Shown here: positions 1 to 64,000 of the stretch, in pieces | Layout: every line of letters starts with the position of its first letter | How positions within the stretch are numbered: the first letter of the stretch is position 1 | Source: Mesostigma viride | Taxonomy: Eukaryota > Streptophyta > Mesostigmatophyceae > Mesostigmatales > Mesostigmataceae | DNA length: 64,000 bases | Assembly (NCBI GenBank): GCA_009746045.1 | Contig: RPFO01000080.1 | Coordinates: 1 to 64,000, forward strand | Direction: 5' to 3' | The notes under the pieces: generated by a model | Database searches by the model: none | What the model saw: the letters and a program-made list of their open reading frames with translations, nothing else | What the model was told of the DNA's origin: nothing | Translations under genes and position numbers: made by a program

Positions 1-515
1 CGGTTGTTCCTAGGTTACGTGCAGTTCTAGTTTGGACATGATTGTCCCCGTAACAGTACTGTGGTATAGTGGGTGCCTTTGGGCGCCGCGCCGCGTACTA
101 TATTAGTGGTCCTTATCCTTTTGTAGAATGTAGTGGACAGGCGTGCATCTGTGCACCTGCTTGTGTTTCTGTGTTTCTGCAGGCGAGGGCCAGGTCGGCC
201 CGAGCCTGTTGGACCGTTGGTGACCATTTATGCACGTTCCACTCCTTGTGTGGTCACTCGGCGTGTGTTAAATGAATTAGCACATATTAGCTTGGGTCAC
301 GGCAGTTTAGTTGTGTTTCCTTCCTCTTTTCCTGGAGTAAACGGGTTTGATTAAATGGCCTATGGCGTATTACAGTAGTACATATGTAAATGCATTGAGA
401 TCTGGTTCGTCTCGGTCGTCTTTCGCTAGGGGTGTAAATAGAAGCAGCCTCACTAGTTTAGGTAGTATCAGGACAGGTAGAGGTAGAGGTGGCGGCCGAG
501 GCTTGCGGCGTAACA
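1..515 (+). repeat. E5 5' LTR (left-truncated by window edge)
   Basis: This matches 18,045-18,559. It ends in CGTAACA, the inverse of the TGTTACG that opens the complete 3' copy at 17,989. Full LTR length is 571 bp. Confidence 0.95.
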
Positions 516-516
516 A

Positions 517-530
517 TGGACTCGGAGGTA
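517..530 (+). promoter_or_regulatory. E5 primer-binding site (candidate)
   Basis: TGGACTCGGAGG starts one base after the LTR end. TGG is expected opposite a tRNA 3' CCA. I did not assign the tRNA. Confidence 0.5.
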
Positions 531-1041
531 GTTTAGATAGAGAGCGAGACGACGATCCTTTGCAACATACGTCATTGAATCAACCCTTCCGCGGCTGGGA
601 AAAAGAAGACGACACGTACTTGACAGGTAATGGGCGGGTCGCCGTCAAGCTAGGAGGATAGTGCTGCCTGATTCAGGACACGCCCTGCCTAGACGTTAGA
701 CCTGCTCGAAGCGGAAAATCCTTTCGTATATAGCTCCTGCTCCTCGTCTTGTTTCCTTAGAAAGATGGTTTACTGCCGTAGACAGTTGCTGGTTTTGGTT
801 CGACGATAGAGAGACGGCTAGCGTCTCGTAGATTACCCTTTTTCTGCATCGTGCCTGCTTCGTATTTAGACGACCCTTCGCCGGACGCAGAATTCTTGAA
901 ACCGGATACTTACGACCACCTGGCGCTGGAAACATCGTCCCTACGTGCGTCGTCAATCTGGTTCGGTTTCAGACACCCGAGATAAGTCGCCTTCTCCTCG
1001 TTCTCCTCATTTGACTGCTCAAGACTACCAGGTGCGTTACC
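531..1041 (+). other. E5 leader, no intact gene
   Basis: There is no open frame longer than about 45 codons past 661. Short runs in different frames could be a broken 5' part of gag, but I cannot support one. Confidence 0.5.
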
Positions 1042-1434
1042 ATGAGCCAACGGCGATCTTTTACTGCTCCTTCCCATTCTTCTAGCGATAATAGTCTAGC
1101 TAAATATTACGTAGTGATTACGCCTCAATGGTCCTCCATTTTCCTTTCTTGGTCCGACGCTAGGAAGATCGTTCAGAATCGTGAATATAACGTAATTAGG
1201 TATAAGAAATTTATGTCCTTTGAAGAAGCTCAGCAGTTCCTTATAGATCATAGCCAAACAGATTTAGGCCTGCATGTACGCCCTATTCCTCATGGTCGCC
1301 CTCCAGTAGAAGCTCTAGTCTTTGCTACCCCTCCTTCTTCTCCCCCTAAACGGGCTGCATCTGCATCTGCTTCAGATACTCCTCTCACTTTGGAGTTTGG
1401 TTCCCTATCCATTACTGTTGTTAAAAAGGATTGA
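1042..1434 (+). CDS. Viroplasmin / RNase H1 N-terminal-like protein in E5
   Basis: This is an intact 130-residue ORF with an ATG start. Residues about 20-75 read YYVV, then IFLSWSDARKIVQ, then YKKFMSFEEAQQFL. That pattern is typical of the caulimovirus viroplasmin / RNase H1 N-terminal domain, a small fold that binds RNA-DNA hybrids or dsRNA. The C-terminal half is Pro/Ala/Ser-rich. It lies before gag, where chromoviruses normally have nothing. A role in handling the RNA/DNA intermediate or the particle is inference. The domain call rests on motif spacing and is fairly secure; the function is not. Confidence 0.72.
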   Translation: MSQRRSFTAPSHSSSDNSLAKYYVVITPQWSSIFLSWSDARKIVQNREYNVIRYKKFMSFEEAQQFLIDHSQTDLGLHVRPIPHGRPPVEALVFATPPSSPPKRAASASASDTPLTLEFGSLSITVVKKD

Positions 1435-1527
1435 TTTTAATTTTGTTCCTGCTGCAGACCTTCAAGGTTTTTCCTTTTTCTTTTGTTGCTTTCTTCTTTT
1501 GATTCCTATTCCTTTACGTAATTAAAG

Positions 1528-3274
1528 ATGGATCCAGTGGGTGGAGATATGTCGCCTATACCTACCAATAATAATAATAATACTACTACTAATAACATTA
1601 ACAATAACAATACTCGTGGTAACCGACGGGACTCCTTGGAAACGGTACACCATCTCACTCCTCAAGGTATTCTGCGTACCTCACCGCCTTCTCCTGTTGC
1701 TGGTGGTCGCCGTCGTCCCTCAATTACCCCACCTACCTATGAACAACGTATTTCCCAAGTCAGATTTAGTGAGGAACCTTCTTTCGTTGTGAACCAGGCC
1801 CCTGCCCCTTCTGCAACCTTGGCTCACCCCTCCAGCAGGTCCTCACACACTAACAATGCTCCTAGGCCTCCTTCCCACCCTGTGCCTTCAATGCCTGCTA
1901 TTAACACGGGTCGTACCTCGGCCCCTGTCGGCCCTTCTGGGCGCCCTAGTGCAGTTCCCTTTTACCACCTGCTTCCTGGTCCTACCCTGAGACGGCCTAT
2001 GAGGCTGCCCAGGTTCCTACCCGTGTGGCTGATTTAGAAGTTAATAATGATTTCAGTACCATGCCCCTAGATGATAGGAATTATGATCATTTTGCCTATT
2101 CCTCTCTTCGTGAGCAATATACTGTCCCCTTCTCCTATGGGCACCATCCGGAAACGGTGGCTCCCTCTAGACCCCTACCCAAGACTTTTCCTATCCCTTC
2201 CTTCTATCCCGCTTATGTAGCAGTGGAAGATAGTGGCCCTATGGGAAAAACTGATTCTTCTAATCCCCCTAAGCCTCCTGCTCTTCCCCTCTTTGCCAAC
2301 CTTCCTAAGCTGGATGTCAAGTCTACCCCTCAACAGTTTTTCACCTTCATTATGTTGCTCACCCAGAACACAGAGTCCTGGCAGAACCACAATAGGTGGC
2401 GCCTCTCTGATGCTGTACTAGTTCCTCATTATCTTACTACCTGCATTACTCCTGAACTTGCTAACCTCATCCAGTGTGAGTCTCTTGCCTCTCATGCCTA
2501 CCCAAACTCTGTAGCAGAATTGTTCAAGCGTTTAGAGAACCATTTAGTCCCTCCCGATGCAGATTGGCAGGATAGATTATCCTTTGGCACCTTGCAGCAG
2601 GGTACCAAGTCCTTCAAAGAATATATGAAAGAGTTTGATGCTCAGATGGTACGAATTAGGGATTTGTCGGGTGCAGAAGTACGTGCTCGCTTCCTTCAGG
2701 GCCTCAGTAGACCCTTATTGCGTGAAGTCAAGCGCCAGTTCTCTGCCTACCGTTTTACTGACCTGCCCCTCAAGCATGTGCGCAGCATCTTTTACGAGTA
2801 GCAGATTTCTTCTCCACACCTTCTCTTCCTACCCGTTCCCGTATTAATAATATAAGCCTTACCCCTGAGGAGGAGAACTCCTATGTAGAAGAATTAGATA
2901 TCTGTGTGACTGACCTTTCAGCTCTGGATGTCTCTCATATTACCTGCTATCATTGTAAGGAAGTAGGTCACCTTAAACGTGAGTGCCCCAAGTTCCTTTC
3001 GGGTGCTCCCCCTCATCCCGACGCTCGCCCTCCTCGTACCCCTCAGCGTGCTCCTATTCGTCCCACTTCAGGACGCATTCCTTCAGCTACCCCTAGTAGG
3101 CTGAATGCTGTGCAGACAGGATCCCCAGGGTTCCCCTATGATAATCAGGCTCCCGCACCCTCTTCAATCCCTCGTGACCCTCCAGCAGTGGCTTTTCCGC
3201 CAGGGTCTTCTTCGGGGTTCGTTCCTATGGATTTGGGGGGGAGGGGGAACAGTAGGCCTGTCAGCCGGGGGTAA
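1528..3274 (+). pseudogene. E5 gag with zinc knuckle, frameshifted
   Basis: Gag starts at ATG 1528 with an Asn-rich then Pro/Ser-rich N-terminus. Frame changes occur near 1,975-1,990 and near 2,795. The middle part (2,025-2,801) has the helical retrotransposon-gag pattern, with residues such as WQDRLSFGTLQQG and KSFKEYMKEF. The last part (2,906-3,274) carries one CCHC knuckle, CYHCKEVGHLKREC (CX2CX4HX4C), which binds genomic RNA in the particle. The reading resumes cleanly after each break, so each looks like a one-base indel. It could be decay or sequence error. Confidence 0.85.
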
Positions 3275-3447
3275 CCTGGACAGGTCCTTAGATAGTACCC
3301 CAGATATAATTTTTGCTTGCCTGTTTTTATAACCTCTGTAGGAGCTGAATCATCCCTACCACTACGTGTGCGTCCTCTTATGTTCTTGAATGGTGGCTTA
3401 ACCGTCCCTCATACTGTTGTAGACCCCTTCTGCATGCTGATGAACTC

Positions 3448-3786
3448 TTGAATGTCTCTGTGTTAGTGGATAGCGGTGCGGCTAGCTCCTTTGTGAGCGA
3501 GGCCCTAGTTAGGCGTTTAGGACTAGTCCCTACCCCTCACACAAAAACTGTCACTGTCCATTATGCTGACGGTCGCACCAGTCATTCCCCGGGTACGGTG
3601 TCCCTTCCCCTGGTCATACAAGGACGTACGGTCAACCTGACGGCCACTATAGGCCCTATCACTACAGCTGATGTATTACTAGGATTAGATTGGCACCAGG
3701 ATAATAAATCACTATTAATTATGATACTATGGTCATTTGGTTTCCAGATAGCTCTTACTGGGTACCAGAACGTCATTATAGATTAG
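3448..3786 (+). pseudogene. E5 retropepsin-like protease segment
   Basis: LVDSGAASSFV gives the catalytic D-S-G and VLLGLDWH gives the second conserved strand (hydrophobic-hydrophobic-G-x-D). It would cleave the Gag-Pol polyprotein inside the particle. The frame is not continuous with gag upstream or RT downstream. A frame change follows the LGLDWH motif, so the C-terminal residues of the printed frame are probably not native. Confidence 0.8.
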
Positions 3787-3910
3787 AAAATTTATCCTTG
3801 GTAGATATTACTCCTCCTACACCTGTTGATCCTCCTGTAGACCTATACCTGAAGTATTAATGTCAATGACGAATTACGTTCTGAACTAAAGAAATGGATA
3901 CCTATTATGT

Positions 3911-5182
3911 ATGTTCCTTCAGTTAGAAGTACAAGAGATACCTATCACTAATAATAGTGTGGATATAGATGTAAATACAGTGGATACAATAGGAGTGGGA
4001 TTTACTGAAAATGAAATAGTAAGATACATGGCTGTGATAGATTCCTCAAAAGTATTTGAAGAAAAGACTCCTTCTTATCCTCCTCCTCGTTCTGTTTTAC
4101 ACCGTGTAGTTATCAAGGACGGTGCAGTTCCTACGCACTCTCCGATGTATAGAATGGGCCCTACAGAATTAAAGGAACTAAAACAGATTTTAGTATCACT
4201 ATTAGAAGCAGGATTGATAGAGCCTAGTAACTCCCCCTACTCCGCTGGTGTCCTGTTAGTTCCTAAACCAAATGGCAAGTTTCGCCTAGTTACTGATTAT
4301 AGGAAGCTAAACGATATTACTGTGAAGTCTAAATACCCTCTACCTCGTATTGATGATATATTTAATAAGGTTAAAGGTTCTACCTGTTTCACAGTACTAG
4401 ATTGTGCGGATGGTTTTTGGCAACTACGTATAGCTCCTGAGGATTGCCACAAAACCGCCTTTGCTACCCCTTTTGGCATTACCAGTTTAGAGTAGCGGCT
4501 ATGGGACTCTGTAACTCTCCTGCCTCTTTCCAAATGTTAATGAATGAAGTGCTTAGACCTGTTATGGGAAATTCCACCTTCCTCAAGTGTCCTCTGATTT
4601 AAAGGATCCTTCCTTCTCCTCTGTTTCTTTATCTGAGCATGACCGTTCTTGTGCTCAAGCTTACTTAGATGATATCCTTATTTATTCTCCTGATTTTGAA
4701 ACGCACCTACGTGATTTAAAGAAAGTATTAGAAATCATGGCTGAAAATTCTTTATGGGCGCGCCGTGCTAAAGTTCGTTCGGGTAGGAGTGTCCCATTTT
4801 AGGGCACGTTCTGTCAGATGCCGGGGTCGCTACCGACCCGGAAAGACTAAGTCAATTCAGGAATGGCCTACCCTACCGACGTTAAAGGTGTACGTAGTTT
4901 CTAGGAATTGCTTCTTACTATAGGCGTTTTATCCCGCGTTTCGCAACTATAGCAGCCCTATTAATCATCTATTAAAGAAGGATATCCCCTTTGTTTGGAG
5001 TAGTGAATGTCAGTCGGCTTTTCAGTGTCTAAAATCCCTACTCCTCTCCCCTCCTGTACTCATCCTACCGGATACTACTAAACCCTTTGTTGTAGCACAG
5101 ATGCTAGCAAGGTAGCTATAGGGGCGTCCTTCTCCAGGATCAGGGTCAGGGCTTACAGCCAATCGAGTATATCTCTAGGACA
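3911..5182 (+). pseudogene. E5 reverse transcriptase, frameshifted
   Basis: 3,911-4,495 holds the fingers and palm start: KFRLVTDYRKLN, then YPLPRIDDIF and the catalytic-Asp strand FTVLDCADGFWQL. The frame then closes at a TAG and resumes in another frame with MGLCNSPASFQMLMN. 4,587-4,802 carries the active site AYLDDILIYS (YLDD). 4,803-5,182 encodes thumb and connection residues such as YYRRFIPRF in a third frame. It is a Ty3-type RT. At least three frame changes stop it being made as one protein as written. Confidence 0.85.
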
Positions 5183-5767
5183 ATGCTTCCTGCGGAGCGT
5201 AACTATCCCGTCCACCAGCAAGAACTATTAGCTGTGGTGTACTGTTGCCACGCGTGGCAGCACTTTCTTAAAGGTGCTCAATTTGATGTTTGTCTGAATG
5301 AACCCTGTGAGATTGATCCTTATAGATTAGTTATCCAGACAGATCACCGCCCTCTTACCCATCTTCTCTCACAACCCAACCTTACCCCTCGTCAAGCGCG
5401 CTGGATGGAGTTTTTAGCACAGTTCTCCCCTTTTAAACTTCAGTATGTTAAGGGTGTAGATAACATAGTACCAGATGCACTCTCTCGTCGTGCAGATTAC
5501 TCCTTTTTCGAGGACCTTGATGTTCTCAATACTACTCTAGTTCCTACTACTATGGGTGTAACCCCGTATGGTGAACTACCTGATGATGAATCCTATGCCT
5601 ACCTCTTTCATACAGCTGTTCGCATGCCTGATCTCCTTTCTCACGTAGGACTCTCTCTCCCGTGTGAGGCCCTTCCTGTGGTCTCGGTGGGGGGGGAGGG
5701 GAAAAATAAAATTTCTATACCGCTTAGCCATATAGCGACTAGGTCAGGAAAGTCTTATGAAACATAG
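5183..5767 (+). pseudogene. E5 RNase H segment
   Basis: ERNYPVHQQELLAVV supplies the E-containing helix, LVIQTDHRPLTHLL the Asp strand, and KGVDNIVPDALSRR the final D. This is the standard Ty3 RNase H pattern, which removes the RNA template during reverse transcription. The first Asp strand lies just upstream near 5,095 in another frame. After RNase H the ORF runs into a Glu/Asp-containing linker before ending at 5,767. Confidence 0.8.
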
Positions 5768-5975
5768 TCCCTCTAGGACCTCCCCTTCTCTTTGGCAAGG
5801 CGGTAGGAGATCTCTTTAAACCTGTTCTGGATACCTCTGTAGCGATGCCTACCTCTGATCTCGAACGCTTATTAGTAGATTTACGGCCACTGAGCCGGAA
5901 GCATTAGCTGCCATTGCTGCCCATCCCCAACAATTAGGCAAGCACCCTTGTAAATTTGTAGGTGGATTTTTATAT

Positions 5976-7370
5976 GTGCAGATAGCAGATTCTCCCCCTC
6001 AATGGCGCCTGTATGTCCCTCCTATCTGTCGCTCCTCCTTGCTCTTTGAGTTGCATGACTTAGCTGCTCACCAGGGTGGTAAACGGGTACGGGACCTAGT
6101 AGCCCGCTCTTACTACTGGCCTTCCCTTTTAAAGGATGTAGATGAGTATGTTAGAACCTGTCAATCTTGCCAGGAGATGAAACCCAACAATGTAGGACAG
6201 ATAGCAGAGCCTAGGACCTTACCTGATCCCATCATGCCGTGGGACTCCATTATGATGGATTTTGTAGGACCTTTTAGGAAGAATGATAGAGGTAACGCCC
6301 AGATCCTTGTTTTTGTAGATCGTTTTACTCGTATGTGTCATCTCGTGCCGTGTCCCTTAGAACTCACCGCACGCGATTGCGCACGCCTATACCTTAATAA
6401 CGTATATAGATATCATGGTTTGAGTAGGCAGTTTATTAGTGATAAGGATAAGTTATTCACTTCTGATTTTTGGCAGCAGTTCTTCGCTGCTATCGGTACC
6501 AAGGTCACCTTCGGTACTGCCTACCACTCCTCCTCGTCTCATTTAGTAGAACGTTTGAATAGGGTAGTGGAAGAAGCTCTGCGTCACTATGTGAATGGCT
6601 CTGGGAGTGATTGGGAGGATTACCTATGTTTGGTAGAGTTTTCCCTTAACAATTGCCCTCAGGCTGCGCATGGTTATACGCCCTTCTTCCTAGATACTGG
6701 TAGACAACCTCTTACCCCTACCTCTCTTTTAGCTAGTCCTTTAAGGGACAAGGATGATGTGTCCCGGGATACTGTAGAAGGTGTGCAGGCGTTATTAGAT
6801 AAGATGAAGAATGCACACGACAACGCTATTGCAGGGTACCATAGGGCGCAGGCCAAATACCTTGCTAGGTTGCGTGCCTCATTAGATAGAAGAGCACCTG
6901 AGATAGAAATAGGAGATTTAGTCTTAGTAGAAGGCCCCCGTGTTGGCCGCTTCGCTCATAAGTTCGAAGCTGAACTGAAAGTGAAACTTAGGCCCGCCTT
7001 CTTAGGACCTTTCCGTGTGTTGTCTAGAGTAGGTAATTTTCTGTATGAGATAGATATTCCTACCTCTTGGCAGACCCACTCTCGCACCTTTCATAGAAGC
7101 CAGCTGAAGCTCTATCATCAGAGCACGTTCGCTGGTAGAGAATTGGCCCCTGCCCCTTTAGAGCATAACCCGGATACTGGTGAGGTAGAGGATGAGGTAG
7201 AGGGTATCGTGGCCCATAGAGATATCAAAAAAGGCCGCGGTACCCAGCGCCAGTATAAGGTGAAGTGGATGTATGCTCGTAGTGAGGTAGATAAGGTCTG
7301 GTATACTGAGAGTGAGCTAGATGGGTGTAGTCGCCTGCTGCAGGAGTATAAAACCCTGCATAAGCTCTAG
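5976..7370 (+). CDS. E5 integrase with C-terminal chromodomain
   Basis: This is a 464-residue open frame. Residues about 28-70 carry the HHCC zinc motif (HDLAAH then CQSC). The catalytic triad is D95 (MMDFVGPF), D156 (FISDKDKLF) and E192 (HLVERLNR), with 35 residues between D156 and E192, so a regular DDE core. The C-terminal 55 or so residues (from about EVEGIVAHRD to LLQEY) have the chromodomain pattern with KVKW and a Trp-Tyr pair, which in chromoviruses steers integration to marked chromatin. It inserts element cDNA into the genome. It is intact, unlike the pol parts upstream. The usual start would be within the polyprotein. Confidence 0.92.
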   Translation: MQIADSPPQWRLYVPPICRSSLLFELHDLAAHQGGKRVRDLVARSYYWPSLLKDVDEYVRTCQSCQEMKPNNVGQIAEPRTLPDPIMPWDSIMMDFVGPFRKNDRGNAQILVFVDRFTRMCHLVPCPLELTARDCARLYLNNVYRYHGLSRQFISDKDKLFTSDFWQQFFAAIGTKVTFGTAYHSSSSHLVERLNRVVEEALRHYVNGSGSDWEDYLCLVEFSLNNCPQAAHGYTPFFLDTGRQPLTPTSLLASPLRDKDDVSRDTVEGVQALLDKMKNAHDNAIAGYHRAQAKYLARLRASLDRRAPEIEIGDLVLVEGPRVGRFAHKFEAELKVKLRPAFLGPFRVLSRVGNFLYEIDIPTSWQTHSRTFHRSQLKLYHQSTFAGRELAPAPLEHNPDTGEVEDEVEGIVAHRDIKKGRGTQRQYKVKWMYARSEVDKVWYTESELDGCSRLLQEYKTLHKL

Positions 7371-7446
7371 TTGTAGACCTTCTCCTCTCTTATGTTATGT
7401 CTGCTGTCGACGGATGGTTGGTTGTCCCCTCCCCTCCGCAGCCGTC

Positions 7447-9758
7447 ATGTCAGAGCCTACCCCTCCGGCTGAGAGCTCGCTGCCGTCCCCGCCCCACCGG
7501 ACCCTGAGCTGTATTTCGAGGCCCTTCCGGGCCGCTGGGTGTCGCGATCTAGTTACCCGGGTGGCGTGGTGCAGCCGGCCCTTCAGGCCCAACATGCGGG
7601 CTTAGTCAGGGCGGCCCTCTTCGGGGTCACGTGGTATGGTCCTTCCCCTGATGAGCCGCACCAGCTTGTCCTGCACGGGTTCGATGATGCCGGACACTGT
7701 TTGTTGGGGTGTGGTTCCAGCTGTCCCGCCTTGGGGCAGATAGATGCGGTTCTCCGGTGTTGCCGTGTGTTCTCCTACCTCTCCACTCCTGTGGGCCGTA
7801 CCTGCCTACGGGAGGTGTTCCCGTGGCTTCCAGCTGAGGGTGATGCTGAGGTAGACGAGAACCCCTGCGACCTTTTACGGGCCGTAGAGTTCATGGAGAT
7901 AGCTGATCAGTCGGCGGGACTAGCGGTTAGTGGTCCTACCCCTTCGGGCGCCCCAGCCGAGGTACATTATACTCCAGATTATTCTGCCTCGAGCGCTGCG
8001 TCCGCCTCCTCTGCGTCTGTTCCTCCCTCTCCGGTCCCGTCGTCCCCTCGGTCGACCCGGGATGTCGCAGTGGAGCCTACCCCTTCGGGTTTGCCTGATC
8101 CTCTTTCGGCGACGGTCTCGGCTATGCAGGCTCAGATCCAGTCTTTGACCACGGCGTTTGGGGCCTTCCTTGCGGCCCAGGCGCAGGTCCCGGCCACGCC
8201 GGCTGGATCCGCGCCCCCTACCCCTTCTGTCGCCCCGGCGACTACGGCTTCGCCCGCGCCCCCGCCTGCGCCCGCGGTCGCTGTGGTTCCGGCGGCTCCT
8301 GCGACTCCTGCTGCCTCTGCGCCTGTTACCGCTGTACCTGCGCCTACGCGGGAGTCTCCTGCCCCGGTTAGCTCGCCCTCCGTCGCTGCTTCCGAGCCTC
8401 CTCCCGCTCAGGCGCAGACGTCGCGGGGTTTCTTTGGCGATACTAGCGGGCTTCCCAGACTTTGGGAGGGTGGTCCTCCGCAGAGGATTCCGGTTCCTGA
8501 CTGGGGCCTGGATGGTAGTCAATCTTATGCAGGACTGCCTGTCCCTACGGGCCCCATTTTCAACATGTGGCCTGAGGGTGCACCGGCAACGGAGACCGGC
8601 GCGCCTGCGTCGTTGGCGGGTCCGTCACGGCCCTCTCTGGCTTCGGGTCCGGCGCGACCTCCTGTTTTACCAGTGCCCCCTGCGTCGGTGTCGGCTCCTG
8701 CCCCTGCGTCAGCCCCTGCTCCGGTCCCTCCTCCTTCGGCCTCGCGGTCTTTGGCCGCGGTTGTTCGGTCCACCGGTCAGGATCCTCGCGCCATCCGCGC
8801 TGCCGATTCCCTCAGGGAGTTGTCCCAGGGTGATCGGGACAGGGCTCCTTCTGTGGTGCACGCGACGCCGGAGTCGCGTGACACGCCCATTCCGGGGTAT
8901 GGTATGTCCGCACTCGCCTGCCGACAGTGTGACCTGCCGCGCGCCTCTGCTGAGCTTGCCATCTCTCCCATGTCCTATGGGTTCTCCCAGGTGTGTCGGG
9001 CGCCCCGGGATCGTGGCCTACCCATTGAGACTGATCGGCCTCCGTTCGACATGGTTATTTTAGCTGATCCGGTGTTCGAGGGTGAGATCCTGGTCCGGCG
9101 CGTCCTGTATCGCTGGGCGAGGCGCCACAACGACTTGGACACCTACGGTGGGTTTCAGTGGGCTTACCCTCCCCCTCTGGGCATTATGGCTTCGGATGCC
9201 CTTACAGTAGAGTTTCCTGCGGTGCCGGGTGCGGCGTACACTACGGTCCTCCAGCCCATCCTTGAGTGGGATGCCCGCCGCCCGGCGCCTATCCCGGGCC
9301 AGGGTCTAGACTCCCGCGGTCACCCTCCTCCTCGTGCCAGCGACTACCTAGAGACCTTCGGGTCGCGACAGTGTGTTCGTCGGTGGCGCTCCCGCGAGGT
9401 TCGGCACATCCGGTTGTGGCCGTCCAACGTGGAGCCCCTGGTGGACCTGTTCTTCCCGACGGGTATGCGCCCTCGGATTCGGTACCATCGCCTCCTCCTG
9501 CGGGCCCTTTGCCTGATCGCGGTAGAGCCTTTCCTTCGCCTCTTTGCCTGTGGCTTTCTGGACTGGGCCCGTGGCCAGGTCGTCCTCACGCAGCATAGGT
9601 ATTACTGGGCCTTCCTGGGCCTCTTTCCTGACGGCGTGTGGGCCGATGTTTTCCTCACTGTAGATAGGCATGACAATGTTGAGGATGTGGCTCACTACCA
9701 GGCCTACCTGGAGGTCCTGCTGGCCTCTCGTGGCACTTACCAGACGGATGGCCACTAG
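7447..9758 (+). CDS. E5 long accessory ORF downstream of integrase, unknown function
   Basis: The open frame from 7,539 to 9,758 gives 739 residues. A better start is ATG 7,447, whose frame joins it through a likely one-base shift in the C-rich stretch near 7,485-7,500. The N-terminal 130 residues contain several Cys. Residues about 150-480 are Ala/Pro/Ser low-complexity. The last 250 residues are compact and rich in Trp, Arg and Leu (for example RYYWAFLGLFPDGVWADVF) and look folded. I see no signal peptide, env-like fusion segment or known catalytic motif. GC is much higher than in the pol region before it. Position matches the extra 3' ORF or env slot of other Ty3 elements. I do not recognise the family. 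Confidence 0.6.
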
Positions 9759-9939
9759 ATAGAGGGCCTTAGGCCCGACCTGAGGGTGTTGTCCCTCCGG
9801 TATGTAGAGTCGCCCTCATATTCTGGCCAGTTGGTTGGCTGTTCTTGGTCCTTAGCGCTGATGTGTTTACTCTGTGTGTCCTGCCCAGTGCCGTCCCCCC
9901 CGGCCAGGACTCCGTTCCAGGCAGTTAGGGGAACCTACC
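9759..9939 (+). other. E5 3' untranslated part, left of E1
   Basis: This non-coding stretch resumes at 17,793-17,988 after E1. Bases 9,935-9,939 are CTACC, the target duplicated by E1. Confidence 0.8.
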
Positions 9940-10554
9940 AGTTAACGTAAAGGATTTACGTTAGATGGATAGAGATTGTTACGCTCTTTCCAACGGCACC
10001 TTGAACGCCTCATTTGGTTAAGGAACGTAAAAGTTATGACGTTTCCTAGGCTGTGCCGACAGTACCCGGCGCGCCACTGTGGGCGCGTACGGACACAGGA
10101 TGTACAAGTGTCACTTTGATAGTCCGCAGGACGTTGACAGGACTTGTACAGGACTTGATGGTCAATTGATAGGTAGGCGCACTGTAGCGCGCCAGGACCT
10201 ATGAGACAATTGATGCTGACTAGTGTACGGATAGGTCCACAGGACTAGCCGTATGGACAATTGATAGATCTGCGCGCCAAAGGCGTGCCAGAGTCTGTGT
10301 AATCAATTGATTGACAGTTCAGCTGTGACAGTGCAGCTGAATACTTGGACGCGTCCCTAGCAAGCTATATGAGTGACTTGGTCACACGGGACGCTAGCTC
10401 TTGCGTGCACGCTCTCTTGGCATAACGACCCTGTCGTCTGTGCTACGTGCAGTCTCGGACTTGACGTGACTTACGTCTGTGTTTGCTCATTATAATAAAG
10501 GCAACTTTCCTGCAAGAGCCATGGATTCCCTCGGTGGTAAACTCTCATTCAACT
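9940..10554 (+). repeat. E1 5' LTR
   Basis: It starts AGTTAACG and ends TTCAACT, so the terminal pair is AGTT...AACT rather than TG...CA. The U3 part has four copies of CAATTGAT at 10,163, 10,207, 10,258 and 10,304. A TATA-like TATAATAAA lies near 10,491. Confidence 0.95.
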
Positions 10555-10581
10555 CGTATTACAATCTTCGTACCAAGAAAA

Positions 10582-11367
10582 ATGCCGGACTCGATGGAGT
10601 TCCGCATTCCGAGGGATTCTGAAATTTTGGGCAGTCCAGCGGACATCGCCGAATCTCCGGCTGGTCCTTCGACGACTCCTGTTCGTGAAGATCGTCCGGT
10701 TCTTAATCCGGCGTGGCAGCGTGTTGTTGACCAGGCGGTAGCGTCCAGTGCGGAGCTACGCGCTCAGCAGCAGGCACTGCTGCAAAACCTACGACTGCCG
10801 CCCCCGCCTCCGCAACCTTCGATTGTTTCGGGGTTTCGCGATTACCTTGATTCCATTCGAGCTTTGCTCGCGGACTTCGAGGTCCATACCCGGGCGGGGT
10901 TGCAAGCGCCCAGCGCGGTTGCCGAGGTCTCTGAGGAGATCGACAACGCGGTTTCATCGCTTACAGGTTACCAGCGCAATCTCGCTAACTGGCTGTCGGT
11001 TCGTTCGGGCGTCATTCCGACGATTACGACCAACCTGTTTCAAGACCTTGCGATTCTGCAGTTGCTGTCGCGAGGCTTCCGGACGCGTGAGCGGCAATTG
11101 CTGCTCAATCTTGTCGCGTTCTTGTCTGCATTGCGAGAGTGGGCGCCGGACGGGTGGGATTTTCTAACGATTCTTACCAACCCGCTCCGCATCGTCACCC
11201 GCCGCCGTCGTCGCCGCATTGATCCGGTGACGGGACGTCGGTTGGACCCCATCGTCATCGAAACTCCGGTGACGATTGAGGTTGGGCAAGGCCAGGAGGC
11301 GCCTGCGCCTGTCGCCAACGATCCAATTTACGACTACGACTACTGCGATTTTCGTGGTCTCGACTGA
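10582..11367 (+). CDS. E1 ORF0, extra protein before gag, unknown function
   Basis: This is a 261-residue ORF from the first ATG after the 5' LTR; the frame also reads back into the LTR, but that part is unlikely to be used. It has a Pro run (PPPPPQP near residue 75), then a mainly helical stretch, a basic cluster near residue 207 (RRRRRR) and an acidic/Tyr C-terminal tail (YDYDYCDFRGLD). E2 has an ORF in the same place with similar helix-after-Pro layout and the same final GLD. A pyrimidine-rich run ending in CAG follows it before gag (about 11,437-11,451). Nothing catalytic is visible. Confidence 0.6.
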   Translation: MPDSMEFRIPRDSEILGSPADIAESPAGPSTTPVREDRPVLNPAWQRVVDQAVASSAELRAQQQALLQNLRLPPPPPQPSIVSGFRDYLDSIRALLADFEVHTRAGLQAPSAVAEVSEEIDNAVSSLTGYQRNLANWLSVRSGVIPTITTNLFQDLAILQLLSRGFRTRERQLLLNLVAFLSALREWAPDGWDFLTILTNPLRIVTRRRRRRIDPVTGRRLDPIVIETPVTIEVGQGQEAPAPVANDPIYDYDYCDFRGLD

Positions 11368-11489
11368 ATTCGGCATGGTGGCGCGGTCGGCACCGGGGCA
11401 GGCGGCTTTTTGACAGATTGTACATATCTACCTGTCTTTTGTTTTCCAGCTGCTTAGCTCAGGGCCATACACAGCTAGTGTAGTTTACC

Positions 11490-12595
11490 ATGGCTGAGGG
11501 ACGCCGTAGCAAGGGCCTAGCCAGTGGGAATAATAATGGGGGTGCTGGTAGCGGGACCGCTCACGTAGATGACGTGGGGGTCACCGGAGAAATCACTAAT
11601 ATCCCTTTGAATAATAACACTACACATGCTGTTTCTGGATATGATCTCACCACCAGGGTCTGCTTATTGTTAATCAGCTGCAACCTGTCACTTCAGACTC
11701 TAAGCCAAAGCAGGCAGAGGAGTTTGTGGAAGGACTAGAGGGGTTTCCAAGTTTGTACGGTGGTACAAACTATTATCAGATCTGGATAGGCAGCCAGACT
11801 TTTGGCAAGTGCACAGATCAGATTAAAGACCTCACTAGAGAGTGCAAGAAGGCCAACAAGGCCTGGGCAGTCTACGTGGCAGAGCTGAGGGAGCTGCTAG
11901 AGGATCAGAGGAAGAAAGTGGGGATCCATTGGCAGGATAAATACCAGGGTGGGAGGTAAGGGAGACCTGATCCAGAACTTCCTTAACTATTGTAAATGGT
12001 TGAGGAGGGCAGGGCTCACGGCTTCAATGTCGCTGACAGCATAGCCCTGACAAACTGGCTCAAGGTTTCTGGGCTGGACAAGGCAACACGTGGCTCTTTA
12101 AAGGTCATGTGTGCCCCACACTCTACCCTCAAGGCCTACAAGGTCATAATCAAACAAGCACTCGAGGCAGAGGAGCTGTTTGAGGGTGGAATGCCAGCTG
12201 TGAAGGCTACCCACGCAGGTGGGCGTGCCCAGGGGGGCTCCAAGACGTCTGAGGCTGACAGAAGCCAAGGAGGACGTGGGGGCAACCACAACAAGCGGAA
12301 GGCCAACCATTCACCCGACCCTGACGGGCAATCACATGCCAAGTCGGTGTTCAGGAGGGTGGGTGGTAAGCCCAGGCAGGGTAACGCGCCTGACAACGGG
12401 GGAGGAGGCCAGGGCAAGTCAAAGATCCAGTGCTACCTGTGCAAGGGGTGGGGGCACATCAAGAAGGAGTGTCCCAGCTTCAAGAAGACCCAGGGCCAGG
12501 GCAGCAACAAGAAAAACAACAACAAGAACAACAACAAGTCCCAGGCAGGCCAGCCTTCAAAGGGCAGTCAGCAAGAAGACAACAAGGAGCAGTGA
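11490..12595 (+). pseudogene. E1 gag with zinc knuckle, frameshifted
   Basis: ATG 11,490 opens a Gly/Asn-rich N-terminus. Frame changes near 11,655 and between 11,950 and 12,000 split the helical middle. The last frame (11,996-12,595) has the knuckle CYLCKGWGHIKKEC and a Lys/Asn/Gln-rich tail. It would form the particle and bind RNA. The stop at 12,595 is 141 bases before the pol ATG, so pol is not a simple frameshift fusion. Confidence 0.8.
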
Positions 12596-12736
12596 CTGTC
12601 TGAGGCAACCCCTACACACCTTAATTCACCCAAGGGGGAGGCCAGGTGCTCCAATGCAGATTTTATATCTGGGCAACAAGAGGGTGATCTCCAGGTTCAT
12701 GGTGGCCCCAGGTCACCTGGAGAGGTACAGGTTCCT

Positions 12737-15700
12737 ATGAAGACGTCCTTGACAGCTGGTGCAGCTGTAAGAATGTCTGACCCCATGCATCCTCGTGCTG
12801 GGCACGAGGGTGGACCTCTCATTTTGAGAGAAACCAATGTACAACCACAGAGGGGTGTGAAGGCCTCTGGTGGTATGCATGTGGTCCCTGCTGGCGGTCC
12901 AGGTGTTGGGCATGAGCAGGGTGACTCAGACTCTGAGTCAGAACAGGATGGAAGACAGCATGGTGATGCTGGACAACCTGACAGCACAGTCCTGACTGTG
13001 CCAGGGACTGCTTCCTCTGTGTACCAGGAGTTGGGTGCCCGAATCCACAACATGTTTGGGCATGCCACTTCTCTGTCAAACAACTTTGCCTTCCGTATGG
13101 GCAGGGCACCCCTTCTTAAGGCGTGTCAGCAAGCTGCCTCACGGTGTAAGTGCCAGTTGTCCTCCAACAAGCCCAGGAAATCACATGCCAAAGCTATACC
13201 TCAGAGCATTGGTGATCTGCAGTGTGATATCCAACACATCAGGGGCATGCAACTGTTGGTGTGCGTGGACAGGTACACAAAATACAAGGTGCTGGAGCAT
13301 TTACCTTCTATGAAGAACAGGTACTTGCTGGCTGCCCTGCAGAATGTAAGAGCCAAGTTTCCTACCACAAGGATCCAGGTGGACATGCAGTTTCAGCATC
13401 TCAAGGGTGATCCCACCCTTCCTGAGTTGCTGGTTACACCTAGGGAGGCTCATGGGCAGCAGGGTGCTATAGAGAGGGCAATCCAGGAGGTCAAGAAATT
13501 GATTATCTCTGAAGACTGGGTACCCTTATCTGCACCTGCACTTGTCAGGAGTGCATGGCTGAGGAACGTGGAGCAGCAGCTGAACAGCAGGGTTAACTTC
13601 TACTATGATGGAGTTGCTGTCAGCCCAATGGGTCTATATCATGGCCTGTGCCCACCACATGTGCTGGAGGGCTGGAAACATGCTGCACATGTCACCTTTG
13701 CCAAGCTGAGGGAGAAGGACCGGGGTTGGAAGATGCTGGAGCCACAAGTGGGTCAGAAGGTCCTAGCTTGGAAGGAACCTAGCCTTTATGGCAAACGTGG
13801 TAGCTGGAGTCCTGGGGTGGTTACCCAGGTTGATGAAGCTAGCCACGCATGCTTGGTCAGCATGGAGGACGAACCAAAGCATGTGCACCGGCTGAGTTGG
13901 TCATATGTCAAGCCTAACCTGATGAATGAGGGCAGTCAGGCACAAGGCTCACAGGACCTGCAGGATTTTCAGGTCCCAAGTGACATCACTGATGCAACGA
14001 CCACATCTGTTGCAGGGGAATCTGTCAGCCCTGGCCAGGTTGCAGAGGTACCTGTTGAACAGGCTGCAAGGTCAACAGCTGGGGAGTCAACTGTCAAGCC
14101 CAAGGCTCTAACCAAGCCCAGGGGGACAAGTTTGGCTGGATTAATTGGGGCTCTGCAAAGGGCCAAGAAGCAGCCCAAGGTAGCCAAGCTCAGGTGGCAT
14201 GGCAATCTGGGGCTGGACACTGCCTTAGAGGTAGACACTAATTCTCAGGTTTCCATCATTGGGACCAGAGCTGCAGCAGGGTACAGCATGACTGAACCCA
14301 GCTATCAGTTTGTGTCTGACTTCAGTGGCGGGGTACACGTGAAGGTACTGGGTGAGGTATCCATTCCTATCCTTGGACAGGACACTGCTTTTTGTGTCTT
14401 GGAGGGCTATCAGGGACCTGCTCTTCTGGGGCAGAATTTCCTATGCCAGGATGGGGTAGTGATCACGTCCTCTCTCCTGACTAAGGAAGGGGCTGGTCAG
14501 GTCCCACTGATTAATTTCAGGACCACTCACCTATCACGTGCAGTAACCAGGACGGTTAAGCGTGTGCAAGTGTGCCAGGGGCAGGAGCCCTTGGTTGATG
14601 ACCTCATATTGCCAGCTGCTAGTCATCCAAGCAGTTTGGGCATTGGTCCTCACTCACTTGCTGGACACAGCCCTATAAACTACCAAGGCCTGGTGAAGCT
14701 CATGTCCTCTCCCATTATGTGTCCCCAGGTCACACTGGGTCTGATTAAATCTGGGGAGGACTGGATCTCCAAGAAATGCGTGGAACCTGTCAATGACCTG
14801 CCTCCTGCACGACGTCTACTCAAGCTCAAGTTTGTCATCAAGATGAAGGAGGTGGACGGGGTCAAGGTACCACACGTCAGGCCAGTACTGAATGAGTTCA
14901 AGGGTACTGGTGAGTGCACCGCTGAGGAGTTGTATACCCCTGGCATGCTGCATGACACTTGGAGGCTGCTGCTGTGTGTATTTCTAGGCCTTCTCAACAA
15001 GGGCTTGGACTATGGCTCAGTGGTGGTAGACTTCAAGAGGGCATTTCTGGAGGGGGATGCAGATGTGGCACAGGAAAAGTGGGAGGGCAAGACGCCTTTC
15101 TATGTCAGGGTGCCTGCTGTATGGAAAAGGGACATTCACACTGAGTTCCTTAAAATCCTCAAGGGCCTGGAGGGCCTGAGGTCAAGTCCAATAATCTGGA
15201 GGGAGACTCTCAACCGTTTCCTGAAGGAGCATTGCAACTTGAAGGTTTCTCCTGTAGACCCCTGTCTGTTTCTGGGGCAATGGGAAGGCCTACCAGTGTA
15301 TGCTTCGCTGCACGGGGATGACCTACATCTGATAGCTCCCACGTCGTGGCTTAAGGAGCTGATCTCCATCATTAAGTCCAAGTTTCCTCTGGGTAGGGAG
15401 CAATGGCAGGTGGAGAATGAGCCTCTCCTGTTTGTGGGCATGGAGGCCACACTGGTGAAGAAGGGGGGGAGTGGCGTATGCTGCTGGTGGGGGGCAACGA
15501 TTATCAAGAGACCCTCATTAGCAAGCTTCCTCCAGTCATCACACAGGCACTGTGTCCCATGGTGAGGGGCATGGTTGCTTGGGTGGCAGGCATTTCCAGG
15601 CCAGACCTTATGGTCATAGCCAGGTTGCCTGATGACATGCTGACAGAGCTAGGGTCTGCCAAGGTGGCTGATCAGGTCAGGGCTTCGTCTGGCATTCTGT

Positions 15701-16221
15701 TGTCTGCAGTGGATTTATCACAACCCATTTGCATGGAGCTGTATGTGGATAGCTCAATGGACAGCAGGCAGGTCTCCAAGGTCAGGGGCAGGGCTGCAGG
15801 GCTCTTTGTGCTCAGACAGGAAGGCCTGGGGAGTTTGGTGAGCTGGTTCAGTCGCCTGCACAAACGGGTGGCTGTCAGTAGTGATGTGGCAGAATGCAGG
15901 GCTATTTGTGAAGGCATTCACACAAGCCTTTATCTGAAGGAGTTGCTTCATCAGATGACTTCTAACACTCCTTGGCCACTTCAGGTTACCACTCTTCTAA
16001 AAACAGACTCCATGGGGATGGTGCAGTTTGTGCACAGGCAGATGGCCAGAAGTAGGGACTTGGATTATCTCCTTCTTAAGGAATTGTCCTCCTTGGCCAA
16101 TATTGAGCATATCCCTGGGGTTGACAATCCTGCTGATGCTTTGACCAAGCTAGTGCAGAAGGCAGCAGTGCAATACAAGGTTCTTCAGTCTCTGATGGAC
16201 CCATCTCAGCAAGCTGTCTAA
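12737..16221 (+). CDS. E1 pol: integrase, protease-like, RT, RNase H (one frameshift)
   Basis: The first frame (12,737-15,565) holds the pre-integrase zinc motif (H-N-M-F-G-H then CKC), integrase D, D, E with about 29 residues between second D and E (GQQGAIER), a retropepsin-like segment after the integrase (VDTNSQVSIIG then ALLGQNFL), and a Copia RT with VDFKRAFLEGD, LKGLEGLRSS and the active site HGDD at residues 859-862. A shift in a run of Gs near 15,462-15,470 moves to the frame ending at 16,221, which carries RNase H (YVDSSMDSRQ, SSDVAECRA, TDSMGMV, NPADALTK). In usual Copia elements the protease precedes integrase. The single break lies in a homopolymer and may be a sequence error. Confidence 0.85.
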
Positions 16222-17152
16222 GCTGGTGCCTGGTTATAGGGCATTGGAGAGCAGATTGTGTGGTAGTGTCAGCATTGTGACTGGCATAATACCTGTATTT
16301 AGTCTGTACTAAGGCTCATGGACCATGGTACACTCACTCTGATTTTAATCAGGATACAGCCAGGTTTTGGCTGGGGTTCATGCTGTTGACTACACAAGGT
16401 TGACAGGTCCATTACAGACCATGTATTCTATTTAAAAAGAAATGTATATTTGTACATACCTCTCACAATGGTCTGGGAACCTTTATTCTGGGGTTTATAG
16501 GGCGGGGTTCGATTCCCTGGTATTATGTTTCTACAAGCTGGCCTGCTCAGGTGTTTTACCTGTTCAGACTTCCCTAGTTCCCCAGGGCAGGATTTAATTG
16601 TTGCCTATGTGTTTCATTTTGTCATTTGTTTGCTGTGGCAATTTATCATCTGACAAGTAGACGGGCGCCATAAGACGGGCGCCAATACTAACCTGTTGAG
16701 AGTATGACGGGGAAACTATTGTAATACGTCTTACTTTGTCAAGTGGTATTTCAATTGTCATGGATTTATTGTGCTTATATTAGATATGTACTGGGTTTTA
16801 TGGGATTAGTATCTGGGATTAATGTAACTCACCGCCAGAAGGTCATTGTACTGGAGGCTCTACCGAGGTGATGGGATTAATTCCTGGAGAAGACCTCATA
16901 GAATTAACCTGTATGTATTTAATTTTGTGTGTTTCTAATATCTGGTGGTACTCTGTAATGCCACTTCCATAGGTTTTTATCCATTTCTCATGAAATGGTT
17001 TTCCCTGTGGCAGATCTGTTTCTTTTCCAGTTCCTTAAAAGAAAGGGCTGGGGGAATGGCATTGGCCATTAAAGACATCTGTTCAAGCTTCAAGCTGGAG
17101 TGAAGGACATTTCAAGCTACTTCAAGGGTCCCTGGCAGGGGATGTGATCCCT
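16222..17152 (+). other. E1 3' non-coding region
   Basis: There is no ORF of note. It contains a tRNA T-arm-like site at 16,500-16,521 and a direct GACGGGCGCCA pair near 16,660-16,684. Confidence 0.7.
16500..16521 (+). promoter_or_regulatory. tRNA T-arm / B-box-like site in E1
   Basis: GGTTCGATTCC is embedded in GGCGGGGTTCGATTCCCTGG. The same 22 bases occur at 33,896-33,917 in E2 at the same relative place between pol and the 3' LTR, although the surrounding DNA differs. This matches a pol III B box. I see no complete tRNA around it. Confidence 0.5.
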
Positions 17153-17171
17153 AAAGAAAAGAAGGGATTGG
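17153..17171 (+). promoter_or_regulatory. E1 polypurine tract
   Basis: AAAGAAAAGAAGGGATTGG directly abuts the 3' LTR and would prime plus-strand DNA. E2 has nearly the same tract at 34,438-34,455. Confidence 0.85.
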
Positions 17172-17787
17172 AGTTAACGTAAAGGATTTACGTTAGATGG
17201 ATAGAGATTGTTACGCTCTTTCCAACGGCACCTTGAACGCCTCATTTGGTTAAGGAACGTAAAAGTTATGACGTTTCCTAGGCTGTGCCGACAGTACCCG
17301 GCGCGCCACTGTGGGCGCGTACGGACACAGGATGTACAAGTGTCACTTTGATAGTCCGCAGGACGTTGACAGGACTTGTACAGGACTTGATGGTCAATTG
17401 ATAGGTAGGCGCACTGTAGCGCGCCAGGACCTATGAGACAATTGATGCTGACTAGTGTACGGATAGGTCCACAGGACTAGCCGTATGGACAATTGATAGA
17501 TCTGCGCGCCAAAGGCGTGCCAGAGTCTGTGTAATCAATTGATTGACAGTTCAGCTGTGACAGTGCAGCTGAATACTTGGACGCGTCCCTAGCAAGCTAT
17601 ATGAGTGACTTGGTCACACTGGGGCGCTAGCTCTTGCGTGCACGCTCTCTTGGCATAACGACCCTGTCGTCTGTGCTACGTGCAGTCTCGGACCTGACGT
17701 GACTTACGTCTGTGTTTGCTCATTATAATAAAGGCAACTTTCCTGCAAGAGCCATGGATTCCCTCGGTGGTAAACTCTCATTCAACT
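17172..17787 (+). repeat. E1 3' LTR
   Basis: It is the same as 9,940-10,554 except for a small change near 17,618-17,622 and one C/T change near 17,693. It is followed by the CTACC target duplication. Confidence 0.95.
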
Positions 17788-17977
17788 CTACCACCAGGCT
17801 TGGTGCTGGCTAACCCTACACCACCCGGCGTGGTGGTGGAGACCGTGTGAACTATTGGTGCTGTGTATCTGGGATGGTCTATCGATTGTGTTGGTGTGTG
17901 CTGGGTGCGTTAGGATTATTTTCCTACCCCTCTGGTTCCCTCCTCTCTGCGTAGGGAGAGGGCTCCCTACCTTTTGT

Positions 17978-17988
17978 GGGGGGGGAGG
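17978..17988 (+). promoter_or_regulatory. E5 polypurine tract
   Basis: A G-rich run with one A (ten G and one A) directly precedes the TGTTACG start of the 3' LTR. Confidence 0.75.
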
Positions 17989-18559
17989 TGTTACGTCGCG
18001 TAACAATTCGTTGTAGTTACGGACGTAAATTAGGTCCTTGGCCTCGGTTGTTCCTAGGTTACGTGCAGTTCTAGTTTGGACATGATTGTCCCCGTAACAG
18101 TACTGTGGTATAGTGGGTGCCTTTGGGCGCCGCGCCGCGTACTATATTAGTGGTCCTTATCCTTTTGTAGAATGTAGTGGACAGGCGTGCATCTGTGCAC
18201 CTGCTTGTGTTTCTGTGTTTCTGCAGGCGAGGGCCAGGTCGGCCCGAGCCTGTTGGACCGTTGGTGACCATTTATGCACGTTCCACTCCTTGTGGGGTCA
18301 CCCGGCGTGTGTTAAATGAATTAGCACATATTAGCTTGGGTCACGGCAGTTTAGTTGTGTTTCCTTCCTCTTTTCCTGGAGTAAACGGGTTTGATTAAAT
18401 GGCCTATGGCGTATTACAGTAGTACATATGTAAATGCATTGAGATCTGGTTCGTCTCGGTCGTCTTTCGCTAGGGGTGTAAATAGAAGCAGCCTCACTAG
18501 TTTAGGTAGTATCAGGACAGGTAGAGGTAGAGGTGGCGGCCGAGGCTTGCGGCGTAACA
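17989..18559 (+). repeat. E5 3' LTR
   Basis: 571 bp, TGTTACG...CGTAACA. Positions 18,045 onward repeat the window start. Confidence 0.95.
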
Positions 18560-18658
18560 CTCTGTGGTGCATTCTGATTTTGCACTACGTCTGCTCACTC
18601 TGTAGCCCAGTGACTGGTTGCAGAAACGGTGCTCACGAGAGCACAAGCATGAAGCTTG

Positions 18659-19016
18659 ATGGCAGACCAAGATGGTCAACATCAAGGGGGCGCCAACCCC
18701 AACCAAGGCACGGTGGTGGATGGCGCACCGCGGCAGGGTGATGCTGCAGGCACGCAGGCATCCTTGCCAACTGGCGACAACGACAATGGGCCACTCGTCC
18801 CACCAGCAGTCTCGGGTTCCGGGATGGGCAGTGGGGGGGGGGTCGCCAATCAGAGTGGTGGCGTTGTTGGTGGTGGCGGTGATACATCGGTCGTCAACGG
18901 AGGACTGGGTGGCAGCGCGGCAGGTCCTCAAGATGGAACAGTACTTCCCATCACACCATCATCGCAGATACGGCTCAGCGGGTCGGCAGGCACCGGGCTA
19001 GCACCGGGGCCAAGTG
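18659..19016 (+). pseudogene. E4 gag, N-terminal part
   Basis: ATG 18,659 opens a Gly/Ala/Gln-rich disordered leader. The E2 insertion duplicates AAGTG at 19,012-19,016. Across E2 the frame continues for about 45 codons from 35,152 before breaking in a CAG-rich run. Low complexity means it is identified by context rather than by a domain. Confidence 0.6.
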
Positions 19017-19708
19017 AGTTAACGCCAAGCGCATTGGCGTGTACCTGATTCGGCATATCTCTGCGATTCCAGCGGCACCGGAACGAGTTCGTTCCGACAA
19101 GTATCAAGAAAGTTATGGCGTTCCGACTTCCCGGTCGCGCGCGAGCGCGAGCCGGCTGTTCTTCTAAGTCGGACGTGAATATTTGCCGACGACATATGGG
19201 GTCGACAGTAATTCCTGGGCTGACAGGAATTAGGTGCTGAACCTACGACGGTATTGGATTAATACGTCGTACGCAGGAAATATAGGAACCTTAACCTGTG
19301 GACTGTTGGTACCGCAGGCTTAGTCCTAGGTGCAGATGCAATACATAGTCACTGTGGACTGTGCTCTGTGGTCACTGTACTGTATGGCAGACCTACTGTA
19401 TAGGAACTGGGCGCTGTACAGGTAGCGAATACTGTACCGGGAGTGTTATTACTGAGCAGGCCTCCTAGGCTGCTCAGGACTAGCAAGCACAGTGCACAAG
19501 TATATAAAGAATAGGCCAGTGCCAATTGGGCATCTCTTGCGAGCCCGCCTCACGTGTGTTGCCTTGACTTGGCAAACTCGTGTACAAGCCTCAAGTGTGT
19601 GAGCGCTGTAACATTATCCAATTTTAACAAAGCTCCGTTTCCAACCATATTCACACATTGCTGCATTGCAACCATATCCTACACATTGCGTTTATAAAAA
19701 CGTTAACT
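19017..19708 (+). repeat. E2 5' LTR
   Basis: It begins AGTTAACGCC and ends ACGTTAACT, giving an AGTTAAC/GTTAACT inverted terminus. The next bases, CAAATTACAAG, do not offer a TGG primer site. Confidence 0.95.
19501..19508 (+). promoter_or_regulatory. TATA box in E2 5' LTR
   Basis: TATATAAA is present, and the same string is found in the 3' LTR at 34,935-34,942. It probably marks the U3/R promoter of the element. Confidence 0.65.
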
Positions 19709-20168
19709 CAAATTACAAGCAGTCTCGACGGAACGGCCAGGACTCAGGGTCGTTGCTGTTAGCTGCGTGCAGCGTTGATGACGAGAGAAGCTCGTCAGGT
19801 GTCGAATGGTGCAGGAAGAACAACGGCAGCAGAATTTCCGGTTTCCTCGGCAGTCTGCTGGTGGTTCCATTTCGCCTGAATTGCGTCGTGTGGTTCGAGA
19901 TTTATCTTTATTGCTTGCAGATCGTCCACCTGTTAATCGCAACTTTGTGCAATTCGTCGACGACCAGGTCGAGGATTGGGAGCGCATTCTGCAGCACGTC
20001 CGAACCATCGTCATTCCGGAGCACCGGAGCGTCGACGACATCGAGCAAGAGCTGCACGGTTTGGTCGGTATCCAGACTGTGATTACAGCCTTAGCTGAGC
20101 GGGTGCGTGCGGAGTTGGCGGCCAGGCGAGGAGCAGCTGCGGAGCCAGCTGGTGCGGTGCGACACGAG

Positions 20169-20785
20169 TGTCAAGGGTTCGATACTTTTGTCCAGGTACT
20201 CAGTACAAATTTCTCCTATGGCCGGAATATCTTTTATATTGTCCGTTTATAGTCCTGGCTTTGGGTAAATCTGGCTGAGATACTTTGCGTAGGAATTTCT
20301 GAACAATTCGTAATGTTTCGAATTTGTGCCTAGGCCGCGGTGCAATTTATTCTGACCGTCGGCGCCGCGCCAGGCCCAAACATACTCATGCGTTGATGCA
20401 TAAATGATCTGTAGGTTGAGCTCGAGGGAAAGAACCTAAAAATACCTAGGAAGTACCTTGCTTGGGCCACGCCCACATGTATGATGCATGATGTAGCATC
20501 CGATGTCTAGCATTGTCCAGCCGCCACCTGAGTCGAATCTGACGGCGGATATTGCATTAACTTTGCCTTGCGCAAAGTGGCTGCTTTTCCATGTAAATTG
20601 CATGTCTCTGCTCCCTAAAATGTATCCAATGCCTTGCCACCTTGCCAGCCACATAGCTATGGCGCTAGGAAGGTTTTATATGCAATAAACGAGTGGGATT
20701 AATATTTGTGCTTCCATTTGTGATTGCCAAGAAAGGCTGGGACGAAAGAATTCCTCCAATACCCTGGATGGTAGGAAATTTGACA
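20169..20785 (+). repeat. E3 5' LTR
   Basis: It has TGTCAAGG at the left end and TTTGACA at the right end and is matched by 22,413-23,029. Confidence 0.95.
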
Positions 20786-20800
20786 TGGTATCGGGTTAGA
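20786..20800 (+). promoter_or_regulatory. E3 primer-binding site
   Basis: TGGTATCGGGTTAG directly follows the LTR. The first seven bases, TGGTATC, are those of the plant initiator-Met tRNA primer site. Confidence 0.65.
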
Positions 20801-20885
20801 AGTTCAGGCAACAATTCTGACCAATTGGCTACCTAAATAGACGTGATTTTACACGTTTTAAGGTCCGGAATTTATTCATATACCT

Positions 20886-21206
20886 TTGGCTACCTTTACC
20901 TCCTGGAAAAAACGACTTTTGGAAGCCAGAGCCTTGTTTTCAGCCTTGGGGAAACTCATGTCCGGGAGCACTGTACCTACTGCACCTGAGACTCCAGAGG
21001 CATCAGAAGCTCAAGCTTATAAGGTCCAAGTCAGTTTCGAATTTCAGGGGAGGAGACACAGCTTTTCTGTTGGCATAGAGCAAGCCTATAGGTGGCTGTC
21101 TGAACTGTATGAGAGCCTAAGGGACAACCCAGAAATTTGGTTTGGTGGCTTTTTTGCATTTTATCACCAGATTAAAGCCTTGGTACAGCAACACAGACTG
21201 TGGTGA
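20886..21206 (+). CDS. E3 small ORF before gag, unknown
   Basis: The frame opens at a TTG at 20,886; the first ATG is at 20,958, which gives 82 residues. The C-terminal 60 residues look folded, with alternating hydrophobics (YKVQVSFEFQG) then a helix with several Trp and Phe. There is no known motif. It ends 118 bases before the gag ATG. It may be an extra protein of this element or a remnant; I cannot choose. Confidence 0.4.
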   Translation: MATFTSWKKRLLEARALFSALGKLMSGSTVPTAPETPEASEAQAYKVQVSFEFQGRRHSFSVGIEQAYRWLSELYESLRDNPEIWFGGFFAFYHQIKALVQQHRLW

Positions 21207-21324
21207 GCAAGGCCGCCCTACTTAGAGGTTAAACTATCTACCTTTGCTGGGGGCGCGTTATTTCCTTAGCCACACCTGAGTGCAAGCCTTTGGCTATTGT
21301 GTTTTACTTCAACCTGGTGTCACA

Positions 21325-22227
21325 ATGGCGCGTGCTGCTGCTGAGCGGTTTGCTGAGCGCCTGGCACAGACTCGCTCAATTGCTTCTGCTGTCAAGAACA
21401 TTACCAAGGTCAACGGGAATGACCTGGACAAGTTGGTGGCTTTTGAGTTTAAGTTCAAGACCTTGTGCCGTGCCCACGGCGTCCTGGACATCCTGGAGGG
21501 GACTGCAGAAGACAATGCTGAGACTCGCCAGCTAGACGAGGCGCTCCTCTCTCCATTACTGCTCTGTCTGGACGATCTGGCTGTGCAGATTGCTGACTCA
21601 TGCCCGGACCAGCGCGCTTCTGCAGTATATCAGCGCCTGCGGGAACGGATCAAGCAGCCGTTTATGACAGATTCATACAAGGACGAGAAGAAGCGGGAGA
21701 TGGAGCGAATCGAGATGAAGCCCGGCGAGACAGGCAACGCGTATTGGACTCGGGGGGAGATCCTCAGGAAGAGACTCACTGACCTAGGCATTCCTCTCAC
21801 GGATGAGGCATGGCGCGGGTACATGCTGGCAGGCGTGCCACACGCATATCGCCAGGCTTTTGCAGCCCGCCGCCGCCCTGGGATGACCACGGTGGAAGTC
21901 CAAGTCCTGTTCCTCGAGATTGATGATTACCTTACTGACAAGCGGGGCCAGGGGGCAGGGGGTGCCTCCAAGCCAGCACCACCAGCAGTCCAGGGCGGCC
22001 TTTCCCCAGGTCAGGCCTATGCCACGACCGACCAGGGGGGCAGGAAGCGGTGTTCGTTCTGCCGCAAGCCGGGACATACCCCAGATGCATGCTGGAGGAA
22101 ACACCCCGAGCTGCGACCCAAAGCCCCAGCACAGGCCAACGCTACACAGGAGGCCTCAGAGTTACCTCCTGGCTTTTGTTTCGCCACAGGCACCGACGTC
22201 GACGGATCCTTGCAGACCGTTGTTTAA
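21325..22227 (+). CDS. E3 Gag (Copia UBN2-like with zinc knuckle)
   Basis: This is an intact 300-residue ORF; ATG 21,325 is chosen over the upstream GTG because the residues before it have no Gag character. Residues about 20-215 follow the helical UBN2-type gag pattern, with MKPGETGNAYWTRGEILRK and the L-x-G-V-P turn (MLAGVPHAYRQ). A Gly/Pro linker leads to one knuckle, CSFCRKPGHTPDAC (CX2CX4HX4C). The tail of about 40 residues is Ala/Pro-rich. It builds the particle and packages element RNA; pol functions must come in trans. Confidence 0.9.
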   Translation: MARAAAERFAERLAQTRSIASAVKNITKVNGNDLDKLVAFEFKFKTLCRAHGVLDILEGTAEDNAETRQLDEALLSPLLLCLDDLAVQIADSCPDQRASAVYQRLRERIKQPFMTDSYKDEKKREMERIEMKPGETGNAYWTRGEILRKRLTDLGIPLTDEAWRGYMLAGVPHAYRQAFAARRRPGMTTVEVQVLFLEIDDYLTDKRGQGAGGASKPAPPAVQGGLSPGQAYATTDQGGRKRCSFCRKPGHTPDACWRKHPELRPKAPAQANATQEASELPPGFCFATGTDVDGSLQTVV

Positions 22228-22412
22228 ACAGCTAGTGGCAACTGTTGTGTTACTCACTCCTTGGTGGACGGGATTCATAATGGCTATGGACAGCCTATCT
22301 GCTGTATTATGTTGAGGGAGGTCAACGGCGGACGCGCTGGGTCTTCTACTTAAGACATTTACTACTACTGGCTGACAAACCAATGTGTTCTTTGCCCTGG
22401 CCAAAGGGGGTG
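22228..22412 (+). other. E3 3' non-coding part with purine tract
   Basis: No gene is seen. The purine-rich AAAGGGGG at 22,403-22,410 precedes the 3' LTR. Confidence 0.7.
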
Positions 22413-23029
22413 TGTCAAGGGTTCGATACTTTTGTCCAGGTACTCAGTACAAATTTCTCCTATGGCCGGAATATCTTTTATATTGTCCGTTTATAGTCCT
22501 GGCTTTTGGTAAATCTGGCTGAGATACTTTGCGTAGGAATTTCTGAACAATTCGTAATGTTTCGAATTTGTGCCTAGGCCGCGGTGCAATTTATTCTGAC
22601 CGTCGGCGCCGCGCCAGGCCCAAACATACTCATGCGTTGATGCATAAATGATCTGTAGGTTGAGCTCGAGGGAAAGAACCTAAAAATACCTAGGAAGTAC
22701 CTTGCTTGGGCCACGCCCACATGTATGATGCATGATGTAGCATCCGATGTCTAGCATTGTCCAGCCGCCACCTGAGTCGAATCTGACGGCGGATATTGCA
22801 TTAACTTTGCCTTGCGCAAAGTGGCTGCTTTTCCATGTAAATTGCATGTCTCTGCTCCCTAAAATGTATCCAATGCCTTGCCACCTTGCCAGCCACATAG
22901 CTATGGCGCTAGGAAGGTTTTATATGCAATAAACGAGTGGGATTAATATTTGTGCTTCCATTTGTGATTGCCAAGAAAGGCTGGGACGAAAGAATTCCTC
23001 CAATACCCTGGATGGTAGGAAATTTGACA
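22413..23029 (+). repeat. E3 3' LTR
   Basis: It is identical to the 5' copy except for one base in the stretch CTGGCTTTTGG. Confidence 0.95.
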
Positions 23030-23361
23030 ACGAGTTCGTGCAGGCAGCAGCGGGTGCGGGTGTACAACATACGTTCGCAGGCGTAATCGGCGACGAGGGT
23101 GTTGCAGCGGGACCAGTTCGACGTGAGCGACGCGGGGCGGAGCGCTACAGGCGGCTGGCAGAGGTCGAGGCGACTGCGGAAGCCATCACCGGAGGTCAGC
23201 GAGCGGCACGAGTAGGCAGGATTCCGGAGCGAGGAAGGGTTCCTTTTCAGGAACTGCCCCAACCTCTTCGCGTTCGTGTGACGTGTTGGGAAGAGTTCGC
23301 CCCTCTTGGTTACGACAGTGACCTTGAGGTGGGAGCTGTGGGGGTCGCTGGTCTAGGCGAC

Positions 23362-26300
23362 GAGCACATCACCTAAAAATGGCCTTTTTTGTTACATGGG
23401 GTCATATCTCCCACGCATATAGTCAGATCGGGGTGCCTTCCTGGACTTAAGGTCCCCCTAGGACCCTGTTCACATCACATAAACTGGGGGGCCAACTGAC
23501 CTATTTTTAGCATCAAACCGTGACGTGGAAAAGTGCAAAAAACGATGTTTTCCAGGCATAAGGAGGCATAGCAGCCACACACAAGTAGTAAATGTAGTCC
23601 AATTCAGCTGGAAATGGTTATGCTTATTAATTTACATCCAAAGACAACAACCGCCCTTAAGTATGCAATGTAGGACCAAACTATGTGCTATAATTCTGGC
23701 ATACATGAGCCAAAACACCGTTTTAGTGCATTATTTTCAAACTTATGAAGCCCTTGCCAGCACATATGTGGCCCAATCATGCCAGAATTCGTCACATTAA
23801 TAGCACAATACTTGAATTTACACTAGAACACAAGTTGGACATATTAGGACCACTGCCGGCCTACTAAAAGTGACGGATGAAAGCAGAAATAGAGCGATTT
23901 TTGCCAAAATACTCCATATTCTGTGCCATTGTCTTGGAAAACTTTGCATTCTTCACTCAATTATCGTCATGGCTGTCATGGGATTCATATACATGCCACT
24001 GGGGCTGGATACATTAACCAACACAGACTAAAAAAGCGGTCATCAAGGGACAAAATCACCATCAACCACAGTACTTAAGTACTGGCATTCGGAACAAGCA
24101 CCATAGTGCCTACAAGCCTCAAGAAGGGGATCGAGCTTGGCTGACCAGTCGTGCCTGTCGGCTGACCAGTCTCTTTTCTAAAGGGGCCCCGCTCGGCAGC
24201 ACACACAATCTCCTTTGCAGTACTTGGCCCACTCTGCTGGGCACCCTTGCTGTGCGTGTCTTATAGCAGCTTAGTAATCCAAATATATATCTGCCAGGTG
24301 CCTCTCTGCTACAGGGAAATACAAAGCGCAATCAAGGACAGCAGCGGCTTGGGCTCAGCACCTAGCTGCCTACCATTCAATTGAGCTCAGCACCTAGCTG
24401 CTGTACAACATGATTCTGCATCAGTGCCTGTCCTAGGGTAATTGCGCCCCCCCGCCCCCTTGCCATCATCGTCATGCTCATCATAGTCTTTAGAACGTGC
24501 ACTGAACTCCAACCCTTGGACAGTCCATAGGTCATTAAGAATCTGTGCATGTAATGCTATCTCTTCTCAGTTGAACTCATCTACCACCCTCTCATGGTCG
24601 TGTCATCTCTCATGTAATCCACCTAGGTTTATCGTGGCCACTGATCTTTCAGCCCCTCCTGACATCAAAATCTGGGCAAACACACTGTTGACATCACCCG
24701 TCCTTTTTAGCCTACATGGCTCTTCATGTTTATCCTTATCCCATCCCTCAACACACCAAGAATTGTCTATTCATCCCCCTTGCATAGGTGGTGCATAACT
24801 GCGGCGTGATGGGGGATTGCCAAAAATAGGTGTAAAATGCATGGGATGGCACGGGGAGGCTCACACTCATCTGTTTACAATCACACTCATGAGCTAACAA
24901 TGTTCCTCTCTGCTTTTGACACTGCATGCACATGCATTTCCTACCGGCTAATAATATCAAGCCTTTAGTGTGGTTTGGTGCATCAAGAGAAATGGCAGGT
25001 CAGCTGCGTGCTGTCAGACCACATTTGTGTTAAGTGTACGCTTGCAACGCTGTTTGCCCACCGCATGGAGCTCCCCTTTCGGACAGTGGCACAAGTAGCA
25101 CTTACACCATACTCCCAGCCGCTCACCCTGCCCATGCTAGCAACAAGAACAAATGCATGGTCCGATCCCCATCCCAACGTAAGGTGCATCACATTGATGG
25201 CCCTGCCATCACCTAGCAGTGTGCCACCCCTCTCCACCTCAACCTACTCTGAAAGGCCAGGGCCCCAACAAACCTTTCAAGACATAGCACTCCTCAAAGA
25301 AGGCCACCCCTCAAAGAAGGCGAGGCAGTTTAGGTCTAGGGGGGCTTTGGGTAAGCAAAAAGATGATAGAGTTCACTAACACAGGCCACGGCAACGACAA
25401 CCTGCTTCACCCGCTGCATCCATACATCACAAGCCATAAACTGCACAGCCTGGCATGATTGCCTAAGGGGCACGTGATCCAAGATGCCCTTCAGGCTCAC
25501 CCCAGCACACCGGCCCATCCTCACCACCCCACTGGTCATAGTCATCTACAGTGGCATCAAACTCCTCTGGGGCTAGGACAGAGTGCAGTGAAGGCAACAT
25601 AGACGTCCTGACACAATTCAATAAGAACGTGGCTGCTACCTACTGCCCTTAAAAAAAATGTCGATTGCTTGCACACATACGCATTCAATTCTTGAAACAA
25701 GCATGCTAACACCTTCACAGCACATCCCAAGGTTGACATCCATCGAGCTTTGTCAACAAGCATGACTTCCTGATGCAAACTTAATAGCTGTCAAGCTAGG
25801 AGGAGGAAAGCTAGGTAAAGAGGTGAGATAGACCACCCCACAGCACCTTCCTGCATCAAAACCATGACAATATCAACCAGAGCTTGCTAAATACGTACAG
25901 CTAACCGGTAGCGGGCGACCTTGCAGTCCAGGTTCAGCGCGAACATCTCGTATCAGCACCCGGTGGAGATGGCGGACGCGAACCCACAATGCTATAAAAG
26001 CGAGTCATAAGACTATTTCGGGGAGCGGTGAACGGCTTGGAACACCGAAGGTATGCCGCGACAAAAGCCTGAAGTTTTTCTCGGAAATACACGCCTGGAT
26101 GTGGATTAGGGCACCGTTGTCGTGCTTGTGCTTGCGTTGCGAGCAGGCAATCAGTGTTTCTTGCAGTGTCGAGCAGTAACAGATGGTGGCGCGAGAGCAA
26201 TATGTGACTTTTAAATCATGGCTACACAGCTTACACCTCCGCAGGCATGTTGGAACAAGCCCCGCCATGCCGTGAGCCGAAAAAAAGGAAGAAACGCATC

Positions 26301-26817
26301 AAGCAAGGACGGTCGTAAACGTCACTGAAAACAGCAAAATCTGACCTGCCGGCAGGTCATGCGACAGCCTGGAAAATGTGATTCGTTTCTCGAAAAACTG
26401 ATTAGCGCTCGTGAAAGTAGACTTGAAGCCCATTCGGATTCGACCTTTTGGGAATTGTGAGCTTCCAACAAAAAAGTTTCCCCCACAATTAATAAACATG
26501 CATTTTCGTTGCTAATTCCAGATCTGGCCGACACAAAAAATCAGCGTCTCAGTTTGCGAATTATTTTGACGCATGAACATACGCGAGTAATATCTACCAT
26601 GCATCATCGCAAAGCACGAGAGTTTACGCGTCGTTTGCATCCATCGCAGCGACTTAACATGCATAATTGACTTTGGACTGATATTCCGGCGGACATAGGG
26701 TCGACAGCCATGCGAGGTGGAATTTTTCTGGTCCCGTCGTCCTCAACGCGACGCGTTCGCGCCAAAATTCCCAGGATCTCATGTAACCGGACGGACCGAT
26801 TTTAGGTGATGTGGGCG
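23362..26817. mobile_element. TIR DNA transposon in E2 ORF0, non-autonomous (Mutator-like candidate)
   Basis: CACATCACCTAAAA at 23,365 is mirrored by TTTTAGGTGATGTG ending at 26,813. The flanks carry CTAGGCGAC (23,353-23,361) and CTTGGCGAC (26,818-26,826), 8 of 9 matching, which would be a 9-bp duplication as in Mutator-like elements. No transposase ORF is visible in 3.4 kb; the interior is low-GC and non-coding. The superfamily remains a guess. Confidence 0.6.
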
Positions 26818-27147
26818 CTTGGCGACCACGAGGTGCCAAGATACAATCCGCGAGGTGTTAACGACGGGTTATCACCTGTCTACTACACTAACGGTGACGA
26901 CGCGGTCATCGCGGGCCGACAGCGGGCCGACGACGGCGCAGCGGGTAGCAGGGTGCCAGAGCTTATTGTTGTGAGCGACAGCGACAGCGACAGCGACAAG
27001 GAGAACCAGGATGCGCCCGGGGGCGACCGTGGTGGTCTTGACTGAGTGGTAACACTTGTCATTTTCCTTTCCTGTTCAGTAGCTTATATTGCTTTAATTG
27101 CTGCTTGGCCACTTGGCTGGCTGTAGCAGATCTGAACAGGGGCCATC

Positions 27148-28040
27148 ATGAGTGAGGGTGCTATTGACCAACGGGGGCGCGGTATGGGCTACGAGCGGCG
27201 CGGCGCTGGGATGGATGGACGTGATGGACGTGATGGACGCGATGGACGCGATGGGCGCGGTGACGGCCAGGCGCTGGGAGACCAGGCTGCGCTGGCAGAT
27301 GATCAGAGCCAAGGATCGCAGGGCGGTCAGAACGCGCCAGCTGCAGATCAAGCAGCACCGAGGCGGCCGACCGTGGCTGAGGGGTACGCGGTGCTAAGCC
27401 AGTTTCAGTCCATCAAGGACAATTGGCAGCCCCGGGACGCCGAGAGGATGTTAGAGGACATGAACTTGTACACGGACATCTACACCGGTGACAAGCTTCG
27501 CATCCTGGCGTCTAGTGCCTACATAAGGCAGTCGGCGAGGCGGCTGTTCAAGTTCGTCCGGGAGCGACACACGGCGGGGGACACCTGGGCGGCGTTTATG
27601 ACGCGACTCAGGTCGTTCCTGAGTGATAAGAGGACCATAGATGGGTCTCACCTGAAGCAAGAGTACCTGGACTACAAGCCCATCAAGGGGCAGCTAGTGG
27701 TCCACGCCTTTGAAGACTTTGTCAAGCTGAGGGAGGACGCCATGGCCAAAGGGTTCTTCGTTGCAGATCGGATGGCCATGGGCGACTTTCTCAAGTCGCT
27801 GCAGCTGGATCCTGTCACCATGGATAATGTGACCATCCACATGCGACAAGTCCATGGCTGGGCCGCCATGACGGACCAGTTGTACGAGTGTTTCAGCGGC
27901 AAGTACGTAGGTGGTAAGCGCCCACGTCAAGTGGACGAGGAGGCAGCTGAACCTGCGGTTAAGTCCATGAGGGGATCGGGCCACGGGGGCCCAGCGTCCT
28001 CGAGAGGGCCTGAGACCTCTTCTAGTGTTAAGCCTCCCAC
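27148..28040 (+). pseudogene. E2 gag, N-terminal part
   Basis: ATG 27,148 opens a Gly/Arg-rich leader with a five-fold DGRDGR-type repeat, then a helical gag core (for example FKFVRERHTAGDTWAAFMTRL and MAMGDFLKSLQL, each part of one helix). A Lys/Arg-rich linker (KRPRQVDEE) follows. The reading is then cut by the 28,041-29,776 insertion; residues after that point belong to the insertion. The zinc knuckle part lies at 29,777-30,086. Role as in E1 gag: particle formation and RNA binding. Confidence 0.8.
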
Positions 28041-29776
28041 GGTCCTTAATTTAGGACTTTGTCCTAAATTAAGGACCAATTTACTATAACCGAGGTACCG
28101 GGGGGGGGGGTCACTATATGGACCGTACCCCATGTGGACCGTACCCGGCATGATGTACCCGACCCGTGGTACCGGCACATGGTACCCGGATTCCGTACCC
28201 GGGTACCGGGTATAATGGCGGGAAAGTAGGTACCTCGACCAAAAATATAACCGATTTTGGAGCGAAAAAGTGGGTGCGGGAATGATCTGAGGTGGATATG
28301 GCGACCTGACAATCGTGGCCGGCGTTTTCACGTGCGTTTATCATTTCGGGCGCCCAGTAGCAAAAACGAAAGGTCGTTAGTTATCCTTAAAGGCTGTGAA
28401 ATTTTCTGCGCAAGTTTTTATGTGTAGCGCTGTAGCACAGCGGCACAACACAAATGGGTCGCAGATCGCCTGCTCGCGGAGGGTCGATTTTGGCACAAAC
28501 ATGTTAGTGTATTAGCAATGGTGGTGCGAATCAAGCCAGGAAATTTTTGTGGACGATTTTGATTATAGTCTGGAGTTTAGAAACGGAGTATTTGACATGG
28601 GAGCGCCTGGGCCGTGATATTCTTGCCCGATTTCCATTGTCGACCATGCTTTAGGGACGTTCAGGCTGGGCAGCGAGCGCACCTTATAGGTCTTCACTTT
28701 CGGTATTTCTTGGACCTAGAACGCAGCACAAGCGTGGTTTATATCATTTTCGAACCGGTTGGCCAGCTTTGGTGCGCTCAGCTCTCGGAAAGCTGACCTC
28801 GCTGCGGATTTTAGCGACTTTTTTGCAACCATCTGGAATGAGGCGACGTAAGTAGCAGGTACGTGCCGGGGTGCCCTAGATCATGAGTGTAACTGGCAAC
28901 GCTGTCGTGGTGTTTTGAGTCAGTAAGCTATGCCTAAAAAGAGGGGACGCTCTCTGTGCACATAACTGTCACACATAGTTGGTTTACGTCATACAATTTT
29001 TTACGTCTCTATCTTCGTCGTCTGCTGCAGCTAAAACACACATGCGTAAGAGCAGTTTTACTCATGTGTTAGTTATAAACCATGGTCCTATGGCCTGCAG
29101 TCGTTCAGGGTGTTCTCAGACAGTATATACAATATGGTTTACGTGTTACATGCACCCTGAATTCGCTCACAAAGCGTTGCATGTTAGCACAACGTTGTTC
29201 TGTAACTTGATTTGGCTGCATTCATGTGTTAGTTGCAATGCAAATGCAATGTTTTTTCATCGCTGGGTGGTGGCCAGCATGTCCGTGATGTCAAAGAAGG
29301 TGTGGCATATGCTTAGAGAAAGTTTACCGCAAGGGGTGGGCCATGTTCAAGCCGGGCAACCTCAGCAACCATGCAACCGTATATTGCATTACCTGCACCA
29401 TCTGCGACACTGTTAAGCACGCGTATATATAGAGGCAGCCACAGCAGGGTATGGCCTTGTTATACGCTGCCCCGCCATCCCAAGGCCTCGTAGGGTCCCC
29501 TAGCGCTTGTAAGATGCTCAAGGGACCGTGTGGATAGCATGGTCATGCGTTGACACTAACTGGTCCTATTGGTCCTAAATTCTCATTTTGACCAAATTCG
29601 CGGTTTGAGGCCTGCCATGGGCCAGGGTCCATTCAGGCACTAAATGTAATTATTTGAACCCAGGTTTTTGTCCAAAATTCAAAAAGTGTGTTATCTGTCA
29701 GTGGTAAAAATGCCAGGGTCAAAATTTGATGTTTGCACATATATTTTATAATTCAAACTGGTCCTAAAATAAGGAC
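28041..29776. mobile_element. 1.7-kb insertion in E2 gag with palindromic ends
   Basis: The left end is a 17-bp perfect hairpin arm, GGTCCTTAATTTAGGAC, with TTT and its complement (28,041-28,077). The right end at 29,760-29,776 is GGTCCTAAAATAAGGAC, the same arm in imperfect form. Removing the block joins the two gag halves. The interior has no transposase and includes a GGTACC-rich cluster at 28,091-28,237. No clear target duplication was found, so exact ends are provisional. Confidence 0.6.
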
Positions 29777-30086
29777 TTTTCTTGGGAACATGGACACTAG
29801 GGGTCGAGGAAGGTCCAGGAAGGGGCGTGGCAGAATGGCTGGACGGGGGACACCGCCGAAGTCGGGGCATCCACAGTCCCAGTTTGACTTCAAGAGGGTG
29901 GGGGGTCCTCCCAAGGCTGGGCCCAGCAGTGGGACCTCACGGGACATCAGTCAGGTGGAATGTTATTTCTGCCAAGGGAAGGGTCACTTCAGGAATGAGT
30001 GTCCCTCGTACCTGAGGCAGGAAGGTCAGAGCAAGCCAGCTCAGGGTGGCAGCAAGGAGAAGGCTGGTCCATGCATCCCAGGATAA
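29777..30086 (+). pseudogene. E2 gag, C-terminal part with zinc knuckle
   Basis: It continues the gag frame with a Gly/Arg-rich basic stretch (GRGRSRKGRGRM) and the knuckle CYFCQGKGHFRNEC (CX2CX4HX4C). The Lys/Gln-rich tail ends at 30,086. Stops lie between this and the pol frame, as in E1, so gag and pol are separate reading units. Confidence 0.8.
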
Positions 30087-30214
30087 GGGCAAGGGCAAGG
30101 CTGCTGATCATTGACTTGAGCCTGCACACATCCCTGAACCCTGGAGGGTGCCCCCAGGGGTGTGTAATGTAGCTGCTAGTCAGTGACGGCAGTGAGGGGC
30201 AGCCCCATGCTCTA

Positions 30215-33200
30215 GTGACAGAGCCTATTGGACACGATGGGGCAAGCTTGGTTACCACAGAGAGTATGCCAGCTGTAGCTGCAGTGGTTACTCGCCAACG
30301 TGCCCGCCATGGCGGTGCTGAGCCTGAGGTAGGACCTGGTGATGTGGACCCAGGTGGATCTCAGAAGCATTCTGACCGTGCAGGACTGGCACAGGATGGT
30401 CAGGATGAGGATAGGGCTGGAGACAGTCTGACAGGCACGACCCTGGTGCCTCCTGTACATAAGGGATCTGTACATACCTTGAGTGCTAATAATGACAATA
30501 AAAGATTTTCTCTCTTGTATGACATTGCCTCAAGGTTGCATACCATGTTTGGCCATGCAGCTCAGTCTTTGCAAGTTGCTAGACGGCTGGGAGGAAGTGA
30601 GTTGTACTCCATCTGCCAACAGGTTGCTCAAGCTTGCAAGTGCAGGCTAGTTGCTAGAAAGCCCAAGCAGTCTCATGCCAGGACTCCTATTTTGCAGCCA
30701 GGCCATGTGCAGGTAGATATTCAGAGAATCAGGGGTTTGAAGCTGCTGGTGGCAGTGGACAGATATACCAAGTACAAGACCCTAGAGATCCTGCCTGACA
30801 TGGAGAAGCCTACATTGATTGCTGCTCTGAAGTTGACAAGGAGCAGGTACCCTGGGTTGGAGTTGTTGCAGTGTGACATTCAGTTTGAGTGCTGTGAGAA
30901 CCTGCCAGAGTTTCCAGAGTTGCTGATTACACCCAGGGAGAGCCACGGCCAGCAAGGGGTGGTGGAGAGAGCCATCCAAGAGATCAAGACTGTGCTGCTG
31001 GTGGAGAGGATTCCAAGGACGTCATCTGCCATTGTGACATCTGCATGGCTACGTTCTGTGGAGGATAGGCTGAACCTCAGGACTCCCATGTTCTTTGGTG
31101 ACATTGCCATCAATCCTCTTATGCTGCATACCAGGATGCTGCCAGCTGATGCTGAGCAGGCATGGAAGGAGAAGCTAGAGGCCAAGTTCCTCAAGCTGAG
31201 GCAGAAAGACAAGGGCTGGAGTGTCCTAGAACCTAACGTTGGACAACAGGTTGTTGTGTGGAAGGAACCAAGCTTTCCAGGGAAACGTGGCAGCTGGCAT
31301 GATGGGGTGGTGACCCGAGTAGAAGCCGCTGGCCATAAGTGCTGGGTGGCCATTGATGGCTCCCAAGCAGTGCACCGTCTGTCCTGGTCAAAGATCCGTC
31401 CCCGGGGAGGTAATCAAGGAGACCTCTTCCAGGTGCCCGTTGGTGTACAAGGCGGGGGTGACGTGGAGCTTCCTGATCAGGGTGCTACAGCTGTATCGAG
31501 CCCTCAGGGTGACCCTGGCCCGGCCCCTGGGGTACCTTCACATACGGTGGTTGGGCAAGCAGGCGGACAGGCTGCACCTCCGGAACGGCCCGACACCAGG
31601 CCTAGGGGTGTGCGTCTATCAGATATTGTACAGGCTTTGCAAAGAGCCAAGAAGGAGCCTAAGGTGTCCAAGCTTGTCCAGTTGGATGAACCTGAGGTAG
31701 CTGCCATGGAGATAGATACCAATGCACAGGTTTCTGTCATGGGACCTCAGCATACAGGAGAACTGCTGGTCGGAGAACCAAGTTGCCCCTGGGTGTCTGA
31801 TTTCAGTGGTAGGACGCATCTAAGGGTGTTGGGAGAGGTTACTGCCCCTGTCATGGGTGTGGATGTGACCTTCCTTGTCCTAGAGGACTATGATGGCCCT
31901 GTGATTTTGGGTCAGAATTTTCTGGGCAATCCTGGGATTTCTATCAGAGCTACAGCTCTGAGAAGAGATGGCTGGGGGATGATTCCCCTAGAAAATTTCA
32001 GGACAACATTTCCAGTCAGGTGCAGGGCCAAGCCGGTCAAGGGTGTAAAATGGGATGAAGGGGAGGTGCCCCCAGCGGCCAGTTTGGTGATTCCAGCTGT
32101 GTTGCACCCCAGCAGTATTGGCATAACTCACAGGAGCCTTGCTGCACACTCTCCTTTGACATATGACCAGCTGGTCCAAGAGATGAGCTCGCCTACTTTG
32201 TTTGAGGCTTGGAAGCTCGCCTTCTCCAAGGCATTGGAGGAGTGGTTGCAGTTTGAGTGTGCTGCACCAACAGACAGACGTCCCCCAGCATCAAGGAAGC
32301 TTGCTTTGAGATTTGTGCTGAAGAGGAAGGTTGTGGATGAGGTATCAGTGCCCCATGTCAGGCCTGTCCTGAATGAGTATCACGGCACGGGGAGTCTGCC
32401 AGGAGAGGAGCTGTACACGCCAGGGATGCTACACGACACATGGAGAATTTTGCTATGTCTCTACGTGGGGTTGCTGAACAGGGGAGCAGCTATGTCATCA
32501 GTGCTGCTGGACTTCAAGAGGGCATTTTTAAAATCTGATCCAGAAGTGGCCAGGAGGGTGTGGAAGCAGGATGAGCCTTACTGTGTTGAGGTGCCTGCCA
32601 TCTGGAAGCTGGAGCTGCATCAACAATTCCTGGTTATTCTGAAGGGCCTGGAAGGACTCAGGTCGAGCCCAATCATCTGGAGACTCACGCTGCAGGAAGC
32701 TCTGATCAGTGAGTGTGGCTTGAGAGTGTCTTCAGTTGATCCCTGTTTGCTGCTGGCCCAATGGGAGGGTCTGCCAGTGTATGCTAGTTTGCATGGAGAT
32801 GATCTGCATTTGCTAGCCCCCACGACCTGGCTGAAGAAGTTTATTCCTGTCATCAGTGGCAAGTTTTCACTGGGCAAGGAGCTGTGGCAGGAGCCCAACA
32901 AGCCTGTAGTGTTCTGTGGAATGCAGGCTACCCTGTTCAGGAGGGACGGGGAGTGGAGTATCAGGCTTCAGGCTGGAGGAGATTATAAACAGACCATTGT
33001 GAAGGCCTTGCCAGAGAAGATCACCCAGGCTGCAGGACCTGAGTTGAGAGGCATGTGGGCCTGGTTTGCCAGCATCTGTGGTCCGTCTTTGATGGTCCAT
33101 AGCAGAATGCCTGATGAGGTGCTTGAGGATGAGAAGCCTCGAGTCATAGCCCGGTTGGTGGAGAGTACCCCTGATCTGATTTTGTCTGGGATTGACTTTG

Positions 33201-33709
33201 CCCAGCCTATCACCTTGGAGATCTTTGTTGACAGTTCCATGGATGCTCGCCAGGTTACCAAGGTCAGGGGGAGATCTGCTGCTCTGTTTGCTTTTTATCA
33301 GAGCAGGGCAAGTTTGTTCAGCTGGTACAGCAGACTGCAGAAGAGGGTCTGTATCAGTTCAGATGTGGCAGAATGCAGGGCCATATGCGAGGGGATCCAG
33401 TCCAGCCTGTACATAAAGGAGTTAATGCTGGAGCTGGCTTCAGTTACCCCTTGGACCTTGCAGATGGAGACGTTGTTGCTAACAGACAGCATGGGTATGG
33501 TCCAGTTTGTTCACAAGCAGCTGGCCAGAAGCCGGGACCTGGATTATTTGTTGCTGAAGGAGTTGGCCAGTTTGGTTGACTTGAAGCATATCCCTGGCGA
33601 GGAGAACCCTGCTGATGCATTGACAAAGCTGCCACACAAGGCCCCAGCCCAGTACAATGTACTGAGGAAGCTCATGAATGCTGACTGTCAAGTCGGTCTA
33701 TCTGTCTAA
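30215..33709 (+). CDS. E2 pol: integrase, protease-like, RT, RNase H, intact
   Basis: The uninterrupted frame gives 1,164 residues from GTG; the first ATG is at 30,266. Domains in order: disordered leader; pre-integrase zinc motif (H109 and H114, then CKC near 137); integrase D (VDIQRIRG), D (QCDIQFEC), E (GQQGVVERAIQE) with about 29 residues between the last two; integrase C-terminal strand part; protease-like segment with D501-T-N and VILGQNFLG near 565; Copia RT with DFKRAFLKSD, LKGLEGLRSS and HGDD at 860-863; RNase H with FVDSSMD, SSDVAECRA, TDSMGMV and NPADALTK. The arrangement equals E1. It is the only complete pol of this type here and could support E1-like copies. Confidence 0.92.
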   Translation: MTEPIGHDGASLVTTESMPAVAAVVTRQRARHGGAEPEVGPGDVDPGGSQKHSDRAGLAQDGQDEDRAGDSLTGTTLVPPVHKGSVHTLSANNDNKRFSLLYDIASRLHTMFGHAAQSLQVARRLGGSELYSICQQVAQACKCRLVARKPKQSHARTPILQPGHVQVDIQRIRGLKLLVAVDRYTKYKTLEILPDMEKPTLIAALKLTRSRYPGLELLQCDIQFECCENLPEFPELLITPRESHGQQGVVERAIQEIKTVLLVERIPRTSSAIVTSAWLRSVEDRLNLRTPMFFGDIAINPLMLHTRMLPADAEQAWKEKLEAKFLKLRQKDKGWSVLEPNVGQQVVVWKEPSFPGKRGSWHDGVVTRVEAAGHKCWVAIDGSQAVHRLSWSKIRPRGGNQGDLFQVPVGVQGGGDVELPDQGATAVSSPQGDPGPAPGVPSHTVVGQAGGQAAPPERPDTRPRGVRLSDIVQALQRAKKEPKVSKLVQLDEPEVAAMEIDTNAQVSVMGPQHTGELLVGEPSCPWVSDFSGRTHLRVLGEVTAPVMGVDVTFLVLEDYDGPVILGQNFLGNPGISIRATALRRDGWGMIPLENFRTTFPVRCRAKPVKGVKWDEGEVPPAASLVIPAVLHPSSIGITHRSLAAHSPLTYDQLVQEMSSPTLFEAWKLAFSKALEEWLQFECAAPTDRRPPASRKLALRFVLKRKVVDEVSVPHVRPVLNEYHGTGSLPGEELYTPGMLHDTWRILLCLYVGLLNRGAAMSSVLLDFKRAFLKSDPEVARRVWKQDEPYCVEVPAIWKLELHQQFLVILKGLEGLRSSPIIWRLTLQEALISECGLRVSSVDPCLLLAQWEGLPVYASLHGDDLHLLAPTTWLKKFIPVISGKFSLGKELWQEPNKPVVFCGMQATLFRRDGEWSIRLQAGGDYKQTIVKALPEKITQAAGPELRGMWAWFASICGPSLMVHSRMPDEVLEDEKPRVIARLVESTPDLILSGIDFAQPITLEIFVDSSMDARQVTKVRGRSAALFAFYQSRASLFSWYSRLQKRVCISSDVAECRAICEGIQSSLYIKELMLELASVTPWTLQMETLLLTDSMGMVQFVHKQLARSRDLDYLLLKELASLVDLKHIPGEENPADALTKLPHKAPAQYNVLRKLMNADCQVGLSV

Positions 33710-34437
33710 AAGCTGAGAGCTGGGTGCTTAAGTCTCTGGATATCAGGCTGGGAGCTTGATTGTACATAATCCTGAGCACACCTTGAGGGGTGAGACATGT
33801 CTCTGGTGTGGGAATGTCTGACATTGTCTCTGATGGAGAGATGTCTATCTGGGGTTTTCATCTCAGTCTGAGGTTTCCCCAGATCTGTGGTTTGTGGGCG
33901 GGGTTCGATTCCCTGGTGCCGTCTTAAGGCGGAGTTTCACGGACTGGCTGACCCATCCACCATGCTGGTGAGGTGGCGACAGGTCCCCTGATTTTCCACG
34001 GTTGGAACGAGTATAGGAGCTTGTGTTTTGCATGTGCTTCGCGTAGATGTTGTGTCTGGTTCGATAAGGGGCAGCAGACCGGCGCCGACTCCCGTCTGGG
34101 GGTCAGCAATGTTTTCTGATGAGCTGTTGTGGGTGATCTGTGGGGTTTCGCCTAAGGTCCTGAAGGTTGTACATACTTCTCAAGTTCTTAGCTGAACACC
34201 TATGGGCTGCCACAGTTGGCCAACCTCTTGTACATGGGTAACACAACGAGCCTCCCGTGAAGGGATAGGGACTCATTGTAATTTGTTTGTGCTCCTGAAC
34301 CAGTATGGGTGCTATGTACATATAATAAGGAATCCAAGCTGACTGTCATGCCCAGCGGGTTGTGACTTGTAGTCGGGGAGGATGCCAGTACCCATTGTGT
34401 GTGTTTGTATGTAGACTTGTGTGAGCTGCTACAGCTC
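33710..34437 (+). other. E2 3' non-coding region
   Basis: No gene is seen. It holds the tRNA T-arm-like site at 33,896-33,917 shared with E1. Confidence 0.7.
33896..33917 (+). promoter_or_regulatory. tRNA T-arm / B-box-like site in E2
   Basis: It is identical over 22 bases to 16,500-16,521 in E1, with GGTTCGATTCC at the centre. Confidence 0.5.
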
Positions 34438-34455
34438 AAGAAAAGAAAGGATTGG
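34438..34455 (+). promoter_or_regulatory. E2 polypurine tract
   Basis: AAGAAAAGAAAGGATTGG abuts the 3' LTR and differs from the E1 tract by one base over the shared part. Confidence 0.85.
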
Positions 34456-35146
34456 AGTTAACGCCAAGCGCATTGGCGTGATCCTGATTCGGCATATCTC
34501 TGCGATTCCAGCGGCACCGGAACGAGTTCATTCCGACAAGTATCAAGAAAGTTATGGCGTTCCGACTTCCCGGTCGCGCGCGAGCGCGAGCCGGCTGTTC
34601 TTCTAAGTCGGACGTGAATATTTGCCGACGACATATGGGGTCGACAGTAATTCCTGGGCTGACAGGAATTAGGTGCTGAACCTACGACGGTATTGGATTA
34701 ATACGTCGTACGCAGGAAATAGGAACCTTAACCTGTGGTCTGTTGGTACCGCAGGCTTAGTCCTAGGTGCAGATGCAATAGTCACTGTGGACTGTGCTCT
34801 GTGGTCACTGTGCCTGTATGGCAGACCTACTGTATAGGAACTGGGCGCTGTACAGGTAGTGAATACTGTACCGGGAGTGTTATTACTGAGCAGGCCTCCT
34901 AGGCTGCTCAGGACTAGCAAGCACAGTGCACAAGTATATAAAGAATAGGCCAGTGCCAATTGGGCATCTCTTGCGAGCCCGCCTCACGTGTGTTGCCTTG
35001 ACTTGGCAAACTCGTGTACAAGCCTCAAGTGTGTGAGCGCTGTAACATTATCCAATTTTAACAAAGCTCCGTTTCCAACCATATTCACACATTGCTGCAT
35101 TGCAACCAATGATATCCTACACATTGCGTTTATAAAAACGTTAACT
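34456..35146 (+). repeat. E2 3' LTR
   Basis: AGTTAACGCC...GTTAACT; it is followed by the AAGTG duplication. It differs from the 5' LTR by several substitutions and indels of 2, 4 and 4 bases. Confidence 0.95.
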
Positions 35147-35151
35147 AAGTG

Positions 35152-37104
35152 CCAGCCAGGGGGTGGGTGCGGATGTGTTGCAGAAGATTTTGCAACATGT
35201 AGCACAATCCCAACAACAGATGCAGCAGCAACAGCGGGCTATATGCAGTTGCAGCAGCAGTAGACAGCGCAGTTGGCGGCGCACATTGCAAGTCTGCACG
35301 CGACGTGGACCGCGCAAGCAACGCTGACACCAGCGCCGCACCTACCACAGGCGCCACAGCCGCAAGTATTGCAGCCACAGGCGCAAGTTTGGCAGCCCCA
35401 GGCGCAGGTGTTGCAGTCGCAGGTGCCTTTAATGTCGCAGGCACCATCCGTGCAGCCACAGGCGCAAGTGCCACAGATGCAGGCGTCGCGGCAGCATGTG
35501 CCTGGGATGCCTAGTGCACAAACTGGGTTTTCTTTTGGCGTGCCGCATGCGCCGGCACCAACAACCCCAGCGACGCCACGGCTACAAACACCGTGGGTGC
35601 AGCCAGGCATCATTCCGGGATTGCACTGAGCGAGGCAGTCCATCATACACGGTGAAACGAGGCTATGGGCTGGAGCCGAGGTTTGTGGCTACTCTACCAA
35701 GGACGCCAAGCATGCCGGTGGGCTACAATGGGTCGCCGATTGAGGGATCCAAGGTGGGAATGCCGGTGCAAGCGCAGGTGGAGCTGAAGGACAGGTATAC
35801 TGCTGACGGTGGGCTTGTTGACATCAACCAAGCCTATTGGAAATATAAGACTTGGCTGCACCAGCATGCAGTATATCGTCACGCATAACCAGCTGCCGAA
35901 GTCCTTTGAGATGGACAACATCCCAATGTTTTTCTCGGGCACTAAACACGCAAAAGCTGGTGCAGCGGTGGGTCACAGGCTACCATGAGGTGGCGCTTAA
36001 GACGGGAAGATCCGACGTGTGGTACAGGCGCGACCAACAAGGCTTGCCGGACTACCAACACGTGGTATTTGACATCGACCCTGCAGAGGAGCTGTGGGAA
36101 CTGCTGCGCGCCAAGTACGCCCACTCCTCCACCAAGGCGGAGGCGGAGTGGCATGATTTTAAGGTGGGGGACAAGGAGTCGCCTGACGCCACGATGGACC
36201 GCCTGGAGGTCTTGCGGGATGAGGTCCCGGCATGGACGGAGGCGGAGGCGTGTGAGAAGTGGCTCAAGGCGTTGGGTCCAAAAGCTGCCATGATCCCACA
36301 ACCTAGATTTGGTTGTCATTGGGACCTGGCCCAGCTGTGCACGGAAGTGCATGCGTTCAACCGTCGACAGGCACGGGGTCTCCCGGACCTAGTGGAGCTG
36401 GTACGCCAAGAAGTCGCCCAAGCGCACAAGGGTAACAGGGTGGGTGGCGCGCAATCAGGCGGTGGAGGGTCCAGCGGTGGAAGGGGTGGACCAAGCAGCA
36501 GGCAGTTTGGGTCGCAGGCGGACCGCGGACAAGCCAGCCAGCGCGGGGGGCGACAACAAGGCCTCCAGGCTCCAGCAGCACCGGCCAGGCGACGACTGAT
36601 CCGCACAAGGCATGTTGGATCTGCGGGAAGCCAGATCACGTGAAGCGGGCCTGCCCAGCCCAGTGCAAGAAGGAGCACGCGGCTGGAACGCCCGCCCATG
36701 CTCCGGCAGGGTGCAAGTACCCAGTGGTCACCAAGACCGTGCAAGCACATGCAGCGGACATGGTGGCGGCCGACAGCACGCCAACAGAGCAGGCAGCTGA
36801 GGTATCGGCAGCGCCGGCGTCACCCAGCCAACCGAGTGGGCAGGCGGCGGGGATGGAAGCGTATGACGCGTATACACTGGTGGAGCAACCCGACTTGTTC
36901 TGGGCTCCTATCCATGCCGTCGAGGTCCAGGCAGCTACCCGAAGCAAGCAGGCACGGGCATTGCCGTCGTTCCTACCAACCACGGGCAATGGTGAGGGGG
37001 GGCCACCCCAGCTTCCTGCATCGTTCCCGGCAGGTTCAACCGGCGGTGAGGCATCGCTGCTGGAGCACCCGAACCCTGCCGACGCCGAGCAGCGGCGCAA
37101 TTAG
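35152..37104 (+). pseudogene. E4 gag, central and C-terminal parts, frameshifted
   Basis: Segments in different frames: a Gln-rich start, a Pro/Gln repeat (35,273-35,629), a linker (about 35,640-35,885), the helical gag core (about 35,920-36,600, with AEELWELLRAKYAHSSTKAE) and a Gly/Ser-rich stretch. A frame change near 36,600 leads to the knuckle CWICGKPDHVKRAC. The tail to 37,104 is Ala/Pro-rich. At least four frame changes show it is dead. Gag of Ty3 type by its core and position. Confidence 0.75.
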
Positions 37105-37139
37105 CTGCCACCATTCTTGCCAGAAGGATGGAGTGATTG

Positions 37140-38525
37140 ATGCTCCCTTGTTTTCTGCCAGGCATTACCATGAGCGGTTCGGGCACATGGGTGCAAACCG
37201 CACAGGTGCCATGGTGCGTGGGGTGTATTGGTGGGCGGGCATGCAGCATGCCATAGCACGGCATGCAGGTAGCCAGTTGTGCTGAGTGTGCTCGCGCGAA
37301 AGCGCGTTTCAACCTGGACCATCATGACAAGGAGCTCATGAGCTTGCCCATCCGAGGCTTGTTCTACCGGTGGCACGTCGTCTTGTGTGGGCCCTTTGAG
37401 AGCCTCAGCACTTCCGGCAACCGTTACATCATGGTGTGTGTGGAATCGTTCAGCAAGTGGCAGGAACTGATTCCCCTACCCGACAAGCACGCTGCCACCA
37501 CAGCCACCTACTTCGACACTAGATGTTATTGCTCGGTATGGGGCACAGGCGGAGGTGGTTTCAGACCAAGGCGGGGAATTTCGTGGGGAATTCCAAGAGC
37601 TATTGGATTCCTGCTCCATCGATCATCGGCACACGTCGCGGGAGCACCCTCAGGCCAATGGACTGGCTGAGCGTTTGGTTCAGACAGTCAAACAGGCGCT
37701 GCGCAAATGGGCGTTGCGCAAGCAGCACGTGTGGCCACCTGGGATAGGGAACTACCCTGGATCGCCATGGGCTACCGGATGAGCCCACAAGAATCCCTCG
37801 CCCAGTTCTCCCCCTATTTTCTGCTCTTTGGTCGGGCACCATTGTTGCCCTCTGAGGTGCAGGAAGCTCACCCCCAGCCGATTCAATGGGATCACGCCAA
37901 TGAGTGGCTGCGGGAGGTTGTGGCGCGCGCCGCCACATTTAAGAAGGTGATGCCCATCGCGATGAACAATCTGTTGATCGCGCAGCACCGCGACACACTG
38001 CGGTACGCCCAGCGACGGGGTGGCAAGTATATGGCCAGGCGGCTGCAGTTCCACCCCGGCCAGTATGTGTTTCTGCGGACTCAACCCCAACACATGCTGG
38101 ACGTCACGGCCGGGCCCACCATCCTTCGCATGGTGGAGATTAAGCCTTCGGGGGTGGCCGTCCTCGAAGGTGCGGATGGTAGTAAGACCACTGACAATGT
38201 GTCGAACCTGTCTCCTTGCTCCATGCCCCACCTGGCACGGAGCATCCAGCCGCACACCGCTAGGCGCATCCGCGATGCGCAGTGTCAAATTTGTCACCGG
38301 GTCGACCAGCCTGAGGTCATGTTGCTGTGTGATCACTGCAACTGCGGCTGGCATCTTCACTGCATTCAACCCCCTCTGTCTCAGGTACCTGAGGGTTCCT
38401 GGTTTTGCCCTGTGTGCATTGCTGCGGGGTTCACCAACCATGCGATTCAAACAGCTACTGCCACTTTGTTGCTACCCAGCACAGGCCTTGGTAGCGAGGG
38501 GGGGGGGAAAAGTGGGCAGCACTAG
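37140..38525 (+). pseudogene. E4 integrase fused to a PHD finger, degraded
   Basis: The HHCC zinc part (HYHERFGHMG then CAEC) and core pieces lie in three frames up to about 37,750. The second-D region reads VVSDQGGEFRG and the E region HPQANGLAERLVQ. The first catalytic Asp position reads WHVVLCGP, with Val where Asp is expected, so the enzyme is also damaged by substitution. From 37,752 one frame runs to 38,525 and ends with a PHD finger (38,283-38,419): CQIC, CDHC, H-x2-C and CPVC in the C4HC3 order. PHD fingers read histone tails, so this may play the targeting role that a chromodomain plays in E5. Confidence 0.82.
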
Positions 38526-38638
38526 TGGGGTAAGGCTAGCATGTGGCCCATCGATCACCCATGCAGCCATACCTCATGAGGGCTAACGAGGTCGTGGGCT
38601 ACTGTCAGTGCAGGGAGTTTGGCACGAGTACGCGACAG
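38513..38638 (+). repeat. Start of candidate E4 3' LTR; repeated at 40,472
   Basis: TGGGCAGCACTAGTGGGG begins right after a purine run (GAGGGGGGGGGGAAAAG type). The next 125 bases recur at 40,472-40,604 with a 7-bp insertion and one visible substitution. The LTR right end is not found. Confidence 0.5.
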
Positions 38639-40471
38639 CTGTCGCGCGCCGTTCCGATTCGCACGAGTATTGGCTTTACGCGGGGCCGCCACGCAGCCGG
38701 CCCGGGGGACGAGGCGAGGAGGCAGCTAGGCATTGCGCGTGTGCGAGTTGTTACGCCTTTGGCATTTGGGCCTTACGGGAGCAACGCATGCGCCGTAGCG
38801 CGACCCGCAGCACTGGGAGTTGACAGCGGTACTGACATGCGTCACCAGGAGGTCAGTGCCAACGCTGGCAAGCAGCACGCACTGGCTGCTGGACTACAAC
38901 ACGGACCAAGCTAGGCTGCCAGCCTGGTGCAATTATGCGGGTCATGCAGGCTGAACATGCACGTGCACGCAAACTGGCGCTTTATTGATCTCGAGAACTG
39001 TCCGCTGCAGGTAGATAATGTCGTGCAATCTTGGCATTGACATTCGGCAGGCTGGCAAGCCGCTTTTGTGAATGCGACGAGGCAGCTTTTCTCGTCAGGG
39101 CCAGCTAGTTGTCGTACATGCTCGGTGATATAGTTGTTTGGCAAGCTCAGGGGTCGGCAAGCCGACACGTACTGGACTGGAGTTGTTGAAAGAACTGACA
39201 GGGTTTGCCTTTTCAATGCTGTGATTGGAACCCTTTGTGCCTGACCTTGCAGGTGCAGGCTATGGAGGAGTGAAGAGACTCAGAGGCAGAGACCTGATTG
39301 AGGCAGAATGAAGAGTACCCTCAGTAGGGGGGCTACTCCTTTTCTTGTTTCTTAGAATAGAAAAGATGCCATTTAGATGCTGCAGCATATTCTAGGAATA
39401 TGCTGAGAAAGATGTTGTGGCAGATGCTTAGGAATATGCTCTAGCATATGCTGGGAATATTCTGTCCAGCTCACAGGTTTCTAGAAAGTTCTGAGCATGA
39501 AACAGCAAGCTGCCATCTGTCATGATAATATTGAAACACCTATCTATTCTAATGAAAAGACACTTGTCAAACAAAGAGCACCCACATCTGTTCAGTGAGT
39601 GACACCGGTTTGCATGACCACTGGTGTCAGACTGTTGTCAGAACACTGTCATGTCAGATCCTACATGTCAGATCCTACTTGTCAGATCAGTTGCCACTTT
39701 TGTTGCCAAGACACTAGGAAAGCTGTGACAGGCCATAACTCACTAAATACTTGTCCAAATTAAACCGGGACAAGTTCTGTAGAAACGTTAAAACAAACTC
39801 TATCTCAATGGCCAGTCAGCAGCACTGTCTAGTCAGGGCAGGTGGGTACAATACAAGGACCATGTCCTTGACAGGAGTGATCTGCGACAAGGGCATTTTG
39901 TCGTCTGGGAATTCTGGCCTACGCAGGTTGTCTAGTTGATTTTGTCGTCTAAAGAGAAAGTGCTAGATGATATGTTTCATATGCGGAACAGGGAGTCGTT
40001 GCAGACAACGACTTAGGATTTTGTGTACTTTTAGGTCTTGGTGCTGACCAAAGGCGAGTGCCACGGAGTAGCTTTGGTGTAATTGAAGCAGTATGGACGA
40101 CAAAGCGGTTGTCGTCAGGGTCAGATACTGAGCGTGGCTACGAGGTAAGGCTGACGCAAGATATTGCGTAAGCGGGAGGCATTCATTGGGATAAGTGTGT
40201 CTTTCCACCAGGGCGTTGGATGTAGCTCTGTGTGGATCTTTGAACTCTGTCTTGGTTATGGTGGTGCGTGGCAAGTGTGGCCAGCCCTCCTTTCTTTCAT
40301 CGAGCCCAGCTATTGCTGAAACAGAGCTGCCAAGTTAGGTAGAGTATTGGTAATAAACGTTCATTTCATTTGCAACAAAGAACCCAGTGTGAAGCCTAAC
40401 CTAGTCATACCTCATTCTCAGGTCTCACCTTCTGAGAAGTGCAGTTGGCACTGGCTTCTCGTCTTAAAAAA
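38639..40471. other. No gene seen
   Basis: This is non-coding by inspection: GC-rich at first, AT-rich from about 39,250, with short local repeats such as GTCAGATCCTAC near 39,652-39,690 and ATATGCT near 39,380-39,450. It may be the remainder of the E4 LTR or an unrelated insertion. Confidence 0.4.
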
Positions 40472-40604
40472 GTGGGCAGCTGCCAGCACTAGTGGGGTAA
40501 GGCTAGCATGTGGCCCATCGATCACCCATGCAGCCATACCTCACGAGGGCTAACGAGGTCGTGGGCTACTGTCAGTGCAGGGAGTTTGGCACGAGTACGC
40601 GACA
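40472..40604 (+). repeat. Second copy of the E4 LTR-start repeat
   Basis: It matches 38,513-38,638. It carries an extra TGCCAGC near the left end. The sequence after 40,604 differs from that after 38,638. Confidence 0.7.
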
Positions 40605-41102
40605 CATATGTTACATGTCCCTCCCCCCCCTCTATGCAGTATGACAGCTATGTTAGGCTATCATTACACTTACCTTCTCCAGGACAGGCGATATCCTTGA
40701 GTGCTTGCTCGCTACACAGCATACAGATTTGCTGGAGCAGAGCAACTCTGAAAACGTGCCTCAAATTCCACAATGCCTTGACTGCATGACAGGGAAGGGC
40801 TGGGGACAATGCTAAATGTTCTAATAACCAATGGTTATTAGAACACCCCTGGTCACAACAACATGCTCGATCGTATCGCCTGTAGGTATAGTGGTATCTG
40901 GACCTACAGGGGAGCCCACGGTGCAGTATGCTTTCCGGCCTAATTCTGGCGACTTCTGTGCACGTTAGCGCGGCATATCTTCAACGGCATTTCATTTCCT
41001 TGGTCAGTATTGCCTGGGAGATGACTTGCAAGGGAATTGGCAGGATGATTACATGCAGGGTGACGGATGAGCCCGGCCGGCCCCTTACGCTATCGTGCCA
41101 TT
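40605..41102. other. No gene; hairpins and a block repeated at 49,428
   Basis: Holds a 14-bp perfect inverted repeat around one base (40,817-40,845), an inverted pair CCTGTAGGT / ACCTACAGG near 40,879-40,912, and an 80-bp block (about 41,019-41,098) seen again at 49,428-49,497. Confidence 0.55.
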
Positions 41103-41639
41103 TTAAGGGGACATGACACCCCAAAAGGGCACTTTTCTGGAAACCATACCTAGGCATGTGATAAAAATCCAGTTATGATGGGGGACCATAAATATGATTT
41201 AAAAAAAAATTTCCAACCACTTGGGGGGGTACTACTACCCCCCACCATGTGACAGTTATGTGCTAAAAATAGAAAAAGACGCTATTTTTTGCCGATTTTC
41301 CCTAGGACAATGGGCAAACCCAATGTGGCCAAATCACACATTCCCATCTAATTGCAACCCTTGCCATTATTTCCAGCTAGTTTGCAGGTCAGAATAAGCA
41401 TGTTTAGACACATTGAAATAATTTAGCCCAAAACACGTATTTTTTGGTGCCTAAAAAAATATATCAAATCATAGACACATGCAATGGGGTCAAATCTTAT
41501 ATTCAAAATTGGCCCAGGGTTGCAATCACACAGCCCCAAAGTTTCAGCTCATTCTGACCACGTTTACCCACATTGAAATATGGTCATGTGCAAAAAAAAA
41601 ATGACACGTAAAAGCAGTTTTGAGCACAAACAACACTCC

Positions 41640-41651
41640 AAAGACACCCTT
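41640..41651. repeat. LINE target-site duplication, left copy
   Basis: AAAGACACCCTT is matched by 47,798-47,809. Confidence 0.85.
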
Positions 41652-41751
41652 AATTAATTAATTAATTAATTAATAGACACGTGACTGCGTCACGTGAGCA
41701 TAAGTCCTCAGTGGGAGGGGAACATGGGATGGAATGGATGGTATAAGCTAT

Positions 41752-43597
41752 CTAGGTCCTAGTTACAGGCGTGTGGGCACCGCGGCCCGAATCGCTATGA
41801 ATGCCATACGCGGTCACACGCGGAGCCCCCACAGGCTTGGGGGTGGTCTCCTTCATCACTACTTGCCATCTATCCTTGCGCACCATCTGCCTCCATATTA
41901 CAGACAAACCAGGAGGTTGCCCGGGGGTGAGCCCGTCACGTCTAGTGTAGCACATGGCCATGCGGAGTCTATCACGAAAAGTCCACGGGTGGCGGCCCTG
42001 CCGCGCGCGGCCGGGGGCACGCCAGGTGAGGACATATCGCCCAGGCTGGGCGGGCTTGGTGCCAGCTAGTCTATCTGATGTATCTACCTGATCTGTGCGG
42101 GCCAGGTGCCCGGCTAAGCCCAGGCGCCTGTGCCTAATAGTGTGGGAAACATAGGGCAAATCAGCGTACAAATCCTCATTACTAATGTGCAAACCAAAGG
42201 GGATGTTAAGGGCCTTGCGCAACATCTTGGTGACGGCGCCGTCGAGTCGTTGCTCCAGCTCCTGCGTCAGTGTCCACGTCTCGGCGCCGTAGGTCAGGAT
42301 CGTCAGAATGACGACCTTGAAGAGGTCACGCTTGACGATCCGGGGTAGGGCGGGGTTGCTCCACCAGCGGCGGTGGTCATGGAGGTGCGCCCACGCCATG
42401 CCGATCCGTGTTGTCATGTCGTCCTCGCAGTCGGGAAGCCAACTGCCGAGCAGCTTGAAGCGGCCTGAAGGAGGGTAGTTGACCTCGGCATCGTCTAAGA
42501 GGCGGAGTGTGGGTGGGGGCCCTGCCATGCCGAAGGCCAGGGCCTCCGTTTTGGGGCTGATTTCTAGACCAACCGCCCGAGCCTCGAGCGCCAGGCAGTC
42601 CAGCCAAAGTTGGGCAGACTCCGGCTTCTCGATGAGCGTGATGTCGTCGGCATAAATGAGGTCAGCTAGTAAATTCTGCTTGTTAGTCGGCCCCCCTTCC
42701 CCAAGCTCGTTCGTGATCGTTAGGCCAGGGGCACGGCCTGCAATGCTAGCAAAGCGAGCACGTGCCTGGCGCATAACATAATCCACTACAATAATAAACA
42801 GGTACGGCGACAGGACGCAACCCTGCCAGACGCCGGTCTGCAGTGGGCATGGCGGGGTAATGCCGTGTTGAGTGCGCACCGAAGTGGTCGACCCCTCATA
42901 CAGCGTGCGGATGACGGTAATCAGGGGAGTGGGGACGCGAGCGCGAGCAAGTACAGCCCATAGAGCGTCCCAGAGGACAGAATCAAAAGCCTTGATGAAG
43001 TCGACGAAGATCAGGATGGCGGGAAACTCACCAGGTTGCAGGAGAGCGATTTCCTCGAAGAGGCGACGCGCGACGAAGATGGCCATGACGGTGTTGCGCC
43101 CAGGACGGAAGCCCATTTGACTTTCCCCAAGGTGACAGTCGAGAGCAGAACGAAGGCGGTTGAGGATCATGCGCATGAACAACTTAAGTGCGGCGCTCTG
43201 GATGCAGACTCCTCTGTAGTTGGCGGGGTTGTCAGGGGAACCTTTGTTTTTGTACAGCATAATACGGTAGCTGTGCTGCCACTCAGGAATCGGCGGCGCG
43301 TCGGCAAGCAGGATCCGGTTGCAGACGTCAAGCAGGAACCCTGTGAGCGCCGTCAGCTTAATCACCGGGGCTGGGAGCTGGTCAGGTCCAACGGCGGCAT
43401 AGAAGCGGAGTTGCTTGGCGGCGGTGCTCAGCTCGAGCTCGGTGAACGGCGGGAGCTCGTTGGGGTCGGCCAGGGGTTCCGTCAGGGCTGGGTACGTGTA
43501 GTCCTGCTCAGCGGCGAGCGGCGTGGGCGGCGCAGGGACGTCCGCCGGCGCTACTGCCAGGCGTGCGGCCGCCAGAGGGCCAAGCGGCGGAGGCGGC
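41752..43597 (-). pseudogene. LINE ORF2, reverse-transcriptase half
   Basis: It reads on from the endonuclease half once the solo LTR is removed. RT motifs: MGFRPGRNTVMAIF, FVDFIKAFDSV, GVWQGCVLSPYLF and the active site YADD (codons at 42,643-42,654). After the RT, LTYGAETWTL and HRRLGLAGHLAR form the usual C-terminal part of several LINE clades. It copies LINE RNA at a nicked target. The frame runs to the stop at 41,752 and is open from about 43,597. As it stands the half lacks its own start. Confidence 0.88.
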
Positions 43598-44078
43598 AGT
43601 TAGAATACGAATGACCGACTTGGTACAATGCTTGAGAACACAGAGTGCTGAGAGCAATGAATTGCTTGGTTCATTAGAAAATAGGTTTACCCTTTATCAA
43701 CGTTCCTCTCACTGGCTGCGCCGCCAGTGACCATTGGGTGCAGACCGTTGGCCCGAGGCCGCACGATGACAGGTAGCAGTCTAGTCACTGCATCGTGTGA
43801 TCACAGATCAATGCACGATGCAGTACGGTCCCTATCTAGGATACTCTAGTACCGTCCAATGACAGGACACTACCTATACTGGGTACTGACATCTGTCACG
43901 TACCCCAGTACCCAAAGTACCTATCTAGGGAAACGTATGCGACTCGACTAGCATTCCTATCTGCATAGCCCACGTGGTATTTATATTCACATACCAACGT
44001 AGGTTTACAAGGCTTATTCATACGTTGTATTCACAATGCCTTTGAGACTTAGTCTACAGCAAAGCATGGAGACTAACT
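43598..44078. mobile_element. Solo LTR of the AG...CT type inside LINE ORF2
   Basis: It reads AGTTAG at the left and CTAACT at the right, with GCGGC duplicated at 43,593-43,597 and 44,079-44,083. At 481 bp with no coding, it has the LTR terminus seen in E1 and E2. TATTTATATT near 43,978 would suit a promoter on the plus strand. The exact 5-bp duplication shows integrase-type insertion followed by LTR-LTR recombination, or a mini element. Confidence 0.85.
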
Positions 44079-44083
44079 GCGGC

Positions 44084-45804
44084 GGGGGGGCGCCGAGCAG
44101 CCGGGACTGGGAGGAATACCACTGGTCGAGCTGCTCCTGCGGTGAGCCAGAGAGCGTCCGCGGCGCCGGCTGCGCGCCGCCGGCGGGCCGTTGGGCGTGA
44201 CGCAGGCGGGTCCAGGCGTACTTGCCGTGCTGGTCCTTGAGGTGGGCGAAGTACTCGCGGACATGAAGGTCCTCCTGCTCCTTGGTCGCCTGCCGGATGG
44301 CCGAGTGGTAATCGGCTTTGAGGCGGGTGTAGCGGGCGGGGTCGCTGTGGTCGCGCAGGGCTTGCCGGGCGTGGATGACAGCGGGGACCCGGTGCAGGCT
44401 GGTGAAGCGGGGCGGGCGGCGGGGGGGCAGTAGGGCCCCGGCCGCGGGCAGCTTGTCAGCGAGGTGCCGAACTAGGGCCGATGCCGGGCCGGCAGCGAAC
44501 AACTGGGCGTGGCTGGCCGGGATGTCCAGCGCGTCGACGAACGCCTCTGCGGCGTGCTTGTGGGCGCGTTTTTCAGGGAAGTCTTCCAGAGCGTCGTCAG
44601 ATTTCTCGAGCAACTGAAGTGTGCGCAAATCAGGTGGTGCCACGTGCTTACGAAAGGGCGAGGGGAATCGCAGGCGGATGCGGGCGGTGACGATGCGATG
44701 ATCGGAGCGCACCAGGGGGATCACATTCGAGCGAGCAGCTAGTACAGATCCTTGATGACGCTTGCGCATTACAACATAGTCAATGCAGCGTTCAGTGCCA
44801 GTTGGCGAGGTGTGTGTGACCAAAGCATCTGGACTATGTGGAAAGCGGGTGTTGGCAGTGACCAAATCGCATGTCGTAAGCAAATCAGCAAAAAGTTCAG
44901 TGTTGGCATTGGAGACCGTACCGTTGGGGGCGTGCTGACATCCGCCAGTACCCGGTGGTAGCGTGGCGTTGGCGTCCAGCAGCAGAGCGAGGTAGTTGCG
45001 ACCAGGGATGCCGTTCGCCAGGTTCTCCAGCGCTGCAAAGAAGTCCTTGCGGTCTTGTTCTGGGTGGCCGGAGTGGGGTGCGTAACCAACGCCCACCGTC
45101 AGGGCGTAGGTCGAGTGGCCCTCCATCGAATGAAAAGTGGCCACGAGGAGCCGAGCGTTGACCAGCTGGGGTTCGCCCATGTGGCGTACGGCGAGCGGGG
45201 AGCAGAGGAGACCGACGCCCCCGTTCCCGGTGCCGTCGCCGCCTCCGTAGTAGAACCGCCAGCCGTCGATGTCGTCAGCAACAAGGGCAGTTGATCCGCG
45301 GGCCGATGCAGTGCGCCTGTGTTCTTGGATTCCCAGGATGGCGATATTATTGTCGATGCAGAAACCAATAAGATTGGAGACTCGATGGCACTGACAGTCG
45401 TCACTGCGCAGGCAGTGACAGCGGTCAGCGTCGGGCTGGAGCGTGCGGGCGTTGAAGGTGGCGATGACCAAGGGCGCGCGTTGACCGAAAAGGGGGGTGC
45501 AGGCGGGGGTGGGGGCGGAGATGGAGCAGGGTGGTGATGGGGGTGGGGGTGGAGGTGGTGGGGTAGGGGGGGCGGGTTGGGGACTTATGCTTTCAATCAC
45601 CGTTTCGATTCTTCCTGCCAACGCGTCGAGGCGACGCCGACGGTTGGCTCGGGTGGCCAGGTAGAATGAGTCTGCGTCTGCACGCATAATAAGAAATGCG
45701 TGCAGTCTGAGGAGGTTTCGGAGGCGGCCGCGCGAGGCGGGGCGAACCTGGCTCACTGCCGACCCGTTGCTCTCTCTCCGACAGCCCGAGGGCTGCGAAG
45801 GCAA
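44084..45804 (-). pseudogene. LINE ORF2, endonuclease half
   Basis: ATG at 45,804. After a Pro-rich run, an APE-type endonuclease is seen: VIATFNARTL (Asn), ILGIQEHRR (catalytic Glu), GGVGLL, LLLDANA (Asp and Asn), RCIDYVVMR and the terminal SDHRIV. It nicks target DNA for priming. The frame then enters the linker before RT and is cut by the solo LTR at 44,078. ORF1 ends 126 bases upstream. Confidence 0.88.
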
Positions 45805-45930
45805 AGGGGCGGGAAGGGGAGTTAGGCAGATCCCACTGCTAGAGCCGCGGGGCCGCGAGCGTCGTCATTGATAGGAGAGAAGGGCTCGCAGCGCGGGCTC
45901 CGGCTCACTGGTGCAAAGCGAACGAATTTA

Positions 45931-47334
45931 TTAGGGGGACGGCCAAGCCTGGCAGCCATACCTGAGCTGAAGTTGCCCCGGCGGATCCCCACGTGCTGGG
46001 GAGCAGGTGACCGTTGATGCCGGTGGCGATGGCGGCGACGGCGGGGGCCGAGCAGGGGGCTGGGGCGCTGGCACGGCGGTATCCATGGGGTTCGCCGTCA
46101 TTGGAGGAAGGTCCTGGCCGTTAATGCGGACGATGAAGACGCCATTAAAGAGGCGGGCATAGATGCTGCACCGTAGTTGCGGGTTGGCCTGCTTGGCTGC
46201 CCGAGCCTCGTGGACCTCCGGCCGGTTCAAAGCGGCAGCCCGGGCCTCAAGCTGCTCCGGGGTATAGTAATCGTCGATGCTCAGTTGGGTATCGTGGAGG
46301 TTCCGGCGGGCCTTCTGCACCTGCAGTTTGTCCTCCTTGCGGTGGAATTCCACCAAGACAGGGGCGGTGGGGCCGCCGAGCCGTCGTGCCGTTTTGATGA
46401 CGACGCTTTGGGCCACGCCGAGCTTCCCCAGGAAGGGGTCGCCCCGGAGGTAGGTGCCCAGGCGTGCATCGTTGACGTTCGAGGGGACGCCACGTACCAC
46501 AATACTGCATGAGCGAATGGGTTCGTGCATAGCATCCCTTGTGCTGGCCTTGACGGCTGTTTTGATTTCGTTGATGAGCTCCGTAGGGTTCTGAAGCGTG
46601 GCGGCATAGGTGGTCTTGGCAGGAGTTATGGAGGCGGCAAGTTGTTGCTGGAGCTGGTGGAGGAGCTGCTGCTGCTGCTGCTGCCCTGCTGCAATGTGGG
46701 TGATGGCGGAGTGGATGGAGGTGTCGGCGTGTGAGGAATGGGCGTGGTGGGTGGCGAGGTGGTTGTGGACAGGGTTGAGGGCAGCGTTGAGGAGGGGAGG
46801 GAGGCGATCGAAGCAGGTATTGGCGACTTGCTTGGCGGTGATGTTGATGGCGGCCGCAACAGTGGGGTCGGCTCCCAGGTCCAGAGAGGCCATGACAAAG
46901 CGCTCAAGGGCGCTGTCGGAAAGACGGGAGCACGTCCACCAGACTGCGAGGCAGAGGTCAGTGTCGTCGGGGTCGTCGTGGAGAAAGTCCGACAGGTGGG
47001 TAACCTGTTGGTTGCAGTCCCGGATCTCGCACTTTTTCTCGGCAGCCAGGTGCAGGATGGTGAGGGCGGCAGCTCGGGACAGGCGCATGATGGCGTTAAG
47101 GCCTGGCCATTTGCCAGGTAAAAATGCGGCAGCTTCCTCGGCAGAAAAGGCCTCCTCGCGGGTATCCATGGCAGGGTCGCTGTTCGGCGGAGCGGTGGAG
47201 TGGAGCGGCTGGATGCTGACAGTGGCGTCCGGCATAGCGTGCAAGGGTGTTTCCAATGACGCCATGGCTTCATCAGCGAGTTGGTGCAGGGCCGCGGACG
47301 CTTGTGATTGCTGGGATGAGTCGTATTCCGCCAT
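45931..47334 (-). CDS. LINE ORF1 protein (RNA-binding)
   Basis: 467 residues, intact. The N-terminal half is helical and Ala-rich, with a Gln run (QQQQQLLHQLQQQL) that suits a coiled coil. Residues about 255-335 have an RRM-like pattern (SCSIVVRGVPSNV and later VLVEFHRKEDKLQ), as in L1 ORF1. A Pro-rich tail follows. It should trimerise and coat LINE RNA. There is no CCHC knuckle. Confidence 0.75.
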   Translation of the reverse strand: MAEYDSSQQSQASAALHQLADEAMASLETPLHAMPDATVSIQPLHSTAPPNSDPAMDTREEAFSAEEAAAFLPGKWPGLNAIMRLSRAAALTILHLAAEKKCEIRDCNQQVTHLSDFLHDDPDDTDLCLAVWWTCSRLSDSALERFVMASLDLGADPTVAAAINITAKQVANTCFDRLPPLLNAALNPVHNHLATHHAHSSHADTSIHSAITHIAAGQQQQQQLLHQLQQQLAASITPAKTTYAATLQNPTELINEIKTAVKASTRDAMHEPIRSCSIVVRGVPSNVNDARLGTYLRGDPFLGKLGVAQSVVIKTARRLGGPTAPVLVEFHRKEDKLQVQKARRNLHDTQLSIDDYYTPEQLEARAAALNRPEVHEARAAKQANPQLRCSIYARLFNGVFIVRINGQDLPPMTANPMDTAVPAPQPPARPPPSPPSPPASTVTCSPARGDPPGQLQLRYGCQAWPSP

Positions 47335-47352
47335 ATCGAGCTGAAAAAACAG

Positions 47353-47792
47353 CGATATTTGCTGGGCAGGGCGGTGCCGGTATCTTCGGAAATATTGAGC
47401 GATAGCTGTAGAAAATTATATCAGCGTGTTCGTCTTCAAAAGACGAGTCTAATGCAACCAATCCGATGAAATTTCATGGCCGGAGTCAAAAGTTATGAGC
47501 ATTCTCGTATATTGCAACAACGATATTTGCTGGGCAGGGCGGTGCCGGTATCTTCGGAAATATTGAGCGATAGCTGTAGAAAATTATATCAGCGTGTTCG
47601 TCTTCAAAAGACGAGTCTAATGCAACCAACCCGATGAAATTTCATGGCCGGAAGTCAAAAGTTATGAGCATTCTCGTATATTGCAACAGCGATATTTGCT
47701 GGGCAGGGCGGTGCCGGTATCTTCGGAAATATTGAGCGATAGCTGTAGATATCAGCGTGTTCGTCTTCAAAAGACGAGTCTAACGCAACCAA
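47353..47792 (-). repeat. LINE 5' tandem monomers
   Basis: Starts at 47,353, 47,521 and 47,690 give two units of 168-169 bp and a shorter third. Each opens with CGATATTTGCTGGGCAGG on the plus strand. The units are nearly identical. They occupy the 5' UTR just upstream of ORF1 and may carry the promoter, as monomers do in rodent L1. Confidence 0.88.
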
Positions 47793-47809
47793 CATAAAAA
47801 GACACCCTT

Positions 47810-49159
47810 GCCCACCACAAACTGGGCCAAAACATTTGCAATTAATTAAATTAATGTATCACGAAGCTTGCCACCAAATTACAGGTCATTCTGACCTAGT
47901 TTGCCCATATATTACATCTTGTTATAGCTGCCAGCCTGCATGCTTGGTGCACCATGACATGAGGCGATACCATGAGCACATTCCTAAGCTTGCCCCCTGC
48001 AAATGGGGCAGAACCACGAAAAACAAATGCTAGATGCTTGAAGAAAACAACCACCAACTCTTTAGTCATTATGAGCAGGTATGACCGCTTGCGGGAATCA
48101 CTCATAGCCAACACCATGTCATGACGCTTATGGATAAAAGGTGCATCCTTCATAGTCATATAACGACCTGATCCCTCTCATCTAGGAAGTACAAGCCATG
48201 TTTAATGGAGGCTTAACAGGTGGGGATGTGATAAGTAACTCACATATTCTCACCTTCCATACAACAACCTTGTTTTCCAGCAGGCTGAAGAGCCATGATA
48301 GGCGTTTATGAGCTCGCCAGCTCCTTGCAACGGTGATGCCGCTCCCAGGCAGCTAGGGTCCTTGACTACGCAATATAGAATGTCTACCGTGTGAAAACCT
48401 CCATACAGAAAGCGTAGCAAAGCCAGATAACTGCCTGATCAATTCTGGGTAGCTTTAGGAGGCATGGCATACGCAGCGTAAGGAAAACCATTGAAAGCTG
48501 CGGAAAATCTGATAGCACTTGTAACTGCAACAAGTGGAGAACAAAATAGCAAGAAAAACCCAGAAACGGCGCCAAAAGTTTCATGCCAGGTTCAAGCGCA
48601 AACAGACTGGGCGGTGACATGCGGCAAATCAACGTACCACGGCCGGCATTATTTCCTACCCAGGCGCGCAAGAAAAGCCAGCCAGCCATGGATGGATTAA
48701 CCGCGGATCGCGCAGGCCTGAACGAAATCATTTTAGAAATGACAGGAAATGGCCGCAGATCGAAGACGCTTAGGTTATTTTCATGGTGTCCGTTACTAAA
48801 CGGCTCTTGCTGCATCAAAATAACCCACGAATATCGAGTTCTTCCGTCGCAGGCACGCATGCTAGATTATTCATCGCGGCCAAATTGTTGGATGAGACCC
48901 CCGTGCAAATCTGTACCAACAAAGGCAGCGAATTTGCAAATAGTGCAGATCTTGCTATGAAACATCATAATAGAACATCACTTTTAACCATCGGCTTAAT
49001 TTTTTCGCCTGTCGCCCGCCGGATTAGCCATATTTTAACGGAACGCACGTCGCCATGGCCACCTCCGCACGGTGCGCGCACTGTGCACCTCAATTTCACG
49101 GTCCGTCGGTACCGTCCCGACTTTTTGGGCGCCAAAAAAGTCCCGGGTGTCATGTCCCC
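47810..49159. other. Right arm of the TTAA element, no gene
   Basis: Non-coding by inspection; the longest frames lack any motif. It ends in the TIR. Confidence 0.6.
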
Positions 49160-49163
49160 TTAA

Positions 49164-49340
49164 TTAATTATAGACACGTGACTGGGTCACGTGAGCGTAA
49201 TTAGTCCTCAGTGGGAGGGGAACATGGGATGGAATGGATTATGTAAGCTATCTAGGTCCTTGTGACAGGGTTGTGGGCACCACGGTCCGAATCGCTGTGA
49301 ATGCCATACGCGGTCACACGCCCACAGACTAGGTAGTGTC
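49164..49340 (-). mobile_element. 5'-truncated LINE 3' end
   Basis: It repeats 41,672-41,822: ATAGACACGTGACTG through GCCATACGCGGTCACACG, with scattered substitutions and the same (TTAA)n-type tail at 49,160. Same orientation as the full LINE, older by divergence. Confidence 0.75.
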
Positions 49341-50030
49341 ATGTGCCATCCTATGGGCTGTATTATGGTCTTGTGCGCCCGCGAGCAGCTGCTCCCGGGG
49401 ATGTAGGTATCTGTGATCTGGGAGCTGATGACTTGCAAGGGAATTCGCAGGATGATTATGAAGGATGACGGATGAGCCTGGCCCCTTACGCTATTGTGGG
49501 GGACTTGCACGGCGCGATATGAATGACAGGACGCACCTGGCATGTTCGATCTGAGGAAACACAGAACATGCCATACATATAGCGATATGGGCCGCAGCAT
49601 CCGTCGTTGTCCCACAAGACGAGTGAGTTAGGTACGGACGGCACTCCATACCCCCTGCCCCCATCCCATTGAGGATTTATGCCGATGTGACACAGCTAGT
49701 ATGTCGCGTGTTCCTTCGAAATCCAAATGATTGATGCATCTGCTGGCCCGCCATGGAACAATAGACGCGTGGCCGGCACCATGCATGCGATTGATGTTTC
49801 AACGCAGAATTCTCGCATAATCGTCAATCGACTAAACAATTAATGAAAACGTAATGGACCAATTGAAGACCGACCTAACCTCATATCGGGATGTCGTCGC
49901 GGATAGTAACATTACACACAGTCATCCAACTAGCCTGCAAAATGCAGCACATGACTTTGCTGCCAAGTAAACCATCAAGCGGCTGAACAAGGTGGCGATT
50001 CGATGAGTAAGGCAGTAGCGACCAAGTGCA
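49341..50030. other. Intergenic, includes copy of the 41,019 block and a poly(A) signal
   Basis: 49,428-49,497 repeats about 41,019-41,098 with several changes. No gene is visible. Confidence 0.6.
49913..49917 (-). terminator. Candidate UGUAA polyadenylation signal
   Basis: TGTAA on the minus strand lies 114 bases past the stop of the kinase-HECT-RZ gene. UGUAA is the common signal in green algae. Confidence 0.4.
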
Positions 50031-53000
50031 TCAGTTCCAGGCAGGTGCAGCAGCACCATCAATGTCCAGAGCATTCTGGTTGTCACCCCGAAGCCGGTGC
50101 TGCCGGCCACCAATACCTGCCCCGCAAACAGGGCACCTGGCCTCCGCCATGGCGCCACCACACTCCCCGATGGCATACGGGTGACCGTTGGGGCAGCGGT
50201 ACCACCCTCCCGCCCGCACCTGCCCCCTCATGGCACCCACCACCGCATCCATCTCCTCCCTGGCCAGCCTCTCCTCCTGCTGGGCACCGGTTCGGACGCC
50301 ATACTCCCCCGCCCGCAGCGCGCGGTGCATCCTCGCTTGGAAAGCATTGAAGTCCGGGCACCCCTCCGGCATGTACATGCAGCCCGTCTCCCTCTCAAAC
50401 GCAGGAAGCTCCCGCTCCTTCCCACCGGGCAGCACCGAGCACTTGTGGCCGGATTGCAAGGCATTGACGCTGCCCAGTGCCCGCAGGCACAGCAGCCGCA
50501 GCCCTGTCTCTGACACCTCCCGGATGAAGCGCTGCAGCCATCCCTTGACAGCAGGCGGCCCCTTGTTCGCGGCTCCGCCCCAATACTCCTCTGGGAACAC
50601 AAACGCGTTCAGCGCTGTATCCACGTCCAAGTAGTCCTGGCCGAAGAACAGGGTGACCAAGACCTCGCCCGTCATGAGCTTGAGGTGGTCCGCCATCAGG
50701 TCGTCCAGGGACTGGAACCCCTCGCGCAGGGCGCACAGCTCCTCCCTGCGGTCCGCGAACAGGCGCAGTTGCACCGCCTGCCGGACCACCGCCCCCTTGT
50801 TCGCGTCGGTGATCGCGAAATCGTCCTTGGCCGCACACCGCGTCAGCATGGACGCCATCATGGCATGCTCCTGGCCGCTGCCGTGGGTGATTGCCAGCAC
50901 GCCACGCATCTGTCCAGCCACAACCGGGTCAAACTCCGCCATCAGCTCCAGGCAACGCGAGGGCGTGGCGTCTGCCAGCTGTTCGTCCCCCACCAGGAAG
51001 CAGCAGAGGGCAGTCGCAAAGCTGACAGGGACGTGCAGGCACTCGAGGATGGCCTTTGCGAGGGCCTTGCCCATTGCCCTCAGCTTCTTCGTGTGCTGGT
51101 CGTTGGCCTGGGCATGCTGTGGCGCCTTCTTGGGCAGAAACGCCACGCCTTCCTGCAGTTGAGAAGGGGGCAAAACGTCCTCTCGCCCCTCCCGCCCTTG
51201 CTCGAACAGCCCAACCTCTGGCAGCACCACGGCTTGGAAGAACCGGTCCAGCACCTCGGACAAGGGGACCCTTATGCCGCCGCAATCCACCGAGAACACC
51301 ACCCGGAGGTCGAGCCCATCAGCCTGAAACACTTCCAGCACCTCCCGCACCAGCTGCGGCCGGTTGTCAAGATCGGTCACCTTCAGCAGGTGCGCTCGCC
51401 TCGCAACGCGCACGGGGCAGCGCCGCAGGCTCTCCAGAAAGCTGCTGAGCGCGTGCATGCGCCGCTGCTGCTCCACTGCCACCTGCGTCAGGTCACGTGC
51501 AAGGAAACCGTGCGGGTCACTAAGAGCGTCCTCGGCAGACGGCCGGCCGGCAGGGTCCACCTGAAGCAGGCTGGATGCCACACCCCGCAACGCAATTGTC
51601 CAGGGATCACCCTGGGATGGGCCGCCCGTCGAGCTGGCATCCACGGCCACCCGCCTGCCCTGGGCATCCTCCAGGCGGCCGGCGACAACGTTCCAGAGCG
51701 GCAGGGACCCTGTCAGGATCTCCAGCAGCATCACACCCAGGGACCACATGTCCTGCGCAAAGGGCCACTGCTTGGCCGACGGCTGGGAAGTGAGCACCTC
51801 TGGGGCGGCATAGGCCACTGTAAAGCCGCCAAGCTGGGTGGCCAGGGTGGTCTTGAAGGCCCTACTGACATCGTGGCTGACGCCAAAGTCACACAGCGCG
51901 ATTTGGCCATCGTCTTGCAGAAGAATGTTCTCCGGCTTCAGGTCTCGGTGGACCACGCCCTTGCGGTGGATGAACGCGACCGCCTGGAAGACTTGCCGCA
52001 TCGTCGCCCACACCTGCTGGCGCTCCTCCAAGCCCAGTGGTAGACCATCCAGGGTCCTCGCCTTGATGCGTTCGAACCAGGCGCGCAGGCTCCCGTTCTT
52101 GCAGTAAGGCATCTGCAGATAGGCCAGGCCTCGGTCGAAGAAAATCCGCTCCAGCCGGATCACCAGCGGGTGCTGCAGCGCCTGCAACCGCCCGCCCTCC
52201 CGCCTCAGCTCCCTCTCTTGGCACAGCTCCTTGATCACCCACATGCACCCCTCTCGATCCTCCACCACCCTAACCTTGGAACTGCCCAACGGCTGCCCCA
52301 TGCCGTCGCGGAAACACGCCAGGGACCAGTCAGGGTCGATGATGTCATTGCTGCCCTTGCCGGCACTACCAGGGAGCGCCTTGCTTAGCCGATTGGCCCG
52401 TTCTGGCAACACGGCCGCCTCGGGGTAGTATTGCGCCAGCTTTTGTGCGGCTTCCTGTGCCTCCGTCATCAGCTTCCTTATACTGGCGTCGATCTCCCTC
52501 TGCCGGCTTTCCAGAGTGTCCAGCTGTGCCCTCAGCTCCTCTGCTTCCTTGGCCTTTTCTGAAAACTCAGCAATGTCCAGATGGGCCTTTGCCAGCGTTT
52601 TCTGCTTGCGAACCTCAAGCAGGTCACGTTGCAGCACGCCCAAACGGACCTCGGTCGGGTGCAGCCCTTGCCGCGCCGCCATCACGTCCCTTAGCTCCTT
52701 CTTCTTCGTATCCACAAGCCCTTGCAGCACGCGCGCATGCTCCGCGTCCTCCTCCGGCGTCTCCCCCTCCATCACCTTGACGGCAGCGCCCATGACCCGC
52801 GCGCCCGCGTCACGAGCCTTGCCCAGTTTCTCCCGCACGCCCTCCGTCACTACCCGCTGGCGTTCCAGGCACTTTGCCAGCTGCTCCATCGCTGCACGCG
52901 TCGCCGCCGCTGCTGGCGCCAGCTGCTCCTCGCACTCCTCGAGAGCGCTCCCAGCCAACACCAACGCTTCGTGAACATCATCCACCTGGGGGCCTTGCGC

Positions 53001-53813
53001 CTCATTTAAGGATTCGGGCCCAGCGCCCCCCCCCACGGCTGTGCTCAAGCCAGACAGCTCCTCCACCCTCCGCTTTTGCCGCACCCTCTCCCCGGCCAAC
53101 GCCGCCTTCCTGGTGTAGCTCTCCTCCAGCTGCCGCAAGGATGCCAGGTGGTCCTCCAGCGCCTGGTCCCTGGCAGATAGCGCCGCACCATCCAGGGGGT
53201 TTTCCCTGGCCCTCGCAACGGTCTCCATCAGCACTGCCTCTTTCTGCCGGCAGGTCTCGGCCAGTTTCCGTCCCTCCTCATCGGTCACCCTCAGGCCGGT
53301 GCGCACGGTGGCGAGCTCCAGCCCGGACGCCCACAGCGCGCGGCCGATGTTCTGGGTGGTCTGCGCCAGCTGCCACACATCCGATGGGCGACAGAAATCC
53401 CCAAGACTTGCCAGCGCCTCCGTCAACTGCGTGGGGGGGTCTTGCGGGGGCAGCTGCGATGTCTCTTCAAAGGTTTGCGAGAAAAACTTGCGTTTCCTGT
53501 TGAGGCCCCGCAGCACCCTGGGCTCCTCCCTGCAGGTGCATAAAGGCCAACACACACCTCCGCCATCCCCCTCCCTCCTCCCCCCCCCTCCGCCCCCCGC
53601 CCCCCCCCCTCCCCCATCCCCCTGGCCCGCCCGCCCCCCGCCCACTCGCCCGCCCGCCCGCCCGCCCGCCCGCCCGCCCGCCCGCCCGCCCGCCCGCCCG
53701 CCCGCCCGCCCGCCCGCCCGCCCGCCCGCCCGCCCGCCCGCCCGCCCGCCCGCCCGCCCGCCCGCCCGCCCGCCCGCCCGCCCGCCCACCCGCCCGCCCG
53801 CCCATCCAACCAA
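50031..53813 (-). CDS. Protein kinase - HECT E3 ligase - RZ zinc finger fusion protein
   Basis: One open frame of up to 1,260 residues. The first 90 or so residues only translate the (GGGC)n repeat. A splice acceptor (TATGCACCTGCAG) at about 53,535 and the first in-frame Met after the repeat (residue 196) are both possible limits, so the N-terminus is uncertain. Residues about 120-500: long coiled coil. About 505-790: Ser/Thr kinase with K528 (WVIKEL), HRDLKPEN (D624, N629), D642-F-G and APE ending at 672; the Gly loop is poor. About 835-1,175: HECT-like domain with VVFSVDCGGIRV, GKALAKAI, DANKGAVV and the Cys at 1,145 (ETGCMYMPEG) in the thioester position. About 1,205-1,240: RZ finger (WYRCPNGHPYAIGECG then CPVC). 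It probably ubiquitinates targets and may be controlled by phosphorylation. The next gene upstream encodes a deubiquitinase. Confidence 0.85.
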   Translation of the reverse strand: MVGWAGGRVGGRAGGRAGGRAGGRAGGRAGGRAGGRAGGRAGGRAGGRAGGRAGGRVGGGRAGQGDGGGGGAGGGGGGRREGDGGGVCWPLCTCREEPRVLRGLNRKRKFFSQTFEETSQLPPQDPPTQLTEALASLGDFCRPSDVWQLAQTTQNIGRALWASGLELATVRTGLRVTDEEGRKLAETCRQKEAVLMETVARARENPLDGAALSARDQALEDHLASLRQLEESYTRKAALAGERVRQKRRVEELSGLSTAVGGGAGPESLNEAQGPQVDDVHEALVLAGSALEECEEQLAPAAAATRAAMEQLAKCLERQRVVTEGVREKLGKARDAGARVMGAAVKVMEGETPEEDAEHARVLQGLVDTKKKELRDVMAARQGLHPTEVRLGVLQRDLLEVRKQKTLAKAHLDIAEFSEKAKEAEELRAQLDTLESRQREIDASIRKLMTEAQEAAQKLAQYYPEAAVLPERANRLSKALPGSAGKGSNDIIDPDWSLACFRDGMGQPLGSSKVRVVEDREGCMWVIKELCQERELRREGGRLQALQHPLVIRLERIFFDRGLAYLQMPYCKNGSLRAWFERIKARTLDGLPLGLEERQQVWATMRQVFQAVAFIHRKGVVHRDLKPENILLQDDGQIALCDFGVSHDVSRAFKTTLATQLGGFTVAYAAPEVLTSQPSAKQWPFAQDMWSLGVMLLEILTGSLPLWNVVAGRLEDAQGRRVAVDASSTGGPSQGDPWTIALRGVASSLLQVDPAGRPSAEDALSDPHGFLARDLTQVAVEQQRRMHALSSFLESLRRCPVRVARRAHLLKVTDLDNRPQLVREVLEVFQADGLDLRVVFSVDCGGIRVPLSEVLDRFFQAVVLPEVGLFEQGREGREDVLPPSQLQEGVAFLPKKAPQHAQANDQHTKKLRAMGKALAKAILECLHVPVSFATALCCFLVGDEQLADATPSRCLELMAEFDPVVAGQMRGVLAITHGSGQEHAMMASMLTRCAAKDDFAITDANKGAVVRQAVQLRLFADRREELCALREGFQSLDDLMADHLKLMTGEVLVTLFFGQDYLDVDTALNAFVFPEEYWGGAANKGPPAVKGWLQRFIREVSETGLRLLCLRALGSVNALQSGHKCSVLPGGKERELPAFERETGCMYMPEGCPDFNAFQARMHRALRAGEYGVRTGAQQEERLAREEMDAVVGAMRGQVRAGGWYRCPNGHPYAIGECGGAMAEARCPVCGAGIGGRQHRLRGDNQNALDIDGAAAPAWN
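53641..53812. repeat. (GGGC)n tetranucleotide repeat
   Basis: About 40 tandem copies of CCCG/CGGG units with three or four single changes. It overlaps the 5' end of the kinase-HECT-RZ frame and reads as Ala-Gly-Gly-Arg there. Possible intron, 5' UTR or promoter. Confidence 0.95.
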
Positions 53814-54437
53814 CCAAGTTTCCCTCTACCCACCACCCATCAAGCAATTCACAGCGAAGTCGAGAGGTCCTTGATCAGTTGCTGCGGTTAGCCCAAGTGA
53901 GTCCGGCTTCCACCGGCAAAAAGCGGCATGGAGCAGGAATGCTTGCTGCAACACACAACAACTTGCACCCATGACTACCAGGATCATCCGATCAGGGCAA
54001 TTCTCCAACATTGCATATCTCCTCGTACGATACCGTCGTGCATTCTTGAACAAAATGCATTTTTTTTTTTTTTTTTCCCCGTGTTTTGTCAAGGTTTTGT
54101 AAAGTGTTCTGCAATGAGTGACGGAAATAGCCACACAGACAAATTTAAGGCAAAGGCAAACCCCTGTGAAACAGTATGGTTAGAAAAAATCTCAGCAAGT
54201 TCCCCACATGAAGCCACAGGTAGAGATGGACGGGTGGTCAATTGCCAACAAATGAAGCCACGCAAAAATTGCCTGTGGGACAAAAACACGAAGAGGTAAA
54301 ATCGGCTTAGCATAAGGCTGCAAGGGAACCAAGATCCCATGTTTCTGGCCGCAAGTAGCAAAGTGCCAGCTACCATCACAGCAGCACGATTTTGGTTGTA
54401 AGCTCAAAATCACGAGATTTGCAGACATTCCAACAGA
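53814..54437. other. Gap between the two host genes
   Basis: It must hold the promoter or first exon of the kinase-HECT-RZ gene and the 3' end of the deubiquitinase gene. A T17 run lies at 54,060-54,076. I found no TATA box I would trust. Confidence 0.5.
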
Positions 54438-54575
54438 CTACTCGCACCTTTCTGCTTCTACTGCTGCTCCAGCTTTTGCAGATGCCGGCTCCTCTGTGCG
54501 CGGATTTGAGGTGGTCACCGGCTCCGCTGGGTGCTCAATCCCCAGCGAGGCCTCCCACCGCCCGACCCGCAGCGC
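54438..54575 (-). CDS. UBP12: UBP12-like gene, terminal exon
   Basis: Acceptor CTGCCTCCACCAG. Encodes RWEASLGIEHP, then a 30-residue Ala/Glu-rich tail, and stops at TAG (54,438-54,440). Confidence 0.82.
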   Translation of the reverse strand, partial: ALRVGRWEASLGIEHPAEPVTTSNPRTEEPASAKAGAAVEAERCE

Positions 54576-57500
54576 CTGGTGGAGGCAGAAGGCAGCCAAG
54601 GCAATTGTCACTAAAGACCAGGGGCATTTTCTAAACGCTTGACCACAAGAAATGCCAACCAGTCAGAAACAGGTTGGCTACCGTCCACTCTGTAGGGGGG
54701 CCGGTGCGGCTGCCACAAATAGCTGCAAGATGATTGTCAGCAATTCGCCTGCTGCATTCCATTTACAGCTACTCATGCAGTTCACGCCCGCATTCTGTCC
54801 CACAAGAATTGCTAGCGAGGCTTGCGCTGGCACAAATGAAAAAGGCCGGGCAGCAGTACGGGAGAGTGCTCACTATTGCCACAAAATTCCAGGATGCCTC
54901 GCTTATCTGGGGACCCATCATGGCTGGACTTCGTTGGAAACCTTGCTAGTGCGGCACAGATTGATGGGGAGACGTTATTGCTTGGCTTGCATTCTGCCTG
55001 TCCTCCCGCTCTTCTTGTGCTACCGCTCTCACGTCTTTAATTTACCTTAGTCAATATACAGGTATATGGTAGTATATGGGAAGGTGCCAGGAGATCTGTC
55101 CTGGGGTGTATGTATAGATAGTCGACGCGGGCCCAGGGTCATTCAGAAGGCCAACCCTACCTGGTACCGCAGTGCCACCACGTCGTCGTCTTTAAGCTGA
55201 ACTGGAACATCTTCGACCACGATGGCGAATTTCCACTTGACGAACTCCTCGCTGGCCACGCCCAGCTTGGTCTGGACACGTGCCTTGACGGATGCCAGCG
55301 TCTCCTGCTCGCCCACCACCAGCAGGAAGGGGTGGCCGAACGCAGCCATCTGGGTGGAGGCATGCATTCCAAGTAGTTTCATACAAACCAATTAACCGGG
55401 AGAAGGGGCCGGTAAAGCACAAGTCAGGAGGAGGCAGCAAAGAATACGTCGGTGGGGGAGGGGGGGGGGGCAGTAATGCACAAGTCAGGGTCAACACGTT
55501 CAAGTGGTTAAAGCTTGTTCACCCAACGGATAGGAAAGAGGTAATGGAAAGCCCCATCAACGTCACCAGTAGTGTTGCAGCAAAATAGGCGATTTTCTTC
55601 ATAATGCAGCCGTGATGAGCTGGCATCATAACTGAATGGAACTTGCTTGTTCGTGTTTCCAGCTCCACGTCCATAGCTGCAAGTCACTTCGGCAACATTA
55701 TTTTCCAGATAACCATATTCTGGTTTCTTAAGTCAAAGGATTTTTTCCAATGCGTGGCTGTCCCTTACTTGGCGCTGCCATGCGGTCGAAAGGGACTACG
55801 GTAAGTTTGGATAAGATGACCGGTGGGGCCGAGCTAGGATGACTTACATGGCATGAGCTATAGGTTTGCATGCAGCCCTATGCCTCTGACCATCACCAGC
55901 CCAACCACGATCAACAAGCGTGGACAGGGTCTCGCACAACACATCGCTGCATTGGGCTGATATTCGGTACCCAAGTCGACGATACCAACAAATAAGGGAA
56001 CATATAAGTCCACGCTGTGCAAGGCACAAAATTGGCCAGCTAGGGTTAGGTTCCAAAGAAGGCAGTTCTCTCTGAAAAGGCCTCATGCTGCATGGAGTGA
56101 CGCCTGGATGTATCTTGCAGTATCCCTTACGCGTGTTTTGCCTCATCATTTCTGGTGGTTCAAAAGCCAGATCTTTACTAACAATATTTTTTCTTTTAAC
56201 ACAGCCATGATATTAGATCCACACATGCTATATATCCAAATTGAATTGTGCTCTCAAGACATACTTCCCCCCCCCCCCCAAAAAAAAAACTCTCATCGAT
56301 AAGAGGCCATAGTAAATAAAGAGGATCTTTCAATGGGCCAGAAGGGGCCGAGAAGCGCTGGGAGGGGAAACGGCGGACGAGATGCTCACCAAGTTGTTGC
56401 TGCCGTCCGCTTCCACTCTCCGCATGTGGCAGACAGGGATAATCCTGCCCTCTGTCCCAGGGTGCGTTCCTGTCTCCACAGCCTGTGAGAAAAACAACAT
56501 ATCAGTGACAACTTTCGAACGTGATTGACGGGAAAATGGGGAGTTTCCAGGAACAATTTACACATAGACGCGGGAAGTGTTGCGGGAAAAACATGGGGAG
56601 CATACTAGCAAAGCCACAAAGACCATAGCCATGGTAACTTGCACTAACGTGGTAGCGTACAAACCTGAAACCGATGCTCATGCTGGCACCAGGACATATA
56701 ATATGCGGACCTTCCACTGACTGTCCAACGTAGCTGTGGAGGCTGTCACGTTAATGTGCATGCTGAGCTTTGCACAACAATCACTTTGATGGATAAAGAT
56801 GTTTCGACCCAAGGCCCTTCAACTCCGTGCAAACATTTCAGGGCCACGGTTACGCGTTCATCTTGTCCTACAATACATAACGAAAATGGCTGCAGACCAC
56901 TTTTCAGATCGCAGCTTACCACCAGCTGAGATTCATGCAGGCACTGCCATGAGACTCCTTTGTCACATGCATGGCAACCACGTGCGCTGCGGTTTTCAAT
57001 AGTGGACAAAATGCATACTACCATCAATGCTCCGATACATCCAGTTTATTCACACTCATCTGGGATTTGTCTATCGTTGCTCGCAGGACACAGATGGTGC
57101 GCAGAAAAAATGCACACCTACTGCATGAACATCATGCCCTTAAATGAGCTGCCCCTCACTCGTCAGTTCACCTGCAGGGTCCAGTAGGCAGCATCCACGT
57201 CCTCCATGACCTCGGTCGGCGAGAACACCTTGTTGATGCGGCCGTCGAGTATCTTGGTCAGGCAGAGCTCAGAAAAGTGGGCGCACGCGGGCTCGGCCTT
57301 CACCAGCTTGAGCAGGTCACCGGCCGTGCTCCCTTGCGACAGTTCAACGCGGAAGCGCGCCACCTGCATGTGCCATTCATGCAGGCAATGGCATTTCTAT
57401 TAACTGCGAAATTCAGGGTAGCCAGACTCTTCAGGGTAGCCAGACTCTTTACTGCACCAAGGAGTGGGGTACAAAACCGTTTTACGTACAAAAGGTACGC

Positions 57501-59141
57501 CACATCTGGCTGCCAATGCTCATGGGAACGTTTATTGTTTGTCGAAAGGATAGCCTTTACCCCGTACGGAAAACACAGGAAGGGTGGGCGGGAAAAGAAA
57601 AGAGGCCGACCTTAGCTGGGTGGGTTTGTTTTTGTCTTTTTGCGTGGCACGCGGTCTTGCCCCGGACAGCATTTTTGCCACCCAAATTTTTTCCGTCTGA
57701 ACAAATGATGCAGATTGGTGATTCCATTTGCCGGCGGCTGATGTAAGATTGCCGGGGCTCTTAGATCACATATGGCGTGATATAAAAGTCTTAGATACTT
57801 AATCACTACATAATGAACAAAAAAACCTAGCCAGTGGCAAGATTGCATCGCAAGGTAGCTCTTGCCACCTCACCAGGAAACTGGCCAAACATTATGCCAC
57901 TGCCGACCCGGATCAGGCCGCACCGGCCTCAAAAGGTTTGTCACATCAACCCTACAACCTAGCCATAGCGGTTATCCTTCCATCTCACTGTAAAGAAACT
58001 ATATTCCGAGAACCAAAAACAGTGGATGGCAGAGTCGGTAAACGTCAGAAAGTGATTAGGCACGGCTCTGAATGTAACAGCGAGCTCTCCTACTCAGTGC
58101 TGGTACTGTTATTGGTAAAACTGCTATTGGTTGTCATAGGGTGCTGGTGCTGCAATTCAGGAGTTAAGCAGGGACAGAGCGCTAAGCTCCCCTGGCCTCT
58201 CTGCCATATGATGATATCTACGCAGGACGCTTGGTGGAGGGCTCATGGTGGAGGCACCGCTAAGGTTGAGTTCGAGCTAGTCCAGCTGTACCCTCCTACA
58301 TACCAGGCTTTAAACGATTGCATTCAACATCTCATAATAAAAATCAATTTGGTTATTCACGGGGTCGAAACCACAAATGTTGAAATGCACGCACCTGTTC
58401 AGTACGCTGGTCATGCACGGACACCATGGCGGTTCTCGTGCACTTGGCCGCTGGCTGGGGGGGTTCCACCACTTCATAGTACAGGATGTCAGACGTCTGG
58501 GCGCCGTGGGCCAGCATGTCCATTACAAGCACTCCTCGGCCATTCTCCTCACTGCGTATGGGCCGCCACCTGGGCGCATTCTGGGCACAGTCGTGTGCGG
58601 TGAGCCGGATCTTGGAAGGGTCGCAAGTTCGGGCATTGGCCACCTCCTTCGGAAGCTGCAGTGCCACCTTCGACACCACATGATTGTACTCGTCGCAGCT
58701 GGACCTGCATGACATCAGAATCCGGTCAGCACGCCAAGGCAATATGCATGCACACGTCAAGTGCAGCAAGGACCAAGCACTGCCTTGCGTTGCCATACGA
58801 ACACGCGAACCCGTTACGGGCTCCTGGGCGCAGCTTGGGCAACTTCCACTACAGACTGAAAATCTACATGCATCATATATAAACCGTGAAAGCTGCTTCA
58901 GTGTTCCACCAAGGGCACTGAACATACAACCTAGCCGCCACCCCTAGCCTTTCCTCCAGCAAGAGACCACTTACAGCTCCAGGACAAAAGTGTCCCTGTC
59001 GGGATTGGACAGCTGGCGGAACCGCACGCGCCGCATGTTCCGAACATGCTCGAAAAATGACGGCACGTCAGGGAAGCGACACGTGGCGGCCAAATCGGGG
59101 GATAGCACCTTTTGGACACAGAGGATGTCGCCTGTCCCGAG
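54438..59141 (-). CDS. UBP12: USP7/UBP12-like ubiquitin-specific protease, C-terminal ubiquitin-like region (6 exons, 5' end missing)
   Basis: Six exons on the minus strand: 59,141-58,975; 58,704-58,395; 57,363-57,172; 56,482-56,390; 55,349-55,161; 54,575-54,438. All introns start GT and end AG, and the frame runs through every junction. Matching stretches to the plant UBP12/13 and animal USP7 tail: GDILCVQK, PDVPSFFEHV, DPSKIRLTAHDC, QTSDILYYEVV, AYWTLQ, FVKWKFAIV and RWEASLGIEH. This is the ICP0-binding and USP7_C2 ubiquitin-like block, which binds substrates and activates the catalytic domain. The MATH and catalytic USP parts should lie further 5', but I found no such exon in the remaining 4.8 kb. 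The tail after LGIEHP is Glu/Ala-rich and lacks the usual activating end peptide. Confidence 0.9.
55161..55349 (-). CDS. UBP12: UBP12-like gene, fifth visible exon
   Basis: Acceptor CTCCACCCAG, donor GTAGGG. Encodes FGHPFLLVVGEQETL and EEFVKWKFAIV, strongly like the last ubiquitin-like fold of USP7. Confidence 0.9.
56390..56482 (-). CDS. UBP12: UBP12-like gene, fourth visible exon
   Basis: Acceptor TTTTCTCACAG, donor GTGAGC. Thirty-one codons in phase, with RIIPVCHMRRVEADG. Too short to be found as a long ORF; supported by splice sites and frame. Confidence 0.8.
57172..57363 (-). CDS. UBP12: UBP12-like gene, third visible exon
   Basis: Acceptor GCACATGCAG, donor GTGAAC. Encodes VELSQGSTAGDLLKL and DVDAAYWTLQ. 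Confidence 0.88.
58395..58704 (-). CDS. UBP12: UBP12-like gene, second visible exon
   Basis: Acceptor TGTCATGCAG, donor GTGCGT. Encodes DPSKIRLTAHDC and TSDILYYEVV. A split Leu codon joins it to the previous exon. Confidence 0.88.
58975..59141 (-). CDS. UBP12: UBP12-like gene, first visible exon
   Basis: Acceptor TACTGCAG before CTCGGGACAGG; donor GTAAGT after GAGCT. Encodes GTGDILCVQK and PDVPSFFEHV of the USP7 ubiquitin-like block. Confidence 0.88.
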
Positions 59142-59425
59142 CTGCAGTACACGGTAAAAGAATGACACAGCCCAGACATCGCACATCATTCTATTACTAT
59201 TACATTAGGCATCGCGACATCGTGTCACGTAGCCTACGACCGAAGTGGCATAGGCAATGGTGGTCATGAGTGAAGTACAATGCAGAAAACCCCTCTGTCT
59301 GGTGTTGCAAGTGAAGGACCCTGACCCGTCACTCCATTGCAGCTATGCCGCACAGAGCGCGAGGGCTCCACTGAATTGGCACGTGGCCTGCGCGTGGCGT
59401 TCACGATTCATCTTCTTTCAGATGA

Positions 59426-59590
59426 TTTAAGGATCTGGCTTCAACACAAACCCGACGCCAGGTTGCTCCTATCGCACGCATTTAAGGATCTGGCTTCAAC
59501 GCAAACCCGATGCCAGGTTGCTCCTATCGCACGTATTTAAGGATCTGGCTTCAACACTACCCCGATGCCAGGTTGCTCCTATCGCACGTT
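59426..59590. repeat. 55-bp tandem repeat, three copies
   Basis: Units start at 59,426, 59,481 and 59,536, each with TTTAAGGATCTGGCTTCAAC. A few substitutions separate the units. Confidence 0.92.
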
Positions 59591-59873
59591 GTCATTTCTC
59601 GCCTTTTGCGGAACGCCCAAGCAGGGTGGCCCTTATGCCCAGGCCAGCCATGAGGCGGCCTACCATGTGAGTTACACATGGTGTACCATGGATGGCAGAT
59701 GGTCCAACCATGGCATGATGCATTAGAGCATCTCTTCGATGCTCTAATTTTATGATTGTGCTTGGATCGCAGTTGGGAAAGGTGTACACGCGGTCGGTTC
59801 CGGTGCTTCAATACAAAAGCAGCTGAATGGGTGCACACACTACTGTATGCACATACTACGCTTCCACTATATT

Positions 59874-60082
59874 AATAAGATACCCGTTAGTATACTGTTA
59901 CTGCCATAGTAGTAATAAGGTACCTGTTAGTATCTGTTACTGCCATTCATAGTAGTAATAAGGTACCCGTTGGTATACTGTTACTGCCATAGTAGTGATA
60001 AGATACCTGTTAGTATCTGTTACTGCCATAGTAGTAATGTGGTCTCCGTTGGTATACTGTTACTGACATAGTAGTGATAAGA
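59874..60082. repeat. Minisatellite of about 38-44 bp
   Basis: About five units with TAGTAATAAGGTACC, TTAGTATCTGTTACTGCCA or close variants; alternate units differ (TATACTG versus TATCTG), suggesting a two-unit higher-order repeat. Confidence 0.85.
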
Positions 60083-60534
60083 TTAGCGGCATGACGACAG
60101 CAGGCCGTGGCTCAACAAGCAGCTTCGATGGACATCGAACCACGACATGCATGCATATATACACGGTGCTATCAAGCAGGATTGTTTGCGTGCCGAGCTC
60201 AGACCATGGTAAGTGGCACCTTGCTGAATTAAAGGACAAGGAGAATCAGAACATCAGCGTCTTGTTGATTCTCTATGAAATGGTCCAGGCATGCGCCCAG
60301 GCTAAATTTTCAAGTCCTGGTACCAGCATCCCCATTGTTTGGGGAAGGGAAGAAGTGGGATTTGATACATCAGGGAAGCACACGATGTCCGGCTGTCCGG
60401 TGACACGACTGAAAAACTGCAACCTCGGGTAGAAGACATTGACAAAAAGATTTCTTGTCAGAGACGGCCAGCCGTGCTAATATAAAGTGCGGATGCATGT
60501 TTGAACTATCGGCTTTCTGTGAAAGTAGTTTACT

Positions 60535-61055
60535 CAACACATGCGGGAAAGATAGGGCCGCCATGCATTGATAGGGTGAATAACGACTAATCCAATCATT
60601 ACAAAGGGTTTCAAGCTCGCCCAATTCTTCATGTATGACCCAGTGGTTAATAATGGTCGGTGGCTTTTGTTGGGTGGTCTGAAACATTAAAAGGTAGACA
60701 CTACACGACTTGGTTACAAAGATGGAAGAGAGCCAGCTGGTTGCTAAACAAATTTGAAGCGGTTTTAGTAGGTCGTAATTAATTATTACATATTGGACTT
60801 GGACTGACCCAAATTTCTCATACAAGGGTCGATAGGAGAGATTGGTGCTTGTTAGTTCCAAAGGACCCTGTACAACTACCTGTACGATTAGCATACCAGG
60901 CTGGCGGTGTAGCGCCACACTACTTTTGGTGGCATTTTCAGCACTGTTCAGGCCGGTGCGTGACGCATTCCGGTGTCAGTCAATTGAGAATGACGAAAGC
61001 TTGTGTGTAGGCGGACCAATGGCTTCAGCAAGCTAGGCAGGCAATGATCCGCAGT
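60535..61055. repeat. Diverged 0.5-kb repeat, copy A
   Basis: It shares ATGCGGGAAAGATAGGG, ACAAAGGGTTTC, GTTCAGGCCGG and GGCAATGATCCGCA in the same order with copy B at 61,500-62,065. Confidence 0.8.
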
Positions 61056-61499
61056 TGCTCCTGTTCCCAAAATGTTTGAATGAGAAACCATGGCTTTAAA
61101 CTGTGGCAAGGGCACATAGGCATGGCACCCAGCGCTTCTTGTTATGCATGCCTTGAAATGGCTGCAACAATGTAGCTAGGTAGTGCAGACGAGCATAGAC
61201 GTAAACCAGCCCCTACCCAGTCCGCAGAACTAAAGGTATATCATCAAACTCACAAACCAACGTCCAACTGTCCTCGGCACACCAGCCAGCAACGGACAGT
61301 TTGACAATAAAGCTCGCAGAAGTAACTGACATGGCATTGTAAATAAAAAAATTAAAACACTACAACAAGGATACGATGAAGACCAAAAGAGGGCCCAGCA
61401 TTCTAGGTGAACACAACATTGCATGAATAACACATACAGAAATAGAAATGGGCTGAAGCTTTGTCTACTCAAAACTCGGTTTTCTTTGAATATAGTTTA

Positions 61500-62065
61500 A
61501 TTAACGCATGCGGGAAAGATAGGGACGCTATGCCTTGGCCTGCATGTGGAAGGCTGTCTGCGACATGGGCTGACTAATCCGTTCTGTACAAAGGGTTTCG
61601 TGGTCGCCTAAATTCTCCTTGAAAGACCCGGTTGTTTATAAGTGTCGGTGGTTATCAATTAGCGGTCCGAAAACTTAATAGTACGTTTTATACGACTTGC
61701 TTACAAATATTCGTAATTGCTTGCACCGGCTGTGAAGCTAGGGACCTTTAAGTTGGCTGCTTGCCTAACAAACCTTTTGCTGATTGCTTTAGTGGGTCGT
61801 GATTAATTTTTGTCTAGTGGACTTTGACCAGCCCAAGGGCTCGATGGGGAGGATTTATGCTTGTCAGTTTTAAGAACCTTGTACGACTACCTATACGGAT
61901 AACGCACTAGCCTGGGGGTGCGTGGCCACATTAGTTTGTAGTGGCATTTTCTGCACCGTTCAGGCCGGCGCGTGACGCATGCCGGTGTTAATTAATTTAG
62001 GATGATGTCAGCTTGTGTGCTGGCGGACCATGCCTTAAGCAAGCTAGGGCGGCAATGATCCGCAA
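61500..62065. repeat. Diverged 0.5-kb repeat, copy B
   Basis: Same orientation as copy A with many substitutions and indels. No ORF is kept. Confidence 0.8.
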
Positions 62066-62256
62066 CTGTTTCTTTCCCTCCCTCCCACCCAGGAGGCTTC
62101 TTGCTTCCGTGTGCGGACTGACAAACCTTAAGGCCACTGTAAATGCTGCATTTGTGGCAGGGCTCCACTTATTGTATCAATCAAATGCTCGTCTTGCGGG
62201 AGTTTAGTGATCTTAACTCCTAAACGGTCTGGCTGCCGATTTTCCGCCAAAAACTG

Positions 62257-62275
62257 AGTTACAGCCGATGCATCG
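62257..62275 (+). repeat. 19-bp direct repeat, left copy
   Basis: AGTTACAGCCGATGCATCG, again at 63,880-63,898; the last ten bases are the palindrome CGATGCATCG. Confidence 0.8.
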
Positions 62276-63879
62276 ACACCTTCTTGGGCGACCAAATGCC
62301 GCGAAAAATACTGAGAATTAGGAAAATTTTAGCTGAGAAGATCGAAAGCTGATAATTCTCCTCACAGCATGATACTAGGGTTTGCATACTTCTGACAAAG
62401 TTATAGAGGTGTTCTGGCCGGTCAAAGTACAAGGGGTCAGGGTACTTTTTCACGTACAACGTGCATTCCGGAAAACGACGACCTGGCCATGGCGGCTTGC
62501 GCCCACGCATGGCATTTACTTTTTCCTTCGAATTTTCTGACCAAAGTCAGGAAATTGATTTTATACGTCCTAAAGATCATACAGGCCAATTTTTTGGTTC
62601 GCGGGAATGCCATTTGATAGGTGTCGGCAGCGTTCTTGCTGGAAAAAAACTGCGATCAGGCCGGACGATAGAAACGTTGACAGCAATACCTTTCCGGCGT
62701 ACTTTAAAGGATATATCAGTTTCTTTGTACTTTTTATGATGTATTGTAGTCGTAAATGTGCAATGGTGGCCAGAAATCGCCCAATCTAGCGACCATGCTG
62801 CACAACTTTGGTGTGCCGCAATGCGCCATTTTGCGGCCACCGCCTGGGCCAAGGTAATGCCAGCCATACCAGGTAAAGCTGAGCTATCGTTTTCTTGTCG
62901 ATGTATGACGTTTATGTATACGTTCTAGCTTGTGTAGCACATTCTTTCTTCATTATTCATGCTCTTTCTTGACCATGGCCTGGCCCCTTCCTAAAACACC
63001 ATTCTTAGATGCTTCCCTCAGTCAGTTGACCTGCCATAGTGTGATGGTGCTAAGTTTTAGAGGCTGTATGGGTTTGAATACCTCCATTTGTGTTTGCGAT
63101 ACATTTCCCACACACATATTGCATGAGTGTGAGGCAGTTGGCTGGTCTCTGTGGCATCATCAAGCATGTAACTGGTGAGTAAAAGCTTCCCAGATGCTTT
63201 TTGTAAGCATCTGCCACCAGGTGTGCTGGCCATCACCTGGCAAGCCATAGCAGCTTAGGCCTAGTTTATCCTTGCTAGGGCAAGCTGAAATAGGCTTAAC
63301 ATCACTAGTTTGTTGGTGGCTGCCTCCTAGAATGCATGCCTTGCGCAGGGTATCCGTACCGCGTTACCTACGTGCATGGACAAGGTGGCACCTGCACATA
63401 GGTGCCATGTAAGGGCAGTGTGATGATGCAGTTATGTTTCCCCTTCATTGTGGAAAAAAAATGTATTGTATGGCATGGTTGGTGGCCTTATTAGTAGGTA
63501 GTATGCCCACCCCTACCCCCTTGGTTGCTTTTTACCAACGGTACCCCTTTAGGCTGCACTGGGTGTAACTGCTGGTATATCCAACCAAATGATGACCCCA
63601 ATGGCTCAAACTGTTCAGCAACTAGTTGTTTATCATACCTGAAGTGGTAGGTGCCTAGGTCTTATTACATAATTCAAGATGCACAATCTACCAAGAATGA
63701 AAACTCGCGTCTTGATCCCCCTCACTTTGACGGTACATAGTTTTCTATGGTCAACTCTGCAGATATGTGGGCTTGTGATAGCTCACCCTGAAGGGCAAGT
63801 CATGGACATGCTTGACGGCCCCCAAGGACAGCCCTTGGATGTGGGTAGGCTGGTTGTGGGGTGGTTAACAAAATAGTGA

Positions 63880-63898
63880 AGTTACAGCCGATGCATCG
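63880..63898 (+). repeat. 19-bp direct repeat, right copy
   Basis: Exact match to 62,257-62,275. Confidence 0.8.
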
Positions 63899-64000
63899 GC
63901 AGTATTTCTGCTCATTTAGGGGTTAAAGGTTGTTCATTGGCGCACGCCCTAGAGACCACCCCAGCACAGCATACCAAGTAAACCAAGTGCATTAAGGTTA

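Follow-up and report, generated by a model that had tools for sequence, protein, structure and literature searches.

Along the minus strand of a Mesostigma viride contig, a reading frame with no stop over 1260 aa (50031-53813) encodes a kinase, a HECT-type ubiquitin ligase domain and an RZ zinc finger. What kind of protein joins these three modules, and which of them would transfer ubiquitin? Both questions are addressed here within the 64,000-nt stretch of DNA that was analysed (the window). No description of the kinase-HECT-RZ architecture was found in the open-access literature among the matches listed, and nothing was found there on an RZ-type zinc finger combined with HECT. The accessible portions of the literature on Mesostigma and HECT do not describe the architecture either, and neither HECT nor ubiquitin occurs in the main texts of two Mesostigma genome papers, one of which, according to its available part, drew on Iso-Seq and RNA-seq for gene prediction.

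The core exon and its gene

The closest database match is the Mesostigma viride gene model P0002 (EukProt, jgi/Mesvir1; 2051 aa; 100% over the query), whose residues 527-2051 are reproduced letter for letter by the spliced translation of seven exons in the window (Table 1). All borders between these exons are GT-AG; the splice junctions behind the identity were placed by eye. The protein had previously been thought to begin at this reading frame, which proves instead to form the C-terminal portion of a bigger, USP7-like fusion with six more exons upstream in the window. The TTG at 53813 can be dismissed as a start, since it falls inside the intron between the USP7-like part and the core. This intron contains residues 1 to ~95 of the frame, most of them encoded by a GCCC array of 45 units (53625-53803). 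The core exon has no in-frame ATG in its first 100 codons, and the first Met after the TTG is residue 196. The preceding donor, which would be used in the gene as we read it, has AAAG on its exon side and GTGCGAGTAG on its intron side; without splicing, a stop soon follows (..AERCE, stop).

Kinase, HECT and RZ do belong to a single polypeptide, as the preliminary description held: all three lie on one stop-free exon. Separate genes for the kinase and the ligase are therefore very unlikely, and this candidate was rejected. Within the 64,000-nt window no convincing match to the USP catalytic exons was found (best E 0.4 or worse), and therefore either they lie beyond it, after an intron of >4.8 kb, or the assemblies differ.

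Table 1. Features of the USP7-like fusion gene within the window, in the order of the gene; residue numbers are those of the reading frame unless stated otherwise
Feature	Position	Strand	Evidence
Exon, USP7 ICP0-binding region, P0002 residue 527 on; first of the gene in the window	58975..59141	-	Spliced translation equals P0002
Exon, ICP0-binding region (end) and USP7_C2 (start)	58395..58704	-	Spliced translation, Pfam
Exon, USP7_C2	57172..57363	-	Spliced translation, Pfam
Exon, USP7_C2	56390..56482	-	Spliced translation, Pfam
Exon, USP7_C2	55161..55349	-	Spliced translation, Pfam
Exon, USP7-type C-terminal end and linker	54448..54575	-	Spliced translation
Intron between USP7-like part and core	53530..54447	-	GT-AG
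Core exon, 3.5 kb: helical region, kinase, HECT, RZ, stop codon (50031-50033)	50031..53529	-	Pfam, spliced translation, AlphaFold
Helical region, residues about 96-489	52347..53528	-	AlphaFold long helices
Protein kinase domain, residues 517-767	51513..52265	-	Pfam Pkinase, E 7.4e-41
HECT domain, both lobes, residues about 802-1167	50313..51410	-	Fold match
Codon of Cys1145, near the HECT thioester position	50379..50381	-	Model, fold alignment, family alignment
RZ zinc finger, residues 1194-1246	50076..50234	-	Pfam ZnF_RZ, E 2.7e-21; RNF213 match
Codon of Cys1218, putative equivalent of the RNF213 nucleophile Cys4516 (human) / Cys4462 (mouse)	50160..50162	-	Spacing; available parts of PMC11549300 and PMC12075652

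Front ends and relatives

P0002 opens with a USP-type sequence, and the ICP0-binding (PF12436; 393-636, E 4.4e-41) and C2 (PF14533, USP7_C2; 656-859, E 1.1e-19) domains of USP7 precede its kinase (Pfam). The ordered USP, ICP0-binding and C2 domains, whose C-terminal part alone lies inside the window, are present in P0002, P0003, P0007 and P0009, and in two of the paralogues scanned (P0007 and P0009) a MATH domain lies ahead of the USP. Front ends align to human USP7 at E 2.3e-52 (P0007), 5e-44 (P0003) and 6e-41 (P0009). The USP7 active-site Cys is gone from all four models that cover it: P0007 has His there, P0003 Pro and P0009 Gln, and the motif of P0009 also gives Gln in P0015; P0002, P0004, P0005 and P0006 begin beyond this site. 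In the catalytic His box, each of the five covering models is changed. P0002, P0003 and P0007 have a His neither at nor beside the catalytic site; in P0006 and P0009 a His lies no more than one or two columns away. Judging from these replacements, the front end has probably lost its deubiquitinase activity, and the same loss would apply to the window's own copy.

Outside the closely related trio P0002-P0004, pairwise identity among the seven USP7-fused models is 41-57% in the USP7 C-terminal part (80-81% within the trio), 46-71% in the helical region (91-93%), 76-84% in the kinase (97-98%) and, without P0009, 80-85% in HECT (96-97%). P0009 (HECT identity 41-68%) was left out of the last range because its model departs from the family within this domain. 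On these identities, variability is greatest in the front end, and outside the trio the helical region comes close to it. Diversifying selection on sensors would fit such a pattern, and so would gene conversion in the kinase-HECT part or a relaxation of constraint. Under the last of these, the USP7-like part would be a decaying remnant with no sensor role, an explanation that concerns the front end only, can stand beside the reading of the core favoured below, and seems to us doubtful. It agrees with the loss of active-site residues and with divergence faster than that of kinase and HECT; moreover, since the helical region diverges nearly as fast, fast divergence alone is no mark of a sensor. 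However, the seven models maintain an open frame over 623-1090 residues ahead of the join, and USP7_ICP0_bdg and USP7_C2 are still recognised in them at E 3e-16 to 5e-42.

The same core is found behind ankyrin repeats in P0010 and behind a clathrin heavy-chain propeller/linker piece plus ankyrin in P0008; nothing was recognised ahead of it in P0012 and P0013 (Pfam) or P0011 (precomputed domains). Two models leave the family within HECT (P0014, ankyrin-kinase, and P0009, MATH-USP7-kinase), and P0015 is without the kinase. Beyond Mesostigma, the kinase-HECT pair was found, among the matches listed, in P0016 of Cymbomonas tetramitiformis and in three metagenome proteins, of which P0017 and P0122 have the RZ finger and P0019 is cut at it. 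The model of P0016 reads ..RAGGWY and then departs from the family; P0018, a related gene model with its first 153 residues in common, has no HECT match listed. Other green algae had been proposed as a place to seek the full order, and there the kinase-HECT pair was recovered in P0016, but RZ is absent from the model.

The protein search scored 7991 candidates and covered the best 120 of 283 proteins. A further protein search yielded 6 proteins, including one new core member (P0122), and an alignment-based search one protein, already known. The family members found come mostly from one species, and some of their models break off. Among genome contigs, the best 80 of 557 relatives match only within query residues 245-604, i.e. 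the kinase and the preceding stretch. In a tree of 15 cores the USP7-fused clade is supported 97/100, and the Cymbomonas and metagenome rows, with long branches, are placed unsurely. A viral or prokaryotic origin of the core was rejected, tblastn of the HECT-RZ part having found no relative in a phage collection; two scans of viral contigs, a weak test with two short peptide patterns each, found none.

Two candidate cysteines

The helical region is predicted mostly at pLDDT 66-92 (AlphaFold) but falls low in a gap spanning exon residues 163-207. No Pfam family scored above its cut-off there, and a fold search with the whole core gave kinases only among the 50 matches listed. In the kinase the residues K528, D624 and D642 are in place, with HRDLKPEN from 622 and DFG from 642, the motifs already read in the preliminary description; by this sequence the kinase is apparently active. 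P0122 has DFW in place of DFG.

The HECT domain claimed earlier is real. Pfam matches it at 862-1073 (E 8.9e-9; profile positions 7-205 of 306; 35.8 bits where the curated cut-off is 23.9), i.e. above chance, and in all eight family fragments scanned singly it fell below the E 0.01 limit (best E 8.4e-18). The predicted structure has the bilobal HECT fold, matched over both lobes. It was also claimed that a Cys occupies the thioester position: residue 1145 is indeed Cys, but the position is approximate, lying 0 to 3 residues from the HECT catalytic position depending on the anchor, and the Cys is not conserved across the family. Among 15 aligned rows the column holds Cys in 7, Ser in 4, Met in 2, Tyr in 1 and Ile in 1, and a second Cys, seven residues further on, is kept in 12.

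The RZ finger follows with the Cys/His order of RNF213, as had been noticed. Its residues C1207, H1211, C1218, C1227, C1230 and H1239 have exactly the spacing of RNF213 (C0, H+4, C+11, C+20, C+23, H+32), i.e. four zinc ligands, the nucleophile Cys and the base His, as far as these are given in the available text of PMC11549300. There the ligands of human RNF213 are C4505, H4509, C4525 and C4528, C4516 is the proposed nucleophile and H4537 the base; for the mouse protein, the accessible part of PMC12075652 reports that probe cross-linking identified the nucleophile Cys4462, and that UBE2L3 is docked by a separate C-terminal domain. Of 19 proteins examined, 13 have a complete RZ, and all 13 keep nucleophile and base; among the remaining six, four models lack the finger (P0009, P0014, P0015, P0018), P0016 departs from the family, and P0019 is cut there. 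In P0017 and P0122 the zinc-ligand His is Ser, and a Cys two residues past the first ligand could serve as substitute. RZ and the linker before it have low confidence in both predicted models.

That HECT is the main catalyst, as first supposed, is at odds with this distribution, the HECT Cys being absent in 8 of 15 rows and the RZ Cys/His dyad present in all 13 proteins with a complete RZ. An ordinary HECT ligase, with the thioester on Cys1145, RZ as an accessory zinc module and a kinase that regulates HECT, is unlikely in our view. Besides the significant profile and fold, such a ligase has in its favour that the strand before the C-lobe helix begins at Cys1145 in the model, that Cys1145, counted from the end of the VIA alignment, falls on what we take to be the catalytic Cys of E6AP (1c4z), and that the Cys is kept in all six USP7-fused rows and P0008. 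The presumed catalytic Cys of NEDD4 is two residues away in the fold alignment. Against it stand the eight rows without the Cys and the HMMER alignment to HUWE1, whose catalytic column, presumably given by its motif, falls on Glu1142, three residues off. Furthermore, the available text of PMC4327156 holds that HECT domains need C-terminal placement and have gained no C-terminal neighbour, but here RZ comes after HECT, a departure that would be readily explained if HECT has ceded its catalytic role. Since six of the seven rows with the HECT Cys are USP7-fused, HECT catalysis may still be relevant in that clade.

A relay through both cysteines of the USP7-fused clade, from E2 to HECT Cys1145, RZ Cys1218 and substrate, would be comparable with the ubiquitin relay of MYCBP2. 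We consider it quite improbable: the two cysteines do occur together in all six USP7-fused rows and P0008, but six complete-RZ members without the HECT Cys (P0010-P0013, P0017, P0122) keep the RZ dyad, so that a relay is not needed for the family, and RZ is not reliably placed in the models. Likewise quite improbable, finally, is an annotation chimera of a neighbouring USP7-like gene and a kinase-HECT-RZ gene. In its favour, the USP7-like part would end a few codons on if its last donor were unused, and conservation of the linker is weak (18-61% for 20 of the 21 pairs). Against it, the models of six other kinase-bearing proteins (P0003-P0007, P0009) show this join too, although in the USP7 C-terminal part four of the six share just 41-57% with the window gene or mutually, and the core exon lacks an early in-frame ATG.

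Proposed working and comparison with known systems

Arranged in this order, the parts suggest a ubiquitin ligase of an unusual kind, driven by a sensor. We tentatively propose, with a confidence that stays somewhat below even, that the window encodes the last 1525 residues of a Mesostigma viride ubiquitin ligase of modular build, working as follows. The USP7-derived front, its deubiquitinase activity probably lost, would bind partners or ubiquitin, and the helical region would link it to the kinase, then HECT, then RZ. A partner would bind the front end and the kinase would fire, its target being either the ligase part or that partner. The N-lobe of HECT would dock a charged E2, from which ubiquitin would pass to Cys1218 of RZ, directly or, in the USP7-fused clade, first via Cys1145; RZ, with His1239 as base, would then pass it to the substrate. 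In the simplest reading, RZ would be the constant catalyst and HECT would provide E2 docking, by analogy with the C-terminal domain of RNF213.

If HECT only loads the RZ finger, two ligase classes thought to be separate are combinable, and the published rule against a C-terminal neighbour of HECT fails; a hybrid catalytic mechanism, if shown, would constitute a new class. A fusion of pseudo-deubiquitinase, ligase and kinase in a single-celled alga at the base of the streptophytes would be a candidate for a receptor that belongs to none of the plant receptor families known so far. Elsewhere the RZ finger is familiar chiefly from defence against pathogens in mammals (RNF213, ZNFX1), and a plant-lineage system therefore makes an older role directly testable. 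A bolder reading, unlikely in its entirety, is of a receptor-like family in a streptophyte alga: host proteins (dead USP7, a clathrin heavy-chain piece, ankyrin repeats) would have been copied and spliced as interchangeable baits to the one-exon kinase-HECT-RZ core, HECT would have become the E2 dock for the RZ nucleophile in a hybrid E3 class, and dead USP7 would be a decoy for USP7-targeting pathogen factors.

At the RZ finger the window protein resembles RNF213 and ZNFX1, with the Cys/His order and spacing of RNF213, including nucleophile and base. A separate E2 dock, the role proposed here for the HECT part, is a feature of RNF213 as well (available part of PMC12075652). RNF213, however, carries an AAA core, whereas here RZ follows kinase and HECT. 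The ZNFX1-type protein P0123 has a helicase-type AAA pair, and at E 0.01 Pfam gave no AAA or helicase ATPase domain for P0002. With HECT ligases (HUWE1, NEDD4, UBR5, E6AP) it has profile, fold and both lobes in common, but its HECT is not C-terminal, the catalytic Cys varies within the family, and RZ comes after it. Its features fit the full definition of neither group. The USP7 order of MATH, USP, ICP0-binding and C2 recurs in P0007 and P0009, but with the active-site Cys gone and a kinase-HECT-RZ core added C-terminally. In plant NLRs with integrated decoy domains, a signalling part that stays the same is combined with front ends that vary and look like host proteins. No Pfam match to NB-ARC was found in P0002-P0010, P0012 and P0013; the likeness would lie in a constant core with variable front ends (USP7, or the clathrin heavy-chain piece of P0008), whereas the output here would be kinase activity and ubiquitin transfer.

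Retroelements, repeats and a long frame in the window

The window contains four retroelement pieces, whose domains are RVT_1, RVT_2 (a weak match, under its cut-off), a chromodomain-bearing integrase and gag. Repeats are found upstream of the first exon found of the gene under study and inside one of its introns, and a long open frame gave zero Pfam matches at E 0.001.

Positions of the features in the window
Feature	Position	Strand	Location or basis
Retroelement piece	41752-43599	-	domain matches
Retroelement piece	12596-15565	+	domain matches
Retroelement piece	5859-7370	+	domain matches
Retroelement piece	1950-2801	+	domain matches
Tandem repeats, 55 bp and 40/83 bp	59425-59589 and 59873-60083		upstream of first exon found
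GCCC array, 45 units	53625-53803		within intron joining USP7-like part to core
Cys1152 codon	50358-50360		seven residues past Cys1145; family alignment
Open frame, 1178 codons	30173-33709	+	Pfam scan

Front end of a related protein

In P0008, a related protein encoded outside the window, motifs of the clathrin heavy-chain propeller and linker (residues 174-232) are followed by ankyrin repeats and then by the same kinase-HECT-RZ core as in the window gene, a join that could be a gene-model fusion.

Residue variation in the core

In the family alignment, two metagenome proteins with kinase, HECT and RZ domains (P0017 and P0122) carry Ser in place of the His zinc ligand of the RZ finger and Cys two residues past the first RZ ligand; the P0122 kinase has DFW in place of DFG. 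Cys1152 is conserved in 12 of the 15 aligned rows, i.e. more widely than Cys1145, the residue near the HECT thioester position.
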